NCBI RefSeq assembly: GCF_000313135.1 | Contig: NW_004457313.1 | Span: 567,878 to 631,877, forward strand | Source of the DNA: Acanthamoeba castellanii str. Neff | Taxonomy: Eukaryota > Discosea > Longamoebia > Acanthamoebidae | Reading direction: 5' to 3' | Length of the DNA: 64,000 nt | In this document: in pieces, positions 1 to 64,000 of the stretch | How the letters are laid out: each line of letters starts with the position of its first letter | How positions within the stretch are numbered: position 1 is the first letter of the stretch | Notes under the pieces: generated by a model | Databases searched by the model: none | The model's input: only the letters and a program-made list of their open reading frames with translations | Told to the model about the DNA's origin: nothing | Made by a program: the position numbers and the translations under genes

Positions 1-2604
1 AGGACCGAAGCAGCGAAAATCTTGTAGACGAAGAGGAGGCGCAGATTGCCAAGCGAAGGCGGGTGCTGCTACGCAACTTGGCCCTGCTGCGCCCCGCTTC
101 ATCGGCAGCTACACCCGAGGGGGTGTCCTACGATGCCAGCCAGGCAGTCGAGCTGTCCGACAAGGAGCGGGAGGTGTTCACCTTCCTGCTCGCCGTCAAC
201 GAATCCTTCGGTCTCAAGTCCACCCTTCGCGTAGCTGGTGGCTGGGTGCGCGACAAGGTACTCTCTTCTCAATGAGCAAAGCAAATCAGTCTTTCAATGA
301 CACAATCCTCTTTTTTCCATTTTATTCATTTCACTCGCTACGTGCGATCGATGATCTGCACGGCGCAGTTGCGCGGAGAGCCGAGCTATGACATCGACAT
401 TGCGCTGGACAACATGATGGGCAAGGTGTTCGCCGAACGGGTGAACGAGTACCTCGCCATGAAGGGATACGAGACGCACAACATTGGTACGTGGTATACC
501 TCGACTCTTCCCTACCCCACTCCAGGAGACCAGCTCACGCATTTCGTGTGCCGTGTGCCGTGTGCCGTGTGTGTATCGTCGAATCAGGCGTCATCCAGTC
601 CAACCCCGAACAGTCCAAGCACCTGGAAACGGCGACCATGCGCGTGTTTGACGTGTGGCTCGACTTTGTCAACCTCCGAGAGGAGAGCTACTCTGAGCAC
701 TCCCGCATTCCTTCCGAGATGGTGCCCATCCTCTTTTCGTCGTCGTTTGTTGGCTGGCTGGTGGGTTGGTTGGTTGGTGGTGTCGATACTCACGACAGGT
801 CGCGTTTTTAACCGGCCATAGACCATCGGCACGCCCACGGACGACGCCTACCGAAGGGACCTCACCATCAACTCCCTTTTCTACAACATCAACGAAAACA
901 CCGTCGAGGATTGGACCAAGAGCGTACGCCTCTCGCTTTGCTGTGTGTGTTGTGTGTGTGTGTGTGTTCGGGGAGATGACAATGCGGGTGCTTGCAGGGG
1001 TTGACGGATCTGGCCGATGGGATCATTCGAACGCCGCTGCCCGCGGAGACGACCTTCATGGACGACCCGCTGCGGATCCTGCGCGCCATTCGGTTCGCGT
1101 CTCGCCTGGAGTTTGCGCTCCATGCGGATATCATCGCGGCCGCTGCCCAGCCCCGCGTGCGCGTCGCGCTGGGCAGCAAGATCAGCCGTGAACGCATCGG
1201 CAAGGAGGTCGAGGGCATGCTCTCCGGTACACACACACACCCTACACACACACACACGACACGCGCGCTCACGCCGTCATGCCGTGTAGGTCCGCACCCG
1301 GAGCTCGCGTTCTACTACATTCACCACCTGGGCCTGTACGACGTCGTGTGGGCGCTGCCGCCTCCGCCCAAGGGGGCCACGGAGCCGACCGACCACGTGT
1401 TGGTACCAGACTACCGCGAGAGGGCCGTCAATAACGTGCGACAGATGAAGAGGCTCCTGTGCCACGAGTGCCCCATCATGCACGACAAGGTGGCCCGAAG
1501 GCGCCTCTTCCTCGCCGCCTCCCTCAAGGTACCGTCCCCCGTCAGGCGTGTGTGTGTGTGTGTGTGTCGTGTGTGTCGCATGTGAGTAGGGCTGAAACGA
1601 GGAATCTGTCTTCCATGGCCAGGTCTACAGCGGTGTCCTGTACATGGAAAAGAAGCGCGCGTTCCCGGTGACCCACTACATCATCAAGGAGTCCCTGCGG
1701 GTACGCCAATACTGTTGGAAAATGAATTATTGTTATTATTCTGGTCATTATTATTATAAGAAAGCTATTTGTCATTTTGCTCATTTCCGTTGCGCGGGTT
1801 TAGTGGAAGGTGAAGGACATGGACGAGGTGTTGCTCCTCCACAACGGCATCGAGGAATTCCACATCCTGATCAACAAAACCTACGGCTGCGCTGTCGATC
1901 GCAAGGACGCTGGTAAGAGAGAGCACCTTCACGCGTGCGTGCGTGCGTGCGTGCGTGTGCGTGTGCGTCGTGCTTTGACACTGGGCTGAATGCTGTGCGT
2001 CGGGCCAGGGCTCTTGATGCGACGTTTGGGTGCGCTGTGGAAGGAGTGCCTGTACCTGGCGGTCATCAACGACCTCCCGCCCTTCACCACAACACCCACC
2101 GCGCGCGACCAGTCCGACAATATACGTACTGGCCCGCCCAACCCCACGCCTATCAAACCACGGTCTTGTCCTTGCTCACGCACCACCACCTCGCTCGCAC
2201 CACCGCACATTCACGCCGCACGCACACGCACATTCACCACCGCACACGCACACGCGACAGTTCCGTTGGAAGACGAGAGTGTGAAGCTGACGTTGGCCAA
2301 GTTGCACGAGTTCTGCCACAAGGTGGAGAAGGAGCTGCACTTGGACGGGGTGTGGGACCTCAAGCCGCTCATTAACGGACAGGAGCTGATGCAACTGCTG
2401 GGCCTCCCGCCCGGACCCGCCATTCGCCAACACCTCGAACGGTACTGTAATCCTCTTTTCCCCTCCCCCATGACAAGCGCATGATCTCTCATTGGTGCCA
2501 CCCACGCAACGCAACACAGGGAGATGGCCTGGCAGTTGTCACACCCCGACGGCACCCTGGAGGAGTGCGCCGCGTTCTTGCGACAAGCACACAACGCCAC
2601 CTAG
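1..2604 (+). CDS. CCA1: CCA-adding enzyme (tRNA nucleotidyltransferase), 5' partial
   Basis: Adds the CCA 3' end to tRNAs using CTP and ATP. The reading frame is open to the left edge (codons begin at base 3), so the N-terminus is missing. Exons: 1-257, 369-486, 588-721, 822-923, 998-1226, 1290-1528, 1623-1700, 1804-1912, 2009-2125, 2261-2441, 2520-2604; all phases agree. Seen: the class II nucleotidyltransferase signature VAGGWVRDK followed by the metal-binding DIDIAL (DxD type), then SKHLETATMRVFDVWLDFVN, RRDLTINSLFYNI and DDPLRILRAIRFASR, the order known from yeast Cca1 and plant or mitochondrial enzymes. The intron 2126-2260 is 135 nt without an in-frame stop, so retention would only insert residues. 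The resemblance is closer to yeast-type enzymes than to bacterial ones (recalled family pattern). The stop is at 2602-2604, about 340 bases before the next gene on the same strand. Confidence 0.95.
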
Positions 2605-2944
2605 AGACCACGAATGCCATCAACACACCGACGGGAAAGGTGGTCTCAACATTTTCTGGTTTCTTCGAACAATTTCAGATCATTTCCTGGAAACGTAAAT
2701 TCTTCTCGAAGGGAAATTTGGTGTCGACTGAATTCCAGGAACGACGGTCAGCGTTGCAATTATAAAGGCAAAAATAGGAAGCGGTGTTTAGGCACTTCAC
2801 GAACTAGGAGACCACCAGCGACCGACTACGCGCAAAGGAGAGTCGCTTGCCCGGTTTTTCCTTCACCACCAACCACACCTCGCACCTCATCTCAACTCTT
2901 CGAGCAGCGTCCGTCGCCTGAAGGAAAAGGAAAAGATTTAGAAG
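2605..2944. other. Intergenic region between two plus-strand genes
   Basis: About 340 bases with no convincing ORF. It must hold the 3' UTR of the CCA enzyme and the promoter/5' UTR of the next gene. The 3' end is CT/AC-rich just before the ATG at 2945. I see no recognisable core promoter motif. Confidence 0.6.
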
Positions 2945-5900
2945 ATGAGCTCTTCTACGTCGGCAGCTGCTGGAGGTGGAGACCTCATTCACGACGAGGG
3001 CGTTAATCACGCGCTCCAGTTCCATTTCGATCACACGCAGGACGTCGAGCAGCTGCTCGAGGTGGCGCGCAAGCTCCTGGCGAGCAAGAACTTCGAGGCC
3101 GTTCACGCCTTTGCCGCGCAGGCCCACGAGAAGCTCCAGATCCTCGAGAATGCGCGCCGTACGCGCGATTTGAGAATGAAGGACCTTACTGAGGCCCTCA
3201 CGACCAAGGCCTTCGACAAGAAGCTCACCCTCGAGCGGGACCTCTACCAGATGCTGCCGGCCTACGTCAAGCGGACCGAGCAGGCCCATCAGCAGCTCGT
3301 CCTCTCCATCTCGCAGGTGGCGCTCTCGGCCGCGCTCACCAAGCGCTCCGACGCCAAGGCCCTCCAGGTCGTCGATCGCAAGGTCGGCATCATCGATCTC
3401 GAAACCCTCGACGACGAAGTCCTCACCGTACGTCACCACATTTGTAGGGTTTTTTTCTATTTTTTTCTATTTTTTTCTATTTTTTTCTATTTTTTTCTTT
3501 CAACACAGTGGTTATTATTATTGTTATTTTTGTTATTATTATTTCGCAGACCAGGCGCCAGGCCAAAAAGAGACAAATTAAGAGATATTTATATCCATAA
3601 GCGCGGTCCAGGCAACTGGTCTGGTTTTGGGTGTGTTGTTACAATTGCAGTTGCGCGCGAACTTCATTTCCGGCGTCGCGGCTAACGACGATGGTTGCTG
3701 TCGATGGTTTAGGTGGTGCGTCGCTGCCTGAACTACGTCAGGGCACCGGCGGGCGTGGTGACGCTCCTGCAGCAGCTGTCGGCCGAGGGTCTGCCCGAGC
3801 TGGTGGTGGAGCTCGGGCCGACGTGCCTGGAGAGCATCGAGAAGTTGCGCACCGAGTACCAGCAGCGCAGCACGCTCATGCACGAGCTGGCCGTGCTCGA
3901 GCAGGAGAAGGAGCGGCTCAAGCCCATCAAGAAGCACATGCCCGACACCCAGTGGAACCGGTACAAGCAGCTGCGCCTGGCCAAGGCCGAGATCGCGCGC
4001 AATCCGGTGCCCTCCTACGACCCGCAGAGCTTCCAGGGCTACGACCAGCTCACCTTCCAGCTCATCAGCGCCATCCTTCAGGTATGCCAACTATGCGCAT
4101 TGTCAACTATGCGCATTCCCTAACATGTTTGCCGCCAACCCCACACACCAGTCGCTGTTTGACGCTCGGGACGCGCTGGGCAAGAACCTGGAGAACCGGA
4201 ACTGGAAGCCGACGAAGAAGGAGGACCGCCAGCGTACGCTGCGCTACTCGCAGTGGATCGAGCAGGCCATGGGCTGGGCGTTCGGCCCGAACCGCATCGA
4301 GGACCCCAACCAGATGATCCAGCTCGCCGAGCTGCTCAACAGCCGCAAGCAGTACTCGGCCGTGCTCGACGTGGCGGTCAAGGTGAGGCACCGCATCAAG
4401 CAGCTCGAGACCTTCAAGAAGGAGTGGGCCGCCCAGTCGGTCGTCCTCCAGGCCCTCACCCAGGAGCGCGAGCAGCTCTACAAGCAGTGGAAGCTGCCCG
4501 AAGCCGACAAGTGGCATCAGCTGTGGCAGCTTGAGCACCAGAAGCTCATCTACAACTCCTACCCTGGGTACTCGTCACGTCACGACACGACACGACACGA
4601 CATAAATACCAAACATATTTCTCTGACATTCTTTATGTAATGCTGTTATTATTACGTGGTGTGTGCAGTTATTACTGGACTTCGTTCGACTATCTGTACC
4701 TCAACATCTCCAAGCTGATGTTGACGGCGGTGATCGACATGAAGCAGCAGAACAAGGAAACGGAGATGAGCGAGGACACCAGCCGCAAGGTGCAGGCCAT
4801 CATGGACGAGGTCGACGACCCGCAGCAGCTGTGCGAGCTCGCGCGCCACATCGAGAAGCGCGACGAGAGCGAGATCGTCATCCGCCTGGGCGAGAAGTGC
4901 CAGCGCAACATCAAGGAGGTCGAGGACCTGCGCCTCATCCGTGCGCCGCTCACCCGCGAGCTCCTCGAGCTCGAAACCGAGCAGCAGAAGCTGGTAACAA
5001 CCACCCTCTCTCTTTCTCTCTCTCTCTCTCGTACAGTCAGCGGTGATTACGAACACAACTAACAACACAACGACACGACACGCATGACACGCATGACACA
5101 CGACACGCACACTCACTGTAGGCCAAGGACAAGAAGCACTTGCCGCCGTCGCAGCAGGCGAGGCTGAAGGAGCTGCAGGAGCAGATCGCGCAGCTGCCGG
5201 CGTGGCCCGTGTACGGCAACGTGCTCGACCCGCACCAGTACGACAACCTCAGCCTCGACGTCGTGCGCGTCATGACCTCGGCCATCCTCGACACCAAGAG
5301 CGCCCTCGAGAAGCGCATCGCCGAGATGGTACGCCCCATCCCACCCCCCTTGCGGAGTGCGTGGTATCTTGGTTGGTGTCCACACCAAAAACTTACAAAA
5401 CGAAACCGAAAACGAAAACGAAACAAAAAATTACAGTTTAGGAAGCAGGACCCGAAGACGATCGATAGGAAGAAGATCGAGCGCGACAGGCAGGACATCA
5501 AGAACCGCATCAACACGATGGTGCAGCTGTGCCTGCAGAAGTTCGACAACCCGTCGTACCTGCTCAAGTTCGCCAAGGACATGCGCAAGCGCAAGGAGGC
5601 CGAGGTCGTGCTCCAGATCGTCGACAAGGCCATCGCGCGCATCAACGACATCGATGAGGAGCGCCAGCGCCGCTACCCGCTCGTCAAGCTCATCGCCGAC
5701 ATCCGCGAGGAGGAGAAGAAGCTCTTTGCCGCATCCAAGAAGAAGCTCGACGACGAGAAGCTCAAGCAGCTCCAGGGTACAGTACAACTACTACTACTAC
5801 TCAACAGCCTTATCTTTCCTATTGTCGCTCACGCCAGCGAACACGACACACACACACACAACAGACGCGGAGGATCAGCTCGCGGCGCTGCCGACGTGGC

Positions 5901-8900
5901 CTCACTTTGCGCAGGTGCACAACTACCACCAGTACGACCGGGACAGGTCGAGGGTGATCCAGACGGCGTTCAAGGCCGTCATCGAGGCCAAGGAGGCGCT
6001 CGAGCAGCAGATCGCCACCGAGCGCTTCAACAAGTCGGCCTCGATGATGGCGATCGAGGGTCTCGACGAGGGCGGCGACCATTCGATCGAGAAGAAGTTT
6101 GGCGAACAGAAGCTGAAGGTGCAGAGCTGGGTCGACCACGCCGTCAAGCTCGCCCTCACCAACGTGCGCGACCCCGAGCACCTCGTCAAGCTCGTCAAGC
6201 TCGCCAAGCGCAAGAAGGAGATCAAGGTACAGTACATTTCACTTCTTGCGTGTGTTGTGTGTCGCGTTGCATGCGTGCGTGTGCGGTGTGTGCGGTGTGT
6301 GCGGTGTGTGTGTCGTGCTCACGTGGTGCTGCACTTGTTTACGTTACACAGATCGCGCAAGAGGTGGCGAAGAACTGCTACAACCGCATCGCCGGGCTGG
6401 AGCAGATGCGCGAGCACAAGGACGCCGTCGCGGAGCACATCGCGCTGCTGCAGGAGGAGCGCACCGAGCTCGTGGCCAAGAAGAAGACCCTCGACGCCCC
6501 GCAGGCCAAGAACCTCACCGAGCTCGAGGCCCAGCTCGCCGCCGTGCAGCCCCTCCCCCAGTTCCTCTCGACGTACGCGCTGACCCACTTTTTATTTCAT
6601 GAATTTGTTTCATTGACGTTTCGTTTTTTCGTTTGGTAAAATCAAACAACAACAGTGCGGACGAGCACGATGACATGAGCAACCGCGTGACCACTCTTTT
6701 GCTCGACGCCACCCTCGAGAAGGCGGCCGAGCTCGATGCCAAGAAGAGAGGCGAGGAGGTGACGTTCGAGCAGATCGACGCCTTCGAGACCGAGAAGCAG
6801 GAGCTGCTCGAGACCACCATGACCCTGGCCAAGAACTACACCCGCAACCCCCAGACCATGGTCAAGTTCCTCCGCCGCCTCCGCGACAGCAAGCAGTTCG
6901 ACTTTGCGGTGCAGATGGGCGACCAGTGCCGTCTGCGCCTGTTCGAGCTGGCCCAGTACCGTCTGGAGACGCAGCAGCAGGAGAAGCAGCGCGACAAGCT
7001 CCTCGCGCTCAAGGAAGTGACCGACCGCCAGCGCAAGTCGCTCCCCATCGAACAGACCGACGCGTTGCGCGAGGTGCTGCTGGTGCTGCGGATCAAGGCC
7101 CAGCAGCCGTCCTACTTTGGCACGTCGATCGACTACCACGCGCTCAACCACAACCTCACCGTGGAGATGGTCGAGACGGTGCTCCAGAAGCGCAAGCACT
7201 GGGAGGACTCGATCGCCATGAACGACGACCTGTCGGCCGACGACATCGAGGTCCAGCGCAAGTACCTCACCGAGCTGCTGGCCAACGTCGTCAAGAACTG
7301 CCTCCTCAACATCCGCGACATTCCCACCCTCATCCGCCTCGCCACCGTACGTTCCATTATTTCCGGCATTTTTTTTACTTCATTCCTTTCATTCCAGAAC
7401 TGAACTTATTGATGGAATGTGTGGAATATATGTGTGCGCGCGCAGGATTTGAAGGGCAAGCTGCAGTACGATCTGGTGGTGGCGGTGGGTCTGCACTGCG
7501 AGGAGATCATCGCCGATATCAAGCAGGAGATCGAGCACCAGGAGCAGCTGCGGGCGCACCACAAGGAGCTCGAGCAGCAGATCCTCCTCTTCTCCATCGC
7601 CTCGGCCGACACCAAGCCCAAGGAGAAGCGCGAGGTCATCGAGCAGCGCCTGCAGGAGTCCAAGGCCCGCATCGACGCGCTGGCGCCGATCGAAGTGGAC
7701 AACACCACTCTCGACGCCTACACGCTTCAGATCACCGACCTCATCATGGACGCCGCCAAGATCGAAGGCCTCGACGACGTTCTTCGCGACCAGGCCATCC
7801 TCGCCTTCAAGGTACACTACACGCGCGTGCGGTGAGTTTGTGCGGTGAGTGTGTGCGGTGAGTCTCATCGCTCGTGTTGTATCGGTGCGCGCAGACGGAC
7901 GTCAAGACGGAGCGGTGGGACCAGGTGCGCGACTTGTGCAGCGAGGAGGAGTGGGCCTCGATCAAGCAGGACCTGGTGATCTACGTGCTCAAGCAGGAGG
8001 CCAGCAACGTGCGGGCCAAGATCGAGCTGCTCATGAAGGACGGCCTCTACGCGCAGTGCATCACCATCTTCCCGTCGCCGTCGGGCGAGGCCGGCGAGAT
8101 GGAGCTCCTCGAGCAGCTGTGGAAGGAGCTCGAGCGCAACCAGCCCACCGCCCTCGACCAGCTTCTCGGCACCGTCTCCCGCTACATGAAGCGCTACTAC
8201 CAGGTAACCCCCAACGCGTGCGAGTTTCGCCGTGTGCGTGTGCGGTTGCTCATGTGTCGTGTGTGTCGTGTGTCGTGTCACACAGGAGTTCCGTCATGAG
8301 GAGGTGGACGGGCTGCTCGACCGGGTGCAGCTGCACTTCCCGGCGGTGATGTCGACGCTGCTCGCGGCGGCGACGGACATGATGCTGCTCAACATCCTGC
8401 CCTCGCAGTACAACCAGTTCGTGGCGTGCCTCAAGAGCTTCAAGCGCCGCCTCAACGGCGTGCTCAACCGGCCCCAGGACTGGGACGAGTTCTTCACCAA
8501 CTTCAAGAAGAAGCACCGCGGCAAGAAGAGGCTCATCCAGGTACCCCCCACCACCACCACCACCACGCGTGTGTGTGTGTCGTGTGTCGTGTCGGACGGT
8601 GACTGACGACTGCGTGTTGCGTGTGTGCGCACACAGATGGCTTCGTTGATTGGCGACAGCAGCTGGGACATCGGCGCTCTGATGGCCAACCGTAAGCTCA
8701 AGCGCGAGAAGCCGGAGCCGCCGTCGGACGACTTTGGCGCGAGCCCTTCGTCGTCGTCGTCGAAGGCCAAGGCCCCGAAGGCGGCCGCCAAGAAGCCTGT
8801 TCTCGCCCCGCGGCCCAAGTCCACGCGCGCGGCCAAGAAGCGGAAGCTCGCCGACGACGAGGTCGACACGTCGGCGCTGGTGGGCCTCGAGGAGGAGCGC

Positions 8901-9002
8901 GACGAGGCCGAGGAGGAGCGGGAGGCGCTCGGCATGGAGGAGGGCGAATCCGAGTACCAGGAGGAACCCGCTGCTGCGGCTGAGGACGAAGAGGACTACT
9001 AA
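2945..9002 (+). CDS. Large tandem helical-repeat protein (1569 aa), function unknown
   Basis: Thirteen exons: 2945-3427, 3713-4081, 4152-4567, 4669-4993, 5122-5328, 5437-5776, 5865-6226, 6352-6572, 6656-7346, 7446-7811, 7895-8203, 8286-8540, 8637-9002; they sum to 4710 nt, exactly 1570 codons. The protein is almost all alpha-helical and contains several diverged copies of a unit of roughly 150-170 residues. A recognisable part is 'LA..L..RKQYS.VL...V..RI.QLE', followed by charged helices and an 'LP.WP...Q.Y' stretch (LPAWPVYGN, LPTWPHFAQ). Residues about 1260-1440, WDQVRDLC through YDQ-like FVACLKSF, recall the helical C-terminal region seen in SWIM zinc-finger proteins, but I see no CxCx..CxH SWIM motif. 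The C-terminus is Ser/Lys-rich with a basic KKRKL stretch (a possible nuclear signal) and an acidic tail ending AEDEEDY. A scaffold or chromatin role is possible but unproven. Confidence 0.85.
3449..3506. repeat. Short tandem repeat in intron 1 (about 10-bp TTTTTTTCTA unit)
   Basis: Within the first intron of the helical-repeat gene a T-rich unit of about ten bases is repeated about five times. It is simple sequence, possibly acting as an extended pyrimidine tract; no coding content. Confidence 0.8.
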
Positions 9003-9070
9003 AGCCCAGTTCTGGGCGGGGCGAAGAGGTGGAAAATCTTTCCAGGATCTTGAGCCCTTGAGATGTGTAT

Positions 9071-9941
9071 TTACAAATCTTGTGGAGGTTCGAAGAAACA
9101 ATCAATTGCTCGCACCCAAGTGCTGGACGAGGGCTTGCGCCTTGGCGACCTTGGTCGCTGGGATCGGGAGTTCGTAGGGAGGTGGTCCAACACGTTCCCT
9201 GGCAGCTGGGCGAGTGCAAGCATACTCACGCCGGGCACAGTTACTTTGCCCGGAAGCTCGTCTCGCGCGGCATTCAGGGGCCAGACCAGGGGCTCAAACG
9301 GCCGCGCTTTGGCGTTGTGGATCCTGGCCTCATGAAGGGCAAATCTGTTTTGGTGCAGTGTCAATACGATATCGTTAGGAAGATTGGTTGGTGGGTGGCA
9401 CCTTGCCTGGAATTCCTTCATGGTCGTTTTCAGAGCACCCACGTCGGTCTTGAGAGTGGCCACATCGGTCGCAATGGTAGCCATCGCGGCCTGCAGCTGC
9501 AGCGCCCATGCCGGGACATTGGCAAGAGTCGGACCCTCTACAAAAGATGAAGATTAGAAACAACGTATTCAAATCAAGTAGGGGCAACTCACCAAGAAAG
9601 GCTGTCTTGACTTGGAGGTCATGCAGGATTGCTTCCACTTCGATTCTCCTCGAGGATCTCAGACGCTTAATGGCACGTACATACTCGTGCGATTCTTCAA
9701 CTTCGTCCAGCGTCACCAGTCCAGTCTGTCCCGGGGTTGCGGGTCTTGGGTGGCCTGCAAGGGTCCTTACCTCCCGGGGAAGCTTAGGTGCCCTATAAGC
9801 CAGACGGCGATACTGGGGAGGAGGAGGGGGAGGAGGAGGTGTGGGGGCAAGTGCGGTGGCCATCTGCTTCTTCCTTTGCCTAGAGTTTCTTGTGAGATTG
9901 ACGGCGAGTCCCGTCTTGGATCGCATTGCACTTCCCGCCAT
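9071..9941 (-). CDS. Orphan coiled-coil protein with C-terminal ARIHNAKA-type motif
   Basis: Two exons on the minus strand (9941-9593, 9537-9071), 271 residues. The start is the ATG at 9941 (MAGSAMRSK); an in-frame ATG at 9977 would add twelve residues. The N-terminus has a run of eight prolines, followed by a charged segment (LDEVEESHEYVRAIKRLR). A heptad-like coiled coil follows (MATIATDVATLKTDVGALK), then a conserved-looking motif RFALHEARIHNAKARP with PLVWPLN and a VPGVSMLALAQLPG segment. From memory, similar 'coiled coil, then AR(I/L)xN, then P..L..L' proteins occur as multi-copy families in mushrooms and in amoebae; function unknown. It is tail-to-tail with the preceding gene, only 68 bases between stops. 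Confidence 0.7.
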
Positions 9942-10117
9942 TTTTTCCCGCCAAAACTTTAGTCGAGAAGAAAGCACAATCTACCGCTCGATGAGGGAAC
10001 TGGGGGAGATGATCTCTAGCTGTCTGCGCTGACGCTCCCTCGGCCACAAAGTATGGGCACGAGCGTGGCGATGCGATACTACTGGTACAGAAAACTTGTA
10101 AAAAAACTCTCGATCCT

Positions 10118-13100
10118 CTAAAGGTCTTCGTTGTTGATGCTGCCGTCGTTCTCGTCGTCTTCGAAGCTCTGCGAGTGCGAGTTCGTATTCTTCGAGCTCT
10201 TGGTCCTGTTGTGTGCGATGTGTGCGGCCGTGTGTTGGTCGGTCGTGCCACGGGCGCCGGGAAGAGGGGGGAAGCGTACGTGGCGCCGGACATGGTGGAG
10301 TTCTTGGACTCGCCCCACTTGCCGCTGCCCATGATCATGTCCTTGCTGATATCGAGCGCGTCCCGCGGCGATTGCGTGGCCCACGCCTTCAGCAGGTAGT
10401 ACCACCAGATCAGCATGTCCTGCATTCATGCGTGTCGTGTCGTGTCGCGTGTCGTGTTGCGTGTCGTGTCGTGTGCGGTGAGTTGATCGAAAGAGAAGGA
10501 GGTTGAGAGGGGGCGAAGAGCGACGTCGTACACTGGAGCACATGGTGATGAAGATGATGATGCCGTAGCAGCTCACGTCCATCACCTCCAGCAGGAGCGA
10601 GCCGTAGTTGAGTCGGTAGGTCAGCCCGCTGCCAGCGCCGCACAACCAGGAAGAGAGCGCCAGAGAGATAGGCGTCAGAAGGGCGTCTTTTCGCTGGCGA
10701 GCGCTCGGGAAATGGTACCACTCGGTGGCGGTTGTGGCGCTGCATGTCACCTGCTCCTCGAGCGCGTCGATGAGGTCATCTGTCAGTTGTTGTGTTTGCG
10801 GCGGTGCGTACGTGTCGTGTGGGTCGAGTCGTGTGTGTCGTGTGTGTCGTGTGTCATGTATTGTGTGTGTGTCGTGCATTGTGCGGTCGTGAGCAATAAT
10901 ATCTTTTTTCTCATGGTTTCTTGCGTGGGGGCTGCGTACCTTGGATGACGCGTTGGTAGATGCGGAAGGCGAGTGGGTAGGCCAGAATCAGGAAGTAGGC
11001 CATCACCAGCAGGATCATGCGCACCAACTGTGTGCGTGTGCGTGTGCGTGTGTGCGGTGATGTGTGCGTGTGTGCGGTGAGAACAAGACACAACACGCAT
11101 TCATGGAGCGGGGTGAGCGAAAAGAGAAAAGCGAACACACAAACCTGTTCGATCTTGTCCTTCGTGTGGCCCGAGAAGCGGAACCGAATCTGCACCACCC
11201 GCCATCATCACCGCAAGACAATCAGGAATGCTGCGAAAGAATGTGGGAATGTGGGAGGGGGGAACGAACCCTGGCGAACTTGATGACCGACAGGGTCATC
11301 AGGATCGAACCGATGATCAAACATGTCGCCACTGTGTGCGCACACGACAACGACACGACACATGACACGGAGTGGTGTCAGCAACGCAACACATGCTGCG
11401 CGCAGGTGCGAGAGAGAGAGAGAGAGAGGAGCGTACGAGGGCCGTAGAAGAGGACCCAGCCGTAGGCCTCGTGGTCGGTGGCCATGAAGCACGAGGGCAC
11501 GCCGGTCAGCGCTCCGATGTTCTGTCGACAGAAAACGGTTGAGTGACGATTCGCATGCGTGCGTGTGCGGTCGTGCGTGTGCGATGTGTGCGTGCATGCG
11601 GTCGGGCGTGTGGGGTGTGGATGAGAGTGCGATACCTTGGAGGCAAGCAGGATGACGACGCCGATGAGCGGGAAGCCCCAGGCGACGATGTGATAGAACA
11701 AGTGGAAGCGCTTGATGAAGTTGGTCGACCGCTCCAGCACGATCAACTGATGATGATGAACGAAGAACGAGGAGGAGGAGGAAGAAGAAGCATCGTTACT
11801 ACCAGCCACACGACAACGATAAAGAAGAAGACGGCGATGATGATGATGATGATGATCGAACGGTACGCACCTCGAACACGGTCAGCACGAGGAAGAGCCA
11901 CCAGAACATGGCCGCCATGGGGCAGTAGTACAGGATGATGCCTGGCATTCCACACAATTCCCGACACGCAGGTGTCAACCAACCAATAAGGACTGAATTA
12001 TTTATTTTGATTTTATTTTATTGCCAATCAAAAAAGCGGAAAATGATAAAAGGGGAAGCAGTACCTTGGATGATGCACACGACGCCGCCGCCGTCGTGCT
12101 CGCCGGCGTTGCTCATCGTGACCAGCCGCTTGGGGGTGCCCTGGAGATGGTGGTGAGACTAGTGTGTGCGGTCGTGCGTGTGCGGTGGTGGTGTGTGCGG
12201 GCGTACCTCGGTACAGACCAGGGGCTCAATACCCCCGCGCACGGCCGGGAAGAAGAGACACACGAAGCCCACGATAGCCGACAGCAAGCCCTGTAAAATA
12301 TAATTAATTAATATTATTATTCATGGTGTGCGCGTGATCGCACACGCACAGAGCGAATTGGAGGGAGGCGGTACGAAGTAGAAGAAGATAAGAGCGGGGA
12401 AGCGTCGCTTTTGCGGCATCAGCAGGAACGTCACCACCTGTGTCGTGTGCCGTGTGCCGTGCGCATGTCGTGCGTCGTGTGTCGTGTTTGTCGAGCGATC
12501 AGCTGAGGGTGCGACCAGGAGTGGGATTGGCGCGGGTGAGGGGGGGGGGCGTACGAGGAAGAAGGAGAGCCAGAAGGAGAGGAAGTTGAGGACGATGTCA
12601 ACGACGATCACGCCGGCCCACTCGCCGTCGGAGAACATGGGATCGGGGCACGGGTAGACGCAGATGTCCATACCCTCGTACCCGTTGTTCTGGTAGTACT
12701 CCTCCTTCAATTCGTTCATCATTCAAACACGACGACACACGACACATGCGCACGACACGACACGCACGACACACGGTCAGTGGCGAGTCAGAGGGTGACC
12801 AGGAGGCGGGAGGTGTGTACCCCGTCCTGGTTGTACTTGAGCGGGTACGGACAGTCGGCTTGGCTGTAGCCCACAACTATGATGTGGGTCAGAAGAATGC
12901 AAATATATAAAAAATTTTCAACTATACAATACGATATTTAAAGATATAAAAACGGTATGTGCGATGGACAATGAAGATGGAGGATGAATGGCGGGTGGGT
13001 GGGTACCGAGGCCGGCAGGCGGGGCGTTGCAGTCGACGAGGCCGTCGGGCGGGAATGCCGGGTAGACCACCCCATTCAGCTCCACCGTCTTGTCGCAGTC

Positions 13101-14326
13101 GGGCAGTAGCGACTGCAATGACAGGCAACCAATCAATTAATAAATCGTTCATGTGTGCGGTGTGTCGTGTGTCGTGTGTCGTGCGTGTGTGGTGTATGTG
13201 TAGTGTGTGTTGCTCGAAGTGGGCGGATGAACGGTACCGCGAGGCCGTTCTCGATGGCAAAGGCCGAGCACTCGGTCAACACCCTCTCGCAGACCGAGCG
13301 ACAGGGCAGCACCACTACGCAGACGCCAATGATGTTGGTGATGTTGATCGTGAAGATGATGATTGGGGTTGAGAGGAAAGAGAAAGAGAAAGTGGGTGTG
13401 AATGTGAGTGCAAACGCTCAAGGAGACGCTTCAGTAAATGGTGGAGGCGAGGCCGGCGTGCGCGCACCGCTGGGCGTGAAGGTGGTCGTGTCGACAGAGC
13501 ACTCCAGGAAGCTGCCCAGGCATGCGAACGTGATCAGGGCCTGTCGGCAGGAGTACGGCACAAACGCACCGGCCAGCTTGGTCTGTGTCGCATTCGTGTT
13601 CGAGTTAGATAGAGTCCGCGTTCGCGTTCGTTTTTGTCGTGGTAAGTGATGGATTGTCGCAATCGCACAAAAAGACGCCAAGAAAGATATAGAACTTCTT
13701 TGGTGGTGGTACCACATTGGCGGCGCCCTCGTCGACGGACTCGTAGGTCTGCCCCAACCTGTCAAAGAGAGGGAAGTGAGAAAAAGTGTTGGGGGACAAA
13801 AAAGCGAGAGGTTGGCGTGGTTGGTGCTCATATCTCAACAGTTGCGATTGGCTACATAATTAGTTTTTGACCGATTTGACTGTTTCGAATAATACAAACA
13901 AATAGGGCAAAAAACGAAAAATAAACAATGTGGGACTACCCACAGGCCAAGACAAAAGAGCGAAAGGGGTGGCATGGGCAAGATAAAGAACGAAAAAAGC
14001 GAAGAGGGGCAAAGAACGAAAAAGCGAGACGTACGCGACGTAGACGTTGGAGTAGGTGACGACGGGGTCACACTTGCCGGAAGTCGCCGGCGAGCCCTGG
14101 AACGGCACGCACCCTACAGAAGACTGTGCTGCCGTCGTGGCACACAGCAGCCCCACCAGCCCTACACATCCGAGGAAAATGAAATGAGCCCGTATCACGG
14201 TCTGGCTGGGTCGGCCAGCTGCACCATCGCATCTTCCGGTCTTCGTCGTCTTCATGAGGCGGGGGGGGAGTGGGTACCCAAAATGAAGAGGGCGATGAGC
14301 GGCCGATGGGGTGGTGTGGGAGGCAT
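10118..14326 (-). CDS. Frizzled/Smoothened-like seven-transmembrane receptor
   Basis: Twenty exons on the minus strand, from 14326-14278, 14161-14035, 13758-13713, 13582-13468, 13314-13238, 13112-13007, 12876-12821 and 12704-12555 to 10779-10532, 10419-10280 and 10205-10118; they sum to 629 codons (628 aa). Exon 1 joined to exon 2 gives a clean signal peptide (LIALFILGLVGLLCATTAA). The extracellular part is a cysteine-rich Frizzled domain: CRQAL..FACLGSFLECS, LPCRSVCERVLTECS, LLPDCD. Then come seven hydrophobic segments including VIVVDIVLNFLSFWLSFF, MAAMFWWLFLVLTVFE, YHIVAWGFPLIGVVILLAS and LVRMILLVMAYFLILAYPLA; the IKFARIRFRFSGHTKDKIEQ loop before TM6 is typical of the family. The tail is short, Ser/Asn-rich and acidic (SQSFEDDENDGS). 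No canonical KTxxxW Dishevelled motif follows TM7; LLKAWATQ is the nearest. Dictyostelium fsl proteins are the best-known relatives; ligand unknown. Confidence 0.9.
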
Positions 14327-14509
14327 GGTGGTTGTATGAAATAACAATGACCGAGTGCGAGAGAGGCACGGCGTCAACCGGTAAACCGCGATCCTCAACC
14401 TGTTGCCGATAGGACCGGAGAACTGCGCATGCGCTCCCGTTGGCTGACCAACTTTATTCACAACCACGTAAAGAATGCATCGCCGCTTTCCGCCCGCAAC
14501 GCGACGAGT

Positions 14510-15626
14510 TCAAGAGCGTGAGAGAGCGGTTGTGTCCCGCGTGGTGGTACCATCTCGGGCCGAGAGACCGCTGGCGGAGAGTGCGGGGATGACCTCCTCC
14601 TGTGCGTCGGCGCGTTTCTCGCGTTTGTGGTGGTCGCGCCACGTGCGATGGCCCGGGTCGCGGCTCACGATGTGGGCCACCAGGTGGACCGACGCGCCCT
14701 CGGCCAGGCCCATCAGCAACGGACCCACAAAGGGCACCGACGTCAGCACCGCGAACGGCAGAGTGAACCTGTTGCGTCGACAGACCGCGGCAACGCAAGG
14801 TTGGCTCGTCAGCCATCATTGCTGCGAGTGTGTTGAACTTAAATGATGCGCGGTACCCGAAGATGAGCCATCGGTAGGTGCGCATCCAGTCCTTCTGCTG
14901 GCGGTAGTTCATCTTCCTGCAGTCCTGGGTGTAGACGCTCAGCAGATTCCACCCCAGCCGGTTCGTCACAAGGACAATCTGAACACGACGCACGACGCAC
15001 GCAACAGGATAACGTTTAGGCCCTGGCAAGCCAAGCGTGAAGAACCACACGTTGGTGGGATCTTACCTGGCCGAAGAACGAGACGATGGGTCCGACGACG
15101 GGAACGATGGAGAAGGCCAAGAGGAGGAGCGAGTAGCGGGTGAAGTGCCACGATCGATGCACGTCGTCCTTCACGCCGCTCACCCAGGCACGGCCCTTGG
15201 TCGCGGAAGAGGCATCTTTGAGCTCCCGGTACAGCGAAGGGTTCACCTCACGCACCTCGTCCTGTTGTAGAAGAAGATGTCAGAGGGTTGATCGAAAAGG
15301 GAAAAGGTGAGAAGATGAACGTAGAGGGAAGAAGAACGTACGAAGAAGAGGAGGTTGGTGGAGACGGGGGAGCGTGATTTGGTGATGGAGATGGCCCAGT
15401 AGGGGATGAGGGCCAGCAGCTGGAGAGCGAGACCCGGCACGAATACCACGATGGGCAAGGCGAAGAAGAGTAGCACGATGGCTGCCGAGTAGAGCGCGAG
15501 CAGCACAACGCCCATCGACTTGGCGAATTGGGTGTAGTCCTTCATCAAGCGTGGATTCTGCAGAGCCGATACGACTCCCCATACGGCGAATCCGATACCG
15601 CGAAGGATACCCTTGGCTGCGTCCAT
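14510..15626 (-). CDS. Multi-pass membrane protein, EI24/CysZ-like fold
   Basis: Four exons (15626-15342, 15261-15067, 14978-14857, 14768-14510), 286 aa from MDAAKGILRG. An in-frame ATG at 15707 (MRTRFMDKLQ) would add 27 residues and cannot be excluded. Membrane segments: MGVVLLALYSAAIVLLFFAL, IVVFVPGLALQLLALIPY, YSLLLLAFSIVPVVGPIVSF and FTLPFAVLTSVPFVGPLLMG. The repeated 'P.VGP' at helix ends and the LGWNLLSVYTQDCRK linker resemble the EI24/CysZ superfamily, which includes yeast LDS-type spore-wall membrane proteins and animal EI24 (an ER protein linked to autophagy). The C-terminal ~60 residues are hydrophilic with RDHHKREKRAD. An AATAAA-like signal lies about 60 bases past the stop on the gene strand. 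Its stop is 184 bases upstream of the Frizzled-like start (same strand). Confidence 0.6.
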
Positions 15627-15708
15627 GGCTCCTCCAGGAAAATCTAGTGAGGCAGGCAAATGTGCATAACGTTGCTCTTGTAATTTATCCATAAATCTTG
15701 TTCTCATA

Positions 15709-16839
15709 TCTAGGGCTTGTGTTGGAATGATCGAAAGTCGATCTACTGCGCCCACCAGCATCGACCGGCACGCCCACAAAGACCTCCCCTCACATCCATC
15801 TGCTTTTCCTTTGATTACACGCTCCTCCCACAAGCGAGCACGCGTGCCGATTGAATTTTCGAAACACTTACGAAACAGTTACTCGCGCGTTACCACCTCA
15901 GAAAGCGCACCCTGACACCACACCTTGCACCCGCACAGCTTTGCCTTGAGGCCGAGGCGCTCCACGACGATGGGGGTTCGGGTTGTGCTTGCGCATGTCC
16001 CGTCCCGCCTGGCTCCATTTGCCGAAAGGCACTGGGCGGTGCCACTTCCGCTTCCCTTGTCAACCGGTGTGTAACGCTGGATACTTCTGCGTGCCTCACC
16101 TGACGCAAGCACAGCGAGTGGGCTTGTGGGGTTGCAACCTAGGTCGATTTCTCGGCGTCCACCTTCGGCGCACCCCACACACTGATCAGGATAAAGGCGC
16201 GCCTAGCCAGGCCGGATGACGACAGAGTAGATCAGGCACGGCACTCGCAAACGGCCAAGGATGACCTGTCAGGCAACCGGTTCCCTGGCGTCGCCCCGGT
16301 GCTCAGGCAACGTGGTCTGGAATGCACGTAATAAACCACGAAAAACCAAGCAAGATTCAGTCTTCGATGAATAAACCCGGAAAAACCAGGTAGACGCAAA
16401 TTTGACGGGTTAAGCCCTCGGCTTTGGCCAGCAAACCACAGCTTGGTCTTTGCTGCTCGCGCGTATTTAGGGTTCAGGAGTTGTCGTTTCCTTGCCTACC
16501 CACTCGTTCCATTCGCGGTGTTAAACCCGGGTGGCCCCACAACGACCCCCGCTACCATTGTTCGGATGAAAGGGGAAAGCCAGCCAACACCGCGTCTCCC
16601 GTTCTCTTTCATAACGCGTCAAGTTCGAGGCATCGAAGCACCAGGAGCATAACAGAGACACGACGCCTCTGACACGACGCGACACGACAAGCACACCTAC
16701 ACACGCACACGGCTCGAGAGGCACAACCAGGGCCAGACCAGATCAAGCCTCAAGCTGCCGCAGCGACTGCTGCTACACACCGTCTACCTGCACAACGAAC
16801 TCCCACGCCGCAGAGAGCCAGCCGGAGGAAGCAGACACC
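15709..16839. other. About 1.1 kb without an assignable gene
   Basis: This stretch separates the divergently transcribed EI24-like and F-box/ankyrin genes. It has open frames up to ~100 codons on both strands (for example 15879-16178 minus, Cys-rich ERLGLKAKLCGCKVWC), but none shows splice-consistent extension or a domain. Around 16330-16395 an imperfect duplicated motif 'AATAAACC..GAAAAACCA' occurs twice about 40 bases apart. It may be promoter, 5' UTR and decayed sequence. Confidence 0.5.
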
Positions 16840-19472
16840 ATGCTGGCCTCAACGTCTTCCTCACCCACTACTCCGCACAAGAGGATGATGAAGCCTCAGC
16901 AGCACATGGCCATTCGAAGGCTCAGCCTGCCGTCTTCCTCGCTCCTCCCCACGTCATCGTCCTCGGCCGCCGCCTCTTCTTCCCCTCTCACGCCCCTCTC
17001 ACCCGTGATACATCGAGCCAGGCGAGACCAGCACATGCTCGCCATCGACGGGTGGCTCCTGCACGTCGCCAAGCAGGCCGACGGCTCCCTCCTCCTCAAC
17101 TTCCAGCACGAGTCGTGCGGCGCAGCTGCCGCCTCGTCCTCTCGTGATCGCCCCAACGAAGTACGTTCCCCTTCCCCACTTCAACTTGCCAAGTTGTGTG
17201 GTGGTTCCCAGGGGGCGTTGGGTTTATTTCTTTTTTGTGTCTTTGGTCGCTACGTTGCGGATTTGTGAAGATGAAAATCTGGATTTGTTTGGGCCTCCTG
17301 TGCTAAGCGACCGTGGTGGACCTGGGAGCAGGTGCTTCTTAGATGCAGCGGAGTATCGCGAAGATGCGGACGGTACCCTGACGAAGCGCACGAGATTACT
17401 GCCGAGGATGGCGCCGCCTCGGAGACGCAATGCGCCCCGCCCACCACGATTAGCCTCGAGAACGTCGAGGCGGCGGACGTCGCGCAGTCGGTCGTCTCTA
17501 CCCTCCTCACCTCTCTCACCAACGACACCAGCAAGACCAGCAAGACGAAGCGCTACTCGAGTAGTACTACTGCCTTCGAATTGGAGCCTTTCGCCGCCAA
17601 CAACGATGAGGCGGAGCTCCGAAGAGGAAGGAAGCGAGGAGCCGACGACGATGACTCGATTGAGATGACGATCGAGGAGGCCGCGGAAGAAGAAAGCTCT
17701 GAGTCGACTGAGAGCGACAATGATGAACAGGAAGAGGAAGAAGAGGAAGATGAAGACTGCACGAGATGCTACCAGAACGCTCTCAAGCGTAGGCGGAGAT
17801 GGAGGGCCGACGACGTCAAGAGCGCCCTAGGGTCGCCCTGTTCGCCTTCGCCCATCGACCCCACCTTCTCGGGCATGCCGGCCGAGATCCAGCTGCACAT
17901 CCTGCAGCTGGTGCCTATGCTCGACCTCCTCCGCACGGTGCCCCTCGTGTCGCGTCAGTGGAACGACCTGGTGCGTGACGACGGCCTGTGGCGTCTGCTC
18001 AAGACCCAGTACTTTGGCTCCGCGACTCGTCCCAGCTGCCCTCGCGGCTTCCTGTCGCAGACCCTGCACGACAAGATGAACGCGGCCTCGTCGGCCTCAT
18101 CGTTGTCGCTGCCCTCGTTCCGCGACCAGTGCATCAGCTTCCTGCGCGAGCTCAAGGTCCTCCAGCAAAAGCACCACCGGCGGCTTTACGAGGAGGAGCG
18201 CAGCTACCGCCAGCATCAGCTCATATGGGGCTGCAGCGGCGGCCACGCGAGCTTCGTCCACGACCTGTTCCGCTACCACGACAGCCTCATCGACGTCGAC
18301 ATGCTCTCCGCCTCGGGCAACCACGCCGAACGCACTCCACTCATGGTCGCAGTCGGTACGCCACACTTTCCTTCGTTTGCTTCGAGCTCGAGACCCGTCG
18401 CTGAGCAACCAACGCCTGACTTTCTTTTACTTTTCTTCTTCTTTTTCATGTCTGTCACAGCTGCGGGCAATGACGGTGTAGCCTCGTTCCTTCTCCTCGA
18501 GAAGAACGCCGATGTGAACCGCGCCACCAGCGACGGCTCCACGCCGCTCATGATCGCCGCCAGCAAGGGCCACAAGAACGCCGTCCAGTTCCTGCTCGAC
18601 CAGCGGGCCGAAGTCAACAGGATCACCAAGAACGGATGCTCTGGTATACTCGCCCACCCCTCTGCACAGGCTCGTCTGCACTCTCCTGGTCTCACTTGTC
18701 TTCGCTTGTTTTCCCTCCAGCCCTCATGCTCGCGGCCCTGGCTGGACACGAGGAGATCGCGGCGCTCCTGCTCGAGCGCGGGGCCGACCCTTGCGGCAAG
18801 ACGGTCGACGGCTCGACTGCCCTGATGATCGCCGTGAGCAAGGGGAACAAGCAGATCGTTTATTCGCTCCTGCAGCACACACGTACGTGTTTCGCCGACA
18901 GCTCCCCCGCAATTGTGTTGGTTCGTTCACGGGCTCACCCGTACTTTTCGCTATTGTGCAGCGGCCAATCAGAGATCGCATGTGGTGAACGAAACGAGGA
19001 AGGACGGATGGACCGCCCTGATGATCGCCTCCACCAAGGGCGAGGAGGAGCTCGTGCGCGTGCTCGTGAAGCACGGCGCCGAGGTCAACAAGCGCAAGAC
19101 CGGCGACGGGTGCACCGCACTGATGTTTGCCGCAGCCAAGGGGCACGATGAGATCGTGCGTTTTCTGCTGTCGCACCACGCCGATGTAAATACGCGCAAC
19201 CGGTACGCACTCCACACACACAACAACAACAACAACTCGAGTCTCACCTCTTCTGTTCTTTCGCGCTTTGCAGTGACGGATGGTCTGCGCTGATGATCGC
19301 CGCGGATTGGGGCCACAAGGGATGCGTGGAGGTGTTCATCGAGAACAAGGACCTCTTCACCGCCAACGGCCACCCCTTCGGGCGAGTGAATCTGCGGATG
19401 GCGCTCATCGTGGCCTTCATGAAGAAGTACTACGACATCTTCTCGCTCCTCCTTCAAGTGGGTCCTCCGTAG
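16840..19472 (+). CDS. F-box and ankyrin-repeat protein
   Basis: Six exons (16840-17160, 17332-18355, 18461-18643, 18721-18882, 18962-19202, 19274-19472) give 709 aa. Residues 1-280 are low-complexity: Ser-rich, then an acidic run of Glu/Asp (EEEEEEDED). An F-box follows at about 281-330 (MPAEIQLHILQLVPMLDLLR..VPLVSRQWNDLV..D.LWRLL). A helical linker leads to about six ankyrin repeats at about 435-690, with the consensus 'DGSTPLMIAASKGH..AVQFLLD..AEVN' seen repeatedly (TALMIAVSKGN, TALMIASTKGE, TALMFAAAKGH, SALMIAADWGH). By family knowledge the F-box binds Skp1 in an SCF ubiquitin ligase and the ankyrin repeats select substrate. Exon borders fall inside repeats at similar places, consistent with repeat duplication. 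The exon 2 acceptor (17331) is my choice because it keeps the frame; others are possible. Confidence 0.88.
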
Positions 19473-19759
19473 CCAGGCCATGCCAGCAAGGTCAGGACGC
19501 AAAGAGAGAGAGAGAGAAGACAGTCGACGTGGCGACTGTACATACGCAGGCGTAGAGACTCCAGCAGAGATAGATATATTGAACATATAAATAATAGTTA
19601 TTTATTTTTTTATTTATTCAACCCTCAACCACATTCTTCTTCTTGTTCACCCGTTCCATATTGAGGCAAAAATTGGTGTTCTATTCACAGGGGGGGGTAC
19701 TGGATACAGGCGGTGTGCGATCGTAGATCGTCATCTTCGATTTTCATCTTCATCATCTT
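19473..19759. other. Convergent 3' intergenic region
   Basis: Shared 3' region between the F-box/ankyrin gene and the Ras gene. It contains AT-rich sequence (19565-19620) likely to hold polyadenylation signals for both strands and a G-run at 19690-19697. No gene seen. Confidence 0.6.
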
Positions 19760-20326
19760 CTAGAAGAGGGTGCAGCGCTTGGCCTGCTTGCCGCGTCGCT
19801 TTTGTGACTCCTCGTCGGCGAGATGTCGCTTGCGGATCTCGCGGACGAGGTCGAAGAAGCACTGCTCGACGTTGATGCGCGCCTTGGCCGACGACTCGAG
19901 GAAGTGGCAGCCGAACGAGCGCGCCAGGTCCTGGCCCTCCGACGTGGCCACCACCCGCGCGTTCTCCAGATCGCACTTGTTGCCCACCAGCACCATGGGC
20001 ACGTCGCTCTCCTCCTTCACCCTCAGGATCTGCTCGCGGAAGGTGGCGAGCTCCTCGAACGACGAGCGGTGGGTGATGGAGTAGACGCAGATGAAGCCCT
20101 GGCCCCCGCGCATGTACTGGTCTCGCATGGCGGAGAACTCCTCCTGGCCAGCGGTATCGAGGATGTCGAGGAGGCAGGTGACACCGTCGACGGCCACCTG
20201 CATCCGATAGGAGTCCTCGATGGTGGGGTCGTAGTCGTCCATGAAGTGGTGGTTGATGAGCTGAATCGTCAGTGCGGATTTGCCCACGCCGCCCGTGCCC
20301 ACCACCACGATCTTGTATTCTGTCAT
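19760..20326 (-). CDS. Ras-family small GTPase (188 aa)
   Basis: An uninterrupted single exon in an intron-rich region. Classic Ras: [10 protein letters not shown] at the N-terminus, P-loop GTGGVGKS (residues 10-17), switch [16 protein letters not shown] with Gln61, NKCD at 116-119 and the SSAK motif. Compared with human Ras, Ala11 is Thr; Gly12, Gly13 and Gln61 are kept, so GTP hydrolysis should be normal. The C-terminus is polybasic (KRRGKQAKR) and ends in the CAAX box CTLF. A terminal Phe permits geranylgeranylation as well as farnesylation (family knowledge). It is a membrane signalling switch probably acting in growth, chemotaxis or macropinocytosis. The 381 bases upstream (20327-20707) must carry its promoter. 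Confidence 0.97.
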
Positions 20327-20707
20327 CTTCCCCTCCTCCTCTTGTGCTAAGTTGTTGGTTTGATCTCGTCTTGTTTTTGTGTTGACTTGAGGTTTGCCAA
20401 AGTCAGTTGGGAGTGTGAACACCCTAGAAACCTAGAATGGGCAGTGCCATGACATTGGTGGGTATTTTTGCAGACCAATGGTAGCCCTTGAGTTGTTGCA
20501 TTTCACAGGTGACGGCCGCATTTTGGTTGCAATGCACCACTCTTTCTCCAAAGAGAAGGCGGGAATTTGGAAATAGCTAACATTCCAACGGCACAAAGGT
20601 CTGTGGCCACAAGGCGTCATAGCTCTTTTATGGTGATTAAGAAAACAGCATTCAGCAGAGAAGACGATCATAGATAGATATAGGGCGAGGCTGACACCGC
20701 GCTTTTC
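20327..20707. promoter_or_regulatory. Divergent promoter region, Ras (-) and stalk glycoprotein (+)
   Basis: About 380 bases between two divergent start codons. It contains no supported ORF and is lower in GC than the flanking coding DNA. No individual motif could be assigned with confidence. Confidence 0.5.
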
Positions 20708-23666
20708 ATGGAGACCGGGAAGAAGGGCCGAGGGAGGCCTCCGCAGAGGATCTCTCTACTACTTCTGCTACTTTCTGCCCTCCTCTCCCTCCACACCCCC
20801 AGCACCGAGGCGCAGGTCTTGAGCTGCGTCCTCACGGCAGAATCCCAGTGCTACTACAGCGGAGGCAGTACCACCCCACCGCCCGTACGTCTCTTCGTTC
20901 TCTGTGTGTACAAAAAATCTACCCTTCCTCTACACAACGGTGTCGTTCTGATTCTGAACTCTCTTCCATCACCAGGCCAACGCGACCCAGTTGACCGCCA
21001 ATCTCCAGCAACAATACTCGAGCAATGCGCTGTTCGGCCCCACCTACAGCTGGAACAACAGCTTTGTGCTCAACCAGACCACGGCCGTCTTCTTCTCCTA
21101 CATCATCCAAGACCCGGCCTACAACATCTCCAGCCTCCGCAAGAAGAACGCGATCATCAGCATCAACTCGGACCAGCTGCTGCTGCTGTGCCCCAACGTC
21201 CCCGGCAGCGGCCAGATCCTGGACGCCTACGTGAGCGAGCCCGTCTGCGCCAGCCCGTCCCCCACACAGTCGCCGTCCAGCACACCAACGCCCAGTCCGA
21301 CCCGCACGGCAACACCTACGGTGACGCCGTCGCCCACCAGCACCCCCACCCCCACCCCCACCTTGACACAATCGCCCACCTCAACGCCGAGCAACAGCCA
21401 GTCGCCAACCTCCTCTACGACTCCCACCTCCACACCCACGCCGACCGCTTCGGTCACGCCAACGCCCACTGTCACCGCTACCCCCTCCATAACGCCCACC
21501 CCGTCGCCTTCAACCTCGTCCACTCCTTCCGTCACCCCGTCGACATCGCTCACCGCCACGCCCACGCCCAGCCCGACGCCTTCCGTATCCTTGTCGCCCT
21601 CGCCCTCTCCGACGCCCTCACCGACCCCGACGGCAAGCCCAACCAGCTCCGTTACCCCCACCTCCACCCCCTCGATCTCCGTATCGCCCACCAACTCTCC
21701 GTCGTCGACAGCGTCGCCCACCAGCTCGCCGTCTTTGACACCCTCGCCCACTCAGTCGCCGTCAACGAGTCCCACACCCACCAACTCACCCACCGCCTCC
21801 CCATCTGCCAGCGCGTCGCCCACGGCTTCGGTCAGCATCTCCACCACACCGTCCATCACCCCGAGCTCCTCGAGCACTCCGAGCAACAGCCCGAGCCCCA
21901 CGAGCAGTTCGAGCAGCAGCCCTAGCAAAAGCCCGAGCCAGTCTCCGACCAACTCGCCGACTCAGAGTCCCTCCAACTCGCCCACTCCTAGCCCCAGCAC
22001 TTCTAACACGCCGCCCAATTCGCCCCCGCCATCACCCACCCCGTCGCCTACCCCGTCGCCGACCAACTCTCCCTCCGAGTCCCCCTCGGCGTCGCCCAGT
22101 AGCACCCAGACGCCCACTCCGACGTCGTCGCCCACCCGGTCGCCATCGAGCTCGGCGTCGCCCACCCTGTCGCCATCGAGCTCGCAATCGCCCACCCAGT
22201 CGCCGACCAACTCGCCCACGGCCTCCACGTCGCCTTCGCCGTCGGCCACACCAACCATCACGCCCACCCGGACTCCCTCCAATTCGCCGTCGCCGACCAA
22301 CTCTCCCCCCAACAGCCCCTCCGCGACGCCGACGCAGAGTCCGACTTCGACTCCCAGCTTTTCGCCCTCTTCGACGCCGTCGAGATCGCCGTCGTCGACA
22401 ATCACGCCATCGCCTACGATGACGCCGTCGGCTTCTCCATCGGCGTCCGTCACATCGTCCAACACTCCGAGCCGGTCGGTGACGCCTACTGTGTCGACAT
22501 CCAGCACGCAAACACCGAGCGTCACGCCCTCCATTACCCCGACGCCGACGGTGACGCCTTCCATGTCTCCGACGCGTTCCGTCACCCCTACACCAACCAC
22601 CACGCCCACCCAGTCGCCCACCAGCTCACCCACTCCTACGCCCACCACCAGCCCCACCAGATCCCCGTCCTCCAGCGTCACCCCCACCATCTCCGGGACA
22701 CCTAGCATCACGCCCACCCCCTCCGTGAGCCCCTCGGCCACCCCCTCGCTCACCACCTCGCCCTCGCCCACGCCTCTGGTCTTCAACACCTGCAAGTTCT
22801 TCTTCTCCGCCAGCTTCACCCAGGGCTCGCCCTTCCAAGACACCGGCACGGCCGAGCAGTTCAGCGACCTGCTCACCCAGTCCTGGAACTCGTACCTGGA
22901 GCCGGGCAGCTTCACCGTCTACGTGAGCCGCTACACGGCCAGCCCGTCTCAAGCCGAGGTGAGCTTCGACTATTCGATCTACTTCACCCCGGCCACGGCC
23001 CAGGACGCTGTGCGCAGCAACATCGCCCTGGTGTCGCGCGAGGCGCTGATCAGCGTCACCCAATCGGATCCGAGCTCGTCGGCCCGACTGATCAGTACAT
23101 TCCCCGATTTGACGTGCTTTGTGCCGCCGACGGTCACCCCGTCGCCGTCGATCACGCCTTCGATCACGCCTTCGATCACGCCTACACCCTCTATCTCGCC
23201 CACAATATCGACCACGCCTTCTGTGACGTCGACCATATCAACGACGCCCAGCACCACGATCACCCCGTCCGTGTCGCCTTCGAGGGTGTCCGCGACTCCG
23301 ACTCCCACCCAGACTCCATCCCACTCCCCCACGAATGGCACGACTCTGATCGACAGCGGCGGCGGGGGCGGCAGCGACATCGGCTTGATCGCCGCCGGTG
23401 TGGCGGTGCCATTGGCCCTGATGTTGCTGGCGGCGGTCGCTGCGGCAATCGCGTTCGGCGTGTGGCGCATGAAGCACCGCGCACCGCCGGACGTGGACGT
23501 CAACATGATTAGCCTGGACACAATGGTGAGCTCGGTGGCGTCGCCTCTCTACCGGGGTGCCAACGAGACCTTCTTCAACGAGATCTACCAGCACCCCGAC
23601 GGTAAAACGGACACGAGCCGGTCCGACATCCACCGAGCCAACAAGGAGAGCTGGATGTCGGTGTGA
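20708..23666 (+). CDS. Type I membrane glycoprotein with long Ser/Thr/Pro stalks
   Basis: Two exons (20708-20884, 20976-23666), 955 aa. The signal peptide is [17 protein letters not shown]. An N-terminal globular part (about 36-165) has Cys and N-glycosylation sites (NAT, NNS, NQT, NIS). A very long SPTPSPT-type stalk (about 165-690) follows, then a second globular domain starting [12 protein letters not shown] and ending DLTCFVPP (about 695-805). That domain has the length and mixed strand/helix look of an SEA-like module, but this is only a guess. A shorter STP stalk follows, then a Gly linker, a transmembrane helix ([18 protein letters not shown]) and a ~65-residue cytosolic tail. The stalk should be heavily O-glycosylated; surface adhesion or protection is the likely role. 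The repeats make the opposite strand open for hundreds of codons, which is not coding. Confidence 0.88.
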
Positions 23667-23931
23667 GCCAGCACTCATCACACCATCACCCTCTTTCCTT
23701 CTCTCAATTTTCCTTCTCATGTTTTTTAAGTACTTTTTCTTCCAGTTGCCACTTCATCCTCTTACAAGGATCGAAGGGCACACCCACCCCGGTCATCTCC
23801 TCCTCTTCTTCTTCATCTTCTCTTCCTCCTCTACACCACAATCATTTTTGTCCCTTGGCAGTTTTCACAGTGCCCATTCCAACTGCATCTTCCACTACAT
23901 TCTTTGACGTGTCGTTTGTCGTCGTGTCGTG

Positions 23932-25395
23932 TCATTGCCCGCGTGAGTGCCCGGGGGTGACCTCGATGAGGTCGTCCCGCCGCTCGAGTGCCACGCTGCG
24001 TAGTCTCAGGTGCTCGGCGAGGAAGGCCATCACATCCTGCATCTCCTCCCGGCTCTTGATCATCTCGTGGCCCTTCTCGTACTCCTTCCATTGCACCAGC
24101 GCCTTGCCGCCCGCCTCGGCCTCGGCCGCGCCATAGCGGCTCCGCACGTGGACCAGATGTCGTCGGGCCTGGTCGAGGGGCACCATACGGTCCCGGCGGC
24201 CGTGGGTGACCAGCAGCGGCGTCCGCGGTGGCGCCGCCGACGCGGTCGGCCCGATGGGCGTGGCGAGTGCCTCCTCTTCGAGCAGCGAACTCGAGACGGC
24301 GATGACGCCGCCCAGCGGTCGGTCGACAAGCGTCAGCGCCAGTCGGACCGCAACCACAGCGCCCTGCACACTAGTGTTAGTGATCGAGTGATGACACACA
24401 CACACACACACACGAACCTGCGAGAATCCGAGGAGGAAGACGCGACTCGGTTCCCAGTCGTATTCGCGCTCGAGCACGGCCAGGAAGTCGGTGAGGAGCT
24501 GCTGCGCCTTGGCGAGCCCGTTCAAGCGTCGCTTCTCTTGGACCGTCGGCGTAATCACTATGCACACCACAAAATACCATACTTGGTTATGCCATGGCAC
24601 ACGCACACCCACACGATCGCACACGCGCACGCACACAAAGCAACACGCACACGCACACGCCGCTCATGCAAGCGAGGAGGAACGCGTACATGAGCCGTCG
24701 TCTTGGTTGAACGCGGGGAACCAACCGTAGCCGAGCTCGAACGGCAGGTCGAGCGGTGCGCGGAGGGCCAGGCAGCAGGTCTGCGGCACGGCCATCGTCC
24801 TGCCCAGCGACTCGTAGTTCTTATGCGTGTCGCCTGAGCAAACACTCACACGTTCAGCACGACACGCACCGCACACCGCACACCGCACACGACATGCACA
24901 CCGCACACCGCACACCGCACACCGCACACCGCACACCGCACACCGCACACCGCACACCGCACACCGCACACCGCACACCGCACACCGCACACCGCACACG
25001 ACATACGGACCGAGGCCATGAAGGAGGATGAGGAGGTTCTCGTTGAGCCCGTCGGGACTGGGCACGTAGGAGAAGACCCGCAGCAGCGACGGGAACCGAG
25101 CGGGGTCGGGCGCCACGTCACGCCTGGTGCCTGCCGACCGGTCGACCTGCGTCACCACCCTATCTTGCACTACTTGCGGCGGAGTGGCTGCAGCAGACGA
25201 TGGTGTAGTGGAAGATGAAGGAGATGGAGATGAAGATGAAAGAGGCGATGGAGGGTGGCAGGTGGTCTTGTGGCGCGGCCAATTGGCTCGCTGGCACGCG
25301 GGCGAGCAGTACCAGCATGCACGACAGCGCGAACAGCGGAGCGGCGTCTCGAGCGCCTTGCCGCACTCCCCGCATGCCTTCCCTCCGGCTTCCAT
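23932..25395 (-). CDS. MYND zinc finger fused to LYPLA/phospholipase-type serine hydrolase
   Basis: Four exons (25395-25011, 24833-24690, 24557-24418, 24363-23932), 366 aa. Residues 8-46 form a MYND finger: CGECGK...CSRCRACWYCSPACQRANW..HKTTC. A Ser/Pro linker follows, then an alpha/beta hydrolase: LLHGLGDTH.NYESLGR (oxyanion region), PQTCCLALRAP, GFSQG with the nucleophile Ser222, THGRRDRMVP with Asp281 and KGHEM with His322. This order is typical of acyl-protein thioesterase/lysophospholipase-like esterases. MYND fingers usually bind proline-rich peptides in transcription or chromatin partners. The fusion suggests an esterase directed to a protein partner, but no substrate can be read from sequence. 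Intron 1 is filled by a heptanucleotide repeat. It ends 266 bases past the stop of the converging stalk gene. Confidence 0.85.
24863..24996. repeat. Heptanucleotide array (ACCGCAC)n in intron 1 of the MYND-hydrolase
   Basis: Nearly perfect tandem repeat of a 7-bp unit, about 18 copies including one variant (ACACGAC) near 24888. It lies wholly within the 177-nt intron between the MYND/linker exon and the oxyanion-loop exon. It would be length-polymorphic. Confidence 0.92.
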
Positions 25396-25526
25396 CTTTT
25401 TTGCTGCTTTTTCCGACCTTTTCCTTCATTTCCCTCATATTTTCCTGTGGGAGTGTGAAATTCACGTAAATGAATTTTAGTTGGTTGTGGTGGTCTCCGC
25501 CACTTCTCTCACCACCTTTTTGAACG

Positions 25527-28500
25527 ATGGATCCCTACGGAGGCGGTGGTGGTGGCTACCAGCAGCAGCCCCCCTACTACCAGCAGGACGTGGCCGGGTA
25601 CGGCGCGCCTCCCCAGCAGCAGTGGAATGCCGGCCCGCAGGGTGGCGGCTTCCCTGGCGGCCCACCCGGGGATTTTACGCCCCTCGATTTCCCCAACTAC
25701 TACTCGACTTCGGGTCCACCCGCCTATACCACCTCCCCCGCCTGGGGTCCTCCTCCGCAAGGTATTTACAACAATAATTATTGAATTCTATTTTTTCAAC
25801 AAATCATGTTAAAAAAGTGTAGGGGGAGGCTGGGGTGGTCCACAGCAGAGTGATGGCGGCTACTATGGGCAGCAACCTCCTCGGATTGAGATCTACGGTG
25901 GCGGTCCTCCAGCACAACAGCAGAACTTCGTCGCAGGCCCGCCCCCCAGCTTTGGCCCCTCGTTGGGAGCTCCGTCTACCCAGGTCTACGGTAACGCACA
26001 CGCCATCTCGGAAATGTAGCGCACACGCTCTTTGACTCCTGTTCGTCCACTCTTGATGCAGGCTCCGCTCCTCCTCTTTCCCAGCCCGCCCAGTACTTGA
26101 CCTCCCCCTCTTCCAACTACGGCGGCCCTCCGCCCTCGACCGTGCCCATGTCCTCCGGAGCACCCACCTCGCACTCGACCTGGACACCACCCAACAGCAG
26201 CGGTCCGCTACACGCCACGTTTTACATTCCTTTCTTTTTTATTATTTTCATTTGTTTTTGTTTTTGTTTTATTTTTAATGAAGTTTGTGCAGGTCCGTAT
26301 GGCTCGGGTCCGTACCAGTCGACACCTCCGGCGCCCTACGGCAGCGCCGCGGTGCCGTCCTCGCCGTCGCTCGGGCCGCCCTACGGCTCGTCCGACCCGA
26401 CGGCCCGTCCGCAGCCATCGCTCGCCGACCTCATCCCGCCCTCGATCGGCGTTCTGGGCTGGAACAGCCCTGCGGCTGCTGCGCCCACCTCGGCTCCGGC
26501 CGCCGCAATCTACGGCCAACAAAACGACTGTACGCACCACCGCACGCGCACATGCGCACCCACACGCGCAATGCGGTGTAGTGATTCATGTTTTTTCCCG
26601 GCGTGTGGCATGTGCAGGCGCTGGCTCCCAGCAGCAGGCGCCGCCGCCCCAGGAGGAGGAGCAGCAGGACCAGTGGTGGACCGAGAAGGGCTGGTGCGAC
26701 GAGAACGGCCTCTGGTGGAGCGAGGAGGAATGGGCCAAGTTCTACGAAGAGGAGCGGCTGCGCAAGGTCCACACACACGCGCGCGCGCAACCTCGTGCGC
26801 ACTCTGTATGCTGACTTCTACGACACGACACACGACATGACACACGACACGTATACAGGAGAAGGGGGAAGCGCTGAGGAAGGAGCAGGAGGAGGTGGAG
26901 GCCAAGAAGCGTGAATTCCTGGAGAAGGCCAAGGAGCTGGCGGCCATGGAGGAGGAGCAGCGGCGCAAGGAGCGCGAGACCCGGCGGCAGGAGCGGCGTC
27001 AGCAGCGGGAGGCCGCGCTCAAGCTCGAGGCCGAGCAGCGGCGGCTGGCCGACGAGGAGGCCCAGCGCCGGGCCATCGAGGAGCAGCTCCACGCCGCGAC
27101 CCAGCAGCAGGAGCAGCAGCAGCAGTCCGACACGGCGGCCGACGCCGAGCGGGCCAAGCTGCGCGCTGAGCACGAGCGACTGCTGGCCGAGGAGGAGGCG
27201 CGGCGCAAGGCGCTGGATGAGGAGCGCGAGCGGCTGCGGGTCCTTAAGGAGGCGGAGGACCGGCGACTCGACGAGGAGCGCCGGCGCATCAACGAGGAGA
27301 AGCAGAAGCTGATGGCGCTCGCGGCGGAGCTTAACGTCAAGGCCGAGTCGCAGAAAGAGGAAGAGGAGGAGCTGCGCCGGCAGAAGAAGGAGAAGAAGCG
27401 GCTGGCCAAGGAGAAGCTGCGGCAGCAGGAGCTCAAGCTCAAGGAGGAGAAGGAGCGGCTCGAGCAGGAGCGGCTCCAGCTGGTCGAGCTCGAGCGCGCC
27501 CGACAGGCGGCCGAGGCCGAGAAGCAGCGCGAGGCTGCCGAGGCCGCGCTGGCCAAGGAGCAGCGCGACAAGGAGGCCAACGAGCGCCGCATGCAGGAAC
27601 TGCTCGAGGCACAGCGCAAGCAGGCCGAGCAGGGCGGCGCCGAGCTGGCGCAGGAGATGGCCCGGCTCAAGCTCGAGGAGGAGCGCAAGGCCCAGGCCCA
27701 GGCCGACGCCGAGCGGCGGCTCGAGGAGGAGCGCCAGCGGTTCGCCGACATGCTCAAGCGCAAGGAGGAGGAGCTGGCCGCGCTCGAGCAGTTCATGCGC
27801 CAGCAGGAGCAGCGCCTCCAGGAGGAGGCCGAGCGCAAGCTCAAGGCCGCGCTGGCCAAGGAGCAGCTCGACAAGGAAGCCAGCGAGCGCCGCATGCAGG
27901 AACTGCTCGAGGCCCAGCGCGTGCAGGCCGAGCAGGCCGCCCAGGCCCAGGCCCAGGCTCAAGCCACAGCCCAGGCTCAGGTGGTTCCGGCCGCGCCGCA
28001 GGAATCATCGGCTTCGCCCGCGGTGGCTGATGGCATGCCGCCGCCACCACCGCCGGCCCCGAACGCGCCGCCTGCGCCGCTGCCTCCGCCCCCGGCGCCG
28101 TTGGCCCCAGCTGCACCGGCCGTCCTTCGAAAGGTGGAGGTCGGCGACCAGCCACCTGTCCCAGGTACAAACTTTGCTTTTGCTTTTGCTTTTGCTTTTT
28201 AGCTCACCTGGGTGGTGCTTGGTGATGGCTGCAGCAGGCGATGGCGGCTCGCTGATGGACCAGATCGGCGCCATCGGGGCGTCCAAGCTCCGCCATGTGT
28301 CGGCCGAGGACAAGGAAAAGGTCGCCTCCGCGAAGAAGGGAGTACGTAGTTGATGATGATACGTTGCAGACACGGAATGTGGCGAAGGGAAGGTGTCGTA
28401 TGCTGACTTCCTTTGTGGTGGTTTGTTGTTGTCGTGCGACACAGGACGATTCGGACTTCATGAGCCTGATGATGGCCGCCATCGGCTCGCGTCGTACCGC

Positions 28501-28638
28501 CATAGAGTACGTTTCTTCACTTTCGTGGGCCTCCATGGCCCACTGAGGTGGTTACTCGTGGTAGTGGTTACTCATCTTCTATTCACCAACAACAGAACCA
28601 GCGACAACGAAAGCGAAGGCGACGACGACGAGTGGTAG
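25527..28638 (+). CDS. Coiled-coil protein with C-terminal WCA (WH2-central-acidic) module
   Basis: Nine exons: 25527-25761, 25823-25990, 26062-26202, 26293-26529, 26618-26766, 26859-28164, 28235-28341, 28445-28506, 28596-28638; 815 aa. Residues 1-260 are Gly/Pro/Tyr/Gln-rich. Residues 261-310 carry a Trp-rich stretch (DQWWTEKGWCDENGLWW). About 311-690 is a continuous Glu/Arg/Gln coiled coil. About 700-740 is polyproline (MPPPPPPAPNAPP), a profilin/SH3-type site. Then comes a WH2-like helix (SLMDQIGAIGASKLRHV), a central segment (FMSLMMAAIGSRRTAIE) and an acidic end (DNESEGDDDEW) with the terminal Trp typical of Arp2/3 binders. By analogy with WASP/WAVE it should promote Arp2/3 actin nucleation. 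No WH1, CRIB or WAVE-homology domain is seen. The exon 7 acceptor is a CAGCAG tandem (28235 or 28238). Confidence 0.82.
28179..28200. repeat. (GCTTTT)n repeat at the start of an intron
   Basis: Four copies of a 6-bp T-rich unit just after the 28164 donor of the WCA protein gene. Simple sequence, pyrimidine-rich. Confidence 0.7.
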
Positions 28639-28869
28639 AGACATTGGGCTCACGAGGCTCCCGATTTATTTTGTTGGTTATTTATTTGTTTATTTGTGAC
28701 TGTGCCCAGACTCCAACAAGGCTTCTCCTCGCGAGGCCACGTGGCGTATGCACCAGGTGGCCAACCAGCAACATTAGCTCTCCTTCCTGGAATTTGTGCT
28801 TACATTTTTCTGGGTAGCAAGAGAGAAATAGAAATAAAAAGAATAATATCAGATTATGCCGCAACGAGA

Positions 28870-31800
28870 ATGGCGCTGCTCTACATCTTGTTGACCATCT
28901 CGGCTCTGATTTTCCTCTACTTCAAGGTACGCTGCACGTAAGCCCGGGCGGGCTTTGCCTTGAAGTAGCATGCCCATTCAATTAATTAATCGCGCAATCC
29001 TGTTGCTGTTGTGAACGCAGGCGAATCCATTCAAGAAGAAGCGAACGAAGCAACTCAGCACAACGCAGGCCGATGCCTCGCAGGTTCCAGAGGCGACGCG
29101 CCAGGCCGTCTGGGATCTGTTCAAGCGCAGCTTCGTCAACGAGTTCAAGGGGTTCAAAGATTTCGACGATTACCTTCTCACTCGCTCTCTGCTGCTCTTC
29201 CATGACACCACCCGAGAGAAACAGCTGCAAGGATTCATCATCTTCCACATCGTCGATCGCGTAGTGGACGGTCGCGAGCTGACCGTTGTCGTGGGCGACT
29301 TCTTCACCGTGACGGCCGACTACCGACGCCAAAGCACGCCCATCTACGCGCTACTCAGGTTGTGCATCGCCACCAAGCTCAAAAATCCGAGCCGAGAGAT
29401 GTACTACTTCTTCATCACCTACTCGTTCAAGTCGTACCTCAGCTTCAGTCGATCGATGGGCGAGTTCTACCCGTGTCGCGTGCGGCCTACGCCCCCCTTC
29501 GAGCAGCGCGTGCTCGATCTGTTGGGCACCGAGAGCGCGGGCGACTGGGGCACCTACAACCCGCGTACGTGCGTCATCGAGAGCCTGGCCGTCAAGCAGG
29601 GCAGCAGCACCGGCGGCGTCGAGGAGGGCCACCTGTCAGATCTTGCGCGCTCGAGGCCTCGAGATCTGAGCACGACGTGGATGTGGTTCGCCCAGCAGAA
29701 CCCCAACTTCGCCAAGGGCGACTGCCTGTGCGTGCTCTGCAGCATCGACCTCAAGAACATGCTGCACGGCGCCAAGAACTCCCTGTTCCGCGCCCTCGGC
29801 CTCGGCTCCAAGCGCATGACCCAGCCCGTACGCTCTTTCATTTTTATTACATTTTTATTATTTATTTACGTTTTTTTCCCCAACTCAATGTTATTCTTTC
29901 ATTTTCAACTATACAGAACAAGCCGCTTTCGTTTGGCATGGCCGAGACAAGAGCCGACGAAGTGCAGGTACGTTTCCTGAGCGCTCGACGCTTGACCGCT
30001 TTGCTTATTGATTTGTTTCTTCATCTTGCTGCGAGTAGAGGAAGGAGCCCGAATCGTTCATGATCTCGGTCAAGGACGAGGAGCTGGACGACCTGACGGA
30101 AAGGCTCGAGAAAGCACGTTGGCCCGACCAGTTGGAGCTGGCTCCCGACGCCAAGTGGTCCTACGGCACAGGTACCTCACGCCCACGGCTAGAGACTTGC
30201 TCTTCTTGCTCTACTTGTCTGACGAGATCCCTCTTCCGTTCCTCCGCACAACGAACAGACGTTGACTATATGAAGCAACTTACCAAGTACTGGGCCAACG
30301 ACTACCTCGACAACTGGAAGATGCACGAGAAGCGACTGAATCAATTCCCTCACTACAAGATCGAGGTACAACAGAGCTTCGTTGCTACGTTGCAGAATGG
30401 CACGCACTGTAGAGTTCTGCGGCTAACCGCTTGAGTCGCTCTTGCCTGGCGCATGTGCAGCTGGAGGATCGCCAGGTGCACTTCATCCACGTCAAATCCA
30501 CCAAAGAGGACGCCATCCCCATAATCTTGCTGCACGGGTACGCTTTACGCGTTTGTTCCTCACAGCTTCTGATCGTAATTGTTCCTAAATGATCGCGGGG
30601 TTCGATGGGCGCCGCAGATGGCCGGGTTCCTTCTACGAGTTCCACAAGATCATCGGACCGCTCACACGTCCGGAGAAGCACGGCGGCAAGTCCGACTACG
30701 CCTTCCACGTTGTCGTCCCCTCGCTGCCGGGTATCATTCCCTTCCTCTGCACGTGCAGTGGAGCGTGTGCGTGCGTGCGCGCGCGTTGTCCCCTTTCGCT
30801 TATTTCTCTCTGGTACGCATGGAACGTGCAGGCTACGGGTGGTCGGAAGCGCCGCTGACTCCGGGCTACGATGTGCAAAAGGTGGCCAATCTGATGGTGA
30901 GCCTGATGGAGACCCTCGGCTACAAGCAGTACGTGGCCCAAGGCGGCGACTGGGGCCACCTCGTGGCGGCGCACATGGCCATCATAGACGCCCAGCGGTG
31001 CCTCGCCATTCATCTCAACATGGTACCCACACGCCTCCTTTGCTCTTCTACACATGGTTCACAGACTGGCCTTATCGTTAACTAACGTCGTCGTGCATTT
31101 ATCTTAGGTGGCTGTCGAGCCTCGAAGTCCCATCGTCAAGGCCAAGGTCGCGTTTGACGTGATCTTCCAAAGGTAAGGCATTGCGCTTCTTCTGCCTCTC
31201 TGGGCTTTTGCTGAATTTAGCGTTCGATGCGTGCGTATGCACCAGGTGGCGATTGACGGCAAAGGAGAGGGAGTGGTTGAGCGGTGTTGATAAGTTCCTG
31301 GAGGAGGAGACCGGCTACATTGACATCCAAGCCACCAAGCCACAGACGATCGGCTACGCCCTGCACGACTCGCCAAGTACGATTTAATTGCTATTTTTTA
31401 TTTCTATTTTTGTTTTTATTTTTCCGCTTATTTGAGCGCCCGCACAAGGCCCCGTCGGTCATAACTTACTCACACCCTTGATTGTGTCCGTGCCGGGTCT
31501 TGCCAACACACTCAGCTGGTCTGGCGGCATGGATCATCGAGAAGTTCAGGTCGTGGAGCGACTGCAACGGCGATGTTGCGACTCGATTTAGGTGCGTGGA
31601 GCCCCTCTTCCAGGGTGGGGTTGGTATCAAAAATTACTCACGCACGCGTGTGTCTCCGCATGTGGCCCAACAGCAAGGACGACCTCCTGACCAATGTGAT
31701 GATCTACTGGCTCACCGGCACAGTCACTTCGGCAGCGCGCCTCTACTACGAATCAAAGAAAAGCGGCAATTTTGCGTCGCCGCCCATTCAAGGTACGCCC

Positions 31801-32101
31801 ACTCTCTCCGCCGCCCCCTTATGTTACATCATTGGCAATGCTGACCGTGTTCTCGTGTGTGTGCGTCGTGTGTCGTGTTCTGGCCACAGTGCCGGTGCCA
31901 GCGGCGATCGCGGTGTACCCGAAGGAGATTCTGCGGCCGCCACGACGGTGGGTGGAGTACTTCTACACGGTGAAGCGGTGGACGGAGATGCCCGCCGGCG
32001 GCCACTTCCCGGCCCTCGAGGAGCCCGACAGCCTCGTCGCCGACATCCGCGCCTTTTTCTGCGACGACCTTCGCCTTCACGATGTCTTCACCGCCTCTTG
32101 A
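28870..32101 (+). CDS. Membrane-anchored epoxide hydrolase with extra N-terminal domain
   Basis: Thirteen exons: 28870-28926, 29021-29827, 29917-29967, 30039-30171, 30259-30365, 30461-30537, 30618-30730, 30832-31022, 31108-31172, 31246-31376, 31516-31591, 31674-31792, 31890-32101; 712 aa, all phases consistent. Residues 1-19 are a transmembrane anchor ([16 protein letters not shown]). Residues 20-~300 form a domain I cannot name ([35 protein letters not shown]); the layout vaguely recalls GNAT-like acyltransferases. From ~312 an epoxide hydrolase N-terminal domain (EHN) begins ([19 protein letters not shown]), then the hydrolase: HGWPGSF (oxyanion), GGDWGH with nucleophile Asp488, and [10 protein letters not shown] with His681. 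It should hydrolyse epoxides to diols at the ER. If transcription began near 30060 the hydrolase alone would be a normal-length enzyme, so two overlapping genes remain possible. Confidence 0.85.
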
Positions 32102-32485
32102 GCGAGCGAGAGAGAGAGAGAGGCCCTCTTCGAGTCTGTAAGTAGTACAAGCCACTTCGCCCCTTTCCCACCTCATGCTTCTTCTTTCTTGTTGTACTTT
32201 CGAAATTTTCACAACCAGCCAAATAAGAACACAAGCGTGCTTGGTCTGCACAACACCACAAGCAAGCAACATCCCCTTTGCGCCGATTCCACTGAGCTCC
32301 ACCCACACGAACGCCGCGCGTCCAGAACCTGCTGCTCCATAAGATGTGTGTCATGTAGCGCTTTGAGAACCTGTGTTGATGGAATTCACCAGAGGGCACC
32401 GAGTGATTCACACACGCCATCAATCATTTCTCAACTTCGCGTTGATGAGCTAAGAGGGTGACGTTGGCGTGGGGACATGGGGGAG
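32102..32485. other. Intergenic, epoxide hydrolase to 5S gene
   Basis: About 380 bases with no supported gene. A CT/GA purine run (AGAGAGAGAG) lies just past the stop. The region must include the 3' UTR and upstream context of the 5S gene. Confidence 0.55.
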
Positions 32486-32521
32486 GTGATGATGGCAGAG
32501 TGTGTGGTGAAGGCTGCTGAT
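32486..32521 (+). promoter_or_regulatory. Conserved 36-nt 5' flank of 5S gene, copy 1
   Basis: The 36 bases directly upstream of this 5S gene match those upstream of copy 2 (35148-35183) with one difference, while sequence farther upstream is unrelated. This sharp conservation suggests an upstream element for RNA polymerase III/TFIIIA or a unit duplicated with its flank. Confidence 0.6.
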
Positions 32522-32640
32522 GGATACGGCCATACTGCGCAGAAAGCACCGCTTCCCATCCGAACAGCGAAGTTAAGCTGCGCCAGGCGGTGTTAGTACT
32601 GGGGTGGGCGACCACCCGGGAATCCACCGTGCCGTATCCT
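32522..32640 (+). rRNA. 5S ribosomal RNA, copy 1
   Basis: 119 nt beginning GGATACGGCCATACTGCG and ending CCGTGCCGTATCCT. The first and last bases pair to form helix I (GGATACGGC with GCCGTATCC). Internal box features are present (the conserved CCATCCGAACAGCGAAGTTAAGC region, written here in part: CCCATCCGAAC, AAGTTAAGC). The size and loops fit Acanthamoeba 5S rRNA. A run of six T (32640-32645) follows at once and serves as the pol III terminator. The sequence is identical to copy 2. Confidence 0.97.
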
Positions 32641-32645
32641 TTTTT
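32640..32645 (+). terminator. Pol III oligo-T terminator of 5S copy 1
   Basis: Six T residues beginning at the last base of the 5S gene. Confidence 0.85.
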
Positions 32646-32858
32646 GCAGCAGCATCTACCACCTTTAGTGTGTGGACTGATCCTTGGTGGCATGTGTGCC
32701 GTATCCTCCTCCTTTTTGGCTTGCTTTCCCTTGATCCCAACAACCCAAAAACCCCAAGCCTCTTTGCCTTCCTCAGGAAGCTGCTATTGGTTGGTACAGT
32801 TGGCTGTCTTTCGCCACTGTTTAAAGTGGGCAGGGCCTGATGATGCGGTGGTTCTGGC

Positions 32859-35020
32859 CTACAAGAGGGCAAGGGTGTGTGCGCGAGTGGATGCAATGCT
32901 TGTCATGAAGAAGGGCACGAGGGCATCGATCTTCTTGGGCACATTCCAGCTGTCGGTTGTACCGTGGCCCAACCTGGGAGGGAAAGGCCGAGCAGACAGA
33001 CAGATATCAGTCACCCACATGGCAGCTCCCCGTGCAAAACAGAACGTGGGGGCTAAAATCGCACTGGTAGAACTCGCCGTCGCCAAAGGAGTACACTGAG
33101 CCGTCATGGGCGATTGCGCAGCTGTGAAGCGGGGCTGCAACTACACCCGCCACCTTAAAATAATATATAAAAAATGACGAGGTAAGGTTAGTTGAGAGGA
33201 ATTGATGGTGGGTGGGGCAGGCAGCACCTGGACGTGCGCGAGCGCAGCGACCGGGCTCGGCAGTTCGGTCGGCTTGCTGACGTTTAGCTCGGGCGATGTG
33301 CGCCCCAGGCCCAGTTGACCGCTGCGATTGTCCCCAAAGGCGAAGAGGCGGCCGTCTCGGGTGAGCACCAGGCTATGTCCCTCGCCTGTTGACCCGGCGT
33401 GGAAGTGGCAGATCGCGTCAGTTCGCAGACATCACAACTTTGCGACTTTTCTTTTGGAGCTTGTGGTGTACCGGCCGCGATTGCCGCCGCCACTTCGCCG
33501 GTGAAGTGTGGGATTGGGCGTGGGACTCGCTGCTCCTTTCGCGGGTTGTCGCGCACGTCATAACCCAACAGGCCGCTGTGGTACCTGTGCGACAGACCAA
33601 CCCAACCACCACCCTGGTTAGCGCTGTGGTGACCCAGGTGCCCAGAGGCACACCACTTGCGCGGCCACGCAACGTGTGTGCGGGCTGTACGTACAAGTCG
33701 AGGCCGCACGAGAGGACCAGGCCATCGGTGGTCAGGAACAGGCAGTGGCACTCGCCAAGCGCCACGGCCGCGATTGGAGTGCCGCTCAGCGCCTCCACGA
33801 GCGTGGGCTTCGTGGGGTCGTTGGACGGCAGGTCGATGCAGGACCGGCACGAGCCCCACATGAAGACCTGGCCACTCTTCGTGATCGCTGCGCTGTTGGT
33901 GTCGCCCGCAACCACCTGCACGATCTCCTCGCCTGGGCGATTAGACAATGAATTGCGTTAAGTAAGGACACAGAGTCAGTGGTTGGCCAACCAGATAGGC
34001 TCTCATTCTTGTGAGGGAGTACCCCGGAGAGCTTCGACCAGTGTGGGCGTCCAGCGGTTCTCGTAGTCGCCCAAGCCCAGGTGGCCATACCGGTTTTCGC
34101 CAAACGAATACACCTAGCGCTATCAAGTTAGATCACTGCCTCCACGGCACACGACACGACACGACACGACCAACGACACGACACGACCAACGACACAGCA
34201 CACGACGCAAGACACACAGCACATGATAGGTTGGCGTACGGCGGCAGTGCTCGTGAGCACGAGACTGTGAGTGGGACCCGCTGCGATCTTCACCACCACA
34301 ACGTCGTCCAAGCCGGACACTCTTTCCGGCACGTAGTGCATCTGGCAGAGGTCCTCCTCTCGGCACCCGGCAAAGCCGAGCTGGCTGCCGTTCAGAGACA
34401 CCCCGCAAGCGTAGACCTATATATATTGAAAATAATAACATAATATTAAGTATATTAGTAGTATACACTCTTATTACTATTATTATTTCCATATATATAA
34501 ATATTTATATATCAATATGGTGGGCGTCCACGCCACCTGGCCGTCGTCGGTCAGGAACAGCGAATGGTTCTCGCCTGCCGCAACCGCAGCGATGCGCAGG
34601 CCTCGTAGGGCGCCGATCCGGGCCGGGGCCGCCCAACGGACTCCCTGGTGCGACGACGGCTGATGATGATCAAAACAAAGGACAACATCGATGATGATGC
34701 GCAATGAATGGGGCACACCTCCTCCTGGCGGGGATGACCCAGAACGGACTGGTCGAAGTGGCTGTCGCCGCCGCCGAAGGAGAACACGAGGCCCCGGAGC
34801 ATGGCCCGCCGCAGCGCAGCGTTGGCGCACACGTCCCGCCACCGCCTGGGCGGGCCGAACACGGACCACTCGAGCGTTGGTGAAGTAGAAAGGCTTCTTT
34901 GGGGGGGGGGGAAGATAGCGAGAGGGCGCACCTGCAGACGAAGGGCAGGATGCGCAGGTGCTGTTCGGTGAGACACGACTCAAACGTCCACGCGAGCAGT
35001 TCAGGAGGCACCTCGTCCAT
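32859..35020 (-). CDS. F-box protein with RCC1 beta-propeller repeats
   Basis: Ten exons on the minus strand (35020-34932, 34845-34719, 34659-34537, 34416-34240, 34113-34023, 33932-33695, 33584-33472, 33385-33228, 33153-33065, 32973-32859), 439 aa. The N-terminus is an F-box (DEVPPELLAWTFESCLTEQHLRILPFVCRRW, seen across the first splice). It is followed by RCC1-type blades: VYACGVSLNGSQLGF, KIAAGPTHSLVLTS, VYSFGENRYGHLGLGD, RLFAFGDNRSGQLGLG and VYSFGDGEFYQLGHG, the last formed across an intron. Such proteins act as SCF ubiquitin-ligase receptors or, through RCC1-like propellers, bind GTPases or chromatin. The whole gene sits between two direct copies of the 5S rRNA gene and is transcribed against them. 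Confidence 0.88.
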
Positions 35021-35147
35021 GGCGGCACAGCAGCAAACTAGTTCAACCAACGTTCAGTGCAACAAAACAAGAGTGTAAGCCGACAAAAGAAGAAAGAAGA
35101 ATACGAAGAAAAAGAAAGAAGAACGAAGAAACTCACGTACATCGACA

Positions 35148-35183
35148 GTGATGATGGCACAGTGTGTGGTGAAGGCTGCTGAT
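35148..35183 (+). promoter_or_regulatory. Conserved 36-nt 5' flank of 5S gene, copy 2
   Basis: Matches 32486-32521 at 35 of 36 positions; the flanks beyond differ. Confidence 0.6.
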
Positions 35184-35302
35184 GGATACGGCCATACTGC
35201 GCAGAAAGCACCGCTTCCCATCCGAACAGCGAAGTTAAGCTGCGCCAGGCGGTGTTAGTACTGGGGTGGGCGACCACCCGGGAATCCACCGTGCCGTATC
35301 CT
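35184..35302 (+). rRNA. 5S ribosomal RNA, copy 2
   Basis: 119 nt, identical to 32522-32640, same orientation, 2662 bases downstream start to start. Followed by a five-T run (35305-35309). Downstream of it the base composition changes to CpG-poor DNA. Confidence 0.97.
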
Positions 35303-35754
35303 CCTTTTTGTGCTTGCTGTCTTGTCCTCTTCAGCCTTACAGACAAACACTTGTGGGTGTATGTGGTGATGTTTGTGCACAGAAATGAGTGAGCAGGAAA
35401 GGCAACCAGTGTGGCTATGATATTGATCATGCCATCTGAATTAAAGCCATGCGACCAACTGCATCCACCAAGAACTTTTCCTCGTTTGACCAGTCATTTT
35501 GAAAAGTGATTTTGGTTGTGATTTTATCTTGGGCAAATGAGTTTTGGAATTTTTGTTGTGCTAAAATCGTGTGAGATTTGACATTTTTGATTTATAGGGC
35601 AGTTTTGAAGATTTGGATCTGAATCTTTGATTTTGACATGCAAAACCACTGCTTATAAGTGATATTGAGGGACTTGAGATCACATATGTGTACTCAATGG
35701 AATATTCACATTAAAGCACTTTATTTCACTGTTTCCATGCAGAAAGAGTGGCAT

Positions 35755-35905
35755 TTGGTTGCTGGGTGGGCAGGCTGCAGTGGGTGGGTGGGCAGGTCAG
35801 CATGAGGGCAGGCTGCCAGGTGGGTGGACAGGCAGGCAGGGTGAGTGGGTGGGCAGGCATGTGCTGATAGGGCTCAGGCTGGCAGGTGGGCATTTTGGAT
35901 ACAGG
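35755..35905. repeat. GGCAGG/GGTGGGC-rich imperfect repeat
   Basis: About 150 bases of degenerate GGGTGGGCAGGC-type units within the fold-back element interior. Simple sequence; no coding support. Confidence 0.65.
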
Positions 35906-35999
35906 TACCTGTACATGATGATTTTGGTGTAACTGATGTGGTGTGGCAGGCTGTGTGGCTTGGACACTGCCCCACAAAGCTCACCACACCAAAATCAGC

Positions 36000-36170
36000 C
36001 TTGGGCTGGGTATATGTGATACTCATCACCTGTTTTGCACAACTGCACCCATCTCAACCTCCATCTACATGCCAATGATCATGACCAAGGATCACCTCTA
36101 CCAGAAATACTTGGATGCCTTGAACACCCAGCACTTCACCCATGCCAAGCTGTTGAGTCTCACTTCTGCA
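36000..36170 (+). repeat. Element-interior segment, inverted copy of 46603-46770
   Basis: The segment encoding MPMIMTKDHLYQKYLDAL is repeated in reverse complement near 46603-46690 with few changes, including the ATACTCATCACCTGTTTTGC stretch. The conserved reading frame suggests a former transposon protein, not recognised further (next residues GEHRHIKFPQAVPFHTDK). Confidence 0.7.
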
Positions 36171-36599
36171 AGATGTTCAAAAGGTGAACACAGGCACATC
36201 AAGTTCCCCCAGGCAGTGCCATTTCACACTGATAAAATCACTTTTAACTCCACACATTCCAAGTTTTTATTAAATCATTTTCATCTCAAGTCCCTCAATA
36301 TCACTTATGAGCAGCAGTCTAGCATGTCAAAATCACATGCAGATTCCAGCATCATATCTCTCATTATGATGGTATTTTAATCTGCCATTTCTCAAGATGC
36401 TCCCAACTTTGTCTTGTTCTTTTTAAATTAAAACCATTTTTGTGTTGTCTAAACCATATATATGAGGTTAAACTCACAAACAAAATCACTTTTCAAAATG
36501 ACTGGACCTCTCATTTCAAATGACCACAAGTTCTGTATGTATGGTATACCCACCTGCTGGCCTGCACCCTATCTGCCTGCAGAAAAGTGCAAGTTAAAA

Positions 36600-36945
36600 A
36601 TTGGACCTAATCATCTGTCAACTGCCTAATGGGCATAAAAATCATCTGTTGCCTTTAAAATCATCTGCCAAAATGGGCATAAAAATCATCTGTTGTCTGC
36701 AAAATCATCTGTCATCTGTCATCTGCAAAATCATCTGTTGTCTGCATAAAAAATCACCTGTTGTCTGCACAATCATGTGCCAAAATGGCCATAAAAATCA
36801 ACTGTCATCTGTGAAATGGCAATGAAAATCATCTGTTGTCTGCAAAAATGGGCATACAAATCATCTGTCATCTGCAAAATGGCCATATAAATCATCTGTA
36901 AAATGGGCATAAAATAGCCACAAAATCATCTGTAAACATACCCAA
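36600..36945. repeat. Imperfect tandem repeat (AAAATCATCTGT.. unit)
   Basis: More than fifteen diverged copies of an AATCATCTG(T/C) core, alternating with TGGGCATAAA, fill this ~350-bp stretch. Spacing is irregular, so it is a decayed minisatellite and not a CRISPR array. Confidence 0.75.
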
Positions 36946-37146
36946 AAATTCAACTGTCATTCATTACCCACCCAGCAATTAGACAAAAACAACAAATTGT
37001 TGAAAATAACAAAGATACCACAAAAACCTCCCGCTGCTGTCGACATAAAGCTGCTCCTGCCCAGGCAATGGTTGGGGGGTGCCTTAGCAGGCGGTCGGGC
37101 GGGCAGGCCAAGGATGGCTGTCTGTGTACACGTTGATCAAGGACGA

Positions 37147-37704
37147 CTACCAGTAGTGGATGGTGTACTCGGGGAATGACTGTGACACACACGACACACG
37201 CCAACGTGAGCATCGGCAGCGAGGCGTAAGAGAGTGTGGGGGATTCGTACCCACATACATGCCGTTGCCCCCGTGGACCTGCCCGACGGAATCGTGCAGG
37301 CCACCGCCTCGCTTCTCAGGCAGCCGCCTGATGCCGGACTTGCCCGTGCCCACCGAGCCCAGGGTCACATGACAGTACAACATCTGCTCATGGCCAGGAC
37401 TGATCGTCAGTCTACCACTCTCGTGTGTGCGGTTGTGCGGTTGTGCGTGCCTTCTTGGCATGGCCGCCTGTGACGTGGCCGGTGGCGACCGACCCGCGAG
37501 CTGTGGAAGAGGTACTTCTCGTTGGGGTCCTTCTTGTTCTTCACTGAAGCGTCGCAGGTAGTAGAACATCCACTGCGACTTGTTCTGGTTGCGCTCGATC
37601 CGCGTGATGTGCGCCCCAATACCTGGACAGGTGGCATAAACACGCACATGACCACCGTGGTAGCATGTCAGCAGCAGTGACACGGTGTTCTGTCGGTGCC
37701 ACAC
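37147..37704 (-). pseudogene. PARP catalytic-domain remnant (frameshifted, core deleted)
   Basis: Minus-strand pieces in PARP order: GAHITRIERNQNKSQWMFYY, then in another frame DPNEKYLFHSS (the conserved NE..LFH), then MLYCHVTLGS, LHDSVG and the C-terminal FPEYTIHYW with stop at 37147. The frame shifts near 37548, and the segment that should hold the glycine-rich/donor-loop part between LFHSS and MLYCHV is missing (only ~120 bases of GC-rich repeat-like DNA there). Base composition is host-like, unlike both flanks. By family knowledge PARPs transfer ADP-ribose from NAD+; this copy should be inactive. A split gene with unrecognised introns is an alternative. Confidence 0.6.
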
Positions 37705-37984
37705 GTGTGAGCAGAGCTGGATTGCAGTGAGTGCTAAGAGGCAGTAGTGGATCTGGAAAGAAGTGTATCATAAACATGTTGTTCTTCGTAGTTGAAGAAA
37801 GAGAAAGACGAATAATAAAGGAATGAAGTCGTTGCCTATTTAAGGACGTGGTACCCCCCCCCTTTGTGCCCATGAAGCCTCGAAAAAAGTTGGAGAATCT
37901 CGGACGCCAGGGCACACCACATACAAATTTAAACTAATTATTTTGTATAATCATTTATTGGTTGCAGCCTTGCTCCTTACCTGC

Positions 37985-38075
37985 TCACGCACGCGCGCAC
38001 CCGCACACGCACACACATGCACCACGCACCCACCACACACACACGCATGTACGCATGCATGCACACACACACAAT
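37985..38075. repeat. (CA/CG)n microsatellite
   Basis: CACACACGCACGC-type simple repeat at the border between host-like and CpG-poor DNA. Confidence 0.75.
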
Positions 38076-38126
38076 GTTAGCAACACCATTGCCAAGCAAA
38101 CACAAAAGGTGCAGAAGGGCATACCA

Positions 38127-38441
38127 CTAGGATGCGTGCATGGTGGATATGTGGTTATCAAGCCCGCCTTGGTACACATAGCTCCACCAGCAGTGTGGGC
38201 ACTGAAGACGAGGCCGATCTATGTGCTGGTGGCAACACATGTGGTTAGGATTGAAAGCATAGATCTGAGCATGGCTGTGTACCTGTCCAAACACTTGCTT
38301 GTGGATTTCCTGGCTGGTGAGTGGCAGTGGTGGAGAGGATGATGGCGAGGTAGAAGAAGGTGACAGTGCTGTTGAAGAGTTTGGGGTGAACGAAGGAGAG
38401 GGTGTTGTGAAGTACGGGGGTAGTGGCCAAGGTGGGTGCAA
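38127..38441 (-). pseudogene. Fragment with C2H2-like finger, mobile-element derived
   Basis: Minus-strand frame with a Pro/Ser-rich lead followed by FGQVHSHAQIYAFNPNHM and LQCPHCWWSYVYQGGLDNH..TMH, a CxxC...HxxxxH finger-like motif. The upstream part of the same region is His/Pro low-complexity in every frame. The setting is CpG-poor DNA next to other decayed transposon genes, so an element-encoded DNA-binding protein is the best guess. Confidence 0.4.
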
Positions 38442-40201
38442 GGTAGGAAGGTGATGGTGTTGTGGGGAAGGACGTTGGTGTGAAGGGTGATGTGGTGGAG
38501 GATAGTGGTGAGGTGAAGGAAGGTGTTGAGTGCGCTGGGGTGGTGGAGGAGGAGGTGGCTGTGGTGGTGGGGGCTGTGGCCATGTACTGTGGTAGCAACT
38601 GGAGTGTGGGCGATCTCTGTGGTCTGGGCAGAATCCTGGGCATTGTTGGTGCAGGTGTGGTTGTGAGTGTGGGTGGCTGCAAGTGTGGGGTGACAGTGAA
38701 TTGTGGGGGGAAGGTGGACAGGGTCAAAGGTGGCAGCAAGCACAGAGTGGTGAAGGAAGGTGTTGAGTGTGCTGTGGTGGTGGTGGTGAATGTGGTGGTG
38801 GTGGTTGGGTGGTGGTGGTGGATGGGTGGTGGCCAGAGGTGGTGGCAGTGGCAGAGGCAGAGATGACACTGCCTTGGTGAGGCTTCTGCAATGGAGAGGC
38901 TGACATTGCTGTTGTCTTCCTTGGCTGACCCCTCTTCTGGGCAGGGGCAACTGCTGCAGGTGCCAATCCATCCAGTACTGCTCCTTGGACATGAGCAGGA
39001 CTGCACAAACTCCATGAATGATGGGCTTGATGTGATGAAACTCAAGATATGTCCTGATGTAAGCCCCATGCACTACCAAACAGTACAGCAGTTAGGAATG
39101 TTGGATGAGGAGGAGGGCAAGAACATCTTACATACATTCCCCAACATGGTGGTACATGACAGACAAAGCAACCCATGCAGCTGTATCTTTGGTGGAGTAA
39201 GCTTTGTAGATGAGCTTCTTTGAGAGGATTGCATACTGCTGTTTGGCTGATATGACTGAAGTGAGTAAAAGGGCAACCCTAGTGCACCACCCAACTGTAC
39301 CAGTTTCAGCACAAGCACGTCATTTGAGTAGCTGCTGCCAACATCTCTGGTGCAGCTGAGCATGCTGATCATCTCACTTCTTCCACACCATCAGAACCTT
39401 GAGCCACTGTCTCTCTTCAGCATAGGAGACATCCAGTCTGATGTGCTTAAAGAGGTCAACAAGGATTGCACTCTCTTTGCCTGATGATGCACAGTTGTGA
39501 GCATTAACCAGAACAGAGCACACACATGCACATGCACACACATGCACACACACACGCACACAACACAAAGAATACCTTCATTGCACTCTAAGATTCCTGC
39601 ATCAAAGAGCAGCACATACATCACTGTCCAATTGCAATCCTTGTTGACTTGCTTGCAGGCAGTGCCATTGAGAGACTCGAGCTGGATGGTGCTGTGGCCA
39701 TGGATGTATCTCTGGCAGTTGTTTATGTAGCCATCAATGAGTGCAGCAAGAGCAACAAGCATATTTACATCTTTGTCCTGGATATATGTTCCACAGACAT
39801 GATGTCAGCTTGTGTGTGCATGTGTGCCAGAGTGCAGGCATGTGGTGTCAACATACCCTCACTGGATCAGCCCAAGGGTTACAGTCCCAGGAGCATGACA
39901 GCATCCTTGGTGAGACTTGTTTGTGATGTGTGGGATGTGCAGTGCATATGTGCAGTGAAGCCAGCGTCATCATGCTAAACTTTTTGCTGGAGTTGGGGAG
40001 GCCCACTGCTTGAGACAGTCCATCTGTTCTGCACAAGAGACATCTGTGGCAGCCACTACTGATGGAGTGAGCTTGGGATGGAGAAAAGGTGAGCAAGGGA
40101 AGTAAAGAATGTGCAGGGGTATTAAACATTGGACTTGTGAAGGAATTTGGCGATCTGATTGGAGTGTGGAACTTGATGATAGGAATGTTTAATATGTTGA
40201 C

Positions 40202-41269
40202 CTAAGCATCATGGTTCACATAAATGTTAAACACACAGCCATGTGTGCCAGTGATGGAGAGAGAGGCAGAGGTGGCAAGGGTCTGCTCCTTGGTTGGGTA
40301 TGCAGGCGTGGGCGCAGGCACAGGGGCAGGCAAGGGCGCAGGCATGGGTGTGGGCATGGGTGCAGAGCTTGTCTTGGCATCTGTGGCAAATCTAATCAGT
40401 GTGTGGCATCTTCCCCCCCCCAGATTAATTGGTGGCATACATTGGGACTCAAGCAACACATTTTGTACAGAAGCAAGATTGGGTGCAGTGTTGGTGAGGT
40501 ATGTGTTGAGACCAGTGTTGGTTGTGTGGTGTGTCTGCTCCTTTGCCTCCTTGATGACCCTGTGCTTTGCACCTTCAATGGCAGCAATAGCAGTGGCATG
40601 GCAAATGGAATTTGTCTTGTAATGTTCACAAGGATAGGAGAGATTAGGGATTGCATCAAGAATTGGTTCAAAGAGGCACTGTCCAATCATCATCTTCCCC
40701 ATCAGCTGGTTTGTTAGCACCCCTATCTTGCTAAGGTTCCAGAAGAGATGGTCACCCAGCTCTTTTGAAGGGAGATGATCAAGGTGGAGGCTTACAATGC
40801 TAAGTGGGCAGTGGTAGAGTGCGTGTGGCTGAGTGGCAAGGCAGACACAGGCAAGTGGATCCGCCTTGGACTTTGTGCTCACATTTTTCTTGTATGTTCC
40901 CTGATGGATTTCGACCCACTGCTGCTCCTTGTTGATGACCACCTCACCAACAGTCTTCTTGATGGTCTTGCTGGAGTGGTGGTTGAGGAACCACAGGAGG
41001 ATGAGGTAGAGTTTTGACTGGATGCTGGCAGGTGTGCTCAGAAGATTGTGGAAGGTGGTGTCAATCTCAGAATCCATCAGCTCAGGTGGCTTTGTCTCCT
41101 CCTTGTCAATCTTGTGCTTCCTGACCTTCTTTTGCATTCGCTTCACCACCACCTGGGTGTGAGGGAAGGCAGGGTCGCTGAGGATTGATTGCCACCCAAG
41201 TTGCTGCTGGAGGGCAGCAATGGCTGAGATCGCCACAATGATGCTTGATGGTGTTGGGTTGGCCAGCAT
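40202..41269 (-). pseudogene. Tyrosine recombinase (Crypton/DUF3504-like) ORF, catalytic Arg lost
   Basis: Open frame of 355 residues on the minus strand. It has a helical core-binding-like part (ALQQQLGWQSILSD..FPHTQVVVKRM), then a catalytic-like part: LILLWFLNHHSSKTIKK, CPLSIVSLHLDHLP, LMGKMMIGQCLF, YKTNSICHATAIAAIE and LNTYLTNT. The order matches eukaryotic tyrosine recombinases of Cryptons. The positions where box I and box II arginines are expected hold His (codons within 40976-40981 and at 40598-40600); CGC/CGT to CAC/CAT is a CpG-decay change. The tail is Pro/Ala repeats (PMPTPMPAPLPAPVPAP). Upstream, 41270-41760 continues in broken frames (KLESEKKQAKEHVEKEK), so the gene is probably dead. 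The family call is from pattern memory only. Confidence 0.5.
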
Positions 41270-41760
41270 CTACTGGAGATGGCAGGAGCAGTGGAGCCAC
41301 TGGGAGAGGAAGCACAAGGAGAACCTCAGTGGGGAGTGGCTCAGCAACAAGCTCTCCTCTTGGCATTTCTGGATCTCCTCCATGCTGGGAATGTTGTCTT
41401 GCACATGCAGTGGGTTGCTGGCCTGGGTATACATACCCTGATGAGTCTGAACATGGTTGGTTGGTGGAAGGCTACTGCTTTGGCGATGCTTACATCTGGC
41501 CTTCTTTGTTGTTGTTGTTATGGTCCTTTGTGGGGTCCCATAGTTGTCCTGCAGCAATTGAAGGAGCTCTTTCTTCAGCTTGCTGCTTCTCCTTCTCCAC
41601 ATGCTCTTTGGCTTGCTTCTTCTCACTCTCCAGTTTGCATCATATCCCTTCACACCACCACCACTGCTGGAGTCTCTGTTATTCTTTCTGTTCTTCCTGG
41701 CAATCAACCATTCTAAAGCTGCACAGCATCTCCTCTTCTCTTGCTGCCATCTTAGCTCAA
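41270..41760 (-). pseudogene. Broken N-terminal extension of the recombinase element
   Basis: Charged coiled-coil-like coding remains (LESEKKQAKEHVEKEKQQAE) interrupted by several in-frame stops and frame changes, directly upstream of the recombinase ORF on the same strand. No domain is recognised. Confidence 0.4.
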
Positions 41761-42079
41761 GCTTCTTGGTCTACTGACTTGGCCTTCAGCAATGGAGACA
41801 AGACCACTTTTCCTCTAAAACTTTTTGGCTGAAGTCTGCATTTTTCACTGTTGGACAACAAACAACCTGCATGCTTAGCATTTTTTTGAGGCTTCACCTG
41901 GTGCAAGGGGGGGGGCTCGCCCATACTGCATCCTTAAGGACATAACAGTGTTCAAATTAAATGTCAACTGGAGACTTGATTGGCTGAACAGTTGTCTTGG
42001 AGAGAGACTTGAGCAACCATGTGGAAGCTGTTCTCTAGGATCTCTGTTTGTGGATCCAGAGGTCAGAGCTGAGAGGTCA

Positions 42080-42750
42080 GTCCAACAACACGTCCAGCAT
42101 GCAATGCAAGACCAAGCTCATGTGTGTGTGCGTACTGCTGAGTGAGTTCTGGAGGTGGGTCTTGATTTCATTCCACTCCTTGATGCCCTTCTTCACATTG
42201 AACATCTGGTACTCGCCCTTTTGGTTCTCCCACTGCAACACCACAACATGCCACACATCAATGGTATGGTGGTGTGTGAGGGGGGAAAACATGGTTTTGG
42301 ATGTCAAGAGGGGGTGGGGTCATACATGTTCAGGGTGTTCAATGCCATCAAGCATGAGGGACACATGCATGTCACTGCCAGGGTTGGGGAGCATGGCATT
42401 CTCCACTTGCGCCTTGAGCTGCTCCAACTTGCACATCAGGTCCTCCCTCTCCTTGAGTGCTTGTGCTGTATTGGCAACACAAGTCAGAATGACACACATG
42501 CATGTTCAAGACACACCACACACAACACAACACAACACACAACAAGGGGCACTAACATGAGCATGTCTGTACCAATAAACCCAGCTGAATGGGTCACTGG
42601 AGAGCTGCTCTGGAGGTGGCCTATTGAAGAGAGAGACAAGATACTGGTAGGATTTCTTCATGGTCTGGGTATTGTTGAGCTCAGTGAGGGCAGAGAGGGT
42701 ATCCTTGAGGATGGTGGTATCAAGCTGAGCCAGGAGAAGAGGAAGGGGAG
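42080..42750 (-). pseudogene. Downstream remains of the GHTHKDIDQ transposon gene
   Basis: Minus-strand coding-like pieces follow the core: SVFNRPPP-like LVSLFNRPPPEQLSSDPF, a charged helix (ALKEREDLMCKLEQLKAQVE), and VWHVVVLQWENQKGEYQMF. A stop interrupts the frame after the helix, and CA-rich former introns (42490-42545) separate pieces. They probably form the C-terminal part of the gene described at 42753-43400. Confidence 0.45.
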
Positions 42751-42752
42751 AG

Positions 42753-43400
42753 TCAGAGGGACAGATGTTGAGGAAGGAGTAGGGACCCATCCAGGGTGAG
42801 GCAGAGGAATGGTAGTCCTTTATAAACATCGGAGATCAAGTGAAACATCTGCACATCATCTTCATGGCAGGAGAAGTGGAAGACATGAGGCCTGGAGGTG
42901 CCCTGAACACCACAGATATAGGGATCCATCCAGCATTTGATAGACCAGCACTTGAGAAGGAATATAGGCTCAGGGTGAAGGTGAGGTGCAGAATACCAGT
43001 CCTGCAGACCTTGCTTGAATGCCTTGACAGTCAGGACCTGTGGATTATACTTCATGCCAATCATGAAGGTTGAGAACATCTGGTCAATATCCTTGTGGGT
43101 GTGTCCCACAGGCAGGAAGGATATGGTGATTGATCAAAACACCTTGTTGAACACCAGCCAGTGGCAGTAGGCCTACTTGTTGTTATTCTCCTGGCTGCCG
43201 TTGTTGAACTGTAGGTAGAGAGTTGATGGATGTAGTCCTGCTGCAGGAACAGCCAATTGAAGGGTGAGGTGATGGTGCAGCAGAGACACTGCAAAGTTGG
43301 GACCACAGCTGAACTGGCCCTGGTGTAGGTACAGGGAGTGGTGGTGAAGGCGATGGTTGATAAATCCATGAATGCCAAGCTTGCAGAGGTCCTTCCACAC
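42753..43400 (-). pseudogene. Transposon-type gene core (DUF7869-like, GHTH..DQMFS signature)
   Basis: Reading the minus strand: KLGIHGFINH, LYLQFNNGSQENNNK, then across a TAG (43173-43175) and a TGA (43134-43136) SITISFLPVGHTHKDIDQMF. This is the 'LQlDN..eNKN ... vGHTHedIDq.Fs' signature of a domain widespread in eukaryotic mobile-element proteins, possibly RNase H-fold. The TGA is one CpG change from CGA. The two stops make it a pseudogene. It lies in CpG-poor DNA, and the frame resumes cleanly to 42753. Confidence 0.65.
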
Positions 43401-44169
43401 GTTTTCTTGGTTCCTCCCAATTTAGTCTCTCTCCTGTCACTGTGATCAGAGTCTTGAGGGATGCTTCCACCATCTGTTGTGCTGAGTTGAATTTGATCCA
43501 GCTGTAGGAGAGGTTCTGCCTGTCCAAAGGGCTTCTCACAATTTCTGCTTCCTTGAAGCTTGCTTTCAGGAACAAGCAAAGGTTTGACAACTTCCATCTT
43601 TTCAGTGTGCCTTTCAGGTGGAGCTTGAACTCGATCTTCCTGATGTAGGACAAAGTGATGTTGGCTGGTCTGGTGTTGATGTTGATGAATTTCTTCACAA
43701 TGTAGTTCTCCACATCCTCCACAGTGCAGAAGGAAACTGTGATGGAGCTGTTGGTCAATTTGGAAGATTTAATCAGTGAGTTTGCTTCTGTGTCAACAGT
43801 GTTGAGGGGGAGGTTGGGTGCATAGATGTATACAGTATGGGGGGTGTCAAAAGAGCAGTCAGACTGCTTTAGTTCTTGGATGGCCCACTCCTTCTTCACT
43901 CTTCTGATCACATTCATTCCTGCCACCCTTCCCTCTTCCAATGTGAACATGAAGATGGCTGATTGCTTGTGGGTTTGAGGGAAGAGTATGGTGATGTTGG
44001 TGTCTAGTGCACAGGTGGGGTTTAAGAAGGCTTGTACAGTCTGGAAATCCTCTTTGACATGCTCAGCAACAACTGTTACTGGGACAATGGGGTCTTCTTC
44101 ATCAATCTTGGTACCTCCCCTGGACTTCACAATAACATTCCTGAGAACCACCAGTTCAATGGCCAACAC
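43183..44169 (-). CDS. Unassigned 328-residue ORF in the transposon island
   Basis: Uninterrupted minus-strand frame. Its first ~245 residues look like real protein, with balanced Lys/Glu/Ile content (HVKEDFQTVQAFLNPTCALD, RRVKKEWAIQELKQSDCSF, IRKIEFKLHLKGTLKRW). After TVTGERLNWEEP it becomes Ser/Pro-rich, where it overlaps in another frame the core of the GHTHKDIDQ gene, so the true exon likely ends near 43440 and splices or frameshifts into that gene. It is probably the N-terminal part of the same element protein. No known fold recognised. Confidence 0.4.
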   Translation of the reverse strand: MLAIELVVLRNVIVKSRGGTKIDEEDPIVPVTVVAEHVKEDFQTVQAFLNPTCALDTNITILFPQTHKQSAIFMFTLEEGRVAGMNVIRRVKKEWAIQELKQSDCSFDTPHTVYIYAPNLPLNTVDTEANSLIKSSKLTNSSITVSFCTVEDVENYIVKKFININTRPANITLSYIRKIEFKLHLKGTLKRWKLSNLCLFLKASFKEAEIVRSPLDRQNLSYSWIKFNSAQQMVEASLKTLITVTGERLNWEEPRKRVEGPLQAWHSWIYQPSPSPPLPVPTPGPVQLWSQLCSVSAAPSPHPSIGCSCSRTTSINSLPTVQQRQPGE

Positions 44170-44349
44170 CCTTGAGTTCCTGGAGATGTTCTAAACAAGG
44201 AGTCTACAGCCTGCACAATGTCTTCTTTGATTGTTGCATTCAGCTTCATGTTGCAGATTGAGGTTATTATCATGTCAATCAAGGTTAGGTTTGTAGGGGC
44301 TGGGTTGTTGTTTTCAGGTTGCCCCAGACTTCCAAAATTTGTCATTTCA

Positions 44350-46602
44350 GTTGCTTTTTCCTTGTCCTTGGCCTTGCAAGCCTTCTTTGTGATTGAGCTG
44401 GGCTTCTCAGGGGTCTTGCTTCAAGCAACTTAGGGCATTGTTGGGTTCCATTTCTGAAATTGTAATTTGTTTGTTTGGATTGATTAGCATCAACAATGTG
44501 CGCATTTGGGGTGGAGAAGCTAGTTCTCTGGTGTTGTTTTGCAATGGAATGAGATGAGATGCAGAAGCTTCCAGGGGCTATTCTCATTGGCAAGGAGGTT
44601 GAGAAGAGCTGTTATTTCCAGCACATTGGTCGTCAGGATGGAAAGCAGTCTGTGTGGTGAGACAGGTTAGTAATCACACACATGAGCCTTGTTTTGAGAG
44701 CAATGAATAATGTCATACCATGTCAATTTGGATTGGTGTAACCCAGCATCTGGTGCAGCCTGTGCTGATCCCAGTGGTGAGTAGATGGTAAGCATACCCT
44801 TCTTGCTAATCTTGTACTTGTTGCCTGCCAGGTGTGCTGTTCAGTTGAGAGGTGCTTGAGGATGTGAAGCAGAATTGGATTGGAAATGAATTCCTCAGGA
44901 GGCCAAGAAGTAAGAGATGAAGGGCACTGAGATGTGACAAATGGCCCCTCTGAATTGTGTGTGACAAGAATAAAAATTGACTTTTTGTCCAGGTAAATCC
45001 CAGCAGCTGTGATTTTTCCTTTTATGGTTTCTGTGTGCTAAAAAAAACGTGTGTAGTCATTGTGTACATGTATGCAATAAATTGTACCAAAACATGTACA
45101 TGATAGAAATTGGTCATTCCAGACCTTGATCTGCATGAAATGGTGGAGTTAGTATGTGTATGGAATATGTGATTTTTTGTCACATATTTTTACACAATGA
45201 ATGCATGTACCATTGAGCTGATGACCTTCTTCCACTCAATTGCTCACTCACCTTTTTTAGGGGTCCAGAACTTGTCAGTTTCAGGGTGTCACAGTGCTGG
45301 CAGTCCTTGTCATGCATGTGGTTCTGGCCCCATGTGAGGACATGAATGTTGTCTTCCAAGACCTTGTTCTGGATATGGAGAAATGGTATTAGTCAGAGCA
45401 GGGACATCAATAAAGTATCTTAGAAAAAGTTCAGGCATGCCATCTTTGAGGACACACTGAGAGGGAGGCAGCTCTTGAACAAGCAGACACTCCATCATAA
45501 GAACGCCCATCTTGTTCATTGATGTAGAGAGAACTCTGCATCCTCTGTGGTAACCAACTGGTGAGTGCTACTCTTGGTCATTCAGTTGATGTTGATTGTT
45601 ACAGTGTTCATCTTCACATGATCTGCACAGAGGACACTATAATGGTTAACTTATCCTCCCCTCTCACCACCACATCTCTCAACTGCTCATGCATGGAGGC
45701 ATCAGACACTCATGCCTGGTTTGTCCCACACTTATACTTGATTTTTCCTGTAATTCTTAACCCTTCTTAATCAAAATTATGATGCACCAAGAAAAATACT
45801 ATTTATCATGACATCATGTAACATGTAGTATTAATTCCTATTTTATCATCACATGCACATACACAATGATTTAACTACATTTATGATATTTTCATTTTGC
45901 CACTTGTATGCACAGAGTCATCACATACACATATGCAATAACTATCCTGTCTGATATCACCTCTTTATTCTTACAGGCTTTATAACCCTTTTTTCAAAAA
46001 CAGATACATCATCCCCAACACTCACTCCAGGAGTGATTCTGAGGATCATAGTGATCTCACCATGACACTGGTACTTGAGATTCCTGTATCCCTCATTCTG
46101 GATGTGTGTAGTGATGATACTGGTCACCTGGCTACATCCAGCCAGCAGATCATGGATTTGGTGGACTGCTGTGCACCACAGCCAGCAGCAAAAGTGCTTT
46201 CAACAGTTGAGGCATTGGACTTTAATCAGATCATCACAAGTCCCTGCTGTTCCACACTCTGTCTGCGCATGTTCAATGGATCACAGATACAAGCATGCTG
46301 CATCCAATATCTCAGCATGACCCAGGCAGCTTCATGCCAATGGCTGAGGACATTGATGGAGAACCAACCACTCCACTGTTGACTCTACCATTTATGTCAT
46401 CAGGTATTGTCCATACAACAGCTCATTAGAGACAGCTTCCTCACTACACTGGTAGTGTGTTTGCAGGCAGGCGTTCATGCTTGCATATGGAATCTCTGAG
46501 AACAAAATGGCCAACTTCTCCACCATGGATACTCTTCAGACTGGAAGGACCTCCACTGATGCTAAGCTCAGGCCAGCACATGATAGAATATATTCTTATT
46601 AA
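44350..46602. other. CpG-poor DNA with no assignable gene
   Basis: About 2.2 kb with short, broken ORFs only (for example 46062-46382 plus, 45310-45519 minus). AT-rich patches near 45000-45230 and 45770-45960. Probably decayed element sequence. Confidence 0.55.
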
Positions 46603-46770
46603 TCATGGGTGAAGTGCTGGGCGTTTAAGGCATCCAAGTATTTCTGGTAGAGGTGATCCTTGGTCATGATCATTGGCATGTAGATGGAGGTTGAGTTGGG
46701 AGCATGACAGCTGTACTGGAGTAAGGGAGAAGTTGAGCAAAACAGGTGATGAGTATCATGTACACATACA
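46603..46770 (-). repeat. Inverted copy of the fold-back element interior
   Basis: Reverse complement of 36000-36170 with few differences; on the minus strand it again encodes MPMIMTKDHLYQKYLDAL. It sits just outside the copia fragment at the inversion breakpoint. Confidence 0.7.
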
Positions 46771-46808
46771 TGATAAAATTTGGTGATTTATGGTAGCTGT
46801 GAGCATGA

Positions 46809-46979
46809 TTAATGAGGATATTCTATCACATACACATACACAATAGATAAGGGGAGTAATACCATGTTGGTGTACATGGTTATCCATGTGCTGGCCTGAG
46901 CTGTAGCATCAGCGGAGGTATTGGTCTTTCTGTTGGTTCTGTAGCTGGCATCAGCATGAACCACAGGTAATAGATTGGA
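46809..46979 (-). mobile_element. Ty1/copia-like RNase H fragment, downstream piece
   Basis: On the minus strand the frame starts at the rearrangement junction and reads LLPVVHADASYRTNRKTN, matching the 'l..y.DAsya.....rkS.sG' start of copia RNase H, then becomes degenerate and stops at 46809. The matching upstream piece is at 52000-52314 on the plus strand. CpG-poor. Confidence 0.6.
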
Positions 46980-48440
46980 TGGAAGCGGGAGCACGACGAG
47001 CGGAAGAAGCAGCGCAGCAAGATCGTGTACGAGGCGGCCAAAAAGAAGGGCATGGGCGACCTGGGCAACGGTGAGACCGCCTGCCTCGACAACTTCACCC
47101 CCTTTGGCTGCGCCTCGCCCACCATCGCCCAGACGCGCCAGCACGTCCTCCACCGCCGGCCGCCGCCCTCGCCTTCCCCATCGGCGGCTGGTTCGCCCCT
47201 ACCTTGCCGTTCGGCCGTGCCGCCCAGCCCTGGCTCGCCTCTGGCCGCGCCCGTCTCAGCGTCGTCGCCCGTGGCCTCGCCGCTCGCATCCGCTCGCTAC
47301 CCCCAGTCGTCGTCGTCGTCATCCTCGTCGGCGCCGACGTCGCGCTTCATTCCCGCCACGCCCTCCAACTCCGCGCCCGCCTCGCCACTTCCGTCGATGT
47401 CGCCGACCCGCGAGAAATTGAGCAAGCTGCGTGATGTCATCATCAAGCGGAAGGACATGCTGATGCGCTCGAAGGGCAAGGAGGAGTCTTCAGAGTCCGA
47501 TGGCGACGATGACAATGGCGACGATGGCGCACACCACGCTTCGCTCATAATAGGCGAAGCACGTGACGTGCCGACTGCAACCGTGGCCGCGACGGTGTCC
47601 AGGTCGACCATTGTCGTGGGTCGTGTCGACCCCAGAGTGGCCCCGGAGCCCCAGCGAGCGCGAGCAACGTCCAAGCCAACGCCGCCGCTTCCTCCGCCGC
47701 GTCGGGTGCTGTCCAGCGACAACGAGGCGCCATCGCGCCCGGCCATCCCGCCGCTACCGCTGCTCCTCCGTGACCACCCGGCCTGGCAGGCCCGCGAAGA
47801 GGCCAAGGCCAAGACGAGGTCCACGCCCGGCCCCGCCTGCGAGACGTCGCCTCGCACCGAGCGACCGCCCGTTCCGCCGTTCCCCGCCTACCTGCACAAC
47901 AACAACAACGACATCAACGAAGGCGAGAGTGCCTCCACCAAGGTCCAGCAGAAGGTGACGACGGCGGCGGGTGTGAGCGCGATCGCTGCGCCGATGTCGC
48001 CGCCACCACCCGCACGCCCGCCGCGTCCGACGCGGCTGCAGGCCACGGCCAAGCAGCGCAGCTACTACCCGACATCGCACCGCGACCGACAGCTGGAGGT
48101 CTCCGAGCAGCTGGCGCGCTGGAATCAGTTCTACAACAGCACCTCGCGCAAGGTCCGCGACAACAACACGGAAGAAGGCGACGACGATGACGACTCGGCG
48201 GTCTCATCACCCGGGACCCGAGGCGTGGCGAGCCCGAAGCCACCAAGCACGCGCCCGCCGCCGGTGCCGCCCGCGCGCCAGACCGTCGGCGTGCCGTCGC
48301 CCACGTCATGTCCGGCCGCGATCCAGTCGTCTACTCCGTCTCCGTCGTCGTCTACTTCATCCTCGCCAACGGGATCCGCGTCGCACCCACTACGAGACCT
48401 CCAAAAACCTGAGGACGCCGAGACCACCTCCGCTCCTTGA
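46980..48440 (+). pseudogene. Detached C-terminal half of a RhoGEF (Pro-rich tail)
   Basis: Open frame of 486 codons plus stop with no start of its own at the host/CpG-poor border. It begins at a Trp codon (46980-46982) with WKREHDERKKQRSKIVYEAA, a long charged helix like the final PH-domain helix. It then has Ser/Pro-rich regions, an acidic stretch and three proline-rich SH3-type sites (RPPVPPFP, PPPPARPPRP, RPPPVPPARQ). The minus-strand RhoGEF at 52303-54273 breaks off exactly at a Trp codon in its PH domain helix. Joining the two at Trp gives a normal domain order, so I read this as its displaced C-terminus. It could still be translated from an internal Met (47025 is GTG; 47397 ATG) if transcribed. 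Confidence 0.7.
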
Positions 48441-48854
48441 TCCACCACCATCACCATCTAACCCTCTCAATTTCTTCCATCTTCCATCTTCTCATAATCA
48501 AATGCTGACATGTATAAAGACAACATATCCCATATCCCACCCCTACTTTCTCTCACCACTGGAATGTTGAGTGTGTAGGACAATGTTGACAGTCTGTCCC
48601 TGATGGAATGAGGCAGGAAGGAAGAAGGAGATGGTCCTATACTCCTGGGTTTGGCAGGTGGTGTGCTGGGAGAAAGCCTTTGCCCTGGATCTGGGGATTG
48701 AGGCTCCTCCAATCCGCGTTGGCGCAACACCCTTAATTTGACGGTGTGGCACGCTACAGACAACAACCCAAGCACACACCAACTGGGAACACACATCATT
48801 ATCTTAACCACCAACCCAACCAACCAACACCACACCAACCCGATCTTCATCAAG
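48441..48854. other. Intergenic between RhoGEF C-terminal half and GH16 gene
   Basis: About 410 bases with no supported ORF; holds a 3' end and the GH16 promoter. AC-rich just before the ATG. Confidence 0.55.
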
Positions 48855-50264
48855 ATGAAGCCCACCGCTGGCCTTCTGTGCTCTTCGTTGCTGATCGTGC
48901 TCGCCTTGGCCTGCACCGCACAGGGTGCTGGGTACTCCCTCACGTGGGAGGCCAAGGGCTCCACCTTCTTCGACAAGTTCAACTTCATCACCTACAACGA
49001 CCCCTCGCTTGGCTTCGTCAACTACGTCAACCGCACTTACGCCCAAGGCACGCACCCCAACATATCTACATGAACATGTTGATATGTCGGCATGTTGGGA
49101 TCTAACAACCCAAACGACACACAGCCAAGGGTTACATCTCGGTCAAAGCCAATGGGCAGGTGAAGCTCAAGCCCGACACCAGCAATGTGGTGGCGGCCGG
49201 GGCGCGCGGCCGCGATTCGGTGCGCCTCGAGTCCAAGACGCTGTTCAACGGAGGCGTCTTCGTGGCCGACGTGGCCCACATGCCCACCGGCTGCGGCACC
49301 TGGCCCGCCTGGTGGACCTACGGACCCAGCTGGCCTACCAACGGCGAGATCGGTACCGTGTGTGTCGTGAGTGTCGTGTGTCGTGCGTGAGGAATGCGTG
49401 GCCGGCTGACTTGTGCGCACACACAGACATCATCGAGGGGGTGAACAGAGACACGGTCAATGCTGCGACTCTCCACACCAGCGCCGGGTGTGACATGACC
49501 AGCGTCAACCAGACGCAGCTCATGACCGGGACATTCCTGGAGCCCAACTGCGACACCACCGCCGGCAATGTACGGGCGGCTCGCCAGTCCCTCTGTCTCT
49601 TCGCACACCGCTCATGAGTGATGATGATGGTGGTGATGGTGGTTTCGGTCCGTGCAGGGATGCGGCGTTGATGCGTCGGCCAACTCGTACGGCGCCCCAT
49701 TCAACACCGCGGGCGGCGGCGTCTACGCGCTCGAGTGGACCACGTGGCGGATTCGCGTGTGGTACTTTAACCGCACGCGCATTCCAGCGTACGCCAGCCT
49801 CCCCCCCGCCTCCCCCCACCACCGCTCTGACCCTCGTGTGTCGTCTGGTGTCGTCTGGTGTCGTGTGGTGTCGTGTGGTGTCGTGTGTGGGGTGGGTTAG
49901 GGACATCACGGCGGGCAATCCCAACCCGGCGGCGTGGGGCAAGCCCTTCGCCTACTTCGCCCTGGGCACCAACTGCCCGGCGTCGCACTTCCGCAACCAT
50001 ACGATGACCATCAACCTAACCTTCTGCGGTGCCTGGGCCGGCAACTCGTGGGTGTGGGGGTCCGACTCGGTCTGCGCCGCCAAGGGCACCTGCGTGGACT
50101 TTGTGCGCAAAAACCCATCGGTACCCGCCCATCATCTCTTCTTTCCCACACCGCTCCGTCAACAACCAACACCAATCATCTGCGCATGTGTGGTGTGGTG
50201 TCAGGCATTCACCGAGGCCTATTGGCTGTTCAATTCAGTGCGTGCTTACCAGTGGGCCAACTAA
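48855..50264 (+). CDS. Secreted GH16 beta-glucanase (laminarinase-like)
   Basis: Six exons (48855-49047, 49125-49352, 49427-49569, 49658-49788, 49901-50120, 50205-50264), 324 aa. Signal peptide: KPTAGLLCSSLLIVLALACT. The GH16 catalytic motif is split by an intron: GE|IDIIEGVN with Glu139 (nucleophile), Asp141 and Glu144 (acid/base). GRDSVRLESK and HMPTGCGTWPAWWTYGPSWP upstream are the usual fungal-type GH16 context, and several Asn-glycosylation sites (NRT, NQT, NLT) fit secretion. It should cut beta-1,3(4)-glucans of food microbes or of the cyst wall. Intron 1 has a GC donor (AAG^GCACGC). The gene lies inside the proposed inverted segment but is itself intact. Confidence 0.9.
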
Positions 50265-50520
50265 ACACATGAGAGACTGAGGCCATAGGCATTGGCCCTT
50301 CTCTGCTCCAGACTGTACTTCAATAAGTGTATTGACTGGTCGGAAGCGTAGTGGGCGCGGCGGTGAGGGGAGCCTCGTTAAAAACCTCTCTCAGGCGTAG
50401 AGAGGAAAAGAGTGCCCCTCTGGTGTGAGTGATCGTCTTGATGGTCGTGTGGTATCGGGTCGGTTCGTGGTCATCGTCAGTCGGCTGCGGTTCTGTCGGG
50501 AGGTGCGCTACCCTCCTAGG
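50265..50520. other. 3' flank of GH16 gene, mixed composition
   Basis: Sequence with normal CpG (GCGTAGTGGGCGCGGCGG) between the GH16 stop and the LINE-like RNase H fragment; contains GCCTCGTTAAAAACCTC. It may be the 3' end of the LINE fragment (minus strand) or UTR. Confidence 0.4.
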
Positions 50521-50900
50521 CGCCAGCTACTGCTGGCACTTTGGGGGTTGCGCTGTGCAACGTATGTTAGTCCCAGGTCACTGAGTAGGTTACATCGCGA
50601 TAGCCACATTTGGTGGCTGGCGGTGAGGAGTACTATTTGGATGTCTGGGTTCTTTTTCATTTTGTCGTTAATATGACTGTACACATGCTGGAGCTCCACA
50701 CTTTCTTTTGTGTATATGAGATTTACAATGTTGTAGAGAGTGTCTGTGTTTGGGACCATGTGGCCTGGTGGTGGTCCTGCTGCTTGTGCCTTGCTGATAG
50801 CTCCTATTGCATATTGGCTGTCTGTGAATATTCTTATTTTTATTGTTTTTGTTTGTCTGTGCTAGAACCCTGTTCAATGCTGTACAGTTTGGCATTGTTG
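50521..50900 (-). mobile_element. LINE-type retroelement RNase H fragment
   Basis: Minus-strand frames read KLYSIEQG, then after a short A-rich frameshifted stretch IFTDSQYAIGAISKAQAAG, then TLYNIVNLIYTKESVELQHV and YSHINDK. This is the RNase H order 'E..AI..G ... i.tDSq.ai ... l...~~v.l.~V.sH'. The first catalytic Asp-region is not recoverable. The frameshift near 50840 and lack of a neighbouring reverse transcriptase mark it as dead. Confidence 0.6.
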
Positions 50901-50945
50901 TTGGTTTGTTCTTGTGGTGTGTGAAGGGAGATCATGACTAGTGGT

Positions 50946-51557
50946 TTAGTGTTGAATGCTATGCTGCTGCCTGTGTTTCCTTCTTGGAGTGACCTGTTGG
51001 TAGAGATATCCATGCTCTTGTAGTTTTTGAGTGCCTTTGTGGGTTTGGGTGGAGGTGGGGTTGTTTCTCTGTGAAGTACAGTGAAACACTGGGAAGATGA
51101 TGGTCATGTTGCACTCCTTGGCTGCTGCCACAAATGATGCTATTGTGGGTAATACCAAGTGTTCATGAAAAAGGGTCAGTGACTCTTTTTTTAAGGTCAA
51201 AATGCACTTTTCTGTATGGAAAACTGTGCAAAAGTGCCATTTTTTCAGCTTTTTATGTGCAGATTGGGCCATCTCATGGGGTTGAGGGAGCTGCTTCATG
51301 GCTGTGTGCATGCTGCACCAACCGTGGCACAGTGTGTGAATGGTGAGTCTATCATGTGTGTTGGTTGTGGCATACTTCAGGGTACCATCTGTGTTGACAC
51401 CAAGCTGATTCTCATTTGTAATTTCTGGGGTGCAGTATGTGCCTGAGATTAAGCACATGCTGCTATCTCTGCTTCCCTCAGTGACAAGGGGCTCAGCATC
51501 CTGTGGGACCTGATTCATGGCTTCCAGTTCTTTGATGGTGGCGCTCTTCTCATTCAC
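50946..51557 (-). CDS. Unassigned 203-residue ORF in CpG-poor DNA
   Basis: Open minus-strand frame (SATIKELEAMNQVPQDAEPL, LTLKKESLTLFHEHLVLPTI, FVAAAKECNMTIIFPVFHCT) with plausible protein composition. No domain recognised. A second ORF (51554-51829) directly upstream may belong to it. Probably part of a mobile element. Confidence 0.35.
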   Translation of the reverse strand: MNEKSATIKELEAMNQVPQDAEPLVTEGSRDSSMCLISGTYCTPEITNENQLGVNTDGTLKYATTNTHDRLTIHTLCHGWCSMHTAMKQLPQPHEMAQSAHKKLKKWHFCTVFHTEKCILTLKKESLTLFHEHLVLPTIASFVAAAKECNMTIIFPVFHCTSQRNNPTSTQTHKGTQKLQEHGYLYQQVTPRRKHRQQHSIQH

Positions 51558-51999
51558 AAGGGCAATCTACTCATTGCTCCAATGCCACTACCCCTACATC
51601 TGACATTGCATTTGCTATACTCAATCTTGACATTTGACATCATAACCTTGGTCATGCAATGGGTGATGAGCATCAGATCAGAGAAAATAGAGTTTGAGGT
51701 GACCACCAGTGCCAACTCATGGGTGAGGGCCTCAGACTCAAGAGGCTCTGCAGGCATAAGACTAGTGTTGCAGCTGGGTGGCATGGTATTTGATGAGCCA
51801 GCTGATGAGATGTTGGTGAGGAAGGGCATTGGATTGAATGGCTGGACTGGCTCCTAGGGTGCAGGGGCTGATTCCACACTTGTTGAAAATGACATTGCAT
51901 GTGTGCATTGCACAGCCAGTGGCCATAATGGGAACATGGTAGATAGACAAGGAGTACCCTTGATCTCTCCCAGCCAAAGAAGATCCCAGACCTGGCCAC

Positions 52000-52314
52000 A
52001 GACTTAAGACTTGCTGACTGTAAGCCCCTCTGCTCTCCACTTCCCGCAGGCTGCAACCTCTCAGTTGTTGAAGTGACATTGTGCCTCCAGCTCCACTTCA
52101 GGCGAATTGTGGGATGTCTTCTCTACATTGCTCTGTTGACTTGACCAGACATTCTGTTTGCAGTCATCTACCTCTCCAGGTTTCTATGTGGGCATGACAA
52201 CAGGCACTATGAAGCTGTTGGACACATTGTTGCCTACCTTGTTGGCATGGCCAAACTGACCATTCACTACCAGCATTCCTCTGATCACACAGTCACTCTA
52301 GCTCAATTGAACTC
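52000..52314 (+). mobile_element. Ty1/copia-like RT/RNase H border fragment, upstream piece
   Basis: Plus-strand frame: LADCKPLCSPLPAG, RIVGCLLYIALLT, stop (TGA 52142-52144), PDILFAVIYLSRF, HYEAVGHIVAYLVGMAKLTI. This matches the copia pattern 'ckp..tPl ... vGsLlYla..tRPDi.~av.~lsrf...~H~.a~k.ilrYLkgT'. The TGA replaces the conserved Arg of TRPD (CGA to TGA, a CpG change). The frame runs on to the junction with the RhoGEF at about 52314. Confidence 0.7.
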
Positions 52315-54273
52315 CCAGATATCGATCCACCGCGCCTTGTCCTTGAGGCTGCCGGCGCAGAGCGTGCGGTACGAGGAGCTGTTGGCGAGGTCGTAGGTGT
52401 AGGCGCGGTCCCTCTCCTTGGTCTTGCCCACCTTGCCCTTGCCCGCCGACACCATCTGCAGCAGCGGCACTGCAATTAAACGTCAGCACGAGAAAAGGCC
52501 AGGCCAAGAAAACTATGCGCGCGTCGAGATTGGCGGGAGGGGGCGTACGAGAGGAGTCGGAGATGTCCTTGAAGACTACCTCGTGCAGGAGGAAATACTG
52601 TTTGAAGGCGTAGAGCGGACCCTGCAGCCGAACGCTCGCTCTGGCCGTGGCGGCTATGGGTGGACGCGCACTTGCATTAGCGTGCGCACACGGATAAGCT
52701 TTGCTGGGAGGCGGGTAGGTAAGTGGGTGCCTACCAGTTTTGTTTGCGTGCTGGATCTTGGCGGCGGCGCCCTTGAGCGGCTCGCAGACCAGGAGGCAGT
52801 CGCTGAACAGGAAGAGCTGCAGCGTCTTGTCGACTTGCCTCTTTTTGTTGAGCTCGGTGAAGGCGGCCTCGCCCACGAACGACCGCTTCGGATTGATCAG
52901 CTCCAACTGTAGAGCGGTGCGCGTGTGAGTTAGCACCAGTGCGTCAGCTGCGCAAGGCCACACATGAGCTCGCGTACGTTTTGAAGACCCTGGATAGTGT
53001 GTCGCAGCTCGATGATCTTGGCGATGGAGTAGGCCCTCTCCGTCGCGTCGTTGACGTGCTCAGCGATGGCTAGCAGCTTCTCCAGCGCCCTACACGGTCC
53101 ATGGGGTGAATACGGCCGTCTGTGTGTGCAACAGGTCTATCTAGAACGTGTGGGCGGCGTACAGTTCCACGCTTGCTCGGTCCTTGTGAGCGTCGGGCGT
53201 GTGCTTGAGCAGCTCCTGCAGCAGCAACGGGTACTGGCAGATGCGCTGCACCGGCTTGATCAAGAACGACTTGAGGTCCAGCTTGCGGCACTGCGGCTTG
53301 TTTTGCGCTTTCTGCATTACGGAAAGAGAGGAGGGGAAAGATCAACAAATGCACGCTCGCTGTGCGCACTAACAGTGCCACGTACGAGTATGAAGGTCTG
53401 GAACGTGGCGTTGGTGGCTTTGTTGCGTCGGATGGCGCGGAGTGCTTCGGCTTGCCGCGAGCAGAAGGTCCCGTACAGCTTCAAGTAGTCGGTCTAGTGT
53501 GGTAGAAGCAGTTAGCAGAAGAGCCGGTACGCAGTACTTCAGGTGGGCAACGTACGTGTTCGAGGAAGAGGTCGCCCATGCATACATCTTCGTCGGGAAG
53601 ACCTTGGCAGGCGTTGACCCTAACTTGCAGCGCGTCGAGGAGAGACTTGTTGATCGAGAGCAGCGTGGGAAGAGTGGAGAAGATGAGCCCCAGCTCCGTA
53701 TCGGGCAGTATTCGCCCCTTCCTCAACGGCTGCAGGTAAAGCTGTTGTGCACCAATTATTAGCGAAACGTAGCGCTTCATCTTCAATCGCTATTTACGAG
53801 TAGCGATGTGACCAGGTATGTGGAAGAGGGCGTACGTTGTTAAGAATCTCCAAGTCGCGGTAGTAGTCCTTCTCGGTCTCAACGATTTCTACGAGAACGT
53901 TCATCCTCCTTTTGGCTCGGGCCAGCTCGGGATCATCGATCTGGCTTCCTTCGCCTGGCCGTGGTGTAAGCCCCGGCTCGCACTCCTCATCCACATCTTC
54001 ATCTTCTTCGACTCCCTGCTGAGAGCTTGTCTGTCCTTCGGTTGTGTTTTCGAGATGTTTGCCGGCTGTGGCGAGCGACTTCGCTTTTCCCGCCTTTTCC
54101 CACTCCTCTTCGTCTTCGACCCAGGCCTCTCCGCTCTCCTGCTCCTCCATCTGCTTGAGCTTCTCCACGATGTCGTCGAATCGGAGGGTGATCATCCTGC
54201 CCGAGGTCTTCGACGTGAGGCAGCGCTTCTCTTCTCCCGGCGCGTGCACGGCGATCGGTATTACCGTCTCCAT
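52303..54273 (-). CDS. RhoGEF (DH-PH), N-terminal half, truncated by rearrangement
   Basis: Eight exons (54273-53836, 53741-53556, 53493-53386, 53311-53163, 53089-52978, 52906-52735, 52638-52549, 52469-52303), 473 codons plus stop, phases consistent. Acidic N-terminus, then a DH domain: [20 protein letters not shown] (CR1), [37 protein letters not shown] (CR3). A PH domain follows: [32 protein letters not shown], ending [12 protein letters not shown]. It then reads EFN and a stop that come from the adjoining copia-like DNA, so host homology ends at about 52315. DH-PH proteins load GTP on Rho/Rac GTPases. Truncation removes the end of the PH helix and the Pro-rich tail found at 46980-48440. 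Confidence 0.88.
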
Positions 54274-55047
54274 CTTGTGAGGTGATTTTTGTAAATATGC
54301 TGTGGTCGTTGTTGCTTGTCTAGACTCGCCGAGTAGTACAGAAAGACTCAACAAATCGAACGAGTAGTAGATAATGAGGGAAAAAGATCTAGAATGATGA
54401 ATGAAAATGATCAAACTCTACTGACTTCTCGTTGCATTCGTTGAGCGTGTGGGCAAGAGAGGACAGTGAAGAAGCACTTGCCGCAGGCCCCAAACGATAC
54501 ACTATGCGGCACCCACCACCGACGAGATAGGCCAATGCCCGACGCGTAGTACGGCCGACACTCTCCGTGGAAGGGGCGTGGTCGCACCACACGCGGCCAA
54601 ATTAATGTATCACGGAGTCTGACCCACGTTGAAATCCTCGTAATATCCCCCCACAGTAGGCGCGTCCCACGGTGCCATCGTTAGGGCGACCGCAGCCTCG
54701 CACGACCGCATGAAGTGGTTCCCTGCAGTTGTCGCAGGAGCTCGCTTCCTCTCCGGTCTCCCCGACCTCGTTCGTCGTTCTCTGATCAAGCAAGCCCGCC
54801 AAGTCCAACAGTCGAAACGGTCGTCACGACAGGTGGCTCGTGTCGTGCATGTTGACCTTCGTGTGTGCGCACCCAACGGGCAGATACAAAGCACTTCCTC
54901 AAACAGCACGCACAGGACGGAGATGGTGGTGATGAAGAGGACAATGTAAAACGAGGAAGCTACATGTAAACACTCTCAAATGTGTTATTTGAGCGAACGA
55001 AGGATTATGAACATGAGAGGCTTGGGGGGGGAGAGCGACAACGGGAC
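54274..55047. other. Intergenic, RhoGEF 5' to SRP receptor 3'
   Basis: About 770 bases. Includes the RhoGEF promoter region and the SRPRA 3' end. A minus-strand frame (54610-54909) ends with APTVGGYYEDFNVGQTP, which resembles the start of a MaoC-type dehydratase ('yyEDf.vGq'), but the frame stops there and nothing continues it. I treat it as a possible gene remnant. Confidence 0.45.
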
Positions 55048-58000
55048 TTAGTCGAGGAGCGCGCGGATGACGGTGCTGACGTTCATCCGCTTGATGTCGC
55101 CGTACTTCTGGCCGGTGCCGACGAACACGATGGGCTGGCCCGTGGTGTAGACCATGGAGATGGCCGCGCCCACCTTGTCGTCGATGGTGTCAAACTTGGT
55201 GAGGATGATGCCGTCGATCTGTCGCGGCTGGGCCACGTTCGAGGGCACAAAGTCCGACAGCGCCAGGTTGAAGCCGCGGAGCTGGTCCACCGCCTCGTTA
55301 CCCACCAAGGCCTCGCCCACGAACAGGATCAAGTCGGGGTTGTTGGTGTAGACGAGCTGGAGAACCACATCATCGAAGAGAGAGAGAGAGAGAGTCAGCA
55401 CCATCAACGAATGACGTGGAGGGAAGGTCGTCAGGTGGGTAGGTCGGGCGCACCTTGGCGAGAGCTTGCATGAGACGTCGGTTGTCCTGCATTCTGCCTG
55501 CTGTATCGATCAACACCACGTCCATTCCCTTCTGTTTGGCTGTGGGTGTGTGAAAGCGTGGGTCAGCATGTGCGGCGCATTTGGTGTGATGTTGAATGAA
55601 TAGGTAGTGAACAGGGAAAGGCGTCATAATAAGGACGGTTTGTTGTCATAAAAGATCCAAAAGTGATACTGATCTAATAAATCATCGCCTTCGTCATTGA
55701 GAGAAAGAGAGTTGAGGAGTACCTTCGTAGATGCCGTGCTGGGCCACGAGTGCCGGATCCTTCTCGTAGCCTCGCTCGAAGAGGGGCACATTCAGGTTGC
55801 GCGAGTGCACTCGCAGCTGCTCCACGGCTCCAGACCTGAAGGTGTCGCAAGCAGTGATCTGAACACAAAGCAGACGAGTAGCGTGAGCAAGTCGTCACAG
55901 AGACCACACTAAAGTCGTCGAGAGGGCAATGAAAAAACGGTGGTTTCAGATTTAAAAAGCTCGATTGTGTTAATCCACATGAATTGTCGGATAGAATGCT
56001 CATCATGTACACACCGCAAAAGAAAAGAGAAACTGCTGCTGCAGACATTGAGAGGCGGGCGACGTACCATGACGTTGAGCTTGTTCTGCAGCAGGTAGTT
56101 GCACACCTTGGAAAGGTTGGTCGACTTGCCCACGCCGTTGACGCCCACGAAGGCGATGGTGTAGGGGCGGCCCTCCTTCTTGACTCGCGCCACCTCTTGC
56201 AGGATCTCGAGCCGCGACTTGGGCGTGAGAATGCGAGTGAGGGCCTCCTCGAGCGTCGTTCGCACGGCAGAGCGCACGCGCGAGAACGAGGACATCGTCT
56301 TGCCCTCGAGCGACGTGCACACGGACTCTACCAACTCGTCGGCGATCTCCGAGGCGACGTTCTTCGCGATCAGCGTCTCCCTGAACTTGCCCAAAACAGG
56401 CATGAGCTCCTCCCGTTTGAGAACCTGCGGGCCAACACGGACGCACAAAGGTTAGCGTCACACTGTGGGGTGTAGCAGTGAACATGTGACGAGTATATGG
56501 ATGTAATGTGGTGATTGACTGTGCAAGAGCTCGTAGACCGAATGGGTCATTATAACCGATTGGTGGATTGTCCTCGCTGGTGGTTGATGTAGCAAACCCC
56601 TCAAGAGTGTTTAGCGTAAAGGAGGGAAACAGCGAGCAAGAGAGTGGGTTGCTCTCTACCTACTGGCAGTATTTGCATATTGTGTGTGCGAGCGCGCGGT
56701 GATGGCATGAAACGTGCAAAAGAAGAGAAAGACGGAGGTGGTTACCCTGTTGGTGAGCCCGGAGAAAATAGAGCCGATGCTCCACGAGCTGCCGGACTTG
56801 GTCTGAGTGCCCTCATCCTCGTCATCGTCTTCTTCATCCACCGGGCTGCGCTTGTCTGTGTAACGGACAATTTAAAAGAGTATGAGCAACGCGAGAACGA
56901 AACGGTGTGTATCGTGTGAAGGCTGCGCACTCTTGAAAAAGGCGTCCCAGTCGTCGGCGTTGATGGGTTCGCTCGCATCGCCGTACTTGTCGCTGGCCTC
57001 AAACTGTGGACACAGCAAGAACAACAACCACGTTAGCACGAGAAGATGCTCATGAGCGGGGGACGCAGCAAAGCGAGATCAATAAGCACCTCTTGCTGGC
57101 CACTCTTCTCTGAGTAATCGATCTTGCCGGGGCCATCTTCCTCCCATTTGCGCGCCACCTTACCCTTCTTCTTGGTGTCAGCGGCCGCAGGAGGAGCCGC
57201 GGCAGGAACCTTCGGCTTGGGACCCTTCCGCATCGGACCGGGCGCGCCACGACCACGACCCACCGCTGTACCGATCAAAGGACAAAATTCGTAAGAATCG
57301 AAATGTAAAATCGTAGCAAGTAGCGAGCAATGAATTACCTTTCTTCTTGAGCAGCGCAGCTCTGTTGGCCATGATGGTGGCTTCGGGATCAGCAGCGGCA
57401 GACGCGCTCTCGCCAGTCGCCGAGGCATCTTCGGCTCCCGTGCCTTCATCGTCGCCTGTTTGCTCTACTTCCTCCTCCACCATCTTGTCGTCGGCTTCTC
57501 CCTCATCACCCTTGCTCTTCTTCGATGCCTTTTCCTTCTTTTCGCCCTTGGCCTTGGTGCTCTCGACCACCTCCTTGCCCCTCTTCGTGTCCTCAAAGCG
57601 GCGTTGCGCGCCTCGGGCCTGCTTGGCCTCCTGCGCCTTGGTCTCGCACTGCAGGCGAATGCGCTCGAATGGCTTGTCGAATGCCAGAGGCCCGCTCAGA
57701 TTAATTGTCTTGGCCCTGACAGCATCGCCGAAGAGAGAGCAGAACTTCTTCTTCACCAGCTCCAGCATTTCCTCGATGTAGAGCAGCTGAAGGATCTTCT
57801 GGTAGACTGCCACGAAGACCAGCTCGAGATCGTTGTGGAAGGTCCATTCGATCTTGTAGCTGCCGGCGATGAAAGATTTCTCGGCACCCTTACGCTCCTG
57901 CAGGAGGATGTCAGTGGCCATTTTATAAAATTAATACACAATTAATTAATTCAAGGACGAACCTCGAGCAGAACAGTCTGGATGAGGTCATCGATGGGGT

Positions 58001-58076
58001 TGCCGACCAGGTTCGTGAAGCTCTCACTCCAGAGCACGATACCGCCCTTGGTGAAAACTGCTATCTTGTCCAGCAT
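55048..58076 (-). CDS. SRPRA: Signal recognition particle receptor subunit alpha
   Basis: Nine exons (58076-57963, 57897-57339, 57265-57090, 57003-56931, 56855-56746, 56424-56068, 55858-55723, 55539-55454, 55356-55048), 639 aa, almost the size of the human protein. The N-terminal SRX longin-like domain ([20 protein letters not shown]) binds SRP receptor beta at the ER. A Lys/Glu-rich charged linker follows ([19 protein letters not shown]), then the NG domain: helical N part from [18 protein letters not shown] and the GTPase with G1 GVNGVGKST (about 438-446), [45 protein letters not shown] and [14 protein letters not shown]. It docks SRP-ribosome complexes on the ER. The upstream 460 bases are shared with the divergent RPB6 gene. 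Confidence 0.97.
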
Positions 58077-58536
58077 CTTGGCTGCTCGTGAGCTGTAGGT
58101 GCGAATCTAGATCTGATCAATCACTTGTGCGAGTCGCTCGTGTCACGACGGACTTTCGTTTGCCGTCGACGACGAAAAGCAACAGAAAGGCTGGCGGTGC
58201 GTCGGTGTGGGCAGCTGCGACTGTGCGCCAGGTGGTGGTGCTCCTCAGGAAGCGAGGATGACGATACGGTCGGAGGTGCCGCAGAGAAGGGACGGAAGGG
58301 TGAGTGTCATACTGGTGTGCGAGCGTGAAGGAGAGAGAAGCACCCGCTGCAGCTCCGCTTATGTGGCGGCAGTGGTTGCGGACTTGGCAAACACCGCTTG
58401 GTCAACCCAAGTCAAGGCCATATGTGCAGTAATCGTGCAGCATCGGCACTTCCATTTTCTTCTTTTTCTCTTCTCTTTTAATTGGAGAATCGATAAAGGC
58501 ATCCCATCGATTGATCAGGATCTGCACGCACAAGAG
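58077..58536. promoter_or_regulatory. Divergent SRPRA / RPB6 promoter region
   Basis: About 460 bases between start codons of two housekeeping genes on opposite strands. A T-rich patch (58448-58482) lies about 60-90 bases before the RPB6 ATG. No TATA-like element is certain. Confidence 0.5.
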
Positions 58537-59019
58537 ATGGAAATCGACCACGACGGGGTGAGCCCTTTGTTCCTTCGCCTGCATTCGTTGCGTCGGCCTC
58601 GTGGACTAATCGAATTCAATTTGCGGGGGGGGGAGTAGGAAGAGGAGGGATTCCAGGCGCTGCCCTCTGGTGAGCGTGTTGAACCGCCCAAGGAGCGCAA
58701 GACCACCCGGTACATGACCAAGTACGAACGCGCCCGCGTCCTTGGCACCCGTGCCCTGCAAATCAGGTACGATTTAATTTTGGCCATTTACGGGGCGAGA
58801 TGAATGGAGATGGAATTCCCGCTCGTCTGATCCCGCCGTCACGTTTTTGTGCCAAACAGTATGAATGCGCCCATCATGGTGGAGCTGGAGGGAGAGACGG
58901 ATCCACTTGAGATCGCCCAGAAGGAGCTTCGCGAACGTAAGATCCCCATCATCATCCGACGCTACCTGCCCGATGGCAGTTTCGAGGATTGGAGTATTGA
59001 TGAGCTGGTGGTCGATTAA
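58537..59019 (+). CDS. RPB6: RNA polymerase I/II/III shared subunit RPB6 (RPABC2)
   Basis: Three exons (58537-58557, 58639-58766, 58860-59019), 102 aa. After a short acidic N-terminus (MEIDHDG|EEEGF) come the family hallmarks [38 protein letters not shown] and [20 protein letters not shown]. It binds the clamp/foot of all three nuclear RNA polymerases and helps assembly. It is shorter than yeast Rpb6 because the acidic N-terminal arm is reduced. A frame open upstream of the ATG has no additional family similarity, so the ATG at 58537 is preferred. Confidence 0.96.
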
Positions 59020-59309
59020 ACCAAACCCTCGTTGTGCATTCTCTCATCCTGACGCGTGGTCGCCGCCGTCTATCGTCTGTTCATGTCTCCAGCCACAGCC
59101 TTCCAGAAAGAACACCCCTGGCTCGTGCAGTTGCACCTCAACAACGTTGGTCGGATGGAGTCGTGGGTGGTGTATTTACAAACATGCGCCGCGCGAAGAG
59201 AAGAGAGAAGCTGCACCCACAAAGAGAAAGAGGCGATCATGAAAGAACGAAAGCGACGAAAGAGAGCCGCAGCTGGCGGGGCAGGTGCCGAGCGTAGCGA
59301 GCTTTGTTT
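59020..59309. other. Convergent 3' region RPB6 / LMBRD1
   Basis: About 290 bases between two converging stops; an open frame crosses it but has no recognisable content. Confidence 0.55.
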
Positions 59310-61783
59310 CTAGAAGTCCCAATCGGGGTCCTCGTCGGCGGGGTTGAGGTTGGACTGCCTGCTGCGGAGGGCGGCGATGATGAGGGAAAGCGAGGCGAAG
59401 CCGATGAAGACCCACGTGGCAAAGTAGCAGATGACGCCGAAGAAGGGCATGCGCATGAAGATGCGGTGGATCATGGTCCCGATCGCCGTCATCTTGCACA
59501 ACTCGGTGGGCGCCGCCAACGAACAATCTTGCTCCTGTTGATGGCGACGACAACGACGATGAGCACACCCACGCCATGAAAGGAGAGAAGAAGAAAAAGA
59601 AGAAGAGGCTCCAGCGTACCGCGCCGGCTTCGTCCCTGTAGGTCTGAGAACCGTAGGACGCGTACTGGGGGAAGAGGGTGAGGATCTCGAGGTTGAAGGC
59701 CACCAGGGACAGCATCATGATGAGCGTGGCCAGCAGCAGACCCTAAAGACAGAACACGCAAAAGAAAAAGAATGAAAACGAAAGACACATGTATGAGTTT
59801 GTGAGAATCCAATTCACACAGGTGGCGAACCCACGAGAAGAAGAAGAAGAGGAGTTGATTACCTGAGGGCGAGTGGCGCGCGCCTTGATGCGGTAGAGCA
59901 GGATCCACAGGGCACGGATGCCGATCGAAGTGACGCCCGACAGCGTGGTGAAGAAGATGTACATCACCACGAGGCCCACCACAATGTAGTCCATGGGGAA
60001 ATACTGCATTATTTCACACACAACACGCAACACACGCAGCGCACACGAGGATCAGCGAGTCTTGCCTCATTGCATGAGAGAGTGGGCGGCACTGATTGGG
60101 GGGAGGAGCAGTGCCTTGGAGATGACGACCAGGAGGGCGTCGAGAGGGTTCCACCTCTTGGGGTTGGTGAGCACGTAGCCGCACGAGAAACCGCACTCCG
60201 AGTTGAGCAGCTTGTCGATGTTGGTGAGGACCATCGACACGAGCAGCACCACCGTCACGATGAAGAAGAAGAACCCGAAGAGGAAGAAGAAGGGACGCAG
60301 GCAGCCGTAGAGCCTGTTGCAGCCTGGACAAGAGAACAGGAAAGAAACGACGAGCGAGCGGTCAGCACCTGTCGCACACACCGCACACGCACATGAACAA
60401 AAGGGCTGTACCCTTGCCGGCGACGTGCAGCTGCTGCGCGTGGGTGTTGAGCTTCCGCTCCTTGTCCCTCAGCAGCGAGAGGGAGGCCTCGTCCCTCCTC
60501 GACATGGCCGCACCAGCGCCCATGTACTTGGATTGCAGGGCCTTTATCGAAGCGCAGACGCGATCAGTGATCATACGAGGATGCAACACACGACACCCAA
60601 TCCACAGCACGCATGCCACGCGCATACAATCCACAATGCAACACACGCGTTTGCAAGGCAGATAAGGGTCGGGGGGGGGGGTATACCCTGCGCCTCTCCT
60701 GGGTGACGACGAGATCAGCGTCCACCTCTCCGGCCTCCTCGCTGACGTCCTTCGCGCCCTTCATGAAGCCCACCGGGAACGACGCAAAGCCGTAGCCCTA
60801 CGATAACACACAACACACAACACAACACAGGCGGTGAGCGAGAGTCGAGTCCGCAGATGACGTGTACACTCGAGAGACAGCACACGGGGCGTACGGTGTA
60901 GATGAGCCAGGTCACCAACCCGAGCAGACCAGCACAGGCGAAGGCAAAGTTCATCACGGCCTCTCCCCCTACACGCACGCGTCGGTGATGATGAAGAAGA
61001 GGAAGAGGAGGGGTACAGAGTGAGTCGAGGATTGACCAAGCGATGGAGAGGTGGATGGGGTGGTAGTGCAGCCGTACGGTTCTCGGTGTCGATGATCTTC
61101 TCGACGTACTTCTTGTAGTCCTTGTCCTCGGTCGAGGGCGAGCCGCCTTGCACGAAGAGGCCGATGACGAGGATGATCACGGCCGCGAGCACGAGGAAGA
61201 TGGTGTACTTGCAGCCCGCGAAGACGCGGCGGCAGAAGCTCACGTTCTCGCCGAACTCCTCGTAGAAGAAGTAGGTGAAGGGGATAACCACGAAGATGGC
61301 GCCCAGGATGCAACCGTAGAGCACTGCACCAGGCGTGCGCGATCAAAAAAGCGCATGGGAGGAAGAAATCAATGAGCATGTGAATTGATGAAAGGGAAAA
61401 AACAATGCTAATGGGAATCTCGCCTAGAAGGTACCATAGTACAGGATCTGCACGACGTCGAACATGGTGTTCCTGGTCTCCTCGGACATGCTCGTGTCGG
61501 AAACGACGTAGATATCGATGGGGATGAGGCCCAAGCAGAGCATGATGAGGCAGAGGCCCACCACAGTCACGAACTTGGGCAGCTTCGAATCGGCGCTCTC
61601 CTCCCTCGCGCGGGAGAGCTTCGGGTCAGAAAGATACACGACGATGCCATAGTTGAAGATGAGGATGCCCTGCAAGATGTAAAATGGTAACAATTAGGCC
61701 ATTATCAAGAAATGGCAAGTGCTTTCGAAGATGGAGCGAACCAAGATGACAGCAGCAAAGATAATCCACGCGATGGCGATCAT
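59310..61783 (-). CDS. LMBRD1: LMBRD1-like lysosomal membrane protein (cobalamin export)
   Basis: Ten exons (61783-61742, 61669-61435, 61323-61078, 60968-60895, 60797-60687, 60541-60412, 60323-60115, 60003-59863, 59742-59620, 59534-59310), 511 aa. Exons 1 and 2 join to a clean first helix (MIAIAWIIFAAVILGILIFN). Family landmarks: LCLGLIPIDIYVVS, PFTYFFYEEFGENVSF, the cytosolic segment LSLLRDKERKLNTH, YFPMDYIVVGLVVMYIFFTT, IRALWILLYRIKARATRPQ, and LFPQYASYGSQTY before the last helices. In animals LMBRD1 works with ABCD4 to move vitamin B12 out of lysosomes. The intron after exon 7 has a GC donor (AAG^GCACTG); with a GT donor the frame breaks. It starts 130 bases after the stop of the GT61 gene on the same strand. 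Confidence 0.93.
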
Positions 61784-61913
61784 TTCGCGACCTGGAGCAC
61801 GCCCGCAACACTTCTGCTTCTATTTCAGACTGTTGTATTTTGTTGTTTTTTCTTTTTTTCTTTTTGCGTTAGTTGTATTTTTTTAATTTTATTTTTATGA
61901 CTCCCCTCCTTGT

Positions 61914-64000
61914 TCAACCCAAGAGCCGCATTTCCAGAGCGGACCTGACGAGTTGGACCAGATGGGGAACGTCGACCTTGTAGTCGAGGCCGCCCGACCC
62001 TTCCATGATACCTGCGCACGGCCAGTGACCACGCATCAGTACAAACCTGCGCGCACCTACACTTCCCACTCAACTGTGCTCACCTTCTTTTGTGAAATTT
62101 GCAACCACGCCGTGGTAGGCCGACCCCAGGCGCGCAGTGGTCACCATGTTCTGTTCATAGCCTCCCACGAACTGTTTGTCGTCAAACGAGTCAGATCAAC
62201 AGTCGTGTGCGGTGGCGTGTGCGGTGCGTGTGGGCGCGTGCGATGGTGCGTGAGTAAACCAAGTATGCAAGGACGATATCAACGATACCTCAACAACGTG
62301 GGCTCCGGGCCTTGTGGCCGCCAAAAATACGAACCCTGTGGTGGTGGTGGTGGTGGTGGTGGTGGTGGTGGGCACTCTAGAAGTTAGATCTGGGCAGCGA
62401 TCGCGGCAGTGTAGGTGAAGTGCAGCCAGCCACGTACCTGCGCCGTGGGGTCCGATCACGAAGTCGGCCTGCGCGAAGAGCTCCAAGGTCTCGCGCAGAG
62501 GCGTTGTGGGGAAGTGCTCCCTGTAGTTCAATTTAACATACCTCTCTCCCGTTCGCTCGCCGCTTTCGCTCTTCGTCTTCGTTCTTTTCAGCAGCTCGGC
62601 GGGGAAAGTGGTGGCCAGGTCGACCAGTGCGGCCTTCATTTGCTCGTAGTTGACGATGAGGCGGCCTCGCCAGTGGTTGGTCCGCACGCTGACCACAATG
62701 TTGACCTCGAGCGGGTGGTCAGCCGAGTAGCCCGGGACCGGCGCCAGGGCCGGAACGCCGAAGAAGGCCTCAACCGCGCCGCGCATGGCCGGGTCGAGCA
62801 GGGAGCTCCAGGGCCGATGGCCGGGGATGGCCAGAAGGCTCCACATGCCGCTGCGCAGCTGCTGGGCGAAGCCCAGGGCCGAGGTCTCGTGGCGGGACAG
62901 CTCCGGGACGTAGTAGATCACGTCGGCCTTGACGCCCACGTCATCTCCGCCCGTCGAAAAAATGATCCGTGATCTTCACACCGCACGACACACAGAGACT
63001 ATAAGACTCACACAAGATGAGAGCGAAGGAGGAAGGGGCGTTACTTGGAGATGTTGCAGAGCTGGAGGAAGTGGTCGCCGAAGCTGCCGTCCCAATCGTG
63101 GGGGTTGGGAGAACCGAAGAGGAAGATGTGGATGTCGGGGTGCTGCTGGAGGTAGGGCAGCAGGGCGAAGAGGCGGTAGTACTGGTCCTGCACCATGTGA
63201 TAGAACATATCCTGGTGCAGGTGGTAGACGACCGCCACCTCCCGCACCTCCACCAGCTGTGGAATTGCCTCCCTATTGCACGCCAAATACTTCACAAAAT
63301 AAAAATAAATAAGAATTGTCAAATAACAACAAATTTAATTTGGATAGAATAAATAAATAAGAACAAAAAAAAACACAAATGTCAACAAAATTGTCGTGTA
63401 GTACCACCTACCTGGTACGTGGAGGGGAATCCGGCCTCGTTGGCGTCGCGGTTGAGAGTCTCCTCGACAAAGGCACCGGGGATGAAGACGTCGCGGGAGA
63501 TGATGCTGCCGCGCGCGGTCACGAAGCCGTCCAGCACCACGCCCACCTGCGCGAGGCCAGCGTTGTCGGGCATCTTGCGCAGCCGCTTGACCTCCTCCTC
63601 CCGGCCCTCCGCCGCGGCGTTCATGACCGATCGCTCGGCGTAGTGGTGGCGCACGGCCTCGGCCGAGGGCACGAAGTCCGGCGGGACGTAGGTGAGGTCG
63701 TAGAGCTCCGTCAGCGATCGGTCGGTCCAGAGCGCGCAGGCCGGGTCGAAGTGGTCGCAGGTGAGCACCTGGAGGCCATCGGCCGAAATCGTCGGCGAAA
63801 CCTCCTTGTCGAAGAGCCACGCCAGGCTGCGTGTCTGATCCGACTGTGTGAATGACACGACACGACACACGGTACGGCATACGACACGACACGACACGAC
63901 ACGACACGACACGACACGACACACGATGCACACGACACACACAAAACAAGAAAAGGTGGCGGAGTTTAACATTTCCGCGGCCGGTGCCTGGCACTCGGAG
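61914..64000 (-). CDS. GT61-family glycosyltransferase (EOGT-like), 5' partial
   Basis: The gene enters from the right edge. Resolved exons: 63843-63412, 63256-63045, 62973-62438, 62335-62289, 62171-62085, 62011-61914; the exon beyond 63950 is cut and its phase unknown. Seen: SIISRDVFIPGAFVEETLNR, LVEVREVAVVYHLHQDMFYH, NYREHFPTTPLRETL, and the glycosyltransferase core FAQADFVIGPHGAGFVFLAA followed by PGAHVVE, joined across an intron. This 'vigpHGAgl.n..f..pg..viE' pattern is typical of GT61/EOGT-type enzymes that add xylose or GlcNAc to glycoproteins in the ER/Golgi. The short last exons read SAYHGVVANF and DVPHLVQLVRSALEM. Confidence 0.82.
62339..62371. repeat. (GGT)n trinucleotide array at an intron 3' end
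   Basis: About ten GGT units on the plus strand, i.e. (CCA)n on the gene strand, directly before the acceptor of the 62335-62289 exon of the GT61 gene; it takes the place of a pyrimidine tract. Confidence 0.85.
63856..63922. repeat. (ACGAC)n pentanucleotide array in the GT61 intron
   Basis: Tandem ACGAC units, about nine uninterrupted, inside the intron upstream of the exon that begins at 63843. Confidence 0.85.

Follow-up and report, generated by a model that had tools for sequence, protein, structure and literature searches.

A RhoGEF gene in two halves

The window, by which we mean the whole stretch of DNA analyzed here (64,000 nucleotides of Acanthamoeba castellanii strain Neff, positions 567878 to 631877 of contig C207), contains the two halves of a RhoGEF gene on opposite strands. 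A profilin encoded in this genome matched PDB entry 1f2k, the profilin II of Acanthamoeba, with 262 bits across 125 residues, in agreement with the genus. The N-terminal half lies on the minus strand at 52315..54273, where we spliced eight exons by hand, reading from 54273 down to 52315, to obtain 475 residues up to the break that end in ..KARWIDIW. This half encodes a DH (RhoGEF) domain, matched by Pfam PF00621 over the full profile (1-180 of 180, E 9e-53), followed by a PH-type domain, matched by PF22697 with an E value of 8.5e-5, which is under the curated cut-off of that family. The structure predicted after the DH domain consists of strands and then a helix, partly at low confidence. The protein has the architecture of a DH domain followed by a PH domain, and among proteins of known structure intersectin is the nearest to it in sequence (1ki1, E 8e-33). 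The C-terminal half lies on the plus strand at 46983..48440, where a conserved charged helix is followed by a Pro-rich tail. Its stop codon is at 48438-48440 and its earliest in-frame ATG at 47052, and a Pfam search of the plus-strand frame 46974-48437 gave no match.

The C-terminal half belongs to a segment of about 5.33 kb (46983..52313), which also holds an intact-looking gene, retroelement relics, and the larger piece of a copia-type sequence. The inner gene, at 48855..50264 on the plus strand, is a hand-spliced open frame of six exons and 324 residues with an N terminus that looks signal-like by eye. It had no Pfam match at an E value of 0.01, and by eye alone it resembles GH16.

Two relatives define how the halves belong together. 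The first, P0001, is a protein of 965 residues whose entry comprises 7 member sequences; when both window halves were read through as one protein and used as the query, it was 98% identical at 100% query coverage. It lies on a 3425-base contig with its exons joined without introns and is therefore probably transcript-derived. In a tblastn search of the window, its residues 1-475 aligned with the minus strand from 54273 down to 52315, and its residues 479-965 aligned with the plus strand at 46983-48437. Identity covered 470 of 475 columns in the N-terminal half, the remaining five being a gap caused by a wrong exon 7 acceptor in our hand model, which the P0001 evidence moves to about 52653. In the C-terminal half, 480 of 488 columns were identical; of the other eight, four are substitutions and four are gap positions that fall in residue runs. 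The order of the pieces and the switch of strand are as expected.

The second relative, P0111, is more divergent and likewise uninterrupted across the break point, where it reads ..SLKDKTKWLETW-AKA-KRQHEERKK... Its residues 1-48 aligned with the minus strand at the right break, and residues 51-243 and 239-403 aligned with the plus strand at the left break; against the whole assembly it gave three matches, all in the window halves (31 of 31 candidates scored). P0111 was recovered by searching with the C-terminal half alone among proteins of that query's size range, in which the Pro-rich tail matched only P0110 and P0111. P0110 begins within the tail and is uninformative on the join. P0001 and P0111 thus both span the join unbroken, whereas the window carries the gene in two parts. 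These two proteins exclude a chance pairing of the halves.

An orthologous RhoGEF that ends naturally after its PH domain would have refuted the sequence-only reading. With that half alone as the query, we found no close protein of this kind among proteins of about 263 to 836 residues, a size range that excludes P0001 itself; 39 proteins had E values up to 0.001, and the best by E value was 29% identical over half of the query. P0001 and P0111, the two close relatives spanning this position, both continue beyond it. Other RhoGEF genes exist, as 138 RhoGEF stretches were matched in the genome (150 of 211 candidates scored). When the low-complexity filter was switched off, the Pro-rich tails gave weak matches elsewhere in the window (21-40% identity), mostly at 20-27 kb, which we take as compositional. 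An annotation could list the split RhoGEF as two genes; the single gene model is supplied here.

A copia-type relic and the sequence of the junctions

The same two positions that interrupt the gene also divide a copia-type sequence. Its larger piece, the end of a reverse transcriptase, lies on the plus strand at 51953..52312 and matches residues 33-154 of L015, an open reading frame from a relative in the same genome (50% identity, E 1.4e-30 against the window), with the alignment stopping at the right break at 52312. Its smaller piece, the start of an RNase H, lies on the minus strand at 46920..46973 and adjoins a different repeat at 46919. Here, L015 residues 160-179 match 10 of 20 positions on the minus strand from 46973 to 46914, although the last six bases of this match fall within the adjoining repeat, leaving 54 bp outside it. 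The L015 match over 46917-46990 had a score of 44, which none of 5000 shuffles reached and which recurred in 2 of 5114 window placements, one overlapping this site and the other a simple repeat at 63826.

That the two pieces belong to one sequence is consistent with the arrangement in genomic relatives: in 4 of 4 (L015, L017, L019, and L020), two of which contain stops, RNase H follows on from reverse transcriptase, a count drawn from 8 other genomic copia matches that leaves out the minus-strand L016, L018, L021, and L022. The family name comes from a related copy, L030, with an RVT_2 match (E 7.8e-42); in Pfam, the window pieces had neither an RVT_2 nor an RNase H match, and L015 had no match. 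Beyond these pieces, a search for further copia sequence in the window returned nothing with an E value under 0.06. Since the whole amounts to about 420 bp and the larger piece carries an in-frame TGA at 52142-52144, the description of a copia element in the sequence-only reading was too generous, while its proposal that copia sequence is split at the same two breaks holds with L015. The relic was probably dead already before it was cut.

At the left junction (46974..46982), the copia-like match runs to 46973 and the gene match starts from 46983, so that 9 bases between them are ambiguous; at the right junction (52313..52314), the copia-like match runs to 52312 and the gene match begins at 52315, with 2 ambiguous bases. 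The break positions proposed earlier, 46980 and 52314, agree with the P0001 and L015 alignments within about 3 bp. No more than one ambiguous base per junction can be assigned to the gene; on the copia side, the junctions are not resolvable to the base. Both breaks coincide with a step in GC content (0.48 to 0.63 and 0.47 to 0.66).

The relatives show that gene sequence is missing at the join. Three residues between the halves, GKV in P0001 and AKA in P0111, are without counterpart in the window, which retains the TGG codon and no more than one further G at the right break, and no more than a single G ahead of AAG at the left break. Compared with these retained bases, the three residues indicate that 7-9 bp of the gene are missing. 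It follows that TGG at 46980-46982 is not the Trp codon of the gene, with at most its last G being gene-derived. The proposal that the plus-strand frame is the missing C terminus stands (P0001 residues 479-965, from 46983), but its supposed start at the gene's Trp codon does not. Similarly, the minus-strand RhoGEF was described as stopping at a Trp codon near 52315. P0001 residues 1-475 do reach this point, but the frame continues past the break on the minus strand (52303..52314) as GAG TTC AAT TGA, that is, EFN and a stop codon at 52305-52303, with at most base 52314 derived from the gene.

A 3-bp TGG/GGA overlap at both junctions had also been suggested as a sign of microhomology or staggered-break repair. 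We rejected this candidate because P0001 and P0111 each have three residues more than the window at the join: bases were lost rather than duplicated, and no short duplication or set of shared bases was found on the gene side, where no more than one base per junction is ambiguous. Inverted repeats at both breaks, the mark of a repeat-mediated inversion, were not found either. When 600 bp around the breaks were compared, the strongest inverted match was one of 21 bp at 81% (E 0.62); widening the comparison to 1500 bp gave one of 29 bp at 79% (E 0.32), and none was convincing.

The DNA beside the left junction is rearranged in its own right. A repeat fragment at 46604-46919, which directly abuts the copia relic some 60 bp from the left break, has an order unlike that of the compared copies and comes with a 35-bp inverted repeat. 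The repeat adjoining the relic has 15 further genomic stretches, 8 of which cover 187-220 of 220 bases and the rest of which are shorter; in the blocks adjoining the break, identity between these copies and the window is about 85-91%. Two 5-bp inverted matches, GGGAG and TGGAT, also lie no more than 30 bases from the breaks, out of register with them.

A probable two-break inversion and its alternatives

For the halves brought together at one junction, the matching partners are found at the other junction in the opposite orientation, and this is observed for both the RhoGEF gene and the relic. The uninverted arrangement is seen in relatives for the gene, at the protein level, in P0001 and P0111. 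The single inversion suggested by the sequence-only reading, splitting both sequences at once, is thus borne out by P0001 and P0111 for the gene and by L015 for the relic. Because convincing inverted repeats are lacking at the breaks, the best fit is to two cuts whose ends were simply joined. We consider it very likely that the locus, with its junctions as read from the assembly, arose by an end-joined two-break inversion of about 5.33 kb that cut the RhoGEF gene and the copia-type relic.

In this model, one break would have hit the RhoGEF gene, which is single-copy in the assembly, in the closing helix of its PH domain, and the other the old copia-type relic that lies downstream of the gene. 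End joining would then have put the segment back in reverse, with the loss of 7-9 bp of the gene; double-strand breaks followed by non-homologous end joining are the presumed cause. A small loss of bases is a common trace of end joining. Both gene halves are still open and nearly identical to P0001, from which protein identity a recent date may be inferred. The event looks like a recent local accident and not like a new kind of mechanism. The type of mutation is ordinary; the case itself appears well resolved and, at the protein level, well supported.

The alternative that survives best concerns not the structure but its extent: a real inversion may be present on some chromosome copies only, with the intact copies collapsed out of the assembly. 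We regard this as quite possible, without favoring it; it overlaps with the end-joined inversion, and the two do not conflict on the structure itself. The nearly identical intact protein P0001, possibly from the same strain, would fit such a mixture, as would the description of the genus as highly polyploid and aneuploid (PMC12210455). The assembly speaks against it in holding one copy of each half. Searches of its 38.4 Mb (250 contigs) with the sequence across either break and with both halves of the gene returned neither the junctions nor the gene DNA a second time. No second, intact allele was found in the assembly, the sole other match being 88 bp at 75% in contig C133, at a site that also matches the RhoGEF family.

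An assembly error, in which the segment was flipped in contig building while the real chromosome carries an intact gene, is unlikely. Assembly flips usually require inverted repeats at both ends, and no inverted repeats were found at the breaks, which lie in sequence found once in the assembly. Moreover, a pure flip would retain all bases, whereas three residues of both relatives are missing here. On the left side there is some room for such an error, as a multi-copy repeat starts about 60 bp to the left of the break and the left copia piece has just 54 bp outside it; mis-assemblies that remain unresolved are also mentioned for Acanthamoeba strain C3 in a 2025 report (PMC12210455).

Slightly less probable again is a history of two or more events, or a single replication-based rearrangement by template switching, in place of a simple two-break inversion. 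The rearranged DNA at the left break, with its repeat at 46604-46919 and the 35-bp inverted repeat, and the out-of-register 5-bp matches near the breaks would be in keeping with such a history. However, a single inversion explains both pairs of halves, and the divergence of the repeat copies indicates that this damage may predate the splitting of the gene. Finally, a flip by recombination between inverted transposable element copies is highly improbable: transposon sequence does lie on one side of each junction, but no inverted pair of repeats at the breaks is convincing, and the other side of each junction is gene sequence that occurs once in the assembly. A repeat-driven inversion is accordingly disfavored.

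Predicted consequences of the split and comparison with known systems

For the protein, an end-joined inversion at these positions would separate the DH-PH core from its tail within a secondary structure element. In a structure predicted for P0001 from an alignment of 15 sequences, with a mean pLDDT of 57.6, a predicted single helix at residues 465-499 closes the PH-type domain, with pLDDT values of 85-88 in the blocks covering 461-500. The break directly follows residue 475, which occupies the eleventh position of this 35-residue predicted helix. The severed tail comprises a break-adjacent stretch conserved in P0111 and Pro-rich stretches, and the model places helices at 621-639 and 844-870 with low confidence. 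The N-terminal half, whose upstream region is retained, could still give rise to a DH-PH protein of 478 residues with WEFN at its end, while the tail half would be an orphan, lacking the gene's own start. Effects on the cell are a matter of conjecture. One scenario, to which we give little credence, is that the inversion is polymorphic beside intact copies in a polyploid nucleus and that a tail-less DH-PH factor with changed regulation alters actin signaling.

The locus provides a case, resolved nearly to the base, of an Acanthamoeba gene cut by a micro-inversion; no paper on an inversion at this RhoGEF gene in Acanthamoeba appeared among the literature surveyed by title. Acanthamoeba is called highly polyploid and aneuploid (PMC12210455), and in such a genus these changes could persist masked by intact copies. 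Should reads confirm the junctions, they would offer a marker for counting the copies of each arrangement per nucleus, along with a natural deletion of a RhoGEF tail; should reads reject them, the locus would advise caution about 5-kb flips in such assemblies. The value of the case lies in its precision and in its being countable in a polyploid, not in a new mechanism.

With DH-PH guanine nucleotide exchange factors such as intersectin, the protein shares a RhoGEF domain over the whole profile length; it differs in its Pro-rich tail, matched only by P0110 and P0111 in the size-range search and severed here. Regarding the rearrangement, repetitive and non-homologous sequences at the breaks are named as two mechanisms of inversion (PMC6861252). 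Non-homologous breaks are shared by the locus and the staggered-break inversions of Drosophila. Those inversions are marked by duplications, which are absent here, where bases were lost instead. The closest likeness is to two-break inversions at non-homologous sequences, with which the locus has in common the reciprocal exchange of flanks, the lack of repeats at the breaks, and a small loss. Compared with the known examples, this one is very small (5.3 kb), occurs in an amoeba, and has one of its breaks in a coding exon, so that a gene is cut.

Multi-copy repeat beside the left inversion break

The multi-copy repeat that adjoins the left break of the inversion is present here as a fragment, at 46549-46919 and 36044-36208, and another 15 stretches of the genome match it, of which 8 span almost its whole length. 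The repeat fragment at 46549-46919, which stops some 60 bp short of that break, carries a 35-bp inverted repeat (arms 46549-46582 and 46885-46919), and its block order differs from that of all copies compared. The same repeat-rich stretch holds a DUF7869 domain (42756-43133, minus strand; PF25273, E = 1.4e-18), and of seven copies compared, five contain the segment 42558-43390 in whole or in part, the match ending at 43390 in each of them.

Genes within and near the inverted segment

Inside the inversion, our exon model places a six-exon gene at 48855-50264 on the plus strand, its first intron requiring a GC donor. The 324-aa product contains a GEIDIIEG motif, from which it looks GH16-like by eye; a Pfam search of this product returned no match. 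The SRP54-type GTPase gene at 55051-56451 (minus strand) encodes an SRP receptor or SRP54 relative.

A possible further retroelement relic and a chance match

The copia-like score at 63826-63920 arose by chance, the sequence being a short ACGAC-type simple repeat. An RNase H-like relic at 50511-50861 on the minus strand (PF00075, E = 2.4e-4, under the family cut-off) is perhaps a remnant of another retroelement.
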